From Cucumis sativus (taxonomy: Eukaryota; Streptophyta; Magnoliopsida; Cucurbitales; Cucurbitaceae): a stretch of DNA of 64,000 nt. The stretch covers positions 3,596,001 through 3,660,000 of the forward strand of contig NC_026655.2 of assembly GCF_000004075.3 (NCBI RefSeq), written 5' to 3'. Shown one piece after another: positions 1 through 64,000 of this stretch. The position numbers and the translations under genes are program-made. Each line of letters begins with the position of its first letter. Position 1 is the first letter of the stretch. The notes beneath the pieces are model-generated. The model did not search any database. It was not told the origin of the DNA and saw only the letters and a list, made by a program, of their open reading frames with translations.

Positions 1-257
1 ATATAACAATCCAAATTCAAAAAAAAAAGAAAAATTGCAAGAAAAAGATGATGAAAGAAAAAAAATACTTGGCACAAGATAACAACTCAAGTTTGAAAAA
101 ATGAAAAAGAAAAATTGCAAGAAAAAGACAGAAAAAAAATTGCATAACAAAGAGGATGGGGATGGGAAAACCTAAAAGAGTAGCCGATTTAATGAATTTT
201 TTTTATTTTGTTACAGCGACGATAAATATTTGAGATAGCTGCAAATTTAACAATTAG

Positions 258-464
258 ATTCAAAATAATTAAGTATATAGCAACATTTTAAAAAAAAAAA
301 TGCAAATATAACAAAATTTGTCAAATTTTATCAGTGATAGAAGTCTATCACCATAGACCATGTTGCAAATATGGATCTATCACACGAGTCTATCAGCGAT
401 AGTTTTGCTATATTTACAAAAATTTTAAAATATTGCTACATCCTTAATTATTATTCTTAAAATG
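258..464. repeat. MITE-like inverted-repeat element
   Basis: The two ends are long imperfect inverted repeats: the left end reads attaagtatatagcaac and the right end, reverse-complemented, reads attaaggatgtagcaat, followed on both sides by A/T-rich sequence and a tgcaaatata/gtaaatatag block. The centre carries several copies of a ctatca motif in both orientations, such as tatcagtgatag and tatcagcgatag. No coding capacity is seen. This is the structure of a non-autonomous foldback or MITE element. The family and target-site duplication were not determined. Confidence 0.6.
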
Positions 465-2056
465 TTCATCAATTCCAATTTTCGTATGTTTTGTTATATT
501 TATTAAAATAAACCTAATATTTAGGTTAAAAAAAAGTTTCTCCTCACATTTTATTTTCTCATATCTTATGAGAGACTTATTTTTCATATAATCAAATTAA
601 TTGAACAATAAATAGTTGGATGGATATGAGGTATTTTTCTTTAATAATGTGTCTAACAAAAAAATACAACATTTAATTTTAAAATTTATATTACAAATAA
701 TATGTTAGTTGAATCACGCTTATTTTAACATATAAATGTAAAATTTTAAAAACAAAATTTACATAAATAGAAGAAAACGAAAAGTATTTACATCCTATAA
801 CAAAAAAAAAAAACATGGATACTTTGGACTATGGACCGTAAATAATTTGTCAATTCTTATATTTCTAAAAATCTTTCATTTAAATATTAACGAGACCTAC
901 CATCTAGCTAATGTAAATCTTAAATAATATTAATTGTGATGATGATGATCCTATAGTCATTATCATAAATATTGTATAAATTTCAATACAATAAATGTAT
1001 AAGAAAAGTTCCCTAGAAAAACAAATGCATAAAATGAAGACAATTTGCCTTTTTCTATACCCATTTTCAAATCATCTTCTCTTAGCATTTTCTAAGGGAC
1101 AAATTACCAACATTAAAATCCAAAATCATCCTTATGTGATAAAACCACAACATATATTTATCTTAATAATCACTTCTAGAAAAATAAAATAACTATTGAT
1201 ATTGATATTAAAATAAAATTGTTTGTTTGTAGTTTGGAATATAAAGAATTTAATAATTTAACTATTTGGGAAAATGGAGTAGGTTTTATATATATTAAAA
1301 GAAAATGAGAGGGAAATTCCCATTTGATTAATGTATTGACTTTGACATTTTCTTAGTAGAATAATAATGATGGTTTTGTTTTAATACTTTATTCTAAAAA
1401 AAACAATACATTTACAAATTTACATTTCTATTCTAAAAAATCCATATTAATTGCTATACTATTTTTTCATATTTAGTTTTTCCTTTCCAATTTAGTATCT
1501 TCCTTTCTATGGTAACATTTTCCAATTTAGTGTTCCATCATTGTTCAATATAAAAGTTAGCTTATAATCAAGCAAATACTATGTCAATTGAGTTATTATT
1601 CAATTGTAACATTTTATAAAAAAATGAAGCATTTCAAAGTGTATATATAGAATTAAACTTTTAATATTATTTATTGCCTTTCATCATTTATATTAAAGTA
1701 GTTTAATCTTAGCTTCCCATCTGTTCTGTTTATTATTTTTTGTTCTTAAAGAAATGGTTTCTGCTTTCTGGAATCTTAGAGGAGGAATCATCAAGAGTAT
1801 TAATCATTATGTACAGCTTCATGATTCCTTTTAATATTTTTAATTACATATGTTTGGTTTGACACAATGGATACTTCTTAGTTCTTTCACATATGCATCT
1901 TTCATTTTTATTATTCACTATGCTTAAAACTGAAATCCCACCATACAAATAATGGTAATAATGTTATAAGATGTGTTCTCTTCAAGCTTTCTTACGTGTC
2001 TTTTTCTATCTTACGATATCTTTCCCTCATCATCTTCTTAATTCAAGAGCGATTTC
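465..2056. other. AT-rich intergenic DNA, no gene seen
   Basis: Homopolymer A/T runs and short chance ORFs only. The longest plus-strand ORF here (65 codons, 995-1192) has no recognisable domain, signal peptide or splice context. I see no gene. Confidence 0.6.
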
Positions 2057-2300
2057 AAATGACTTACGAGTTTGGTCCTTTTTAGGAGTGATGGTTTAGT
2101 TTGTGTTGATGTGTGGGGTTCATTAGTGGTTCGGTTCAAGTAGGGACTTACATTTGGTGGATAAACTATTTCAAACTTTTGGGTACATAAATGACTTACG
2201 AGTTTTGTCTTTTTTGGGAGTGATGGTTTAGTTTGTGTTGATGTGTGGGGTTCATTAGTGGTTCGGTTCAAGTGGGGACTTACATTTGGTGGATAAACTA
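2057..2300. repeat. Two-copy tandem duplication, 132-bp period
   Basis: A block of 112 bp at 2057-2168 is repeated at 2189-2300 with a 20-bp spacer. Both copies begin aaatgacttacgagtt and end ggtggataaacta. By eye they differ at about four positions, so the duplication is fairly recent. A minus-strand ORF across it encodes the same peptide segment twice, which is a by-product of the duplication and not evidence for a protein. Confidence 0.85.
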
Positions 2301-3089
2301 ATCAACGTGTTTAATACAGAAGAAAGTTGCTGATATGTTTGTATTTCAGTACAATTTCTTTTCTTTTGACTTTTCCATTGAAATTTCATCTTCAATTATT
2401 GCCTACCTACTTTCATCAATTTTCTTATCTGATTTCTCAAATGATGGAAGCCAATCATTTATTAATACCTGCCCTCTACTTGCTGTAGACAGGGGCTGCA
2501 TCTAAATGCATCCTTTGTTTTTCAGATATTTTGTCATGGTATGCACTCGTCCCTTTGCTTTTAGGTGACTCCATTTTTCCGTTAATGTGAGACTTTGTCT
2601 ATACTCATAACAGTTGGGAGATTAAAGACTCGTTTCAATATTGTACTGTTCGCAAGTTCTCATGACTTTATACACTTTTAGATGACTCATTTTTCTAACT
2701 ACTGTTTTAGTTTCTATATTGAACGATTTCTGTCAATGGTCCTTGATCTTCCTCCAATCAGTTGAAGTAATTTTCTTCTAATCTCTTGAAAGTGAGGAAG
2801 TTTGAGTAAAGATGGTTTTTTAGATTTGCTTTAGCCATTGAAAGAGATGATTGCAGGGGGAGTTCATTAGAGGTATGTTATATATCTCTCCAGCAGGTTA
2901 GAAGGGTGATGTAAGTTAACATTCATGCAGATATTGCAATTACTTGAATCAATTTTGATATTGCAATAACATGATCTAAACCTTGTCTTCGGGATTCTCC
3001 TAATTGCTTATGCTACAGTTCTTGTGTTGTTTGTTTCTGAAATATTGCTACTTGGATGAATGTTGGACTTGGATATTTTAGCAACCAAT

Positions 3090-3960
3090 ACAAAGAGAAG
3101 GTATGATGCTATTGCTATTGCTGGACCTCTAGCTGCCCAATCTCTTTCACAAGTTTTAGATTATATGGGCCATAGTACCATACAGCCACAGTGGATCCAA
3201 GCCTACTTGTAAACTTTGAGAAATTGATTTTGTGTTGTTGCTGAACTTAATATTGCCACCATGTCCTCTTGTTCTTTCATACCCATGGTTGCTGAAGTGG
3301 CTGTTGTTTGAGAATCCATGGGAGTTGATTTCTGTGCACTTCAATGAGCGGCTATGTCATTGACAGAGTTGAACTGCAGTAATCTATTTCCAAAGGTGAT
3401 TATAGTTGTATTGAATTCCTGCAATGTGAATGACCCTCTTGAGTTTCTTTCGCCAATAATCGGTAAGTTCTCAAATAAGATAGCTAATTGAAATAAGTTT
3501 TCTAATTATTTTTCATTAAGAGCCATTTTAGTGGAGCCTTTTCAAGCTGTCTAAAGAGAACTGATCAGAATTTGAAACTAAAATTGGATTCTGTCCTGGA
3601 AGTTCAATGGTTTCTAGTGGAGATGCTGTTCTAACCAAACAAAAATCCATCAGAGCTTCTTTACAATGAAGAATAGTTTGTGCCATTGGTTACCTTAACA
3701 TTGACAAATTGCCCAGCTACGACTCCATCAAATGAATTTGCTAACAACATTTGTTGGCACTGTCATTACGCAGATCATTCTGTTCTGATACAAAGAAAGA
3801 AACGATATAGCATAGAGGAAATGGTTTTGCGTGAAAGATTTGACCCTCCTCTTGAGGGTAAGTACCATTTAGATAAATTGAAAGGTCTAGTAAACTTAGA
3901 AATACCATTGATGAGACACCAATGTGCATCAAACACTAGAGGATTACATCTTTTTTAGGC
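3090..3960 (+). pseudogene. Unidentified gene-like fragments, possible degraded gene or non-coding transcript
   Basis: Short plus-strand stretches here look more protein-like than their surroundings. About 40 codons near 3090-3211 read ...YDAIAIAGPLAAQSL..., a stretch near 3352-3480 reads MSLTELNCSNLFPK..., and an ORF at 3680-3958 includes YSIEEMVLRERFDPPLEG followed by a consensus-like donor gtaagtac near 3858. The pieces are in different frames with poor splice signals between them, and I could not assign a family. A decayed host gene or a spliced non-coding RNA are both possible. A real but fast-evolving gene is less likely. Confidence 0.25.
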
Positions 3961-5523
3961 ACTAACTTTATGTCTGTAGAAGGAAAGCATGAAAGATAAG
4001 TTTTCTTTTCATGATTATGTTGTTTTCTTTACTGTAATTCCCTGTCATAATGTTCCTTTTTCCCCCCCAATCAGCTACTCCCATATGATTTCCTCAAGCT
4101 TGACCTTCTTGTTTACAATTTAAAACTACTCTTTCTACTCATATCTTCAACCCCAAGTAAACAAAAAGTACTGGAAGTTTCTATTCCCAGAGTTTAGGAT
4201 CAGAGAGATCCTATATTGCCTTTTTACTAATTATTGATTCTAACAACCTATGTAACTGTCAGGCATCTTCAAAAAATGTAAAATTGTAAATTTCCATAAA
4301 CTTCAATTTGTGTTCAAGTTTAATTCATGTCTACTAAATGGGAATGCACAATATCTACAGGACAAGTATTAGCTGATTTCGGTATATCGTAAGTGCTACT
4401 TTATTCTGTCAAATTTCTACCAAATCACTAATATGTCAGTTTAATCTTGTAATTTAGAGAGTAGGATTCTAATTATAAAAATGAATAGTATGGTTTTGAG
4501 AATGAACAGTATGTTTTCAATGACATATCAGAGCTATATACAGTGTTTAATGCAGGAAGATATTGCTTATATGCAGTTTGAAATGTTGCCACATACAACT
4601 TATAATCAATTAAATAATGAGTATGATGGACAATAACTTAATACGGAGGGACTCCACTTCAGTCTATTTTAGTGGTGCTTTGGTATTGAAATTTGTAGCA
4701 ATTAATTTGATTGTGGTGGAAATTGGGTATGTTGCACTAAACCAATGCATCCACTTTCTCCACTCACCACAAAGCCTCAAAGTTTGAAATGGTTTGAGAT
4801 TTTTCAAAAAGAAACCCATAAATTAAGCAACCCTGAAACCAAGCTTCTAAAAACCCAACTTGTAAATCTTTTTTTTCAATCAAAAAAGCACCTTTTATCA
4901 TCTTAAAAGTCAGCAGTTTCTGGTCGTTCAAAAACAATTTATATTCTTTTTCCATTTTCAGTATATCCTTCTTTGAAATACTTAAATTAATCAGAAGGAT
5001 AAGGATCCATAATCCAAGCAGCAAGGACCCAAATCACTTAACAGATCTTTAAATATATTAAAAAACTGATCCCACCAAATTGTTGATAGTGGCCATTCAT
5101 CTTTTAGTTCAATGTATGTAAGGTAGGGATTTGAACTTCTAACAATAGATAGTTCATACTTCAATCTATTTTAGCTATACTTGCGTTGGTAAAATGCAAA
5201 CAATTTCGATGATGGCTTTGATTTCAGCCCTGAAAATTATATATTACTAAACAAATAAGCCAAAGAAGGTCTCTTTGCTTTGTTTTACAAAGTACACAAT
5301 TTTTTGACTCATTTTTCACCTAATCTTATGAATTTTTCTACCCATCTCTTTTCTCAGCTTTTCAACAGCTTAATTGAGTGATGAAGAAGCTCAAACCCTC
5401 CTTCCATATTCCCATGTAATACATATAATATGATCATAGATAGATATAAAGATAATTCAAACCAATAATATCATATAAATATAAAGCCCAACCAATCCCT
5501 AAAATATGTAATGTAAAATCTAA
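3961..5523. other. Intergenic DNA, no gene seen
   Basis: The sequence is AT-rich with chance ORFs only. Two loosely similar stretches near 4660 and 5160 (acttca-tctattttag) hint at an old dispersed repeat. The far end lies just beyond the stop codon of the PSY-like gene and probably contains its 3' UTR. Confidence 0.5.
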
Positions 5524-6407
5524 TCAACAATCAGCACAGCCCCTAAATTGTGGCCTTGGTGTGTGACGATTGTTGGCTCCTGACCCTGGATAGTCATTTA
5601 GTGCCACAACCATTCTTCCATGGCTCTCTTCTTCCTCCGTTTTAGTCACCTGCATAAAACAGAAAGCCTTCTCTGTTTAAATCTCAGTAACATAAACGGA
5701 TACATTACAGTAAAGTTATTTTCATAACACTCTAATTTTCTAGTTGTTGAAATACCTTTGAATATTTTATCTAGCGCTTCAAACAACTAAGGTATAGAAC
5801 AAACACCAGAGATTAGAGACCCTAGTTTTGCAAAACCCTTGGTTGTATTTGTATGTGTAATGTATGTTATTTGCATTATTTACAATTTTGATCATAGGAT
5901 TTAGTGGAGGTGTCTCATATAACTCCTTAACATCCTTATTGATATCAGTAAACATAGCTAACACACTATCAATGAACTATGTAAATTTGTATGTTGATTC
6001 TTTAATATTCTATGGTTTATGTTCATCTTTGGTTATTGGTCTAAAGACTAGGAATGGAAAAAGAAAGAGCAATAGAGTTTCAACACATAATCACTGCTCT
6101 GATCCTATGATCGAAAGCTAAAAACTTGGAGGGATAATGACATTGAGGTTGAAGGGTAATGTAACATACCATGAGGGTGTTGCTTGAAACATGAGGAAAT
6201 GGAAGAGATCCATGCAAGAGGCTGACACTTCCTACAGAATCAGATCAGAAGAGTTTAGTTCATTTTACAAGAAGAAAAAAAGAAAAAGAAGAGAAAAGAG
6301 ATTGATTTTAGGGACTTACTTGAAGTTGGGACAGCATTGGAACAAAGAAGGTTATAAAGTCCCAAGAATATGACAAGCAAACGAAGGAAATGAGAGGCTG
6401 CTGCCAT
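5524..6407 (-). CDS. Secreted PSY-like tyrosine-sulfated peptide precursor
   Basis: This is a three-exon gene: 6407-6320, 6231-6170 and 5649-5524, read on the minus strand. Its introns begin GTAAGT and GTATGT and end CTGTAG and ATGCAG, and the phases agree, giving 91 residues. Residues 1-25 form a signal peptide (MAAASHFLRLLVIFLGLYNL...). The middle is variable. The C-terminal exon carries the conserved block DYPGSGANNRHTP near residues 69-81 and ends in GCADC. The block shares D-Y, A-N, H and P, in the same spacing, with the Arabidopsis PSY1 peptide (DYGDPSANPKHDP). In that family the tyrosine after Asp is sulfated by TPST in the Golgi, and the processed peptide signals through leucine-rich-repeat receptor kinases to control cell expansion and the growth-versus-stress balance. 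That the precursor here is sulfated and cleaved is inferred. Its small exons make it easy to miss. Confidence 0.8.
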
Positions 6408-8620
6408 TGATGAAACTGCTGCTCTGCTTCAAACCAAAGAAAATCAATGGAGGTATTTATATATGAAGTCTCAGAGGCTGATGGAGAGAAAAGGAAAAAA
6501 AAAAAAAAGTGTTTGATGGGTGGTTTAGATAGAGGGCAATTTATAAGATTGTTACACACCCAAGTCAAAAAGAAAGTGATAGCAACAAGAACATTTTATA
6601 TGGAGGTGATTTGTTTGTATGTTTTGACATAAGGGGTGGTTTTAATTAAAGGCTTGGGATTCTCTATGGAAAATGAAAGATGAAAACTTAGGAAGTGGGG
6701 GAAAAGGGGGAAAAAATTATGATATTTAAAAAGTCAATATGGTGAGAAAAAGTTGGAAGACACTGTGAGAAAGTGGAGGATGACAGAAGAAATATGAGAA
6801 GGGCAAACTCATGGTGTGCACTCATTTATAAGGTCAATGGGGGGTAGTGGGAATATAATTATAATCATTTATGTGTGAGGAGAGGTTTGAAGGGAAATGT
6901 GGTGTAAATATGTGTTTGTGTTTTATACAATGGGGAAAGAGAGAGGTTTGGAGGAGTATAATATCTTGGAAACTTCATTAAAAGGAAAGTGTGGTGCAAT
7001 CCATTCTAATGGCACATAAAAAAAGGCTAGTGGGTTTGAAACCAAATTTGCACCAAACTATGTGGTACTACTTTTGCCATCACATGTGGGTATATATCTT
7101 TGCATCTTCTACTTAGCTTCTCTTTTTTTTATGTTACTTGAGCTAACCAACTATATGTATTGATAGTATTGTTTACAAAAGAGAGTGCAAAGAGAGAACT
7201 AAAGAGGATGTGTGTAGTAAAGAAATAACGTACGACTCAAATAGACTAGAATGTGTATAATCAATCAAATATATTGACGGGAAAGAGTTTGCATAAGTTT
7301 GTATACTTCTATACAAGAAAGGTTTACTCTACAATATCAGAGAAACTGTATCTTTTTTTTTTTCTTCTTTTTTTTAGAGAAACAACACATAAAACCTACA
7401 TCGTAAGAATCCACTTTAGGTAACTAACGAATGTAATTTGAAAAATCATCTCACTTAACTTGGGAACAAACCTCATTTAAAATCCATGGAACTCATCGAT
7501 CTGCAACACAAGGGTTGAAAACCCCACTAAGCACGTCGACAACCAACACCCAAATTAGATGTGGTTAGATTCTTGGGAACAATACCAACCGACATTAGGG
7601 ATATGCGGTCATCTATTTACCACTCGAACACAAGCTTTCTTGCTTAGACATATAGTTTACATCAATCAATTTTTTCATCTCTATCTTATTGGACATACGT
7701 GCATACTCATTCAACAAAAAAGAGAAAAAAAAACTAGGTAAGCATATCATACCTGATTGACAACTTTAACTAATAGATTTGCTTTACCTTAGTAAGTCAA
7801 TTAATGATATCAATACATTAATTATTGATGTCACACATATAACTATATGATGATTGATAACTATGTGCATCACTAAGTACATATACAGTTGTACTATATA
7901 TGAACATGATAAACAGTACATAAAGTTTCCTAATATTCACGTAGATGTGTAAAAGTTTGATTTATTAATCCCTAAAAGCAAAAGTAATATAGTATGATAT
8001 GAAATGGATTTAATTAAGTTGGCCAAGTTGACATAGGTATGTGCACAAAATCCAGCCAAAAAGTTATTGAAAATGATGATGATGAGAGAAAATTCTAACA
8101 TATGAAAGTGTTACCTAATTGGTCAAATTTGTACCAAAGTTTTATCTATTTCACATTGTTCAATACCATACTATAAATATAAACAAAACATGGTTTTATT
8201 TCAATTATATTCCATTTTCCCAATTCTTTCCTCAACCAAATTTAATAAAGTGGGGATTGACTTTTAATACTCATGATTAAATTAAAGTATACTTATTTCT
8301 TTTCTTGACTTCTTTGGTCACCCATTGTAATTCAATTTCATGGGAAGGAGCCTAAGTAATTCACCTCAAAAAAAAACTACTTTTTTGTAACACAAATTTA
8401 TATACATTCTCTCTTAAATCCCGACTTGAAAATGTTATGACAGTATTTTTAAGGGACGTTTGCAAAAATAACAGAAAAAGTTATAATAATAAGACCCATA
8501 TCACTGTATTTTTTAAATTTCAAAAATAGTAAATTTAAACGCGGATAACTTTGTAACAGTGCTTTAATATATCTAACTACTTATCATTTTTTTTTATAGG
8601 ATGCAATTTCTCGGACTCGA
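6408..8620. other. Upstream region of the PSY-like gene and intergenic DNA
   Basis: The part next to 6407 should hold the minus-strand promoter of the PSY-like gene. The rest is AT-rich with no convincing ORF, RNA gene or intact transposon. Confidence 0.45.
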
Positions 8621-8626
8621 TATATT

Positions 8627-8725
8627 TGGGCCTTATGGATCTTTCTCAAAAGGCCATACCTTTGCGTGAGGAAGACAGGCCCACTATATATACTCAAACT
8701 GGCAAAGGCCCAAATGAAAGGCCCA
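8627..8725. promoter_or_regulatory. Cluster of site II (TGGGCC/GGCCCA) elements with a TATA-like stretch
   Basis: Four copies of TGGGCC or its complement occur within 100 bp, at 8627-8632, 8678-8683, 8707-8712 and 8720-8725. A TATATATA lies at 8685-8692. Site II motifs are bound by TCP factors and are typical of promoters of housekeeping, ribosomal-protein and snoRNA genes. The nearest modelled coding starts are about 2 kb away on either side, so the cluster is not clearly tied to a known gene. Confidence 0.45.
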
Positions 8726-8865
8726 AAGAAAAAACGGGTTCGTCAATGATTTATGATTAGAAGGAAATTAGAACTTTAACTTATAATTAATTAGTCAAAA
8801 TTTAACATCACAATCACAACTTCTTTGATCCTAAAAGTAATTAATTTAGATTTTAGATGACACGT

Positions 8866-8893
8866 CAAAATAATAATAATAATAATAATAATA
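8866..8893. repeat. (AAT)n microsatellite
   Basis: About eight to nine consecutive AAT/TAA units in AT-rich intergenic DNA. Confidence 0.85.
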
Positions 8894-10276
8894 AAAAGGT
8901 TATATAAAAAATTAATTTGTACTTTGGATATTATAATTATACATATTATTATAGTTAATGTGAACATGCATGCATCCAATTAACATCATGAGTCAAAAGT
9001 CATAATGTTGTTGTGTGCTTATATTGACTCCAAAACTTTTATACAACCACTTATTTAACTCATGAATGCAATTTGTTCATCATCTCTATGTTTTTCTTAC
9101 TTTCAAAAGATATCATATTTTAAATCGACTCATCAAAGAGAAAAATAATAGTGAATAAGAATAGTGGCATGTGCATTAAATGAACACAAAAACATATATG
9201 TTATAGGGTATTGTGATTGTACATTGATTAGGCTTAATGTTGTCCATAACTTGATTTCTTTTGTGCAATTTTGTGATATGTTTATCCCTTTTGTTAAATG
9301 CAATTCATAGCTCAATGATAATATATACACACATATATATATGAAGCTAAGAAGGCCTGAAATTAGATTTCTTAATTAGCCTGATGACAAAAAAGAAAAA
9401 AAATATCATTTGGATGATAAGTGGATTAGTGAGAATATATATAACATTCCTAAGTGGACAAATGTCAATATTATGATGGTCCATGTGGCATTTCAGCAGC
9501 CAACTGTCACTCTTTATTTATTTAATTTCACATCACCTTTTTTTTTTCTTTTTCTTTTTAGGAAATTTCAAATAAATAAATAATAATAATAATAACAAAA
9601 CTTTTTGGAATATATTATTCATTGTGAAGTAAGATTTTGGTCATACATTATTAATAATAAAAGGGTTCAGCCCCACAAAAGAGAATAATATGAAATTCCT
9701 TACTCAATTTAATTTTTCATATATAAAATTAATTTTCTATTATAGTTTATAGAAAAGGTTGAAAATATCCACAAAATTCTTGTAATATTATTTATAGATA
9801 AATTGATTGATTGGTTACTAATAGTAATAGTAAATAGTGTTTTTAAGGTTTTGTAAAAGGTGAAGGGTATGAATATACAAAACACTAAATATTTTAGTTT
9901 CTAGAAAACAATTTCAAAATTGAAAGAAAACCCATGTGCCTACTATAGTAAATACTAAAAAATTGTGGATATACAAAAAAAAAATGAGACGTGATTAATT
10001 GAGATAGGGTTTAAATTAGGGTAATAAGATGTTAAGAAAAAAGGTGAAAGGAAAAGGAAAAAAGAGAAAGGGAAAGATGGAGAAAAAGAAGGTAGAGGGG
10101 GAAGTGGAAGTGGAAGGGGGCAGCCAAAGTTAAGATGAAGAAAAGAGTTGATAGGGGAAGGGGGTGATGGTATCGGGCATTGGGTGCACCAACTTTGGGT
10201 ACAACCCGAGAGAATCACAAAATGGAAGAAAATCTTTGTGTCCACATAAATTTGTGGCTCACAATCGAATTCACTC
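8894..10276. other. Intergenic DNA leading into the CDF promoter
   Basis: AT-rich with no supported gene. An AAAATATCC at 9762-9770 differs by one base from the evening element AAAATATCT and lies about 660 bp upstream of the CDF start codon. This is only a weak hint of clock control. A purine-rich stretch follows at about 10020-10150. Confidence 0.4.
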
Positions 10277-10431
10277 CCTTACGTGGCACCACCACCCCTT
10301 TCTTTTAACGGATTCATCCTTCCAACTTCCTAACTTCTCCCTCTCTCTCTCTCTCTTGAACTCTATCAAAAATCCCTCTTCTTTCAACTTCCTACTACTG
10401 CTACTCTTCTTCTTCTTCTTCTTCTTCGATT
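10277..10431 (+). promoter_or_regulatory. Proximal promoter and leader of the CDF gene
   Basis: An ACGTGGC core (10281-10287), a G-box/ABRE-type element, lies about 150 bp before the start codon. It is followed by a (CT)n run (about 10338-10358) and a (CTT)n run (about 10404-10426), as is common in plant 5' leaders. The transcription start was not determined. It probably lies between the ACGTGGC site and the pyrimidine runs. Confidence 0.45.
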
Positions 10432-12261
10432 ATGTTGGATTCTAAAGACCCTACTATTAAGCTTTTTGGCCGTCAAATCCCACTTTCCGACGACGCTGAA
10501 CCTCCGGCGCTTCTTTCACATGCAGAACACAGAAAGGTACAGAGTGTTTTAAACAGAGAACACACCGTAGATTGATTTCAATGCACTTTTATTCAACAGA
10601 TGCTCCCCATTTCATTTCACTAAATGCTTTAAACAATTCTGGGTCGTTTTTACTTTTTCACTTCCGTTTGAAAACCCCCCAAAAGAAACCCGTTTTTTTC
10701 TCTGTTTTACTTTTGGTTTATTTGATTATGCATCCTTCGAGTTTTTTTTTTTTTTTTTTCCTTCTGTAATTTGGGTTGTGTTGTGTTTTTCTTTGGGTGT
10801 ACTTACATACTGTTAGGAATCCATGAATGTTTTTTTTTTTTTTTTGGAAATTGAAGTTTTTGGGTTATGGTAAATTCTTCTCTCTCTGTTGTTGCTTTGT
10901 TTTTCAATCATTGACTGAGAGAAAAGTTACGGATTTACTCGAAAGGGAAAGAGGGGGTTTCTAAGTTTAGATGTTTCTTAATTGGGATTTTAGCAATGAA
11001 CTAAACAGAAACTGGATTGACTTATAATTTTCAATATAGATCATAAAATTTTCTTTCTTTTTGTGGATTTCAGGATGCAGCTATTGATGAACCTGAAAAG
11101 CCTGTTGATGATTCAGATGATTCAGGAAATATAGAGAGAGGGGAAGAGGCTAGTGTGAATCCCAAGACGCCATCTATAGATGAAGAAACTACTACGACGC
11201 CTGTTGATGGAGAACCCGAGAGTGAAAAATCTAATTCTGAGAAAACCCTAAAGAAGCCTGATAAACTGCTTCCATGTCCTCGCTGTAAAAGTATGGAGAC
11301 AAAATTCTGTTACTACAACAATTACAATGTTAATCAACCTCGCCATTTTTGTAAAGCTTGTCAAAGATATTGGACTGCTGGTGGCACCATGAGGAACGTG
11401 CCGGTAGGAGCCGGTCGTCGGAAGAGCAAAAACTCTGCTTCTTATTATCGTCACATAACAATCTCTGAGGCTCTTGAAGCTGCTCGAATTGAGTCTCCAA
11501 ATGGAACCCACAAACCAAAATTTATTAGCAACAATGGCAGAGTCTTGAGTTTCAATTTGGATGCACCAACTTCTGATCCTGTGATGGGCTCTGTTTTAAA
11601 CCTTGGAGAAAACAGAGTTTTGAGTAATGGAGTAAAGAAGTTTGAAGAGAAAGGAGTTGATCAAGGGTGTGAAAAAAGCTCGAGTTTGTCTTCCATGCCA
11701 GTTCAAAGTTCATCAGAATTGAAAATCAATGGCTTCCCTTCTCAAATTTCATGTCTTTCTGGAGTTCCATGGCCTTTTGTTTGGAATTCATCAGTTCCTC
11801 CACCAGCCTTTACCCCTCCAGGATTTCCCATGTCTTTTTTTCCAGCAGCTGCTTGGAACTCTGGAGTTCCTGGACCATGGAACACTCCATGGTTTTCACC
11901 ACAACCTGAAAAATCTCTATGTTCTGACACTAAAGCTTCTTCAACACTGGGAAAGCATCAAAGAGACCATGAAATGTCCAAAGAAGATGCCATCTCAAGT
12001 AAAGAAGAGGGTATTAAGAAAAGAAATGGACATGTGTTGACCCCAAAAACTTTAAGAATTGATGATCCAAGTGAGGCTGCAAAAAGTTCCATATGGGCAA
12101 CACTTGGAATAAAGAATGAATCAATCACTGGAGGGAAAAATCTATTCAAAACCTTTCAACCTAAAGGCCATGAGAAAGTTCACGTGGCTGAAACCTCCTC
12201 AGTTTTGCAGGCAAATCCTGCAGCCTTGTCAAGATCTCTCGTCTTTCACGAGAGCTCTTGA
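10432..12261 (+). CDS. CDF: Cycling Dof factor (CDF-type Dof zinc-finger transcription factor)
   Basis: Two exons, 10432-10536 and 11074-12261, join in phase 0 to give 430 residues, typical of CDF2/CDF3-like proteins. The N terminus reads [18 protein letters not shown], the conserved CDF N-terminal motif implicated in TOPLESS recruitment. The Dof zinc finger spans about residues 101-155, with ligands in CPRC (starting at residue 103) and CKAC. Two CDF-specific C-terminal blocks are present: [19 protein letters not shown] followed by ATLGIK, and LFKTFQPKG. In Arabidopsis these mediate FKF1/GIGANTEA contact and clock-controlled degradation. CDFs bind AAAG sites and repress CONSTANS and FT in the morning. 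The first start codon is used because the N-terminal motif is encoded in exon 1; an exon-2-only model would lose it. Confidence 0.95.
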
Positions 12262-15200
12262 ACATGTACGTCGACGACAACAACGAAGGTGGTAAACCCT
12301 TCATGTAGATTAGAAGAATGAAGATGGGATTTTCAGCTCATTCAAAGCGAGTTAGAATTTGCTAACCTTTGAATTAGAGAGTATCAGGTAACTTGGTGAG
12401 ACAAATGAAACAAATAAGAGGAGGAAAAGGGTCCATCAGTTACCTAATTTTCTCAACAATAGAGCCAAACTAGTACTAAGAAATGCAAATTATTAATATT
12501 ATTTATCTTTTTAACTGTTTTCACTTATTTGCCTAATTTACATAACCAAGCTGATTGCTGAGCTTGGTTTCTTTAACCATCTAATGTACAGCTATATGTA
12601 GAGATATGTGAAATACTGACATAGATTGAAGAAAAAAAATTTGTTGTTTGTGTTGCCTCTTACTCTTATGACCAACAAAAGCTTTTATGTCTTTTTTTGC
12701 TCAAATTTTCATCAGTTGATCTATAAACCTCAGACAGAACTGCCACAGCAGAGAGAGAGTATCTTCCTAAAAGTTAAAAAGAATTGATGAAAAGAGAAAT
12801 GGCAAAAAAGACTCAAAAAGCAAATAATATATAATAAGCAACAAAAAGGTGATTCTACTATGTGTGGCTTTATGTAGCGCCAAAGAACCAAAAAGTTCTT
12901 ATCAAAACAGCTGTAATGGGATAAGATTGAGATAGCAGACAGTTGAACCCTTTCTTTTGTACTGCTTTCTTTCTCTTCATGTTGTTTTTATATCCAACAA
13001 GTTGTGGGCTATAACGTTGGCTTCCCCCCAGAAAAAGCAATATATGTCTAGCTATGATTAATTCATAACCAATAATTGTGCTTGCATCATATTAGTTAGC
13101 TATCCAGAAGCCAAAAGATTATCCGTTTTATAACTTTTGAAACAAACAATATCATACCAATAGTACCATAGCGTGAATGGAACGTTTAACTTCACTATTA
13201 ACACTTCAAACAATTCATAACTCAATTCAACACCTCAAACGCTCTCAAATTGAACAATAACTAAAGTGGAGAAAATGGATTACATATTTATCGAGTAACT
13301 CCATCCTCACAAACACGAACTAATCCAATTTAGTACCTCAAAACACTCTCTTTTTGGAGTGTGGATAAGTGAAAAAGGTAAGGTTTGAATTTTCAAATGG
13401 TAAAGTGGGGGAAAAAATGCAGAAAGGAAAAGTTTTGCACACGAGTCTGATCAAAGAGAGAATGAAAGGATAGGTAATGAATAGGGAAAAAGGGGGAGAA
13501 AGGAGAGTGAGATATTTTAGAAGGTATAAGCAAATGGTGGCCACATTTTTATTATATAAAAAGATGAGCTAGCTGTTCAAAATAGGGACCCAAATTAACA
13601 TAATGCCATGAATCCTTTTTGGAATTGTCTCTTGCTTTTGCTTTCCAACTTTTTTGCTCCTTTTCTTTTCTTTCTTTCTTTTATGACCAAAAAAAAAAAA
13701 AAAAAAAAGAGATTGAAATGACTCTTTTATTGGCATGTGTATCCCTAATTTCAGCTTTGTAGGTAAAAGCCATTAATGAGAGTTAGTTCAAAAAGATTGG
13801 TTTATTTGGGTCCAAACAGAGAAACCCCACTTGGAAATCTGACCATAAAAAGTGTAGGCAAAGAACATGGATCTTGAGGCCACAAACACAACTCTGCCTA
13901 ACACTTAAAACATTATATATCAGATGGTATTGGAAAATGAGGAAGGTTTTGGAACTACTTTATAGCTTTCATTAATCATTAATATGTTGATTTAAGTAAA
14001 GTTTAGTACAAAAAAAAAAAACTGTCTGATATATATATTAAACCCTTAGAAACCCCTTCTCTCAATCAAATCTAAAGCTAACTCCCCTATTGTCTAAGTT
14101 GCCACTGTTTTCTTCTTTCTTCTCCCCTTAACATATAGATTTTTTGTCTAATGTTCATGGGCAGTATCAATTTTAATTAAAAGAACATAATCAAGTTGGC
14201 ATCATAACTCCAAAACTCATTATCATCTGCTCCTTCAACTTTTTATTTTTAGTATACAGAAATACATTGGAAAACTAGAATTGCTGGTGTGGAGTATTAT
14301 ATAGGTTAGTGGCAGTATTAAATTCAACTGATGTTAAAAACTTAATGCAATGTCTAAAGTGTAATAATGGCATTGTTCTTTACTTTCTAATTTGCTCAAG
14401 GTGTGCCAAGCTTTTAACAATGTCAATTATTTTTTTTCTTCCCTTTCACTATTTTAATTAATTCTGTCTCCAATATGGAAAAAGTCTCATATTTCCACTA
14501 CCCCAATTAAAAGAAGAAGAAGAAAAAAAAAAAAAATTCATACTTACAATATGAACAATGTTCTATAGAATTAAGTGCACTGCTTTTTTTAAAAGCTAAA
14601 ATTGGTGGTGAGTAAAAAAGGTGTCACATGCACCCTAATTGGGAGTTAGGGTCAACCTCCCACTTAGTCTTAAACTAAATTATTAATTATCTTCTAACTA
14701 TTTTCTTCTTAACTATGATTCATAAATCATTATTGTTATTATTTATAACTTCTTGAGGATAACAATACAAAACAATGGTTTAATTTGAGAACACATGTAT
14801 ATATAAAACAAACATGTTGTTGATAGATAATGTATAATATTTATAATTGTTAATATCCTTTTAATTAATACATGGGTTTGGATCTATAGAGAGGTTAGAT
14901 TGTAAGAAAAGACGTCGAAGTCGAAGTTGAGCTGTCGGGTTACGATCCAGTGATGAATCTTTCGAGAAAAGTTCATATGTTTACCTCCGTAGTATCCAAC
15001 TATCGATTACCGTAGCAACTGTCCCGCTTCGTGGGTCGATAGGTCTCGTTCAAAAGCAATTTTAGTTGATGTTCACTCCCTCAACTCAAAGCTCCAAAGT
15101 CACCTAATAAATACTGAAGAAAAGGTTAGAAGCCAAACACATTTATCTCAGACCTAGGTAATACTTTAAACTTTGATTAGTCTAATTATAGAGTTTTTGA

Positions 15201-18050
15201 TTGTTTTTTTGAACACTATGAGTAACAGTGAGGACTTTTTTTTTTTTTTGAATATATATTTGAAAGCAAATGAAATTAAAAGTGAAAAAAGGTTGACATT
15301 TTATGTGGTTTTGGTCAAAGGGAGAGTGGGACACGTGTGAAACAACTACACAAAAGCATTATATATATATATGATATGATATGAATGTGCTTCATATAAA
15401 AAGAAGGTTGAAATTTGATATAGCTTTTGGAAAAAGCATATATATTTGAAGAAATGTGTTAGCTTTTACTTTATGTGAAACTTCTCTTTCCAACAACAAA
15501 ACACCTATCTCCAACATATTCTAGAGAACTCTTTATATAACTTAATAACTCTAATACACCAACCTACATCTTAATTAATATCTCTTTCTTCTAATCTCAT
15601 ACTTTTATTTGCTTCATTACAATTTTATTTTAATTTGATATCTTATGTAGTATAATTGTGGTATGATGAAGATTCATCATTTTTGTTAATTAAGATCGGT
15701 TGTATGTGTTTATACATACATTTTCGTTCGTGAAATAAAATTTCGTGGTATGGAGTTTTCAAAATTTGTTAATCTTAGTACGTTAACAAATATATTATGC
15801 AATAGTGCGTTACTTTAAATTCTTTTTAGAGAATTTTTTTTTATGATTTTTCGCTATAGTTTTTACTTTATAGGAAAGTAATTTATTTATCTATATCTAA
15901 GATTTTTTGTTTTGTTTATTTATTAGAGCAAAATTATGAAATGATTATAAACATTTCAGTTTTTTAGTTTTGTTTTAAAAGATTTGGATTTTTAAAAAAT
16001 ACAATTCTAGGCAAATTTTATGAATTAAAATGTGTATATATATATATATTGTATAGAGAAGATTTAAAGGGTTAGAGATTGCTAAAGTACTTTAAAATTT
16101 AATTTCAAATGGTTAGTAAATTTTTTTGAATTTATTATGTATTTGTGATTTTAATATTTATATATTTTACAGAGGTATTTTTTTAAAATAGCAAAATTAT
16201 TCCAAATATAGAATTTTGTTATATTTTGTAAATATTTTAACATCTTTATCATTTATAATAATTTTCCGTCTTTCTATTTTTTAACATTTATTTTAAGATA
16301 TCTATATATATAAAAACCTTCAAATAATAGAAAATCTATTTATTTATGAAAATTGCATCAAATAACCAATACATTTAGAAAAAAATAGCTATGATTCCGA
16401 TTTTTTTTTTTTTGCATATTGTAAATATGACAAAATTAGTGATATCAAACGACAATCAGACGACATAAGTTATTAGAGAGATATCGTTTGTAATCACAGG
16501 ACTATCATATGATTATCACTTTTAAATTTGTTACTTTTGTAAATTTAGAAAATATTGTGACATATGCTTTATTATCACAAAGCCCCTTTATTTAATTTAA
16601 TTTAGTGTAGTGAATTTAGAATAACGTTGACGATATTTGTTTTTTTAGTTTAAATTTAAATATAATGGCATATTTGTAATTAATTACAATTGGATAGGAT
16701 AAAGTTGTAAAAAAATGCAAATATTGTTGCTTTTGGTTTAGTTTATATTTCTTGGAATATATTCATAGTTGTAATAATTTATGGAATTTAGTCTTCATAA
16801 AGTGATGACATTATAGTATTTGAATAAATTACATCATTTTGAAGATGCAAGTCACATAGGAGAGATTATATTATTTTGTAATTGTTAAGAGAACATGAAA
16901 GAGTAAAAGCATTATTAATTATTTCAATAAACATTGACTTCTTGACTTCCATCCATAATTAAATAAGATAGATTCAATAATTATTACTCAACTAGGTTAG
17001 GTAGAAGTATATGATATATATTAATATATTGAACGAGGTGAAACGTTTTTGAAAAAGAGATATATAACAAAGATATCCACAATTGTTTCCACTTTTTCCT
17101 TGTTCGTTCTATATGAATGCATATGTAATCATTGTAATTCATTTCAAAAAACTGAGAAATATTTAAAGTTTGAAAGTAAAGTCGATAAAGTTGTAGCAAA
17201 AACTTAGTCCATGAGAGACGATTATTCTATACTTCAGTCTTGGAGACGAAGGTCAAGTCAAGTCTCCCCTCACTCTTGGGTTGTACTTATGAGGTTCCTT
17301 TATACGAGACATTATGTAAGCACTGTATAAGATGGAATTAAGGGACCAAAGAGCACGTGTCACCCTCACAAGGTTGTATATCGATCATTCTTTGTGCTAT
17401 AAACGAATCATGACTCGCTTCATTAATTTTGTTATATTAATTAGATTTGATTTTTATGTTCTATTTAAAAGTTTAAGATGAAAACTCATTAAAGATGCAA
17501 AAGTGAACAAAAGAAAAAAAAAGAAGCGTAGTTCCCTAACTTTTAAACATTCTTTCTAAGAAATTTCCTAAGCAATTTGCCAAATAGTTTTATACTTGAT
17601 TAGTAGGGTTTTAAGTTGTTTTTGTAGGTCACTTTAATCTCACCAACATAGATATATATTATTATTTTACGAAAGATAAGAGAAATTTGTCGTAATAAAA
17701 TATGAATCAATAGTTTGTTTAGTTACACACGAAAGTATTTAACGTAACTTGATCCAAATCATGCTTCATAATTCCATTATGTGTCGTTTTTAACATCGTC
17801 CCATATGTTTAGTAATTCTGATTTCATTGGAACGTTTTAAATAATGTTTTAAAAAATTTCACTTTATTACCATTTTGTAACATTCTATGCTCGAGATTCA
17901 GAAGCAAACATCTAAACGTTGAATTTGAATTATTCTAAACAACCATATATATGAGATTTGAAATTGTAACGCACGTTGAATCTAAATTCTCCATCATAAT
18001 GCATGTCCTATACTTGTACCTTAATGGTTTGCAACTACTGATCAGTTTAG
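12262..18050. other. Long AT-rich intergenic gap
   Basis: No gene is supported in nearly 6 kb. The first few hundred bases probably hold the CDF 3' UTR. A poly-A run lies near 13688-13708. Less AT-rich patches at about 14890-15110 and 17200-17420 look like old repeat or transposon remnants. ORFs are short and lack domains. Confidence 0.5.
16325..16595. repeat. Possible diverged MITE-like inverted repeat
   Basis: Both ends contain loosely complementary blocks (attgtaaatatgacaaaatt on the left, ttacttttgtaaatttaga on the right) around a centre rich in tatc/gata motifs. The layout resembles the element at 258-464, but similarity is weak and the boundaries are uncertain. Confidence 0.3.
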
Positions 18051-18061
18051 TAAGAGCGTGT

Positions 18062-18490
18062 TTACTGTTTACTCCATGGAGTTCTAAAACTCCACTTATA
18101 AAAAAAACATAAATCGAAAGAGTTTACAACAAATTGATCCCCGACTTCACAACTTTTTACTCCTAAAAGGTAGGGCAACTCTTTGTTTATGAGAGTGATG
18201 ACAGCATTCTTTTCTTTTAGAAAAACCTTTTCGTACTTGGCATCGAGCCTGCCGTCCAAGAGTTTCAGAAGATGACCCACTTCTATATTCTTTGAACCTG
18301 GCTTTTTCTGCGGAGTGGTTCTGAAACTCGTCTAATACCCAAAGGTCGAAGAAGTTGTTTTGGCGCCTGAATAGTCCGACGGAAGATACAAAGTATGGCT
18401 GAGACACCCCCGTGGTATACACTTTGATGGCCTTCTCCAGCACGGTTATAAAGAGTGTCTACTGGGTACTGGGCTCCCCAAAACAAAACA
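18062..18490 (-). pseudogene. Unidentified coding-like fossil
   Basis: This roughly 430-bp island is clearly richer in G and C than its flanks and has unusually long open stretches on the minus strand. One encodes a segment like KVFLKEKNAVITLINKEL. It has no clear start or promoter and I do not recognise the family. A fragment of an old element, an organelle-derived insert or a dead host gene are all possible. It looks broken and is not offered as a functional gene. Confidence 0.35.
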
Positions 18491-18499
18491 AGTTAATAA

Positions 18500-19246
18500 A
18501 AAGGTTGAGCCACATAATTCAACGAGAAGGATGATCTTCATCTCAACATGCAAGTTAAAACGTTAAGATTGTCCAAGCATTGCCACTTCAAGTTCATACA
18601 CACTTCCTAAAGAAAAATATTTAGGTGCGTTACAAACAACGACATCTGTCTTTATGCATTTTACTAAATTGTTCAATCATAATTTGTCACGTGACAAATT
18701 TTGTTATTTTAAATAAATATATGAATAAATTTTTAGACGTGAATAGAAAATATTATCCAATTAAAATATAAGAAAGTATACGTAAATAAAAGTGAATAGA
18801 AAAGAAGAAAACGAAGACAAAGCTTGACTTGGGATGTCACTGTTTGAACATAAAATTTCATTGCAAAATCCATCGAAACCCTTAGCCGACGGGCCGTTTG
18901 GAGAGAAGACTTGAAGAAGAAGATACCACGAGGCACGAAACTTCTTAGAACTTTATACAATTACTTCTTTAACACCAAACAACTATCTAAAGTCATTGCT
19001 TTCACTCCCTCCATTTCCCCATTTTCATCTTCTAATTTTCTCGGAAGTTACACTGTTGATTCTCAAAACACGCAAACCCAACCGCCCAATAATTCAGAAA
19101 CAACAATCACTTTAATCCTTGACCCCAAATACAGACATTCTTTACTCCACATATAAATTGCCAACCCCATCAGTCTTCTTCTCTTATCTGCTTACTAAAC
19201 TGCCCATTTACATATCTATGCTACTTGTTCTTTTACTCTTTTCAAA
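18500..19246. other. Upstream region of the calmodulin-like gene
   Basis: No separate gene is supported. ORFs at 18911-19156 and 19119-19541 overlap the leader and start of the calmodulin-like gene in other frames. This stretch should carry its promoter and 5' UTR. Confidence 0.45.
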
Positions 19247-19861
19247 ATGGAACCCATTGACGTCGTTGATTATACCAACCCCATTTCAGTTTTCCATATT
19301 TTGTTTCTGTTTTTTCTCAATTTCATACTTGGACGTTTCTTTCCAGGGTTATTCAACATTTTCATACTCTCTGCTGCATTTATTTTTTATCTCTGGAATT
19401 CATGGGTTGCCCAACGTAGCATCATCACACCAAGTGTTCGACGAAATGACCATGAAGAGCATTGCTGCTGCACAAAAATCGTGGGAATGCTTGTTAATGA
19501 CAAACGGGTCGAGCAAGCGAAACTATCGATTGAAGATGTGAAAACTATGATGGAGGTACTTGATCATGAACATAATAACAATAATAGGGATAGTGATAGT
19601 GATAATCTTGAGCTTGAGGGGATGTTTGAGGAAGAAGTGAGTTTGGGGGAAGTTAAGGAAGCTTTTGATTTGTTTGATGAGAATGGTGATGGGTTTATTG
19701 ATGCAGAAGATTTGAAGAAAGTGTTGTGTGGGTTGGGATTGATTACAGTGGGTTCAGACATTGATGAATGTAAGAGAATGTTAAGTGGGTTTGACAATGA
19801 TGGAGATGGACGTTTAGATTTTGAAGAATTTGCTAAGCTTGTTGAACAGAGCTTCTGTTGA
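19247..19861 (+). CDS. Calmodulin-like EF-hand protein with N-terminal membrane segment (CML45/46-like)
   Basis: An intronless gene of 204 residues. Residues about 15-50 are strongly hydrophobic, with one or two membrane spans, followed by a cysteine cluster (HCCC, about residue 72). An acidic, Asn/Ser-rich linker lies near 108-121. Two EF-hand loops follow: DENGDGFIDAED at 144-155 and DNDGDGRLDFEE at 183-194. The first has Asp at loop position 12, where Glu is usual, which generally weakens or alters calcium binding; the second is canonical. The layout fits the plant CML45/46 type rather than true calmodulin, which has four hands. The likely role is calcium sensing at a membrane; targets are unknown. 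An AATAAA at 19920-19925 may be the polyadenylation signal. Confidence 0.85.
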   Translation: MEPIDVVDYTNPISVFHILFLFFLNFILGRFFPGLFNIFILSAAFIFYLWNSWVAQRSIITPSVRRNDHEEHCCCTKIVGMLVNDKRVEQAKLSIEDVKTMMEVLDHEHNNNNRDSDSDNLELEGMFEEEVSLGEVKEAFDLFDENGDGFIDAEDLKKVLCGLGLITVGSDIDECKRMLSGFDNDGDGRLDFEEFAKLVEQSFC

Positions 19862-19929
19862 AAACATCTCTTTGTTTGTTAAAAACAGGACTCTTCCTAA
19901 ATGTAAATTAGTCTTTGAAAATAAACAAA

Positions 19930-20820
19930 CTGTTTTAGGTACTTGAAGGTTCATTTGTTACAAGACCATTTGTTTAAGTTTGTTTTTTTTGAAACGCTCT
20001 TCGTGAAAATGCACGAGGTATTTGTCGATGAACTAGAAGAAATATGTATGACAATATATAAGAAGAATTACTAATGCTCCGGTGGAGTTGATGATTATGT
20101 ATTGTATTTTTTATTTAAGATTCAAATTGTGAAACCATTTCTATCTTTTTGGAAGAGACCCGTTGGAGTAAGCAAGCAGTGTGAAAGAGAAAGGTTTTGC
20201 TTTGAAAGACTTTCTTTCTAAAGCCACACTTTTAATTGAAGAAAAGAAAATGTTGAACTCTTTTCTTTTTGTATTCTTTTGAACAATACTTATGGATGCA
20301 AACTTAAAACTGTTTGTGAACTATTGACTTTCCATGTAGGGATTACATACATGAATTAACTAAACTATTCATACAACTTGAAAATATTTTGACACCCAGA
20401 AAGTTTAGAATCTACTGGTTACAAAAGTTATCAATCAATTGGAAAATTTTGTTATATTGGTAGATATTTTAGTTTATTTTTTTATATTTGAAAATAACGA
20501 TTGCTTTAAAATATGTATTATTTTTAAAATAAACCTATAAAATTTAAAATACTCACAAAATTTTTTATTCTATCCATGATAGAAACCGATAATCTTATAT
20601 TATTGAAAATAAGAGATCTCCATTTTAAACCTGTGGTACTAAAAAATCATAAAAAATAAAATTTAAACTTATGAACGATAGAAAAAATGGCTAAAAATAA
20701 AATTCATTACATTATGTCATTATTATATTTTTGACAAAAATTTAAATTATTTTATATTGTGAATTATTAATTTTGAAAATAAAATTAGAAGAGATTATGA
20801 TTTGAATTTGGTTGTAATTA
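19930..20820. other. AT-rich intergenic DNA, no gene seen
   Basis: Only short chance ORFs. The part next to 20820 grades into the probable promoter and leader of the lipoate-ligase gene. Confidence 0.5.
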
Positions 20821-21748
20821 TTTGTTAAGAGCAGTTTTCTCTTCTTCAACTCCCGCGAAATCGGTTGGAAAGTTCCATCTCTGCCCAATGCAATTAGGGC
20901 ACAAGAATCTCCTCTCCTACATTTTGTTCTTCATTTTCTTTTTGGAGAATCATCGATTCCATTGTTTTATTGATTTTTGGCTCTCCCGCCCTATTTCTGC
21001 ACCGGGAGATCCTTCTCAGGTTTTCCCATCTGCATTCCACCGGTTCCTTAACTAATTGTTTTCTGTAAAGCTACTCGTTTTCTCAGAAATAGATTAATCT
21101 TCTTGCTTGATCATCAAATTCGATTTGTGGAAATGTATATTTCTCTCTGTTAATTGATCGGGTCTGGTTAATTTATGGAAGGGATCTGTCCTTCCTGATT
21201 GCTGGGAGTTATTTTTTTAGTATGATGATGTGACTACAACAAACTCAATCTGCTCTTGTTGTAAGATTTAATTTTCAAATTTCTTCAATCCTTCCTTTGT
21301 CTTGTAATTCTTATTGGGTGTTTTTTTCTTTTGGCGAGTTATTCAAGCGAGTTTCACTTATTGTATTATCATTTTTTCCTTTTTGTTTTTGTTCATGAAC
21401 ACTGTATTTCTCCACTGTCATTGTTTCTGAAGCAATTTGCATGTTTTGGTTACTTTGACTCTCTGGGTGTTACAAAGTTTGCCTCGTTATATTACATTGT
21501 CCATTGTTTTATATCATTCCATCCGTGCCTTGTAGTATCTCGGAGACGGCTGATATTCATCTCCATTCTAACTGTTTCCTTGATGTTAGAATCATATTCG
21601 TTTTTATTTTTATTTTTGAAGCATGACGTGAAAGTGATAATAATGCTTCTTTGTGGTGCAGGGAGTTATTTCAACTTAATTGAAGTCAACTTCTTTTTCG
21701 GAAGTAGGAGAAGAAAAGGGAGCTGATTTTCAAAATTTTGGCTTTTCA

Positions 21749-24700
21749 ATGGCGATGTATCAAACAAGAAACATTGGACATCCTTTGATGAATCTTGTGA
21801 GGTTGAAAGGTTTTCCTATACTGCAGCAACTAAAATTGGAAGAGCGCCTACTTCGAAACTCATCAGATAATTGGTGTATCATAAATGATGGAACAGATAA
21901 TCCAGCTATTGTGATGGGCGTTTCTGGGTACATACCTCAACATGTTGTTGTACTTCGAATTCTGTATTTTTCTTATGTTGTTATTTATTGGAAGACTTTA
22001 TTTTTCTTTTTTCTCTGGATGGTTTGAGTTTTATGGCGCTCATAATGATGTAGTTAATTTCGAAATTATATGTCACAGTTTGATGACACATAAATGTATA
22101 TTTAAAATTTTTGTCCAAATACTTCTAGTGAACCATTGAATTGTGCTGTAAGGTGAAACTGTCTTTATGAAGTCATTAAATCTGTCACTACAAATTGGAA
22201 TAGCTTTACAATTTGATTGAGTTTCATTGTACATTTTGGTGTTCCCTCTCTAATTCTTTTTGTCAATTCACCTCTCTATGGCACACGAAGTTAGGTATCA
22301 TTTTATTTGCTACTTTTCACCAAACCTTTGAAAAGTTTGCTTCTATAACCAAGAACCTCTTTTTACAAACTGTTTCTGGATACAGAAAAGTCTCTGTGTC
22401 ATTTCCTTCTGGCTTATTGATCAGTTAGAGAGAAACCAATTGAACTTTTATTTAAATTGAGTATTGTTTTGATATGGATTAGTAACAACTTGATGACATA
22501 ATAAGATCTGGCTAGCAATTTGGTTGGTTGTGTTTAGTCTTGAGTAGTGGACACTCCTAATTCAGGGTCATCTGAACTCTTCTTTCGTTTTTTCCTTTTG
22601 TTAATTCATTCCGAAGATTTTTGAATTGTGCCCAGGAAACCTGATGAGCTCCTTGACATCAAATCTGTGTTAGGAGATCAAATTCCAGTCATCAGAAGGT
22701 TCACTGGGGGTGGAACTGTTATTGTTGATCACAACACGGTCTTTGTCACCTTCATATGTAATAAAGATGCTGTTTCCGGACTGAAGCCATTTCCTCAACC
22801 TATCATGTCCTGGAGTAGTCTAGTATATAATAAAGTATTCCAAGGAACTGATTTTTATCTTCGAGAAAATGGTGGGTAGATTGTGCTGTTTAGAATAGTC
22901 GCCATTTCAACTTATTCATATGACTTCGTGTATATACAATTATATATAAGATTAAACGCTTGGACATTAACTTTTTGTTTTTCTTGGACTAAGATTATGT
23001 CTTTGGTAACCGCAAGTTTGGTGGCAATGCTCAGTCTATTACTAAAAGCCGGTGGATCCACCATACATCTTTTCTGTGGGACTACGAGGTTAGGAATATG
23101 GCATATCTGAAACATCCAAAACGGGTTCCTGATTACCGTGAGGTATATTGTACTGTTCCTTGCATTTTTCTTTCTGAACTTATTTCACGTTTCTCCCGCT
23201 TGTTTTTCCATGACCAAGCCTTACTACTACAATTCAAAATGCTACACTTTTGGGATCATTAAATTATTCCCTTTTTATTCTTATTGCTAATCGTATTATC
23301 TCTCTGTGATTTAGCAGTTCCTGGACAATTGCCGTATCTCTGTCTAGTGTCTCCTAAGCTCATTTTAAGGCTGCAATTAGTAATATCCACGTATTGGGTT
23401 TAGTGAAAAACATTTGGGACTCAATCTGAACGTTGAGTTAGCAGTTTTTTCCAACCAAAACTAGACCTAAGCTTGGTGATGCCTAGCCTAACCTGAACCA
23501 TCTGATAGTTTCATTGGGTTGATTCAAATTGTTATGGCTATATATTTCAAGTTTGCGTGAAAGAATTTTTAAAAAATATTAGCACGGTGGCTAATTAGCG
23601 AGTCACACATTAGCTATGTGGCTGATTGTTCTGTGTGAATGGTCAGTAAGCTCACTTAGAGCAACATCGGTTGACAGCCATTATGTTGAAGATAGATTCT
23701 GTAGCGTCACTCCAAGGCTGTGGATATAGATATCTTAAAAACCTTGTTCAAACTCGAAATAGTGAAAATGATAGTATTTGGTGGACCATTTTCACTCCCT
23801 GAACCTGAATTGTATGTAATATATAGTTCAACATCCTATTTTAACTTGTGAAAAACAACGGTAATATCCTTGAGATTTGAACCAATTATTTTCTATAAGT
23901 TGTAAAGAGGATAAAGAATATAATGGAGTTATTTGGTAGCTGAAATGAATTGGTCTATTTATTGAGTAATATTCTACGGCCAAGGTATAAGGGTTTATAG
24001 AGAATGTAGTAAAGGGTTTATAGAGAATGAATTCAAATCATGGCTAGCACCCAACGGTTAGGCTATTATCTTGTGAGATAACAAATGTTATTGGTGCAGA
24101 CTAAACTAATTTCAGAAGCAATCTAGCTTCATGATCTAGAAATTTGAAGTCTTTCTATAATTTCTTAGAGATCTCAAAAGAAGTTTGTAACCTAACGACT
24201 AATGATTTTGATTTGAGTTGTTTGGGTCCTTTGAACCATTATCCTTGTTACAATAGGTTGGAGGAAGTGGAAGACTAAAACACACGTTGACATGCATCAC
24301 ATACCATTTAGTTATAATATGATAATTGACATGGTTAATGTTGTTATCAATGCTGCTTTAGTAAATGAGTATGTATGGATGGAGTAACAGGTTGTTCAAT
24401 ATTGACAGAGATCCTTTTCAATGCATCATGTCGCTTTTTCTAAATTTTATCCCTACTTATTGGGAAACACAAAATTCTATCTAGTATTTTGCAACAAAAT
24501 GCAAAATTCGAGCTTACTGACAAACATTTATACGTTTCAGGCAAGGAGCCATTTGGATTTTTTATGCAGCTTGAAGGAGTACATGCCAAGACAGGTATTT
24601 ATTGACAAAACAATAGAAGCAATTGAAACTGAGTTTGCTACAAGTTCAAAGCAATTAGAAGAATGTGAGAATTCTTTGACTGGAAACTATAACCCCACAA

Positions 24701-24792
24701 CAAGGATGTTGACAGAGCAAGAATTGGAAACGGCTGCAGGTTGTGTATCTCAAGATAGTGAGCTTGAGAAAGTTTCGGACATAGCATTATAA
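21749..24792 (+). CDS. Lipoate-protein ligase A-like protein
   Basis: Four coding exons, 21749-21927, 22636-22871, 22994-23142 and 24541-24792, join in matching phases to give 271 residues. The protein carries the biotin/lipoate A/B ligase fold signatures: RRFTGGGTV at 80-88, the substrate/AMP-binding loop, and FGNRKFGGNAQ at about 142-152 with the invariant lysine (K146). Plant homologues (At3g29010 type) attach lipoate or octanoate to carriers such as glycine decarboxylase H protein and 2-oxoacid dehydrogenase E2 subunits. There is no obvious long targeting peptide, so mitochondrial location is inferred from the family only. An in-frame stop at 21677-21679 puts the start at 21749. A likely 5' UTR intron ends at about 21661 (gtgcag), with leader sequence reaching back towards 20820. 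The last intron is about 1.4 kb. Confidence 0.9.
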
Positions 24793-26170
24793 CAACAAAT
24801 TTTGCTTACATGATTATTTAACACCAAACAATAACTTTACATACCCCTCATTTATATTAATCTTCAAATCAATTCAAGTTTTAGCTTTATTTATTGTTTT
24901 GCAACCTCATAGTATGTCCAGATTTGTTGCTTCTTGAACTTCTAGATCGTGGGGCACAATTGTCTCAATTTGTGGTATATCCTCAACTGTTTAACAGATG
25001 ATTGTACATACATACGTCATTATCGACTTCCATGCAATAGATTGATGATAACTCGAGTTCTTTAACCTCATTGAGCAACCTCTGCTTGAACTTGGAAGGT
25101 TTCAGTATTGGTTCAATGATTGAAGATGGATATCCATCCTATCTAGGAAGAGTGTATGAATATAGACAATAGAATCATGGAAGACACAAGAACAAGCTTG
25201 TAGTAAACTTTTCGATGTACTAAAACTGCTCGATAAATTGTACTCTCAAATAAGCCAAATGAATAGTTGCTCCTCTAAAAAAGTGTTGATTTTGTTGTTT
25301 TTCTCTAAGTTGGCCCCTCAATTTGCATAACAAAAGTTCTAAAAATCAACCAAATTTGATCATAAAATCTAACAAAATTGAATTACCTTATATTCAAATC
25401 AAATTCCCATCATGTTTCTACTTTCTTTATACAATACGAATTGAACCAAGTTAATTCCATCAAAAACAATATCATTTCCTTGGTTTTCTATATCTACTTC
25501 CTACATCACATATTCAAAGGGAGAAACCCACGAAAAAAATATCAAACTATTATAACCTTCTTTTAATTTATAAACTACGAATTTACACCATATGCTATTG
25601 AAATTAATTGATTATCTATAATAAAATGGACATCCATCATAAATACCTAAAATTTAGAATACGAAGAATGTAGTTATTTTAGTTTTTCAACAATTGAATC
25701 ATTTTTACCCGAACAATTAATATTATTGTGTTTTTTATTCAAATTATTTACACATGGTTTTTTAAATTTAGTTAGGTAGTATTGAAATTTGGTTAATTAG
25801 TAGGTTTAACTTCACAACTATTATGAGTTTGTTAGAAGACGGGTGATCACCTATTGAACGTTTAATATCATATTTTACTAGTAAATTAATATTTATTATT
25901 AAGCTATGTTATATAATAACTATTAGATTTGGATGCAAGAAAGTAAGAATGAATTTGTGTAAAAAAATATGTATATGTATGAGAAATGAAAGATTTCACA
26001 TGAAAGATGATATTTATTAGGGAAGTAGAGAAGAAGGTGAAGAGGGAGAATGGTTATGATTATCGTTAAGGAATGAAAATGAGAAAAGGAAGGGGAGGGA
26101 GGAGGGGTTGAAAAAGAAACAAATTTTGCTGATCGGTTGCTCTAATTTTCACGGCCGAAATCTTAGGCTG
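24793..26170. other. Intergenic DNA, no gene seen
   Basis: Probable 3' UTR of the lipoate-ligase gene at the start, then AT-rich sequence without supported ORFs. Confidence 0.5.
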
Positions 26171-26177
26171 ACCTTTC

Positions 26178-26776
26178 GTGCGATCTTGTAAGCAGAGGAT
26201 TGAATGCCTTCGCCTTTGCCTTTGCCTTTGCCTTTCCTGTTTTGCTGCCCGCCATTCTCCCTTTCCGCCAGTCCCTTCCCTTTTAACTTCCTCCATATCT
26301 TCCTTTTCTTCTTCTTCTTCTTCTTCTTCATTCATTTACTCATTGTCGGTGCGATTCATATCGTACCTCCCCCTCTACACTTTCTCTTGCCTCTTTCCTC
26401 ACTTGGGTTTTCCCCTTTTTTTCTTTGATCTTCCTCTTCTTTGCTTTCTTTCCCATTTCCCTCACTTTGGTTCTCTCAATCTTCTCTTTTTTCCGCATTT
26501 CCCTTCTTAAATCTTCCTCCTTTTACTTTCTTCCCCATTTTCCTCACTTGGGTTCTCCCTACATTTTTCTTTTCATCATTGTAATAGTTCTTTCTTGGTT
26601 GGTCATTGTTTGCATCGCCTTGTTTTTGGAAACAGGGGAACCCCATTAATGGCGAGTAACCGAACTTGAACGAACTATTGATCGCTTGGATGAATACGGG
26701 GATAGAGATAGGGGTTTGTTGATTTCTCTGAGATTTTCTTTTCTTTTTCTTTTTTCTTTTTTCTTTTTTCTTTATA
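26178..26776 (+). promoter_or_regulatory. Long pyrimidine-rich leader of the MADS gene
   Basis: About 600 bp dominated by C and T precede the MADS start codon. The stretch includes four (CTTTGC)-type units near 26212-26236, a (CTT)n run at about 26308-26329 and a TTTTCTTTTT stretch at about 26735-26770. Upstream ATGs at 26178 and 26204 open chance ORFs of 110 and 74 codons. Whether they are transcribed depends on the unknown transcription start. A 5' UTR intron cannot be excluded. Confidence 0.4.
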
Positions 26777-29700
26777 ATGGGAAGGGTTAAGCTGAAAATA
26801 AAGAAATTGGAGAGCACTGGTAGCAGGCAAGTGACTTACTCTAAGAGAAGAAATGGGATTATGAAGAAAGCAAGGGAGCTAGCTATACTCTGCGATATTG
26901 ATATCGTTCTCCTCATGTTTTCGCCAAGTGGAAAGCCGGCGCTATATGAAGGTGAACGCAGGTACTATATTACACAAGCTATCGCCTATCCTTTGTATTC
27001 ACCATTAGACGATGTTTAAAGTGATCGAATTGAAACCTGCATTGTTGGTGATTCTAGTTTTAGCTTACGATATTTTATTGAAGCGTTTGATGCCCCTAAA
27101 TCTTGTTAGTGCCAAGTTTTGATTAGATGGGAATTTGGAATATATGAACCATCGGTTCATAAGTATCATCCCATTGGCAATTTTGTTTCATAATCTGTAA
27201 TTCATGGTGTTTATCTTTGTATCTGGGAGATGGAAGAAATTTGCATTCATCCACAGAAGACATTAAGTTGTCAGGTGGTTCAATGACCCTATGATTCTTA
27301 ACCATTAGCTACCACCACAAGAGAGTCTACATCTGATTTTTCATGTGGTTTATGTTGAAAAAAATTAGAAATCACACAACAAACTAGAGCTTGAAAGGAT
27401 AACCGGTTAATCTTCTGTCTTATGCTCAATGTGAATATTTAATTTTTCAGCAACATCGAGGAGGTCATTACAAAATTTGCCGAATTGACTCCACAGGAGA
27501 GGGCAAAAAGGTATGAGAACCTGTCCCAAGTGTTTACGATTCAATTCCTTTGCAAAAATTTTCTGCAAAAGGTACCATAGTTGGCTAATTTTTTAAATTC
27601 TATTTGGAACAGGAAAATGGAAAGCCTTGAAGTAAGTCTCTGCATGTCTCCTTTTCTCTGGTTAATCCATCTTTAGAGTTTTTATCCTTTTCTTTTTTCT
27701 GCCTGCTTTTCTTGTAGTTGTACCCAAACAAACTTCTTAATTCTTATCTCGTATACAAGTGTGCTTATTTTTTGTATGTTCTATTCGAGCATTTAGGTGC
27801 TGAAGAAAACATTCAAGAAGTTAGACCACGATGTTAACATAGACGATTTTGTGGGTTCAAGGTATTAGTCTTTCTTTGTCGAATGTATATTGTTTCCTTC
27901 TGTCTGTATTTCAAGATGATTACAATGAATCTGACTTTTCTTTTCCATTTTTCTCCTGTCCTGCAATACCTTGCAGCTCTCAAGATTTTGAGGTACGATG
28001 CTTTTTTCTTTTATCACTGGTTTCTATAAAACGATAGTGTTTTGTGCATTTTATCAATTTTGTATAATTTATCAGCAGGAATTGACCAATGAAGCTTCCT
28101 TATTGCGAGATCAGATTGGTGAAACACATAAGAGACTGAGGTGCAACTTCGGAGCTTTTATTTTTAAAGTACATAGCCTTTTCTTTTTTTTTTTGGGCCT
28201 TTTTCATTTCAACTAAGTTTTCATTGAGAAAAAGTTGAAAGAATACAAAGGGCATAGAAAAAACCCAACTACCAAATGAAGCGAAACTAAAGAAAAGGGC
28301 TCCAATCATATGAGATAAGATGTAACGGGATAACACTTTTAGGTATTTAATCCTTTTGTACCAAGTGTTCACTAGTCCCACAGGTGAAATCAACATTTTC
28401 TTCTATTGTAGCCTATTGATAAAATATTACTTGTAAATGCTTTTCTTTATGCATAAAATTTTTGGTTAATCTTTATTACAAGCAGAGAGAGACCTAGAGG
28501 GGTAGAGGTGTAGTGTAAATGGGATATGGCAGATGGTAGTAGAATTGGACGGAAGTGATGGAATCTGAAACCACAAGTTTGTGTGCGAAAAAAAGGTCTA
28601 ACTGTTTACAAGTTGTTGCTATAGGCACAAGCATATGCATGTTTAGTGTCAGACATGGAGTTCATTCTGTTTGTGTGTTGATCTTCTAGTGTTCCTCTTG
28701 TCTGTCCCTTCAGCTATTGGAGGAATCCTGATAGTATCAACAATGTAGACCAGCTCCAGCAGATGGAAGATCTATTAAGGGAGTCCTTAAACCAGACACG
28801 TCTACACAAGGTATGTTACATGTGTTATAATTGCATACATAAAAAAAAAATGTTTTTGTCCATGATTTTATCCCTCTGGTCTAAGGATATGTTTATTTTT
28901 TGTTTGGCTTGAATATTTTAAAACACGTTTGGCTGCATAATTTTGGCATAATATTGAGAGCAGAGAAGGGGTTTTCCATGTTACCCATTGTTCTCAAGAT
29001 TTTATGTTATTTGTTTAAAGAAATTACGACTGGTACTTAAAACAGGTTCTGATACTTGGCAGGAAAATTTAAGAAGACATCAACTACTCTCACAGGACTT
29101 CACAGGCCAGGTAAGAGCAATCCCTTCCCTACTCATTTTTACAAGCATGCTCACGTTGTGTCCATCTTGATAGAATCAACATATTTCTATTTACCACAGT
29201 ATTCGTGTGCTGGGATGTCCTTACCTTTGTTAATGGAAGAAATGCAAGGCACTCAACCCTTGTTATGGCTTGCCAACTATGGCACTCAACAGATTCCTTT
29301 ACCAAATGAGCCCAGCTTTCTGCAACCAGGGTGAGCCTACATTTGCAAGTATCTGGTTTTTATAATCAATTTGTGTAATGTCTAATGTATGTAGTTGAAA
29401 AATGTTGTAGTATATCTCTATTTATGTGGGTGATTATGTGCCCTTGAATTTATTCTGGGTAATGTCTGCAGTGATGTTGAATGCTCATTTCCAAGCTATC
29501 CTAGTTTTTTCAACCCTGGGAAGCAAATTGAAGCTGGAATCTCTGGTCAAGTTGATAGCATGCCTCAAGGTGATGGGGCTTTAAATGAATTAAGTGGAAC
29601 TTCTTGCTCAACGCTGCAACTTAGTGATCAATATCCATACCCTACATGTGATGGTTCAAACTTCCAAGATGAAAAGAGACTGAAAATGGAAATGGAGATG

Positions 29701-30186
29701 AACTTGCATGCAGCTTGTGTGGATACTCAACTAAATGACAGGTTGGAGCTCTCTAGATCACTATATGATGATAACCAGCACCCTTGGGCTTCTATACCAG
29801 GGCCTTGTAGCATTCCAATGTACCAAAGCAATGAATATCACCATGTAGGTTCTCTTTTAACTGGCCCTTCTAAAACTTAGTGTAGTCCATTTGCACTTTT
29901 TGTCCATATTTGTAGTTCAAAAACTTTAAAATTGTGCGAAAGCATTTAATATGAGCTATGCATTACCCAAATGCGACAAAACAATGAATGTTACACCCCC
30001 CCTATCTTGTTTGATAACCTCAAACTTTGGAGCTTCAAAGTTTTGTATTATGATTCACCTGGCATATCTTTTTCATCTAGCACATCATACACAGTTTTCA
30101 ATTCCTTACCCTCTATTAGTTTGATGCGTCTCTTGTTGTTTCAATTAATTAATGACTTGGCCATCTCTTGCAGCAGCCAAATTGAT
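26777..30186 (+). CDS. MIKC*-type MADS-box transcription factor, AGL30/AGL65-like (P clade)
   Basis: Exons in my model: 26777-26961, 27451-27510, 27613-27631, 27797-27861, 27977-27992, 28076-28140, 28714-28810, 29063-29110, 29200-29330, 29472-29844 and 30175-30186, giving 356 residues. All phases agree. The MADS domain (residues 1-60) begins [20 protein letters not shown]. It is followed by the MIKC* intervening region ([18 protein letters not shown]), [12 protein letters not shown] and a coiled-coil K-like region ending [12 protein letters not shown]. The many tiny exons before the K-like region are typical of MIKC* genes. AGL30/65/94-type proteins pair with AGL66/104-type partners and control pollen maturation. 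The terminal exon (ending QPN) is tentative: reading through the last donor gives a stop at 29880 and 364 residues. Exon 6 may start at 28076 or 28079. Confidence 0.88.
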
Positions 30187-30733
30187 TCTTATCAAATTTC
30201 ACCAGTAATTGGAGGGGGTAACAGATTAAAGAAATGTTCCTCTTGATTGATTTGGTCAGCATTTTTGTTGGGATAGCATCCTTCTCCAAATTGCCAGATA
30301 AAAGTATTCGATATATAATGAAATCAGAATGATCTTCTGCTCCTCGTTTTGCCGTTTAACCAATAACCTCGACTTGTAAATAGAAGATATACGAGATCGG
30401 AGGTCGTTTTATTTTAGGTTAGATTTTCTTTTCTTTTTTTTTTTTCCTTTTTCTTTTCCCTCATGGAAGAGCTGTAAAGTATTTGGGGGTTTCTGGTTTC
30501 CTTAGCTGTACATTGAGCTATTGTAAAACATGGATGCGAATTTCATATTTCTATATCAAGTTTCGAGAAAATCAAAGAAGTCGACATGATTACATTCTTT
30601 CTTTCTCGGTTAAAACCAAGTTCCATGCTTACACTACATTCATATAACTGCTACCATACTGTACACCGATAGTTCCCTTCTCTACAATCACACTGATCAC
30701 TTATTCTTCTTGCATATATTTTATTGTCTCCTA
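30187..30733. other. Convergent 3' region between the MADS gene and LHCA4
   Basis: The two genes point at each other, so this stretch should hold both 3' UTRs. It contains a T-rich run near 30430-30450 and no ORF of interest. Confidence 0.55.
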
Positions 30734-31663
30734 TCACCTTAGTGTTTGAACTATTGTGTTGTGCCATGGGTCTGAAATGTGCTGCATGAAGTTGTCAAAT
30801 GGACCTTTTCCAGTCACGTTGTGTTGAACAATAAATCCCAAGAATGCCAACATTGCCAGTCTTCCTGTAGAGAGATCATCAAAACTTTTGATTAATCACA
30901 TTATTACAAGTGTAATAATTAAGTTATTTGATTAGCTAGTTTGTTTCTGAAACATTTACCATTAGCAATCTCCTTTTCTCTGGCCTCAAGAGTTGGTTCA
31001 AAGTTGAGTGGGTTGAAAATTCCCCCTGGGTACCCAACATCATTTGGTGGCAAGCTGTATTGCTTAAAAATTGGATCTTGATTTACACTTCCTGGGTTCT
31101 TTATATCTTGCCATCTTCTGATTTCCACATAATGGAACAGAATGAACTCAATCACAAAGAGAGTCGATGACGATGCAAAATACTCTGCTTTCCCCGCATC
31201 GTACCATTTTGGTACATTGATGATTCCATAATTTGTCAAGACTTCAGGCAATACCATACCTGCAACTCCGAGCATCGCCCATCGACCATTCACTAGCTCG
31301 GCTTGCGTATACCACCTCAAGTTTTCGGGATCCTCTGCAAGTCCTAGAGGATCAAATCCGTTGTCACCTGGAAGGCTGCAAACAGAAATGTTTAAGCTGT
31401 TTTCTTAATTCACATGTCCATTGCCAAATATCTCATATATTTTTTAATAATCCATACCTTCCATCAAGATAAGTTGGTGATGGCAAACCCGGCAACCACT
31501 CTCCTTTCTTGGCCTCAACTTTGAAAGCATTAGGAATTGAAGAAGTTGTTGGCTTAACAGACAAGGCTCTGTTAAACTTTCCCGAGGACCCCGAGAGAAA
31601 CCTCGATCTTGAAGCACATGGCCGGAAGACAGTGGCAGAAGCCTGAGTAATGACAGTTGCCAT
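30734..31663 (-). CDS. LHCA4: Photosystem I light-harvesting chlorophyll a/b protein LHCA4
   Basis: Three exons on the minus strand, 31663-31458, 31375-30960 and 30864-30734, give 250 residues. Residues 1 to about 50 are a Ser/Arg-rich plastid transit peptide, followed by KKGEWLPGL. The mature protein has the LHC helices: helix B with [11 protein letters not shown] at about 95-105, the central segment [19 protein letters not shown], and helix A with [12 protein letters not shown]. It ends near [11 protein letters not shown]. Residue N98 sits where most LHC proteins have a His ligand for chlorophyll 603; Asn here is the hallmark of LHCA3/LHCA4 and produces the red-shifted chlorophylls of photosystem I. 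The product sits in the thylakoid membrane as part of the LHCI belt, paired with LHCA1. The sequence is very close to LHCA4 (CAB P4) of other dicots. Confidence 0.96.
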
Positions 31664-32414
31664 TTTTTCAGCAAGAAGGGTGGTAGAAGAAAGCCTGGTT
31701 TTGGTGTGAGTTCAAGAAGTGTATTTTGTGCGTGGCATTTAAGATTAGGGTGTTCATTTGCTTGATGGAAATCAAGGGTTAGAAAGTATGAAAGTTGAGG
31801 ATCAGATGACTAAGATGAGTTTTATGAATTTTTAGATGAACCAATAGGAACAAAAAGAACCCTTATCCTTTATCTTAGAGTCCATTGCCATATCTATAAA
31901 TCTAAATCTTTGTTTTTGTTGGTTGAAGAAAGATGGTGTAGGCCAGCTTTTAGCCTATGATAGAAACTTGATTTTTTCCTACCAAATGGGAAGTATTTGA
32001 TGACTAACTTTATATAGATATTTCGAGAAATCTTACGCAGTTCTAAAGATACTTATTTCACAAGCTATTGAAAAGATTCTCATTTCAAACTTTCATCTTT
32101 GATTTGAATATGTTTTGTCATTATGGTTGAAGGTACATAAACACATCAATCAATACTTCAAGTAATTGTTTGACATGTCATGTAGTGAAACTACTCAATC
32201 ATCCCTTAGTCCAAACATTCAAAACAATACAAACTATTCTGCAGAAACAATAAGAAGAAGGGTTTTATTGACAGTTTATTTCAAAGATTGGAGCAATTCA
32301 ATACAATACGATGGTAACAATGACCTCACTCCCAAACTTAAACAAGTATCTAAATCTACATTTAAACTACAAAATATACGATGATATATATGATCTAAAC
32401 CAAAGTGTTTCTCT
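31664..32414 (-). promoter_or_regulatory. LHCA4 promoter region
   Basis: On the minus strand this lies directly upstream of the LHCA4 start codon and downstream of the expansin stop codon. A GGATAAGG I-box-like element (about 31861-31868) lies some 200 bp upstream of the LHCA4 ATG, and an ATTGG/CCAAT motif sits close by (about 31840). I-boxes are typical of light-regulated photosynthesis genes. No clear TATA box was seen. Confidence 0.4.
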
Positions 32415-33574
32415 TCAAGAGAACTGTCTGCCAATATAGGTTTGTCCAAATGACCAATCGTGAGGGGCAACATTGGAAGACACAAGTGAGCGACCATCAC
32501 CAGTAATGACCTTAAAAGACAAGGGTTTTCCAACAAGGTAGTCATCGCTTTGCCAATTTTGACCCCAATTTCTAGTCATTGCCTTCCAAGAATTAGGCCT
32601 ACCCTTACCCCCTTTGATATAAACAGCACGAACATCTCCAGCACCTCCCACATTGCTTATCAGTACCAAATTGAAATATGGATTCCCACTTATTTGAAAC
32701 TTTATTCCTCCTCTCCTTCCGCAGTTAACCCTGCAATAATAATAACCATGCACGTAAAATTCAATTTATATACAATATATCAATCATTTTATTAACTAAA
32801 GTCATAAGCATCTTAAGGAGAGACGACGTAGGTACCTGCGATAAGCAACAGGAACGACCCCACCAATGAAATTAGCAATGGTTTGGAAGGCAGGTTGGGA
32901 GAGATCAAAATGGTGGAGGGAAGGGGCGCACCAACCGCCGGGAGGACAGTAGTTGGTGGCGGTGACAACGACGGAGCCGGGAAGGCACCATTGTGGGTTA
33001 TTTATACATTTAACCTCGAAACAAGCACCGCAGCTTAGCCCATTGTCGTACAACGCTGGACTCAATGCCGTCGTTATAGTCCCATAATCAAACCCACTTC
33101 CATATCCACATGCTCCACCTACAAAACACAATAACAATATTCAATATACAAACATCTCCAACAATCACTTAGTTCGTTCAGTTAGTAATCACAAAATTTC
33201 AAACTAGACGTATAATCCATTAGTTACTGATTAATCTTATTATTTTGTGTGTACGTAATAATAAATCCAAGTTTATTCTACATTTTTTGTAAGATCTTGG
33301 AAGAAACCTACAAAATACAAAATAGAAAAAACAAAGTTTACAAAGACTATAGAACACAAAATAAACAAATAAATAAATGAAAAGGTTGGAGATGCATGCA
33401 TATATGTTTTGATGACGGTCTTCAAAACATACCTGAAGTACCAGAAGCGTCGGGGCCGCCATAGAAAGTAGCATGGGCGTCAGTTATCCATCGTCCACCT
33501 CCATTTCTTCCATGAACCAAAGACAGCAAACAAAAGATCCCTATCACCAATATTCCAACGTTAACTGATCCCAT
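32415..33574 (-). CDS. EXPA: Alpha-expansin, EXPA12-like
   Basis: Three exons on the minus strand, 33574-33433, 33118-32836 and 32730-32415, give 246 residues. Residues 1-22 are a signal peptide ([14 protein letters not shown]...). Next come the alpha-expansin start HATFYGG, the Cys-rich GH45-like domain (GGACGYG at about 48-54), HFD at 117-119, and a C-terminal domain with conserved Trp residues ([20 protein letters not shown]). Expansins loosen cell walls non-enzymatically during growth. The loop between CPP and WC is short (NYCPPGGWC), whereas most EXPA proteins carry an extra stretch ending NNGGWC. This and the HHFDLSQP block resemble Arabidopsis EXPA12 as I recall it, so the subclade is probable rather than proven. 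The neighbouring LHCA4 gene is on the same strand but unrelated in function. Confidence 0.92.
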
Positions 33575-34830
33575 TTCTTTCTTTCTTTTTCTTAAATTCA
33601 ATTCTGATTAAGTTTTGACATACAAATGTGTGTATATATATAGGATGAAGGTTTGGGTATATTCAATATATATTGAATACATTTATTTTAAGGAAGTTTT
33701 TAATTTGGATTTGAGGTTGTAATTCACATTTAAAACTCTCCATTCTCCCTTTGCCTCATACTACAAACCTTTATTGTTTCATTTCAATTAAATTCATTCA
33801 AATTAAACCTCTTTTTTCTTGATTTCTTTTTCTAATTAGGAGTGCAACAATAATAAAAAAATTATATTAGAAAACCAAAATTATTGATTTAGTTTGGTTC
33901 TTCGTTGATCCTAAAACCGACAAAATCGAATCGAACTTTGTATACAATTATGTAAACATCTAGAACAACGTCTTGGATCATTTCTTAGAAGTAAATTATC
34001 AAATGCATGCGCTATGATTCAACCTTATTGAAAGTTAATTAACTTATCCTATTAACGTAAGATTGATTAATATTTAGATATATATACTTATGATTTAACC
34101 TAAAAAAGAATGAGAAAATTTGAAGGGTTACTATTTTATTTAAATTAAATTTAGTTATGAAAATAGAAAGTAGAAGAAAAAGAAGAAGAAGTAAGACATA
34201 ACGCAATGAATGTCTCCTTGATGAAAGGGATATCAAAAGAAACGTATAGTTTTTATTGGAATTTAACCTAATTTCTCCACAATTTCTTCAATCAATAAGG
34301 GAGTTTTTATAATTTCAAGTAGTCAAAGTCAAATCTTTTTAGGGTTTCAACTTAATTACTGATTAATTTTATGTTAAGTTGTCAAACCATAAATATGTAT
34401 TAATGTTAGGGTTTCAATGTTATAATTGAATATGCATGGCATATTATTATATATCTCTTTTCATAACACAAATAATTAATTACTATTGAATTTGATTTCT
34501 TCTTTTGTTACATTTTGGAGCATTCTAATTAATTGGATCAAAAAATTGGCATGAAAGTTTTTATTTGTAGATATGTAGGGTTTTAGTTAGCAAGTTTAAA
34601 AGGTAGGTAAAAGGGTTACTTTGTTATATATACTTATAGTTTGTTTTTCAAATTAGTTGGGCAAAATGGCACTATTTCATTGGTGGAATTATGCTTGAAA
34701 AGTGGTTGAAATCAAAGATGATAACAATTATTAATTGAAAGAAAGAAAAAAAAAAACCCAAATGTATTTTTCAAAAAATATTGAAAAACTAGTGTAGTCG
34801 CAAAACTAATAACAAAAATAGATTAGTGAA
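33575..34830. other. Expansin upstream region, AT-rich
   Basis: The sequence next to 33574 should contain the expansin promoter, with a tatatatata stretch near 33633-33643. The rest is AT-rich with chance ORFs only. Confidence 0.45.
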
Positions 34831-35250
34831 GTTGTTGATCGGGTATACGCCTACGAGCCAAAATCTGACCGAAGTTGTGAACCTAGCTAGCCCATGACGT
34901 CTGATTGGAGTTGTGTACTCGGTACATAACTCCACTCTTTGTCCGAATGCAGGAAGTGAGTCTGGTACGTGACTTCACTTCTTTAAAACCTTCGAGCCTT
35001 CTGCCTTTCATTCTCACATATTTTAGTTTCTTTGCAAGTATGCCTTCCATTCTTCATAAAATTCTATCTACACTTTCATCCTTCACCAAAACTTAGTCAT
35101 CGGCTTCCATTCTTCACACCAAAAATCATCCACGTGAAAAATTAGCCACTAAGATCCCTTTGTAGTTGACTTTGACCAAAAACTCTTCCTCTCCTTCCTT
35201 TTCTTTTAGTTTTTTTTGTTCTAAGATATGTTTATTTATTAAGTCGTAGG
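34830..35250. repeat. Possible remnant of a dispersed element
   Basis: This patch is less AT-rich than its surroundings and contains partly repeated phrases (gttgtgaacc, gttgtgtactcggtacataactcc, gtctggtacgtgacttc). It has no coding domain and no clear ends. It looks like old repeat sequence; the family is undetermined. Confidence 0.25.
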
Positions 35251-35298
35251 TCGGATACATGATTTTGTTGTAAAAATAATGTAATTTATATATGTTTG

Positions 35299-35863
35299 TT
35301 ATTTGATTTTACTATTTTTTTGTAAGAGTTATTTGAATTTAGTTATATTGTTTGAATTTAGATATATTATTTGTATTTAGATTGTTATTTGATTTTGTTA
35401 TATTGTTTGATTTTAGATATATAATTTAATTTTAGGTATGTTATTTGATTTTAGGAAGTTTTTTTAATTTTTGTGAAATTGTTTGATTTTAGGGAAACTT
35501 TTGATTTTAAGGAAAACGGTTTGATTTTAGGAAATTTATTTGATTTTAGTTATATTGTTTGATTTTAGAATAATTACTTGATTTTAGGAAATTTATTTAT
35601 TTTAGAGAAATTATTACCTTAAATAGAATTGTCAAAAATGACAAATTTTTTAAAAAAAATTATAAAATACAGCAAAATTTCAAATTCGATCAATGATAAA
35701 CATTAATAGATAATCAATATACTTCTATCAGTCATATTGATATATATTGGTAGAATCTAAAATTTTATTACTTTAATTTTTGTTGGTGCTTTTAAAATGT
35801 CTTTTACTTAGTAAGAAAATTATTTGATTTTAGGAAAAAAATTATTTTAGAAAAATGGTTTGA
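35299..35863. repeat. Degenerate minisatellite of about 20 bp units, interrupted
   Basis: Roughly fifteen imperfect copies of a unit like tattgtttgattttagata occupy about 35299-35617. Two or three more follow at about 35818-35863. Between them lies about 200 bp of different, AT-rich sequence (35618-35817) with tctatcagt-type motifs like those at 258-464, suggesting a MITE-like insertion into the array. Unit length varies, so replication slippage plus mutation is likely. Confidence 0.6.
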
Positions 35864-38800
35864 TTTATGTTTGTTCCAAAACTACAAATTTAAATGTAAT
35901 CATTCAAAGTTAAAAGAAAATTTTTGCCTTAAAAATATACAAATTTTTTATTTATAAATTATCATTATAGTTTCAAAAGTAAGTAATGCAAGCAAATTAG
36001 GTGGACGAAATTTTTTTTAATATTTTTGTTAAAAAGAAAAATATTGGGAGAAATTTTAATTAATGTACTTAAATATAGAAATTAAAGTTCTTTGTAAATG
36101 ATTATAGATAATCATAATATAATTTTAGTTGGATTAAGACAAAAATAAGGGATTGATTAACTAAGTTCTTAATAAATTAAATTATAATAATCAAAACAAT
36201 GACTTGATTGATTAATTGATTAAATGTTTAATATTTTAAAAAAATATGGTAGATTTCTTTAAGAAATTAAATGTCTAAAAATTTAAAAATATATAATCCT
36301 AATAAAGGTTTGAATATTAAGTTTTCTTTTTATAAAAGAAAGTATATATTTGATTAATTAGGTTTAATTAAACCATAGTTCTTTTCAAGAAGTGTACATT
36401 TCATTAATTCTACATGGATTAATGAAAGTCGTGTACATAATACACAACTTCTTTCGTTTTTATAAACTATTTTATTTTTGTCATCATTCTTTAAAATCAC
36501 TGTATTTATTAGAATAGTTTTTATATGCATTTTTTAGAACAAAATCACTAAAAGACAAAAATTCATTACATTTACTTCTTCTATGAAGAGTAAATATTTT
36601 ATAAAATATTATATTTTCACAATTTTCAAAAAGAAAAAATTAATAATTTATTAGGTAACCATTTGGTTTTCGATTTTAAAAAAAAAATTAGTTTTCGGTA
36701 TTGTTAAAAAATATAAACACCCATTATTCTAATTCTTAATTTCCTACTTTATTATCTATGTTTTATGAATGTTTCCAAAAACTAAGTAAAATTTTCAATA
36801 TTAGGATAACTCATTTTCATTTTATTTTAAAAATTTGGCTAAAACTTCAAAGCATTTTTTTTATAAAAGGGAATAAATAGTAAATATAAAAGAAAAAAAA
36901 AAAGGAAAAGATAGGAAGTTAAATGTTTTTGTCACAATCATAAGCTTTAGTATCTAATTGTTTAGGAATCACTAGGAAGCATGTGCCATACCCAAATAAA
37001 AACAAACATAACATGATATAACCTAACCTTACCTAGTATATACACGTCAACTTATATCTAACCATCACCCCATTTATTTCAATTAAGAAAACCCTTAGTT
37101 TATAATGAAATTCTAAAAATAAAATCAATTTGTTTCTATTTATTGATAACAACACAATAAACACTGTTTTAAAGAGATTTGATTAGTAACTCTAAAGTCA
37201 AAAAAAAAAAATACATAGTAAACATCTAACTCGTGGAAACATAAGAATATATAAATTATAACCTCAAACATTTACACCAACCAAAAGATCATCTCAAACA
37301 ACTAACAAAAACATCATCTCAAACAACTAACAATATGATCCAAAAGATTCCATACTTATTATTAGGTCAGAAAGGATTGATGATATTAAAGAAATGAGCA
37401 TAGGGCTGAGATGGGAAATGGGTATTGGGCAATGCAATGCAAGTAGTTGAAAAATGGGGTGATATGCCTTGGAATTACAAAAATCTGACTTTGGACTTTA
37501 TAATAAACTATGAAAAACCAATGGGCTACATTATAACTTATATATATTTAAATTTCTTTGGAAAATGTCACATGAACATACCCAAAAAAAAATCTGTGGA
37601 TTGTAGCCTACAAAACCATACAAATGATTCAATTTTTTAAAATGAAAAGATAAATAATATATGGTCACTAATTGCCAAAACTGGTAGGGCACACAAGTCA
37701 TAGAGTTCCATAAAAGGGTGAAGCAGCCTAAAACTCTTGTGTACATAGTAAATGATACCATCTTTTCTCATCCACCTTTTTCTCATCATCTTCTTCTATT
37801 CTATTCTCTCTCTTTTTTATGTCATTGTCGTTAAAAAGTAACTAAAATACAATATTATTTCCAAACTTATTAGAATCAATTTAAATCGTAAACTTGTTTG
37901 ACTTAATGACACTTATGTAAATGAATAAACTCTTAGATAATCTTTCTTTGAAAATCTTCCATGCATGCATAGTTTATACACGTTAGAGAATAATACATAC
38001 ATGCACACGATTATTTACAATGGTATTTGATACGAGAGGTTTAAATCGATTACGAAAATATAGAAATAAATAAAACCACATAAAATTAAATATCTTAACC
38101 TTTTAACTATTTAGTTGGAACGTGTTCAACATTAATAAATGCATGCAAAAGAGTGGGTCTTATCTTTTCTCTAATAATTGTAATGCTTTTCCCTTTGCAC
38201 CAACTACCAACCTTTTACCTTTTCTCATAATAAGAATTTGGAAACATAATATTTCAAATGGGAAATTAAAGAAATTGTATTTAATATACTCTTAAATAAT
38301 GTATTAAACTGTATATTCAATGCAACCCTACAATCACTCAATGTCTTTTTTTTTTCAAAATTTTTTCTTTTCAAATTATTCATGTAAAGGAAAAAAAACC
38401 CTTTTTAAGTTTCCATCTTTGAAAATATTTTTTATGGAAAGAAACATAATTAATTAGATATTTTCTCGGTTCATGTTTTGGAAGAAAAATTTTATAAAAA
38501 ATTCAAACTTGTTGTATGATTTATTGTTTGAAAAAGAAATTTAAACTAAGATAAATATATTTGTAATATTTTAATCATTATAAAAAGAAGTAATATATAT
38601 ATAATATGGTTGATTGGTACATGATTTGGAAGAAAGAATATTAAATAAATAAGCTATAATACAATAATAGAAATAGGTTGTATGTATATCCATTTTAAAT
38701 TCATTATTAATACATCTGTCATTATATTATTTTCTTAAAATATTAATTATTCTTTTAAACCTAATCTATGGAATTGAATTTTATGAAATTTTGAGTCAAA

Positions 38801-39600
38801 TAAACGATAAAATATGTATGTGTATCAAATTGATAAGGTAATAGTTAGTTGATTGTTTATATTATATGATTTTTTTTACTATATGAAAAGAAAATTGATT
38901 TACTTATTAAATGTGATGTGATGTTGATAATGTTTGATTTTTTAAAATAAAAGAAAAATTAGGAATGGGCAAAAGGGTAATTACGCAGTAGAGAAAATGT
39001 GAAAAATCGACGGGAGGGAGGGGCAAAAGGGTAATTTGGGAGGAGAAAATATGTGAAAACTCAAAAGTGTGATGTGGGAGAAACAGAGAATCCTTATCCA
39101 AAAATGTGTTGAAGATAATTGAAATGTGAAATTATTGAGAGTATTGTGATTGTTAATCCCCGATATTACCGTTCCATTCTCATGAACTACCCTTAATTCT
39201 CGATTAATTCAGCCTATAATTTAGATATTCAAAGAACACTGATCCAACTTTAATCCATTCCTGATTATCCTCAAAGAGTTAAAAAGATAAAAATAAAATT
39301 TGAAACAATTCAAAATGATAAATCTTACATGGGTGGATCAAATGGATAAAGTTTAATCCGAATCAGACTGCCCCACTTGGTCCTTTTTCTTTCTTTTTAT
39401 GTCTTCTTCTTCTTCTTCCTCTTTCTCCTTCTACCCTACTTTTATTCAGCTCAAAGAAACCTCAGGCTCCATCTCTTCTTTCTTTTCATTTCCCCTGTTC
39501 CGTAGTTTTCTTTTTTATTGCTCTTTTCTCCCACTTTTTGGTTGAAACTTGAATCATTACAGGTGGGTTGCGATTCTGCTTCAACAGAGATTGATTTTGA
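35864..39600. other. AT-rich intergenic DNA
   Basis: No gene supported over about 3.7 kb. The ORF at 37425-37640 (71 codons) has no domain or splice partner. A purine-rich block near 39000-39060 repeats gggcaaaagggtaatt twice. The last 200 bp are pyrimidine-rich and form the likely leader of the thioredoxin gene. Confidence 0.5.
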
Positions 39601-39681
39601 GGGCCATTCTTTTTCTGGGGTCCTTCTATTTTATGCTGTTAATCTCTGAAGGGTCGTTTGATTAATTGATTTCTCTCCACC

Positions 39682-40848
39682 ATGGCTTCTTCGTTGAAAT
39701 CTGCCCTCTCTGTTTCAGGGCTTGAGGACAATTTGCGTTGCTCTATTTCATCTGGGATTTCTGGGTTTTCCACTTCTATTTCTGCTTCCAATTTAAAAGG
39801 GTATAAGCAGCCAGGGTTTCCTGTTTTGAAAGTCGATTTCTTGGGGAGACCTTTAGTGATTTCGGATCAAAATGGTGTTACAAACTCAAACCCTAAAACC
39901 CCAAATCGCTTTACTATTAATGTAAGTCCACCTTCTATTTTTGCCTCTTTTCTCTCTCTTTTATGAATTATTTTTCAGTTTGAGATTTTCCGAGTCTGAA
40001 GTTGACTTCTGAATTGATTTGTGGTTTTAGGCACAGACGTCTATCTGTATAAGCCGAGCTCGGAGATGGTGGGAAAAAACTTCAAAACCTAATATGGTGG
40101 AGATCCACTCTGCCCAAGCCCTTGTGGATGCATTGCTTGATGCTGGTGATAGATTGGCTATTATAGACTTCTATTCTCCTGGCTGTGGAGGTTGCAAAGC
40201 TCTTCATCCTAAGGTATTATCTTTGTTGCTACTTGTACTTTGTTTGCCTCCTATTGTTGAAATTTGTTTTATATGTTAGCTATCAACCTTGAACTTGGAT
40301 TTTGGGATGTTTGCTGATTGATTCTATTTCTAATATCAGATCTGTCAACTGGCTGAATTGAACCCTGATGCAGTTTTTCTCAAAGTTAACTTTGAGGAGC
40401 TCAAAACCATGTGTCAAGCTCTTCATGTTCGTGTTCTTCCTTTCTTTAGATTCTATAGAGGTGGAGAAGGTCGTGTTTGTAGCTTTAGCTGTACAAATGC
40501 AACTGTAAGAACTCTATCCACATTTTTCAAATTTTCAATTATAGAAAAGCAAAGACACAACCTTATTTCCTTTTTATTGATCTTCAGATTAAGAAATTCA
40601 AGGATGCATTGGCAAAACATGGAACCGACCGGTGTAGCATGCTTCCAGCTAAAGGATTAGACGAATCCGAGCTCGAACAGTTGGTAATGGCAGGTGAATT
40701 ATCATTAAGTTCACCTTCACCATATCTCAAGGAAGGAGCATTAAAGGATCTAGTGATGAGAGATATGGATTCTTATGGTTCTTGGAGCAGCAGATCAAGC
40801 AATAAAATGGATCTCATGGAAGACGATAACTTGATTCTTAAGGTTTAA
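39682..40848 (+). CDS. ACHT: Chloroplast atypical thioredoxin, ACHT type (thioredoxin-like 1)
   Basis: Four exons, 39682-39921, 40031-40213, 40340-40504 and 40588-40848, all joined in phase 0, give 282 residues. The Ser-rich N terminus (about 1-80) fits a plastid transit peptide. The thioredoxin domain carries the active site SPGCGGCKALHPK (catalytic Cys at 132 and 135), with CGGC in place of the usual CGPC. The fold's cis-Pro region follows in RVLPFFRFYRGGEGRV. These are hallmarks of the atypical Cys-His-rich thioredoxins, which have a more oxidising potential and pass 2-Cys peroxiredoxin redox signals to targets such as ADP-glucose pyrophosphorylase. The Ser-rich C-terminal tail is typical of the family. 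The exact ACHT number is not assigned. Confidence 0.93.
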
Positions 40849-41930
40849 AGGAAAAGCTATGATGACACTGAGCAGATTGAAAGATTATTAGTTGTGGAGG
40901 GAAAAATTGTACTCCATGCTTTTGTATTTGTTTAGTTGATTTTTTTCTCCCATCTCTTTTTAGGATTGTTGTTGTACATGATTAGGATTTGGGTTTTTAC
41001 CCTCCACAAGCAAGGCCTCTGATTTTTCTTAGTGTGTGTCTTGCCCATTGCCCATTGCCCATTGCTCTGCTCTAGCCAATCTGTTGAAGGAACTGGAATT
41101 GGCTGTCTGTTTCAGTTTTTAATACACAGATGAAGCTTTTCTTTAACTATTATGGTTCCATTCTTTCTTATTCATTCTCACCTTTTTATCTAATGTTTCA
41201 CTTTAAGAGGCTTAAATGAGCATTTAACTTCATATTCTGAAGCTATATCTAATGGTTATTAGGAGTGAACATATATAAATTTAGACCCATAAGAAATTAA
41301 TCACAATTAAGCCAACACTCAACTAGAGTAAACAGCTTCTCAACAAGCACCGCAACCTCTATCAAAGGAAGGAACTTGAGAGTCAAATAAACAAACAGCC
41401 ACATGTTTTAGAGAATTGGCGATAAAGCAAAAACTAAAAGATGCGTTGTCAATATGTTTAGCAATCACAATAATGTTATCTAACAGATTGGCATTCTGAT
41501 AATATATAAGTCCATCTGAATAGCTTCACCTTCTCATGGGGAAGAATTGAATTTGAAGCATAAGGACGACATATGAATTATGATCAAGAGGGTCTAAGTC
41601 AAATATCAAACAGTGAAAGTTGAAAAAAACTTGGTTCCATCTCTCTTAATTGTAAAGTAAAGAATTAGATTCCTATGGAGAAAGGAAGTTGCAGTGTGAA
41701 TGTTCTTACCAAACTTCGATTCATTTCTTGTTATCAGAGGTAAAAAATTTGAATTTTCCATCCCCAATTATATATGAAATTTAGTCGGTGACTCGTGACA
41801 AAAACATGGTGTGTTATTTGTCTCTTTCTAACGAATGATTCATTGCCCCTAAATCCATACTTCCTGATGATGACAAAATGTAGCTAGAAAGTTGAAGAAA
41901 ATGAAAACAAAAACTAAAAGAAAATAGTTT
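40849..41930. other. 3' UTR of the thioredoxin gene and intergenic DNA
   Basis: The thioredoxin 3' UTR probably extends to about 41150. It includes a threefold ttgccca repeat near 41042-41064. No other gene is supported. Confidence 0.5.
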
Positions 41931-41940
41931 ACACAATGGT

Positions 41941-42140
41941 ATATATATATAGAGAGAGAGTGGTCAGAGGTGGGGTGTGGTGACGGCGGCAGCGGCAGCG
42001 GCAGCGGTGGCAAAGGGAAAACGGAGATGAAAAGAGGACGGGCGCACATGCTCCACGTGCCAATCAAACTTTATTATTATTTTATTGGAAATGAGGGTCC
42101 CACTTAGAAGTGGTAATTGGTGGAAGTGACGTGGATTAAC
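41941..42140 (-). promoter_or_regulatory. Promoter-like patch on the minus strand without a recognised gene
   Basis: Read on the minus strand there is CCACGTCA (about 42126-42133), then a G-box GGCACGTGGAGC (about 42051-42062), then GCCGCT repeats (the ggcagc units near 41983-42007), a (CT)n run and a TATATATATA stretch (41941-41951). This order is that of a plant core promoter. The first downstream ATG, near 41854, opens only a 14-codon ORF. Confidence 0.4.
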
Positions 42141-43060
42141 AAGATTCCAACTCAGCATGACTCAACGTTTAAGCATAGTCTTTCATTATGTCGGTTATGT
42201 TTGAATATTCCTATTGTGATCTTAATCCATACAATATTCCTACATCTTACTACATGATTTTGGATTAATTTGTGAAATGATTTGTTGGGTAATGGGTGGT
42301 ATGTATACACATGTGATGTCGCGTGATAATTTCAGTAATCAATGACTTGGACTATATTCTTAGTTCTACCGCGTTTTAGAGATTCTATGAGATAATTCTT
42401 TATTCAGTTGGATCAAGCATTGTGAGGAGGATGTCATGCTAGTTATTCGTTGGAGTCGGCTTCTGTCCAAGTCAATTCTTTATTGGGTACATTTTGGTTC
42501 TTATCTGTTCTGTTCCGTACATTCTCAAGTTGTGTTTTACTTTTTTTGTTTGTGAGAATAATTCTTATATTATATGTACAATGATATATGATATTGTTCT
42601 CTTTTGACCTAAATCTTCACTGTTATACTTTTTGTACTTAGTTTTCATATTTATGACCATCCATTTATCTAACAGATGAGGGATTTCAGTCGTATTTCCA
42701 ACAATAGAGTTCAAGCACATGGATCACACCATATTATTATAGTTTTACATAAACGTGGTACCTTATTAACAAGAAACCTTTAGCCATTTTAGAGGATGTA
42801 AGAGATGATTTTGAGTATGCTCTCGACGAGGATTTTGATGGAATGAAAATGTCAATAGAGTGTTAATTTGATTTACTATTTGCTATTGTTGACATCGGTG
42901 TGATATTGTCTACTTTATTGGTATTGGTAGTATTTTACATAAATAATTTCATGACGACTTATCGTTGGCTACCGATTTACCATTATTAATATTTGTTATA
43001 TTAAATTAGAAAATAGAAATGACCGTTCGACTTGAAAAAAGAAAAAGAAAAGACATATAT
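42141..43060. other. Intergenic DNA, no gene seen
   Basis: AT-rich with no supported ORF, RNA gene or intact element. Confidence 0.5.
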
Positions 43061-43066
43061 TGACCA

Positions 43067-43117
43067 TGGGCCGTTCAATGATTTGGGCCTCCTTGACCCA
43101 GTTAAGCAGTTGGCCCA
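43067..43117 (+). promoter_or_regulatory. Site II (TGGGCC/GGCCCA) cluster upstream of the Mpo1-like gene
   Basis: Copies lie at 43067-43072, 43084-43089 and 43112-43117, about 640-690 bp before the start codon of the DUF962 gene. TCP-bound site II elements fit a broadly expressed housekeeping gene. Confidence 0.45.
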
Positions 43118-43758
43118 TACCCATATCCAACTCTCCCCCATGAAGTCCTTAACCCATAAGGAAACAAAGCGAAGAAAAAAACAATACTATTTGTGATTTA
43201 GCCAAATACGTCTTGGAAGAGAATCCAAGTAAGAGTTTAAAATACTATTTGTTGTTGTTGTATTCTTTTAACTTTGGATTATTAGAATCATATACTTTCA
43301 AACTAAAACATCTCCTTTTGTCTCTATACTCTAACTTTTATCAATCTTATTGTTAACAATCATATTGAAAGTTCATGTTTATCAAAGTTATTATTATTAT
43401 TTCTTTTGAACAAACATATCTCTAAAGTTTGTGGATGAAACTTAGATTTGAAGGAACAGATATGAATTATACATATGCGCATCTTAGCAATCTGAACAGT
43501 GAAGCCGTCTTGAAACTTCCGTTCCATATTTCAACGCGGCCCTAAAACCAAGTCTGAAGCTTCCAAATTTGACGCCATATCTCTCCCATTCCCCACTCCA
43601 CACATTGGATTATATATAATTCAATGTGCCTTTTCGCTCCGGTTTTTCTAATCCCACGTCGTCATCTTCCCTTTTAAACCCACCTGTTCTTCCCTTTCTT
43701 TATCGCATCGCACCCATTTCCTTCTGGATTTCACCTACTCGATTCTTTACTGATCTCA

Positions 43759-46489
43759 ATGGGTAGGCGTGGATTTTTCGATCTCGAGAGGCATTTTGCA
43801 TTCTATGGCGCTTATCACAGCAACCCAATTAATATTTTCATTCATATTCTCTTCGTTTGGCCTATCTTCTTCACTGGCCTCATGCTTTTCTATTATACCC
43901 CTTCCTTCTACTCTTTTCCCAAATGCCCTTGTGGCTTCAATACTGGCCTTGTTTTGAATTTTGGGTTCTTGTTTGCTTTGCTTTATGGTGTTGTTTATAT
44001 ACTTTTTGACAAGAGAGCTGGATTTTTGGCTGCTTTTATGTGTTTTCTCTGCTGGGTTGGAGCTAGTGTTTTCGCTTTTAAACTTGGATGGACTCTTACT
44101 TGGAAGGTAAACGTTAAACTCTAAGCCCCTCCTTTTTCTCTTCCTCTTTTGATCCTTTTTTTTTTTGTTTGTTTTCTTCTGTCTGATAGCATAGCAATTT
44201 AATACTTCACTATTCTTTAAATAATCCTATTGAGGTTGTTTGGTTTCTGCTCCAATTCAATTATTTCAACCATTTATGAAGCTCTGTTTTCTGTAGTTCT
44301 ATTTAATTTCTTCTGGGGCCAGAACTTACGGTTTTGATCGGATGTATGAAGGGTTGGCCATGGTGTTGACTATGCTTTTATTGACTTTATGGTTGTGCTA
44401 GACTAGAATTTATTTCTCCTGGTACACTAGGATGGATTTCGTTTTCGTCGAGGAAAGCTTATTATAGCATAAAAATAATGAAATTTCGATCCTTTTTCCA
44501 ATCTAAGAAAGAAGAAAGAATGTTATTTGAACTTCTAACTGACTTTGTGGTTGTTGGGAATTTACTGCTCGTATTTATTATTTGTTAATTTTTTGTTGTT
44601 TTCTGCACAATAAAGGCTGATCATCCTGAAATTGAGAAATACGTTTTTCTTTCTGTCCTTTGCCTATATAAGATAGAAGAAAAGAATTGTGGCTCTGCGT
44701 TGAGTTCTTCTTTACTGATCTGTCGAAGTTTTACTGGCTAACCTAACCATTTGATCTTGAAAATTTTCAAGTTAACTATGAACCTATCTCAGTCCTTGTT
44801 GGTCTTTTTGCTTCAGTTTAGTAAGATTGTGCTGGCAATTCACTTGGACTCTAGATATGGCACCTCTTGTTTAAGCATGTTGATATGGCTAAAATTATTT
44901 TGTTATGCTTGACGATTTTGACATGTGAAAAATCGTGTTTAGAACTGTGAAACCAAATATCAAACCGATTTTGAATGATTAAAGTCATCTTTAGAGTGGT
45001 TTTGAACCTGAAGAAAGTGAGTTTAACTATTTCGAAACCACTCCATTGACTTGCACTTGGGTTTAAATTACTTTTATCATTTTCCAAATTCGTATTAAAG
45101 TTGTTTACAATAACTCAAAATAATGGTGCGAAAATCACATTTAAAAATGTAAAACTAACTATTAAATTGATTTTGAATGATTAAAAGCATGTAGTTTTTC
45201 TAACAAAACAAAGGTGATTTTAATCGTTTTGAAGACATACACCCTATTTTTTTGATTTGACATTGTCAGGTGCTCCACTGACAATTGTTAAAGATTTTTC
45301 AATGTTATAGCAAAAATTGAATTGACAACTCCTTTCAATTTGTTTATCAAACTGGTGTAACATTTGTCTTTATTTTATTATCAAACCATCGTTCTTACAA
45401 TAGTGTTTGGATGGTGGTTTCTGGTTTAAAAGTTAAAGTAAGGCTTGTTAGGCTTGGTTTAACAACACTTTAATTTGGCAGATGTCCTTATTTGACTGCT
45501 TTGTATTACAAAGAGCTTAGAATTTAGAATCCTGGCTGCTGTGTCCTTTCTTTTTTTCTTCTTTAATATCATTTATTGAGAGGCGGTACAGCATGTTAAT
45601 ATAATTGTACTAAGCTAAACTTGATAGACATCAAATCTGGAAAATATTTTTTTCCTTAATCTCAAGTGCTTTTGTTAGAATTATCTCAAAGTCTTATGCT
45701 GATATTTGGGATGAAAAAGCTTGCAGCTTTTGAATTTTGGACCAGCTTGGAGATTCCTTTTAGATAATATAATCTTAGGCCACCTTTTCTCAAAAAGTCT
45801 TCACCAGTACATAGTATGATTGACGTTGTTTCCTTCTCCTTTTACAATATCGTAGTAACTTGACAGTCACCGCCATTTTTCACGTTGGTTCGAGTACTCC
45901 TCGGCATACCTGTGACCCAGTCATTCCACGTAGATAAAATTTTGAGTACTACTTTGCATATTATAATTAAAGGATCTACAAGACACGATCAATTCATTGC
46001 AGAGTCTATAATCTCTAGCATAAACCTAAAGCTAAAGTTAAAGCCAGTTATTTTGTTGTTTGATGATATCAGGTAGTGTTGGCTGCTCAGTTGTTCTGCT
46101 GGACTGGTCAGTTTATTGGCCATGGCGTGTTTGAGGTAACTAGTTAGTTAAACATCTTAAACAATAACTCCTTTTTCAACCTTAATTCTTCAATAATGCT
46201 GGATTTTGGTTTTGCATGGTAGAAACGAGCACCTGCTCTCGTCGACAACCTTACTCAAGCTTTCTTAATGGCTCCATTCTTTGTTGTATTGGAGGTAATT
46301 ATAATTATACTCTTTCTTAGCTCAAGAATGAAACATTCCATAATGTTACTAATTCATTAACTACTTGCACAGATTCTTCATTCTTTATTCAAATACGAAC
46401 CGTATAGTGGTTTTCACGCGAACGTTAAAGCAAGGATAGAAGCTGAGAACAAAGTTTGGCAAGACAAGAAAGAAAAAAAGAGTTCTTAA
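43759..46489 (+). CDS. DUF962 / Mpo1-like integral membrane protein
   Basis: Four exons, 43759-44106, 46073-46135, 46223-46294 and 46373-46489, all in phase 0, give 199 residues. The N terminus holds the conserved histidines of the family (H12, H20 and H29 in HFAFYGAYHSNP...IHILFVW). Four or so hydrophobic spans follow, then a fourth conserved His in GQFIGHGVFE (H133) and a short basic C terminus. The yeast member Mpo1 is an Fe(II)-dependent dioxygenase of the endoplasmic reticulum that removes one carbon from 2-hydroxy fatty acids derived from phytosphingosine. The same reaction is likely here but inferred. The first intron is nearly 2 kb and contains AT-rich repeats. Confidence 0.93.
44925..45250. 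repeat. Internally repeated sequence in intron 1 of the Mpo1-like gene
   Basis: A phrase ending gattttgaatgattaaa occurs at about 44967-44983 and again at about 45167-45183. Similar flanking words (gaaaaatcgtgttta and gaaaatcacattta; aaaccaaatatcaaa and aaactaactattaaa) occur in the same order. This looks like a diverged direct repeat from an inserted element. Confidence 0.4.
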
Positions 46490-48028
46490 CTCGAATCCCC
46501 TTTTTTAGTTGTATAACAGAGAAGTTATGTATCAATACGTATGTATGTCGTCGCGTAGTCGATACGTTGTTTGGTTTGTTTGGAATTTGTCTAATGGAAA
46601 AGCAGCTTCAAATTTGTTTTGAAAATTTCAGTAAATAGAATTTGCATACTGTTTTTATTTGAATAGATCAGAATGCTCCTATTTTCATCTCATTCTTCTG
46701 TTCTTATGAGGAAAAAAGGGTGCCGTACAAGTATTAGATTAGTTATTTTTGTGCATTAATTATTTTAGTTAAGGATATTTTTGCCAATAAGGTTATTGTT
46801 TTACATAATCATTTAACATCTCTTTTATAACCATTTTATCCTTAAAAAGCAGGTAGTTTTGTATAAGTGTATTTTTGTTTATTAGCAGCATTGGCTTGGT
46901 CAACAGTTGAATTTTGTCTTTATCTTGATTATCAATTGATGGTATTGTTACATTTTAGATTATGTGAAGTAATAGTATATAGTAATAGGGTTATAATTTA
47001 AGATGAAGGAAGTTAATGGAGAAAGATGAGATGAGAATGGATGGGTTATTCCATTATGAACACAAGTAGGCAGATGAACCAATGAAATGAAAAGTATGAT
47101 TTAAAATTCCAATTGCTATCAACCATAAATAGTTGTAGGCTATATTTGTTTATTAGGAATGAAAGTGACTACATATGTAAATCTCATTTTAAATTCAAGA
47201 TTAAGAGAGTGAGATTCCTCCCAATATACAAAGTGACTCATTACATGTTTTTATTTTATTACATTTCTTAAATCCTAGTTGAACAAAACTTTAGTAGAAA
47301 TTTAGACATTTTTTTAAATAAAAATAATGCAAAGACAATCGACAGATATGGAAGAACAATTATCGAAAAGTTAAACTAAATAAACCGATATAATACACTC
47401 TAATCTTGATTTGTAATTCGTATTACCGTTCCTTTCTATGTGTTCAATTAGACTCTACTTCTACTTCTTATCATTCTCATCAATTTCATCATACACGAGA
47501 GTCTATTACATTCTCGCCTTTTAAACCGACTCTATAAGTTGATGACTAAACTTGTAATTTAGGGTGTTCGGAGTTACGTGGCTTGCCACCATTTGTGTGA
47601 GGGAAATAGGAAAGTCAGTTAAGTAGCATATTATTTTATGGAGCTTCACTACACTTCATTCATGTTTCTCAATCTTCTCCACTTTTCCCCCATAACCTCA
47701 ACTTCTCCACCTTTCTTCTTTCTCCTTCCTTTTCTTTTTGTTGTTCTTTCTTTTTTCCTTTTCACTTTCAGTCATCTCTTTCTTCTTTCTTATCTCTCTC
47801 TCTCTCTCTCTCTCTATAATCTCTCTCTGTTTTTGTTTTCTTCTGCAAGGAGCTCTGAACCCACCACACAACTTCAATCAAACCTGAAATTGAGAGTACC
47901 CATCATTTTCTTTCCCACTTAAAACCCTCATAAATCTCCCTAAATTCTTATTCTATTGGACTATATAACTTCCTACCATCCGATCCGATCCTATTCGTCA
48001 ACGGACCAAACATTTCTTCACACAAATT
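46490..48028. other. Intergenic DNA and NAC gene leader
   Basis: The Mpo1-like 3' UTR is followed by AT-rich sequence. From about 47630 the sequence becomes pyrimidine-rich, with a (CT)n microsatellite at about 47797-47817. This is the likely promoter-proximal and leader region of the NAC gene. Confidence 0.5.
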
Positions 48029-49213
48029 ATGGAACAGAACATCGCACCCCCCGTTCTTGAAGAATCCCAGATTGTTTTGCCTCCTGGATTTCGATTTCAC
48101 CCAACTGATGAAGAGCTTATTTCTCACTATCTATGTAAGAAAGTGGTGGACTCCAATTTCTGCTGCAAACCCATTGGAGAGGTCGATCTCAATAAGTCTG
48201 AGCCTTGGGATTTACCCTGTAAGATTTCTGTTTTCTCGTACCATTTTTTTTTTCTTTCATTCATTCCTTGAAATTATCTGATTTTGTTGGGTTTTTTTAT
48301 TTGTGGGTTTCTCAGGGAAAGCAAAAATGGGGGAAAGGGAATGGTACTTTTTTTGTTTAAGGGATAGGAAGTATCCAACTGGATTGAGAACAAACAGAGC
48401 TACTGAATCAGGGTATTGGAAAGCCACTGGAAAAGATAAAGAGATTTATAGAGGAAAAATTCTTGTGGGTATGAAGAAAACTCTTGTTTTCTATCGTGGA
48501 AGAGCTCCAAAAGGTGAAAAATCCAACTGGGTTATGCATGAATTCAGGCTGGAAGGGAAAGCCTCTGTTATTAATCTCCCTAACACTGCAAAGGTACAGA
48601 CCTTTTTCAATATCTTTTTTCTTCTTCTCTTTGAATCTTTTGAAATTATTGAGCTTTCCGTTATTTTCTTCATATTTTGTAGAATGAATGGGTGATCTCG
48701 AGGGTGTTTCAGAAGAGTTGTGGAGGGAAAAATGTTCACATTTCTGGGTTAGTTAAATTGGGTTCCTGTTCTTCTGCTTTGCCGCCATTGAAGGATTCTT
48801 CTTCTTCATTATCACCATTTAAGATCAAACCAGTTTCTGAATTGGCTCACGTGCCCTGCTTCTCCAACACCATGGATTCTTCTCAAAGAACCTTACCTAA
48901 AATAAATGATTGTTCTTTCAATTTCTCTTCCTTTTTCCCCACAATTTTCCCAAGAAACACACAGCCCACTTCATTACTCAATCCCCAATCCATCTCTTTC
49001 CCTTTAAATTTACAGTTTCAGAACATGGCTCGAACAGAAGCGGATGGAAGAATCAGTGTCTCTCAAGAAACAGGTCTAACCACTGATATAAACAATGAAA
49101 TCTCTTCTGTTGTTTCGAATCTCGAAATGGTTCGATTACCATTTGAAAATCAACACAATCCTTCTGCTTCAACCGTGCCATTGATGAACCCACCCATGGT
49201 GTGGAATTACTAA
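48029..49213 (+). CDS. NAC-domain transcription factor, NAC100/NAC079-like, miR164-targeted
   Basis: Three exons, 48029-48218, 48316-48593 and 48683-49213, give 332 residues. The NAC domain spans about residues 16-165 with all subdomains: [15 protein letters not shown] (A), the [18 protein letters not shown] region (B/C), [25 protein letters not shown] (C) and [11 protein letters not shown]...[12 protein letters not shown] (D/E). The variable C terminus has VPCFSN, the peptide encoded by the miR164 site. It also has [19 protein letters not shown] and a WNY terminus, as in Arabidopsis NAC100 and NAC079/080. Homologues act in the nucleus in lateral-organ development, root branching and senescence, and are restrained by miR164. 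NAC100 versus NAC079 orthology was not resolved. Confidence 0.94.
48846..48866 (+). promoter_or_regulatory. miR164 target site in NAC coding sequence
   Basis: CACGTGCCCTGCTTCTCCA (48848-48866) is a perfect complement to miR164 positions 1-19, from the known sequence UGGAGAAGCAGGGCACGUGCA. The two bases pairing with positions 20-21 do not match. The site encodes HVPCFSN, in the same place as in CUC2, NAC1, ORE1 and NAC100. Cleavage is expected opposite positions 10-11. Confidence 0.9.
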
Positions 49214-50573
49214 AGAAACTCAAAAAGATGGCTGCCTTTCAATAGATGAATTATGTGTAAATGGGTTTTTTTTTTTTTCTTTCTTTTCTTTCTACTTTGG
49301 AGTTCGTTTTGTTTGTGTGAAAGTGAGGTTGAAGCCGTACTTTAATGGCTTCGTAGCCATTGAAGATCTTATGTTGAGATTATTGTTAAAGAAGTTGAAT
49401 GAATATCAATATGATATGATAAGGATAATGGATGGTCTGTCTCCATCTTCTCTCTTTTTCAAAAACGAAGTGTGATCGTTCGCTTTCATATTCTGATCTT
49501 TACATGATAACTGAGTAAAGTAATTAGTACAATTTTGAATGATTATGATTCAGTTTGAGTATGATTAAGTTCTGTTTAAAACTTGGATGGTTATATCAAG
49601 TGAGGATGACACATGTTGAGTTGAGTTTGGATCACTTTTAGGAGTTCTATATAAGTTTAAATTCGAATCGCTTTGACTAAAGACAGAGAACATATGCTTT
49701 CATCAAGTGAACTGTAATTAAGATTTAAGTTCTGACTCTTTTTTATATCTACATTTTTCACTCCTACAACTTTATATCATCACTTCCTTATTTTCCTTTA
49801 ACTATTCTATGTTTTTGTTATCAACCTTTTATGGTTTTCTAAACCAACCTTGGTAGATCTAATTCACTATATTTATGAATCTAAGAGGTCGTAGGTTAAC
49901 ATGATGCTCAAATACTGTACGGTTTTGTGCAAGTTATCTTCTGAGATTAGACGAAGTGCACATTAGCTATTCTAGACACTCACGAATGTAGAAAAAAATT
50001 CTCTCAGAAAATCATGCTTAATTGAAGTTTAGTTTACAAGAGGTGTATTATAAGTCTTCAAATTCCCTTAAGAAAAAAAAAACTATACTTTCTTTTAACG
50101 CGATCAAATCAACTACTTGAGAAACATGCACAAAGAAATTATCTACATGGGAGTGGTTCTTTGACAAGCATACATTGGTACTTGAATCACTATAAATCTA
50201 ACGTGTGTTTGCAAGAGTTAACATAGTATTTTTCACTTCTACAAATAATTATAATTGATGTTTAGAATCATTTAAACAACTAAGTATCTAAATCATTTAT
50301 AAGTCTTACCTATGCTTATCACGTCATAAGCCCCACATAATACATACAATCTTATGTAGTAGACATAACACTATTTGGGTATACAAACAAGGTAAAGAGG
50401 ATGGTTCTATTCTACCCATGGATTTCATCTAATATAATAATACATTCAATTCCTAATAAATGAAGAGTAGTTTTATTAGTATATTCCCTTTGAGTGTGTT
50501 GTGGTGGAAAATGATGAATGTTATCCATTTTTCCATGTTAAGAAAATTCCACAACTTTTATACAAAGTGTATT

Positions 50574-50609
<36 letters not shown>

Positions 50610-51833
50610 ATAGTATGGTATACATGTATATATGTTTTTTAGTAGAGGTGTAGAAACCAAATTAAAGTGAATACACTTTCTATTTTCTCATAAAAATTTT
50701 CAATACACATCCATTTATATTGTTAAAGTTGGATGATTTATTGAGAGTTGTAAAGCACTCACAACCAATACATATTAGTGGTCCCTTGTTAACCTTTTTT
50801 TTTTTTAAAACCTACCTTTGTCAACATTATCATTTTGTATAAACTATGTATGTTAGGTTAAATGCACAAACTTAAGTTAACTATACTCTCAACTATTTAT
50901 TTAATAAAGCTTTCATAACGTCATCTAACAAGTCATCATATTAAACTATGCTTACCAATATTGATCATAATGATAAACTAATTAAAAAAGTATATATTCT
51001 TTTAATCTCTTCGTTTTGGTCTTTATGTTTCAAAATGTTTTGTTTTAGATTTTAAGTTTTGTTCTCGTTTGGTTCATAACTTTCAACATTCTATACTCTT
51101 ACTTGAAATTCTTTCATTGATCCTTGATCATCTTTGGTATTTAGTTTTTACCTTTAAGAAATGAAAAGTGAAAATATGACGATATGAAACCTAATAACTA
51201 AAGGAAAACTAAACAAATAGATAAAATTCGTGAAGAAAAGAGATGAAGAAGAAACTAGAAATTAGGGTTTGAAGGTTTATATCTTTGGAGAGTAAGTTAT
51301 ATATATGTATAAGGAGTCTCTTTCAAAGAAAAAAGGTTTGGGATTGTTTTTATCCCATCACTTCACATCTTCCTCTTCCAAAAGATGTCAATAAGAGAGG
51401 GTCTAAAGAATAATAATGGAATCAAAATCAAAGGGCACTGTCACCTTCATAATGTGATATGTCTAACCCCCCACCCCCCCTCTTCCACACAATACTATCC
51501 ATTTCTTTCTACACTATACTATATTTTTTTTTCTTCTTTGCTTTTCTTTTTTTACATCTTGATTATTCATTTTTATTACTTTATATTGTATAAGCTATCT
51601 TATCTGTTTTTCAAGAAAAAAACAGATAAGTCACTTTTGACATGTTTTTCAGTAAATGTTGTCATTTTCTTTCAACATCTTTCTTTATTGGGTTGGTAGT
51701 GGGGAACTTCTTCATGTTCTTCTAGGAGTGAAAGAATAAAGAGCTCAAAAACTTTACTAATTTAAGACTTAATCCACACTGCCAAATGTTCGTAATAATT
51801 TCTTCGTAAAAAGAGCTTTGATAAATGACATTT
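49214..51833. other. Intergenic DNA
   Basis: The NAC 3' UTR lies at the start. An (AT)n run occupies 50577-50606. The ORF at 51385-51699 (104 codons) is low-complexity and pyrimidine-driven. I see no gene. Confidence 0.5.
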
Positions 51834-52222
51834 TTATTTGTTCGTAGCCTTCAAAGTATGAGATCGGTACATATGTTGAGTATTGGCTAAGAATATTAAG
51901 CTTAAGAAAAAGGGAAAGTATTGATAAACCATCATCTCTCCCTTTCTTTGGATGAGATTATAGGCCCATGCATGGCTAAGGGAAAGTATTTCTCTTGGAT
52001 GTTTATCCTTAAAATAGGTTCTTCCAATCCAAAACTTCATCAAAGATTTTAATTTCACAAAGCTTTCTTCAGAAATATGGTTTACATAGGGCATTCCAAC
52101 ATTTCTAATAATGGAATGGGAAACTTCAAAAGTTTGTTTTGAGTAAACTAATGATCTTCTACAGTAGTCTACAAACTGCAAAATTTGTTCAATACAACAA
52201 TTTCACAACATAAGCAGCAAAA
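51834..52222 (-). other. Probable 3' UTR of the fucosyltransferase gene
   Basis: It lies immediately downstream of the stop codon on the minus strand. It contains a 115-codon open stretch with no recognised domain, treated here as chance. Confidence 0.4.
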
Positions 52223-54843
52223 TCAATCATATGGATCATCAACCAACTTAAGTCCCCAGCTCATGTCCTCACAGTGCCTCACATGAGGAACAAGCTTACC
52301 AGTGTCCACTCCTTTCTTAGCCTTGCAGTCATAGAAAGGAGGTGCATGGAAACAAGGCTCCATGGACATGGCTCGACGGCAAGGTGGATCCGGTGCAGTA
52401 CGATTTTCGGGTTTGTACAATATCCATGGCTTCAGACCACCAAGACCTTGAGCCACGTATCCAAAGGTCGACCATGAACTGGTGACTAATACATCAGTTG
52501 TACTTAACAAATACATCTCTGCCAATGCCTTTTGGTTATGTATACTTTTTTCAGTTTGCTGGTGTTCCTCATGACTTGGTTGGTAGAAACTAATTATCTC
52601 CCCCGTTACTGTTGGATTCTCCCAGTAAATATCTCTTAACTTCTCAAAGTAACCAGCGCTCAATGAAGTTATCAGCACGGCTTTTGACTTTTGATTACTA
52701 ACTGGATCAATGGCATACGTTTGCCTCTCGGTTTGTGGCAACAGATTCTCTTTCATGGTGCAGTCCAGAACCTGGTCCAGAATGTGTTGAAAAGGTCCAG
52801 TTCCTGTATCAAACACTCTAATCTGAATGCCTATTCTTTCGCTAGCTCTAGCCAAGTAAGCGTGATAATATCTCGTAATCAGTCCCCAAACCGAATTTGT
52901 GGGGTGGAACAGATATCGACCCAAGAAGTGGAAAACCGTATCTTTATTTGGGAAAAGATCATTCAGTTCTTTCTCGAATGATGGGATCAAAAAGAGAGAT
53001 GGGACAAAATAATTGTCTGTTTTCATAACAAGCCAAGGAGATTGCTGCAGAAGAGCTTGGTCTTGATCACAGAAGAAAAGCTTATCATCATCGTCGTAAT
53101 CATGGACCAAATGAAGATAAACAACAGATGGCAAGATCATTCCACTTGAATCTGGCGTTATGCTATTCTTCATTATTTTCCCATAGCAATTAGGAGAGTT
53201 CTGGTTGAAACTACTGAAGTCATCTTTTAATGGGAAATCTTGGGGAAGAAACCAAGAAACCTCAGGAAATGGTTCACAGAGAAGACCAGCCATGTCAGTT
53301 CCAGGGTCAACAAGAAGAACGCGATTTGTGAGGAGAGCATAAAGAAACGCTGAAGCAAGGGTTAGTATTCTATTCCCTAATCCACTGAAGGAAATCCACA
53401 GAAGATATTTACAGTCTGAGGGGCTGCTACTACCATTAGACCTAAGCTGCTCCAAAGTTTTGTTGTAAGATTCAGTATGAACTCCACAACGCTTATGAAG
53501 ATCTTCATAACCCCGCAATGTGGAGAGTAAGTAAGCAGAGGGTTCGTAAGCCAGCTTGTGTTGATAAGCAACTGAATTGTACCTACTGAGACAAGAACCA
53601 ACCACATGTTTGGCAGAAAGAAGGCCACTAAGCAGTTTATCAACTGGCTGTACAACTGTTTGAAGATCTCCAACCTTAGAATCTACTGAAAGAATATAAT
53701 AAAAGGACGATAAGAGAAAGCCAACAAATTATACATGGAATGAAGTGCATATTTCATACTGGTAAAGATTAGACCACCTTTTACTGGAATTCAGCAAAAG
53801 CAGTATACAATATAGAGATAGAGAAATTATGAATAGCAAAGAAGGAACTTGACCTATGCAAAATGAAAAACAGGATGTCAATCGCACTTACACATATATG
53901 ATGCAACATCTTTGGATAAAAAAGCAAACGAAAACTAAATTAACCTCCGAAGTAGTGAAAGCATTCTGATGTGTAAATGGTAACAGCCTAACAGGAGAAG
54001 ACCGTTTATAAAGCCTACTTACAGCTTTAACTAATTTCCTAAAAATCAGCATATCAAATCATTAGATTACATATCTCAGCACATTATAGCAGAAGTCTTG
54101 AATTTTTTTTTCTCATTCTTCCTCTCCAATGGTTCAGTCCATCGTGAAGAAAGAGTAAGAAAAGTCAACAGAGCATGAATAAGCCAGAACTCAAACACCA
54201 CTGACAATGATGTATGGAAATAAAATAAGAGTAGGGGCAAGTGAAAGTGCTGCATTTGTAATAAACTTGGTGCAGTTCAATCTAACTGTTGTCAGAATGT
54301 TTCTGGAATGCCATATTTAAGACGCTTCCCACAAATTTCCAAATCATTTTGAGAGCTTAAACGCTGATACTAATTCAGTCAATTTCACAAACAGAATGAA
54401 TGCAATGTGGCTCTTCTAGCACTTGACAGACAACGAATGAAAAGCAATTCAAACTGAAACTCACAACACAATGCCTCAAACACAGAGCTTGAAGATAGAG
54501 GCAAAAAAACATGCAGTAATTTCCAAGAAGTTCAAAATCAAATACCTGGGTCAGAACTCCACTGAGGAATCCACACATCTGAACCTTCAATTACAGCATC
54601 CGACGGTGGATCTCTAAAAACCACCGAGACCGAAAATATCACAGAAATGAACATCATCAGAACCACAAACATACCCATTACTCGAATCGAACTGAACCCA
54701 AATTTCAATTCATGGTTGCTCTTGAAATCAAAGTGCGGATCCTTGTCCGATAGGTTCTTGTGATGATCATCCTCAGTCTGCCTCATGGATCTCCTAACAT
54801 TCGCATAGTTTTCATCTGGGTATGAATTGAATGTCCGGTTCAT
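52223..54843 (-). CDS. Xyloglucan-type alpha-1,2-fucosyltransferase, GT37 (FUT1-like)
   Basis: Two exons on the minus strand, 54843-54546 and 53685-52223, joined in phase 1, give 586 residues; Arabidopsis FUT1 has 558. The start MNRTF at 54843 is the first ATG in frame; the eight upstream in-frame codons begin with TTG. It is a type II Golgi protein: a cytosolic tail of about 53 residues, one membrane span at about 54-76, then a lumenal stem and catalytic domain. Family motifs include WISFSGLGNRIL (GLGNR at 201-205), RYLFHPTNSVWGL, RIGIQIRVF (383-391, the GDP-fucose site region), ALAEMYLLS and YVAQGLGGLKPWILY. The C terminus ends LVPHVRHCEDMSWGLKLV plus a short tail. It transfers fucose from GDP-fucose to galactose on xyloglucan side chains or arabinogalactan proteins. 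Which acceptor it prefers is inferred only. Confidence 0.94.
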
Positions 54844-56195
54844 GGATTTAAACTTGGTTTGGAGCAAAAGGGTAGTGAAAAACAGATGGCTTTCAAGAGT
54901 ACCTGTGTCGGCCTATGAAGATCGCCGAATGTGCATATTTTGTCTCAGTGTAAGCAAATAAACCGAAGATATCCCAATAAAGCAACTCGTGATCTATCTA
55001 TAAATCAATTCCTGTTTTGTCGGTGTTGAAAAGCTTGGGAAATCTTCCAAAATAAGAAGTTCATTTCAACCAAAAAGCTCAAATATATTCAAAGACTCAA
55101 ATACTCAAATCTCTCGCTCTTAGATTTAACTTTTTCGAATTAGAGATTGAGATTTAAAGTTTAAACAACTTCTAAATTAGCATATATATTTTTAGAAAAA
55201 TGTAAAATTTTGATACAAGACTTGTTAGGGATATTCAAATTTTGAGAAGATTTGAAAAGTTAGTTAAGATTTACTACCTGATTGGAATAATTATATACAT
55301 TTTTTGAAAAGTTATAGATACTAAACCACTTTTCTCACTTGAAAAAATTGATTACTTTGGTAACTAATGCTAATTGCTGTTTAATTTAGATATATTGAAA
55401 CAGAGAAGAGATATTTTTTTTCATACATATTAACAACATTGATTAGTTGAAGATAAAGGACTTTTCCATACATTATTAGATACTAACCTTGCATTAAAGT
55501 GACATCCACATTTAGTCTAGTACCAACTACTTAATATCATGATTTATCTTAAGAGCTAATGGTCCTATAATATATCATTTGAAAAGATATATGGATACAT
55601 TTTTCCCTCCCATCAATTATATAGTTCAATTTTTAGTTTAAATACTATTTCGATCGTTGTAGAATTAAAGTTAATACTCACTTTTTAAAGAAATTTATGT
55701 TATCGTGAAGAAATATTAAGAGATAAAAGAAAATGAAGATGAAAATTTTCTAATGTAAAGGTCTACATGATTGAGGCTTTAACACAAATTTACTAATGAA
55801 ATAAAGTTAAAAGCATAAAAATGAGGACTTTGAGATTAAAATTTGTTGAAGAAGGAAGTCAAAATCTAAAATTTATCGTCAAAAAGAAGACATTTGAAGG
55901 TCTCTCTCTCTCTCTCTCCCATGTCAGCAAGATGGAAGAAGGCCAACCATTGTCGATAAGCAATCTCTGAATTCTGGTGGTACGCCCACCATCCTCATCC
56001 ATTCATTTTTCTCATACCCTTTTTCTAATTAATTGCTTTTCCATTTATTTCAATTTCTTTTGTGTTAGGTTTGGCAGTCCTTTACATTGTTCATGCTGGA
56101 GGGAACGAAAAGGGAAGAACAAATTATCATCATTCTTTGAATTCTTACCTAATCTTTCCTAAACCCAGAAAAGGGTTCTTCGGTGGAACTCCAAA
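54844..56195. promoter_or_regulatory. Divergent promoter region between FUT1-like and RPE genes
   Basis: The two flanking genes point away from each other, so this 1.35-kb interval holds both promoters and 5' leaders. A perfect evening-element word (AGATATTTT on the plus strand, about 55408) and a (CT)n run at about 55899-55918 are visible. The interior is AT-rich with no ORF of interest. Confidence 0.45.
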
Positions 56196-59010
56196 ATGGC
56201 TGTTGCTTCATTATGTCAATCCACTATGAAATCCCAAGTCAGTGGGTTTATCGGAGGTCTCACTTTTCAGAAACCACCTAACTCTCAACCTTCATCTCTT
56301 ACCGTTTCGAGGTAATTTGATTCATGGGGTGGTGCCCCTTTTTCTTATTTCTTTGTTTGAACTTTTTAAGCTTTCTTAGATTGCCGTGCTTATCAATCTC
56401 TCAACCTTTGTGAATACTTGACTGTAATTGAACTAGGATTCGTGTCTTTTGCTTGCCCTGAATTTAGGAATTCCTAAGTAATTTTAGTTTGTTTATGGAA
56501 TTACAATTGAGAGGTAGGTTCGACTTTCCCTTTGTCTTCTGATTCATGATCATGGACCTCATGGTATGAGGTCAGGTGATAGTTTAGTCTCTTTAACATT
56601 TTTAGAGTTTGACAATGAATTCCATATTTCAGTTGAAATCTATTGTCGAGATGCCACATCCAGGCTAGATAGGGTAATTTGGGGTGGGTGTGACAAATTC
56701 TCTTTCTTATCTATTTGATTTGTGTGTTTTGCAAGACCTTCTGTATGTGTGATAAGTCCCCTCTCTTTACATTGAAAATAGGGGAGATTTTGTGACAACC
56801 ATTGGGGTTTTTTGGTTCCACTTTCAACTCAGTTACATAACCTTTCTGTGTGATAAGTCCCTCTGTTTATGTTTATGAAGAACTATTTGGTATCTTCTGT
56901 GCTCCTATTTACTTTCTGTTCCTAATTTTCTAGGAGAAGGTTCAGAAATGTGGTGAAAGCTTCAGCTCGGGTTGATAAATTCTCCAAATCTGATATCATC
57001 GTCTCTCCCTCAATCCTCTCTGCCAACTTTTCCAAATTGGGAGAGCAGGTTCTGTTTAGTGATCTGATCTTTCCATTATTTTAGTTTGTTTTGCTCTGCA
57101 CTCCCAAATAATTAATCAAACTGCTTTGGAGATTTATGCAGATGGTGTTTTAGATTGACATTCTCATCTTTTGTAGGTGAAAGCAGTGGAACTGGCAGGT
57201 TGTGATTGGATTCATGTCGACGTAATGGATGGCCGTTTTGTTCCAAATATCACAATTGGACCTCTTGTCGTTGATGCTCTACGACCCGTGACAGATCTTC
57301 CTTTAGATGTGCATTTGGTAGGCATCTTTCTTATTATGATTCTCTTTGTTGTTATCAGTGATTCTTAGGCACTTGTTTTAACATAAACTCAAATCATTAT
57401 AGATGATTGTGGAGCCTGAGCAGCGTGTGCCGGACTTTATAAAGGCTGGTGCCGATATTGTCAGTGTTCATTGTGAGCAATCTTCCACAATCCATCTGCA
57501 TCGCACCGTTAATCAAGTAAGATTCTCTCTGCTGTGACGCAAGTACAGAATTAGCTGCATGTTTTCAATCCTATTAAGATGTATTTCTTAATGAAGAAAC
57601 AACTGCAAAATCAACATGTTCTTTAGAATACAGTGGAACTGTGTGTTCCCGTCCGTGCTTAAGTAAGATTGCCTCTGTGATGCAATACAGAATTAGCTGC
57701 ATGTTTCTAGTTTTTAGTTGTTTTTATTTTGAAAAAAAATCAGAAGACTAAACTTAAAAATAAAAGATCAACAAAGCTCTTTTTTTTTGTCTATACCAAG
57801 AGTACAAGTGTTCCTACTGTTCTTATTTTCTGAAACTTTTTGGATTGAACTGCTTTTATAGGCCTTCATAGCTGTTTTCCAAATTCCCTTTTGCTTCATT
57901 CTAGAAAGGGTTGCTTGCTAACTTGCCAATGAAAATGACTTTCTTGTTAGACGGAATTCATGCATTTTAAGGAAAGATCATGTATCTATATTCATAATGG
58001 CTATTCCTTCAAATATGATTCAGATAAAAAGTCTTGGAGCTAAAGCTGGAGTTGTCTTAAATCCTGCTACTTCACTCAGCACAATAGAATACGTCCTTGA
58101 CGGTGACTCCCTCTCTCTCACCCTATATAATTGCTGAGATATTCCTCTCTGAGGATTATTAAAAGATCTGGAACTTTGGGAATGATATTATCTGTTGAGA
58201 GCTTTGAAGTTCTGTGGTGTTATATAAAAGAAATTTGACGTAAATTTAGGGTAGACAAGTGACCAAGAAAGTAGGGGTTGATTGGATAAGAGAGTTAAGC
58301 TTGTTTAAGCCATTTGGAGGTTAAGAGTGGATATCATTTACCACAACAAAAAGGAGATGATAGGCAAATATGCTTTGGTATTTGTGTGAACAAAATGAGA
58401 GGAATTAATCAGCAATGCTCTTTGTGTGTTCACAGTGGTTGATTTGGTCTTAATCATGTCGGTAAATCCTGGTTTTGGTGGGCAAAGCTTTATTGAGAGC
58501 CAAGTAAAGAAAATTTCAGATTTAAGAAGATTATGTGCTGAAAAGGTACAATTTCCCCTTTTGGTTGCTTTTTCGGTAACTTTTTCCTGATGCACTTCTC
58601 TTTCCCAGCATTATGAGGATTACAAACGCATTGGCATTTCATTTTCTTTGTTGTAGGGAGTGAACCCATGGATTGAAGTGGACGGTGGAGTCGGTCCAGC
58701 CAATGCATACAAGGTGCATACAATAATATTTACTAACAAACACCAACTTTTTTTTTTTACTTGAGTTTCCAAAGCAAGTTTTCAATTGGCACCATGAATG
58801 TAGGTCATCGAGGCTGGAGCCAATGCTTTAGTTGCAGGTTCTGCTGTTTTTGGAGCCAAAGATTATGCTGAGGGTATGATCCATACAGTTCCTTCCATTC
58901 CCCTTCACAAATTATTTGAACAATTTAACTAAAATATCCCCTCGAATCGTTCTTGAACAGCCATAAAAGGAATCAAAACAAGCAAAAGGCCGGAAGCAGT
59001 TCCAGTATGA
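56196..59010 (+). CDS. RPE: Chloroplast ribulose-phosphate 3-epimerase
   Basis: Nine exons, 56196-56311, 56934-57048, 57177-57317, 57403-57516, 58024-58102, 58436-58545, 58657-58713, 58804-58873 and 58961-59010, give 283 residues with consistent phases. Residues 1 to about 50 are a Ser/Arg-rich plastid transit peptide. The TIM-barrel enzyme follows: [25 protein letters not shown] (H90 and D92), DVHLM (H123), VNPGFGGQ and EVDGGVGP (D234). These residues match the metal-binding and catalytic set of known epimerases. The enzyme interconverts xylulose 5-phosphate and ribulose 5-phosphate in the Calvin cycle and the oxidative pentose-phosphate pathway, in the stroma. Confidence 0.97.
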
Positions 59011-59788
59011 AAGTGACTTGTACAAGATCTGAGTTGTTTCAGCTGATAGTATCGTTGTGTTATTCATCCCCATGTAAGTTGTTCATCGCACAAAGTATTT
59101 ATTGTTTCAATCGATGGAGAACAGCTACGCTTCTTTACAATCTTCAACATCTCCTCCTATGATGCCCCCTGATCTTTCCACTTTTTTCTTCTTCAAAATG
59201 CAGAGAGAATCTCCAACTGCACAGGTAGCAGAACATTGTGTTCTTGAAGCTCTTATATCTCAGCCATGGTTGCCACCTCCACAGTTTTATTCCTTGTGAA
59301 AAGAAGCCTGTAGATTGCCACTTGAAGATTTGTTATGTACTATAACATCCCAGTATAAATTTGAGTACAAATTCAATAATATGAACTTAAGAACAATAAT
59401 ATTCTACTTTCCATATTGGTTGTCCAATCGAAACTTCTTAGGATATTTTAAAACATGTTATGAGAATAAAGAAATAAAAAAGTTAAATCTACTTCTGTAG
59501 TTTATTTTGATAACTTATTTCATATCTAAATCTTGTGAACAATTGAACAAAATATATGAAGGAAGACTAAGCTGACCATTCAAAATTGATTGATCATATT
59601 GATGTAAAAAAGAACCTAAAGAATTTGAGTTATACTTTGAGTTTATCTTATAATTGAAGAGATGGAAATTTTAAAATTGTCTCTTAAATTTATACTTTAA
59701 TCTGATAAAAATACACAAAATTTTGAAGTTCAGAATTCTGAGTTTTATAAATATTGAAGACTAAGGCAAAGATCAAAATCTTTTTCTG
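59011..59788. other. RPE 3' UTR and spacer before the PPR gene
   Basis: The 3' UTR probably runs to about 59500. The rest is AT-rich. The short ORFs at 58953-59162 and 59102-59299 overlap the RPE end or 3' UTR and lack domains. Confidence 0.5.
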
Positions 59789-61456
59789 ATGTCCAATCGT
59801 ATTGTGCCGATTTTGAGAGAGAATGCAACCGCCATTTCCGCCATTGGAAGAAGCTCTAGAGTTAGGCAACAATTTATTTTCTCTGTATTGAAGTCCTGTG
59901 TTTCTTTTCGTAATCTTGCAAAAACCCATGCGCAAATAGTTGTCAGCGGCTTTTCCCAGAAAAATTACATCCTTAACCATCTTTTGTCGCTCTATATCTC
60001 TTTTGGTTCTCTTGGAAGTGCCCAGAAAGTATTTGAGGACATAACTGCACCGAGTACGACTGTGTGGAACCAGATAATTAAAGGCCATACGCGGAGCAAA
60101 ACGTCAAAAAAATCAATTGAGTTGTTCAAACGAATGACATTGGCGGGAGTTGAAGCTAATGGGTTCACGTATTCGTTTCTTTTGAGTGCGTGTGTGAGGT
60201 CGAGGTTATTCAGAGAAGGGGAACAGATTCATGGGAGAGTTTTAGTGAATGGGTATTGGTCCAACTTGTATGTCAGAACGAATTTGATCAATTTATATGC
60301 AAATGGTGGAGATGGAGGGGATTTTGATCTTAAGCGTGCGCTTTACTTGTTTGATGAAATGCCTGACTCAAATGTCGTGGGTTGGAATTCCTTGCTTGCA
60401 GGGTATGTTAGACGTGGTGATTTTGATGGGGCTAGAAAAGTTTTTGACGAGATGCCTGAAAGGAATGTCCGGACATGGACTATAATGGTTGCAGGGTTTG
60501 CTCAAAATGGCCAGTGTAAGCTAGCTTTGTCACTATTTGATCAAATGAGAAGGGCCGGTGTGGAATTGGATCAGGTGGCATTGGTGGCTGCATTGTCAGC
60601 TTGTGCTGAATTGGGAGACTTGACATTGGGAAAATGGATTCATGGGTATGTTGAAAGAACATGGCGGAGTAGACACCTCCCAGTATTGGTGTCTTTGAAC
60701 AATGCTCTGATACATATGTATGCAAGTTGTGGTGCTATGGATTTAGCATATAAGCTGTTCGAAGAAATTCCTCAACGAAACACTGTGTCTTGGTCGAGCA
60801 TTATCACTGGTTTTGCGAAACAGGGTTGTGGAGTAGAAGCCATTAGAATCTTTCAGTTGATGTTGTGCTCTGGTCAAAATGAAGTCAGACCTGATGAGAT
60901 CACCTTCATTGGAGCTCTCACTGCTTGCAGTCATGCCGGTTTAATCAGCGACGGTATTCGACTTTTCCAGTCTATGCACAAAACTTTCGGAGTTATCCCG
61001 CAGATTGAGCATTATGGATGCATGGTTGATCTCTTGAGCCGTGCAGGCTTACTGACTGAAGCGTTGAGTCTGATTGAAAGCATGCCAATGAAGCCAAACA
61101 ATGCTGTGTGGGGAGCACTTCTCAGTGGCTGTAGACTTCACAAGAATGACGAGATCGTATCCCATGTTGCAAAACATTTGTCTTTCGAAATCGATCCCAA
61201 CAATCAAGCTGCTGGATACTTCATGCTCCTAGCTAATGTTTATGCTGCAGACGGTCGTTGGCAAGACACTGCTACCGTCAGACGGAACATGCACGACATA
61301 GGAGTGAAGAAACCTTCAGGAAGAAGTTGGATCGAGATTAATGGAGTCTTATGTAGTTTCATGGTGGGGGAAGAGACTCATAAGGATGTGAATTTAATTT
61401 ACGAAATGCTTGGTAACATAACCAGACAAACCCAGATGGGAGAGCTGCAAATCTAA
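59789..61456 (+). CDS. PLS-class pentatricopeptide repeat protein with E-type C terminus
   Basis: An intronless gene of 555 residues. After a short N-terminal segment come tandem PPR motifs of P, L and S type, seen for example as YILNHLLSLYISFGSLGSA, VVGWNSLLAGYVRRGDFDGA, VRTWTIMVAGFAQNGQ, NTVSWSSIITGFAKQG and EITFIGALTACSHAGL. The C terminus has an E domain (NNAVWGALLSGCRLHKN...) and an E+-like end (KKPSGRSWIEINGVLCSFMVGEETH). The protein stops there without a DYW deaminase domain. Such proteins bind organelle RNA and commonly specify C-to-U editing sites, recruiting a DYW partner. The target and organelle are not predictable by eye; the N terminus is Arg- and Ser-containing and fits mitochondria or plastids. 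Confidence 0.92.
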   Translation: MSNRIVPILRENATAISAIGRSSRVRQQFIFSVLKSCVSFRNLAKTHAQIVVSGFSQKNYILNHLLSLYISFGSLGSAQKVFEDITAPSTTVWNQIIKGHTRSKTSKKSIELFKRMTLAGVEANGFTYSFLLSACVRSRLFREGEQIHGRVLVNGYWSNLYVRTNLINLYANGGDGGDFDLKRALYLFDEMPDSNVVGWNSLLAGYVRRGDFDGARKVFDEMPERNVRTWTIMVAGFAQNGQCKLALSLFDQMRRAGVELDQVALVAALSACAELGDLTLGKWIHGYVERTWRSRHLPVLVSLNNALIHMYASCGAMDLAYKLFEEIPQRNTVSWSSIITGFAKQGCGVEAIRIFQLMLCSGQNEVRPDEITFIGALTACSHAGLISDGIRLFQSMHKTFGVIPQIEHYGCMVDLLSRAGLLTEALSLIESMPMKPNNAVWGALLSGCRLHKNDEIVSHVAKHLSFEIDPNNQAAGYFMLLANVYAADGRWQDTATVRRNMHDIGVKKPSGRSWIEINGVLCSFMVGEETHKDVNLIYEMLGNITRQTQMGELQI

Positions 61457-62917
61457 GACAATATCAGAAGCATTTATTAGTGTCTAAGAGACACAGTTGG
61501 AGAACAATGAAGAAAGACTTCTGGTAAGATTGCTATTTTGCTGCTGCAACATATTGTAGAAGCTGAATGTAGCATTCGTTTGGTCTCATAGCTCTCTCAA
61601 TCTCATTCTGTTTGAAAAAACCATGCAAATGCAAATGTATGTAGATCAATGGAAGTTTCAATTATAAAAGCTTCCATGAACTCAAGGTATGCTGATTTTT
61701 CTTATTTCTGCTGTGTTCATAGCAATTATTCAGGACTTATTGGTAATGTTTTGATCTGTAAACTTCAGTTTTAAAAAAAAAAACCAAACAAAGCTTTGAA
61801 AACTAACTAAAAATTCAAGTGTGTGGAAAGTGTAAATTCGTGAAAAGCAGTAATTAGCAAACCCAATCTCGAAAAGTTGTATACTTTTAAGAAAAGGAAG
61901 AAAAAGTAGAAAAAAAAAAAAACAAAGAGAGAGGGGGGACACGTGGACAGTGCTGGCTGGACAGTGCTGGCATGCCACGTCAAATGGCAACACTTGTGGT
62001 CCACCAATAGTAAGTTTTAGAATATTAAGTGAAAAGAATAATTTGGTGGGAGAAAATGGAAATGGGTCACCTTTCATTTGGTTCATTGGTGAAGATCTGC
62101 AGGTGACGTGGCTTCTTCGCCATCTCTACATAACTATCCAAACCTCACGATTCCAATATCCCCTTTTGCACTTTTTCCCTATCTCTTCTCTCTCTTTTGC
62201 TATCCTGAGCTTCATCTTTAATCAATCTCACCCCTTCATCTTCCACCATTTTTGATCAAGGCTGTGCATGTTAGCTGGGAAGCTGATCAAGCAAAGATAT
62301 TTGTTTTTGCGAAAAGAGGAAAGGGAAAAAGAAAAAAAAAATCCAAAAACAGAGGCAAAGCCAAAGCTTTGTAGATAAATGCATTTACGGTGGCTGACTA
62401 AAAATCTTCTTTTGCCTTTCGCTCGCGGCTCGCCGTAAACGCCACAGAGCATCCCATCCATCTGTGTGCTAACGTGCGCCTTCTTCGGTGAAGTGATTCT
62501 TTTTTTTGATTGATTTCTGGTGGTCACTTCTGATCTTCGCTTCTCCGATCTTTCTGAAGTAGTTGTGTTACCCTTTGTGGAGGAGTATTGCTTGTACAAC
62601 TTAGCTCTATTAATTAACTGGTTCCACAGTCTCATGAGTTCTTAACTGGGTTTTCTTTTTGGTTTGATTTTGATGTGGTTGGTGTTTGATGAGATGGGTG
62701 ATCTTCCGATACGTGAATGAAGTTAGTGATCGAAACCCTAACCCTAATTTGGATTCTTTGGGAAGATTGACGAAACTGTGGATGGAATTTCTCTAGTATG
62801 TATTTAACCTTTTTGTGTGTTTCCTTTTCCTTTCTTTTTCTTTTTCTGTGGTCTATAGTTGATTGGTTTGTATTTAGGAAGGGAATCGCGTTTTGTGTAG
62901 GTTCTGGTTTACCGGTT
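61457..62917 (+). promoter_or_regulatory. PPR 3' region and TOC1 promoter and leader
   Basis: Several elements lie upstream of the TOC1 start codon: a G-box CACGTG (61940-61945), GCCACGTCA (61974-61982) with its exact inverse TGACGTGGC (62104-62112), an evening-element-like AGATATTTG (62295-62303, one mismatch), a CCA1-binding-site AAAAATCT (62401-62408) and a telobox-like AAACCCTAACCCTAA (62733-62747). In Arabidopsis, CCA1/LHY repress TOC1 through an evening element. A 5' UTR intron starting with gtatgt near 62797 and ending near 62877 or 62890 is likely. Confidence 0.55.
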
Positions 62918-64000
62918 ATGGATTGCAAGGAGCTCAATTTAAACGAAGATTGTGGTGGCTGTGGTAGCGGTGGAAAGAATGGGGGAGATGGGTTTATAGA
63001 CAGGAGCAAAGTGAGGATTTTGCTGTGCGATAATGATTCAAAAAGTTCAGAGGAGGTTTTCAAGCTTCTTTTGAAATGTTCCTACCAGGGTACAAGTTTC
63101 CCTTCTTTTTTATTTTCTTCTTTGTTTTTTTCTCCTTTTAATAGAATCGTCCGGATTCAAAGTACTGCATCATAAGTAGTCATTTCAGCTATGATTTTTG
63201 AGATTTAAGACTTGGATTAGGTTACGGTATCTAGAAGTTGCTCAAGGTACCATGCGATTGTGTTTAATTCTAAGATCTTCTGTTACAATGCGAATATCAT
63301 TATTGTCCTATTCTACGGGTATCTATTATTTTATTTGTTCACTGTTCCTAAACTTTCTACAGCAACACTAGCTATTGACAGAAATGTCAACTACTTTACT
63401 GATGCAAGGTTTTCTTTTCTGTTGACAGTCATCTCCGTGAGTTCAGCTAGGCAGGTCATCGATGCTTTGAATGCAGAGGGACCTGAAATTGATATTATAC
63501 TGTCGGAAGTTGACCTGCCAATGGCCAAAGGTATGAAAATGTTGAAGTATATCACTCGAGATAAAGAGCTCCGACGCATTCCTGTTATCAGTAAGTTCTG
63601 GTTTCTTAACTGCCAACTCATCACACTTAAGTGTCCGTTTGGATTGAATTAAGAACAAAATATTTTTCAATAATACATTTCCTTTTAAACACTTCTTTGT
63701 AAATGAGTTTAAAATTTAAACACTTAATGTTTGGTTAAACTTTTTTATAAGTGTTTATACATGAATTTGGTTTTTAAAGGTTTCTCCAAAATAGATTACT
63801 CTATAAATAAATTTTTAAAAAATACATTATTTTAATTTGCAAACACTACCATTTTTTTTCAAAATAGTTTTTTGACAAAATTAAACACTTTAGAATCTCA
63901 ACCAAACACACCCTAAGTATCTCTAGATCAAGAGAATGATCTAATTCTCCGTTATTTGTTTTATCTTTGTCTTGCTTTGTAAGTGATGTCAACACAAGAT
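62918..64000 (+). CDS. TOC1: TOC1/PRR1 pseudo-response regulator, 5' part (cut by window end)
   Basis: Exons 62918-63089, 63429-63590 and 63984-64000 are visible; the gene continues beyond the window. The visible part encodes about 117 residues: a short acidic/Gly-rich start (MDCKELNLNEDC...), then the pseudo-receiver domain with VRILLCDND (32-40), SARQVIDALNAEGPEIDIIL and DLPMAKGMKMLKYITRDKEL. The canonical phospho-acceptor Asp is replaced by Glu (E84 in LSEVDLP), as in TOC1. Exon 3 begins MMSTQD, matching the family. TOC1 is an evening-phased clock repressor of CCA1/LHY and other genes; its CCT domain should lie downstream. In-frame sequence upstream of 62918 reaches 62798 but is probably UTR intron, since known TOC1 proteins start close to this Met. 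Confidence 0.95.
63627..63916. repeat. MITE-like element in TOC1 intron 2
   Basis: The element begins cttaagtgtccgtttggatt and ends with the reverse complement of a similar sequence (cttagggtgtgtttggttga). The ends are therefore imperfect terminal inverted repeats of about 20-25 bp around AT-rich DNA containing words such as aaacact in both orientations. It has no coding capacity and occupies most of the 393-bp intron. The superfamily is unassigned. Confidence 0.6.

Follow-up and report, generated by a model that had tools for sequence, protein, structure and literature searches.

The gene and its surroundings

The window, a 64-kb stretch of cucumber DNA that was analysed as a whole, carries a gene of three exons and two introns on its minus strand (6407-5524), which can be read directly from the sequence. 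Its parts are listed in Table 1 together with the neighbouring genes. The joined coding sequence comprises 276 nt including the stop codon and specifies a precursor of 91 residues with a mass of 9,910 Da and the C-terminal end DYPGSGANNRHTPRPQFRGCADC, in which the DY motif starts at residue 69. A first-pass annotation of the same DNA had proposed three exons joined in correct phase and a 91-residue product; both the coordinates and the protein turned out to be right, the two introns being of the GT-AG type and in phases 1 and 0, respectively.

The surroundings are those of an ordinary plant locus. When nine open frames of the window were compared with Pfam, seven had a family above the cut-off, one had a match below it only (Response_reg) and one had none. 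The Dof gene resembles a cycling Dof factor. With ordinary plant genes present in the window, the idea that the locus is a mimic from a microbe or nematode was discarded.

Table 1. Position of the PSY gene, of its parts and of neighbouring genes in the window, and of a PSY cluster elsewhere in the genome
Feature	Position	Strand	Length	Remarks
TATA-like stretch CATATATAAATA	6454..6465	-		about 50 bases 5' of the ATG; sequence match only
Exon 1	6320..6407	-	88 nt	ATG, signal-peptide-like MAAASHFLRLLVIFLGLYNLLCSNAVPTS, first base of split Arg codon
Intron 1	6232..6319	-	88 nt	GTAAGT...CTGTAG, phase 1
Exon 2	6170..6231	-	62 nt	variable propeptide RSVSLLHGSLPFPHVSSNTLM; codon of R shared with exon 1
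Intron 2	5650..6169	-	520 nt	GTATGT...ATGCAG, phase 0
Exon 3	5524..5649	-	126 nt	includes TGA; acidic linker, PSY domain, C-terminal tail, stop
PSY domain DYPGSGANNRHTP	5557..5595	-		same letters as the listed Arabidopsis PSY6 core
C-terminal tail RPQFRGCADC	5527..5556	-		two Cys; RPQ common to tobacco NtPSY1
Dof zinc-finger transcription factor, exon	11047-12261	+		Pfam Zn_ribbon_Dof, E 5e-33
EF-hand calcium-binding protein, frame	19199-19861	+		Pfam
Chlorophyll a/b-binding protein, exon	30919-31404	-		Pfam
Mpo1-like match, frame	43678-44124	+		E 4.9e-9
NAC-domain transcription factor, exon	48282-48695	+		NAM match, E 5.7e-29
Xyloglucan fucosyltransferase, large exon	52223-53728	-		E 2e-209
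Pentatricopeptide-repeat protein with E motif	59765-61456	+		Pfam
Cluster of L007, L008 and L009	C1, 22,234,275-22,252,420			PSY1-like

Support for the gene model

Splice sites were scored with an approximate plant consensus and ranked against the sites on both strands of the window. Donors 1 and 2 fall within the top 0.47 % and 1.1 %, respectively, of 6218 GT dinucleotides, and acceptors 1 and 2 within the top 1.5 % and 0.01 % of 7187 AG dinucleotides. All four splice sites, earlier described as good, lie within the top 0.01 %-1.5 %. The GC content of the exons (0.46) is higher than that of the introns (0.31). Among 475 open ATG starts ranked by a hydropathy measure, that of the precursor, with its hydrophobic N-terminus, falls within the top 6.1 %, which suggests a putative signal peptide.

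Searches with the precursor itself recovered little. Pfam gave no family at the cut-off, the one weak match being YMF19 (E 0.29, 12.5 bits vs a cut-off of 22.6), and no match was found among solved structures. Rfam had no match across the whole window. In viral contigs four stretches fit a pattern, none of which was confirmed. The absence of a Pfam family at the cut-off, together with the shortness of every exon, is what one would expect if a series of short frames resembled a PSY gene by chance. However, when the PSY motif DYxxxx[AP]NxxHxP was searched as a degenerate DNA pattern, a single match was obtained in the 64-kb window and none in 100 dinucleotide shuffles of it used as controls, and gene models of the same structure can be built for paralogs, so that a chance origin is hardly credible. 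It is very likely that the locus is a real gene, rightly read from raw sequence, and a member of a known hormone family.

Relationship to known PSY peptides

The encoded peptide had been announced as similar to PSY1. That it derives from a PSY-family precursor is well supported, but it has closer relatives than PSY1. The Arabidopsis PSY1 peptide, which begins DYGDPSANPKHDP as given in a 2024 review (PMC11534595), shares with the window core D1, Y2, A7, N8, H11 and P13, i.e., 6 of 13 positions; because of this low identity PSY1 was rejected as closest relative in favour of PSY6, which matches at 13 of 13. The same review lists Arabidopsis PSY6 (At1g74458) as DYPGSGANNRHTPH, with the core DYPGSGANNRHTP and a precursor of 94 aa compared to 91 aa in cucumber, and PSY8 (At3g47510) as DYPGSGANNRHLPR, with 12 of 13 core residues identical and a precursor of 85 aa. 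The core DYPGSGANNRH[TL]P, by which we delimit a PSY6/PSY8-like group from the table of that review, is found in the window gene. After the core, the listed forms continue with H in PSY6 and R in PSY8, whereas the window gene has RPQFRGCADC.

Identical core residues are also present in a tomato peptide that has been detected by mass spectrometry in xylem exudate (Solyc03g115950.3.1, PMC9028419). It is listed as DyPGSGANNRHTp, where y is sulfated and p hydroxylated; the detected sequence varied, and the form given is a representative. The tomato precursor has a mass of 10,409 Da, compared to 9,910 Da for that of cucumber. Tobacco NtPSY1 (PMC12153210) equals the window gene in the length of both protein (91 aa) and coding sequence (276), and a synthetic peptide, DYPGSGANNRHMPRPQLGR, has been designed from it. 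Its core DYPGSGANNRHMP is likewise followed by RPQ, but it has M instead of T at position 12, LGR where the window gene has FRG, and three reported introns vs two coding introns in our model. The window gene thus combines the PSY6 core with the RPQ continuation of NtPSY1.

The family motif is given by Tost et al. (PMC7913133). Among the peptides listed in the literature, GmXAP5 has K instead of P at the final position of the motif, that of Solyc06g052020 ends in D, and GmPSY-XSP4 has neither the H nor the P. Gene identifiers exist for the relatives in Arabidopsis, tomato and tobacco. Among the matches listed, no paper is devoted by its title to PSY peptides of cucumber, and one (PMC11756074) mentions both PSY peptides and cucumber. 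At1g74458, now PSY6, already appeared in a 2010 article on possibly mis-annotated orphan genes (PMC2877095), where the gene is said to bear a homologue of miR415 on the sense strand.

Taken together, there is little doubt that the window contains an ordinary nuclear plant gene encoding a PSY6-type precursor. The hormone family is a known one, and the 13-residue core was already known from Arabidopsis and tomato. Both core and gene layout are ordinary and no new class is opened. An exact model of a PSY6-type hormone gene, along with further PSY loci in one plant genome, is now at hand, and the peptide can therefore be synthesised and tested directly.

Other PSY loci in the cucumber genome

The genome searched for paralogs comprises 226,625,048 bases in 88 contigs. 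With the full-length precursor as query, the only matches at E <= 0.001 were its own three exons. Paralogs were retrieved by short queries with weak E-values. The number of PSY loci given here is a lower bound for the genome. L005 on contig C3 (E 0.0018) and L006 on C5 (E 0.098) were found in this way. A further query, which included eight residues made up for it, found three loci within about 18 kb on C1, namely L007 (E 0.0053), L008 (E 0.052) and L009 (E 0.64). The full DYxxxx[AP]NxxHxP motif is present in all five. A query of the soybean XAP5 type again led to the C5 locus alone (E 1.08).

L005 and L006 could each be modelled with three exons, introns in phases 1 and 0 and an Arg codon split at the first junction, as in the window gene. 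This shared layout supports the model of the latter but does not amount to independent proof, since the splice sites of both paralogs were picked by eye to hold the frame. In contrast to the three exons of the window gene, the PSY1-like L007 and L008 were modelled with two exons and a phase-1 intron (74 aa each), their splice sites also being chosen by eye. Published PSY genes of tobacco have two or three introns, and in wheat both two-exon genes and genes with three introns have been described. In view of the paralog models with the same phases and of these published structures, a three-exon layout is not unusual for PSY genes.

At least one relative in the genome, L009, resisted ready modelling, and one might accordingly ask whether the window gene is a pseudogene or relic of a PSY gene, with a frame that merely happens to be open or has not yet had time to decay. 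However, the frame is open through all three exons, the splice sites are good and the 13-residue core is identical to that of the Arabidopsis and tomato peptides, which makes such a relic most improbable and leaves an ordinary PSY6-type gene as the preferred reading.

The two-cysteine tail

The first-pass annotation had singled out the cysteine-containing tail as distinctive. This is borne out within the genome, where the tail of the window gene (RPQFRGCADC) has two cysteines and differs from those of all four modelled paralogs (L005-L008), none of which has any. Among the papers listed for the letters GCADC, none deals with PSY as judged by title and abstract, and the RPQ extension matched that on tobacco NtPSY1 only. 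Since the listed forms with the same core end in HTp (tomato) or HTPH (PSY6), it may be suggested that the tail is trimmed off. The presence of GCADC in the window gene and its absence from the four paralogs could also be taken to mean that a PSY variant is secreted with its two-cysteine tail kept, for instance closed by a disulfide or as a dimer, a reading that overlaps with the preferred one and does not compete with it for the same odds. The ends HTp and HTPH speak against it, although weakly, as the tomato form represents varying sequences, and we consider retention of the tail very unlikely. Also unlikely is the idea that GCADC is the signature of a conserved subgroup of the PSY6 type, whose tail would steer C-terminal trimming, pair two precursors by a disulfide or give a longer, disulfide-closed peptide. 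The two-cysteine tail is the sole point that is perhaps worth following up.

Proposed mode of action

Since the core is identical to that of PSY6, the likeliest role of the window peptide would be the same as that of PSY6. By analogy with its relatives, the precursor would enter the secretory pathway; the tyrosylprotein sulfotransferase TPST would sulfate the Tyr of the Asp-Tyr pair and one proline would be hydroxylated. Proteases would trim both ends, probably removing the cysteine tail, and leave a secreted product of some 13-14 residues; the published candidates for this step are subtilases, whose involvement in processing was proposed by Tost et al. (PMC7913133). The targets of the peptide would be LRR receptor kinases of the PSYR type; its binding would turn off their signal, which promotes stress responses and represses growth, and tissue given the peptide would be expected to grow.

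The corresponding observations on the relatives are summarised in a commentary (PMC10519359), which states that LC-MS/MS identified the mature forms of PSY5, PSY6 and PSY8 and that both PSY5 and PSY6 are direct interactors of PSYR1, PSYR2 and PSYR3. It adds that, as long as the peptide is absent, these receptors hold back growth and favour stress responses. As to where the relatives are expressed, PSY6 was found by qPCR mainly in roots (PMC7913133), and the mRNA of the tomato peptide gene is also higher in roots (PMC9028419).
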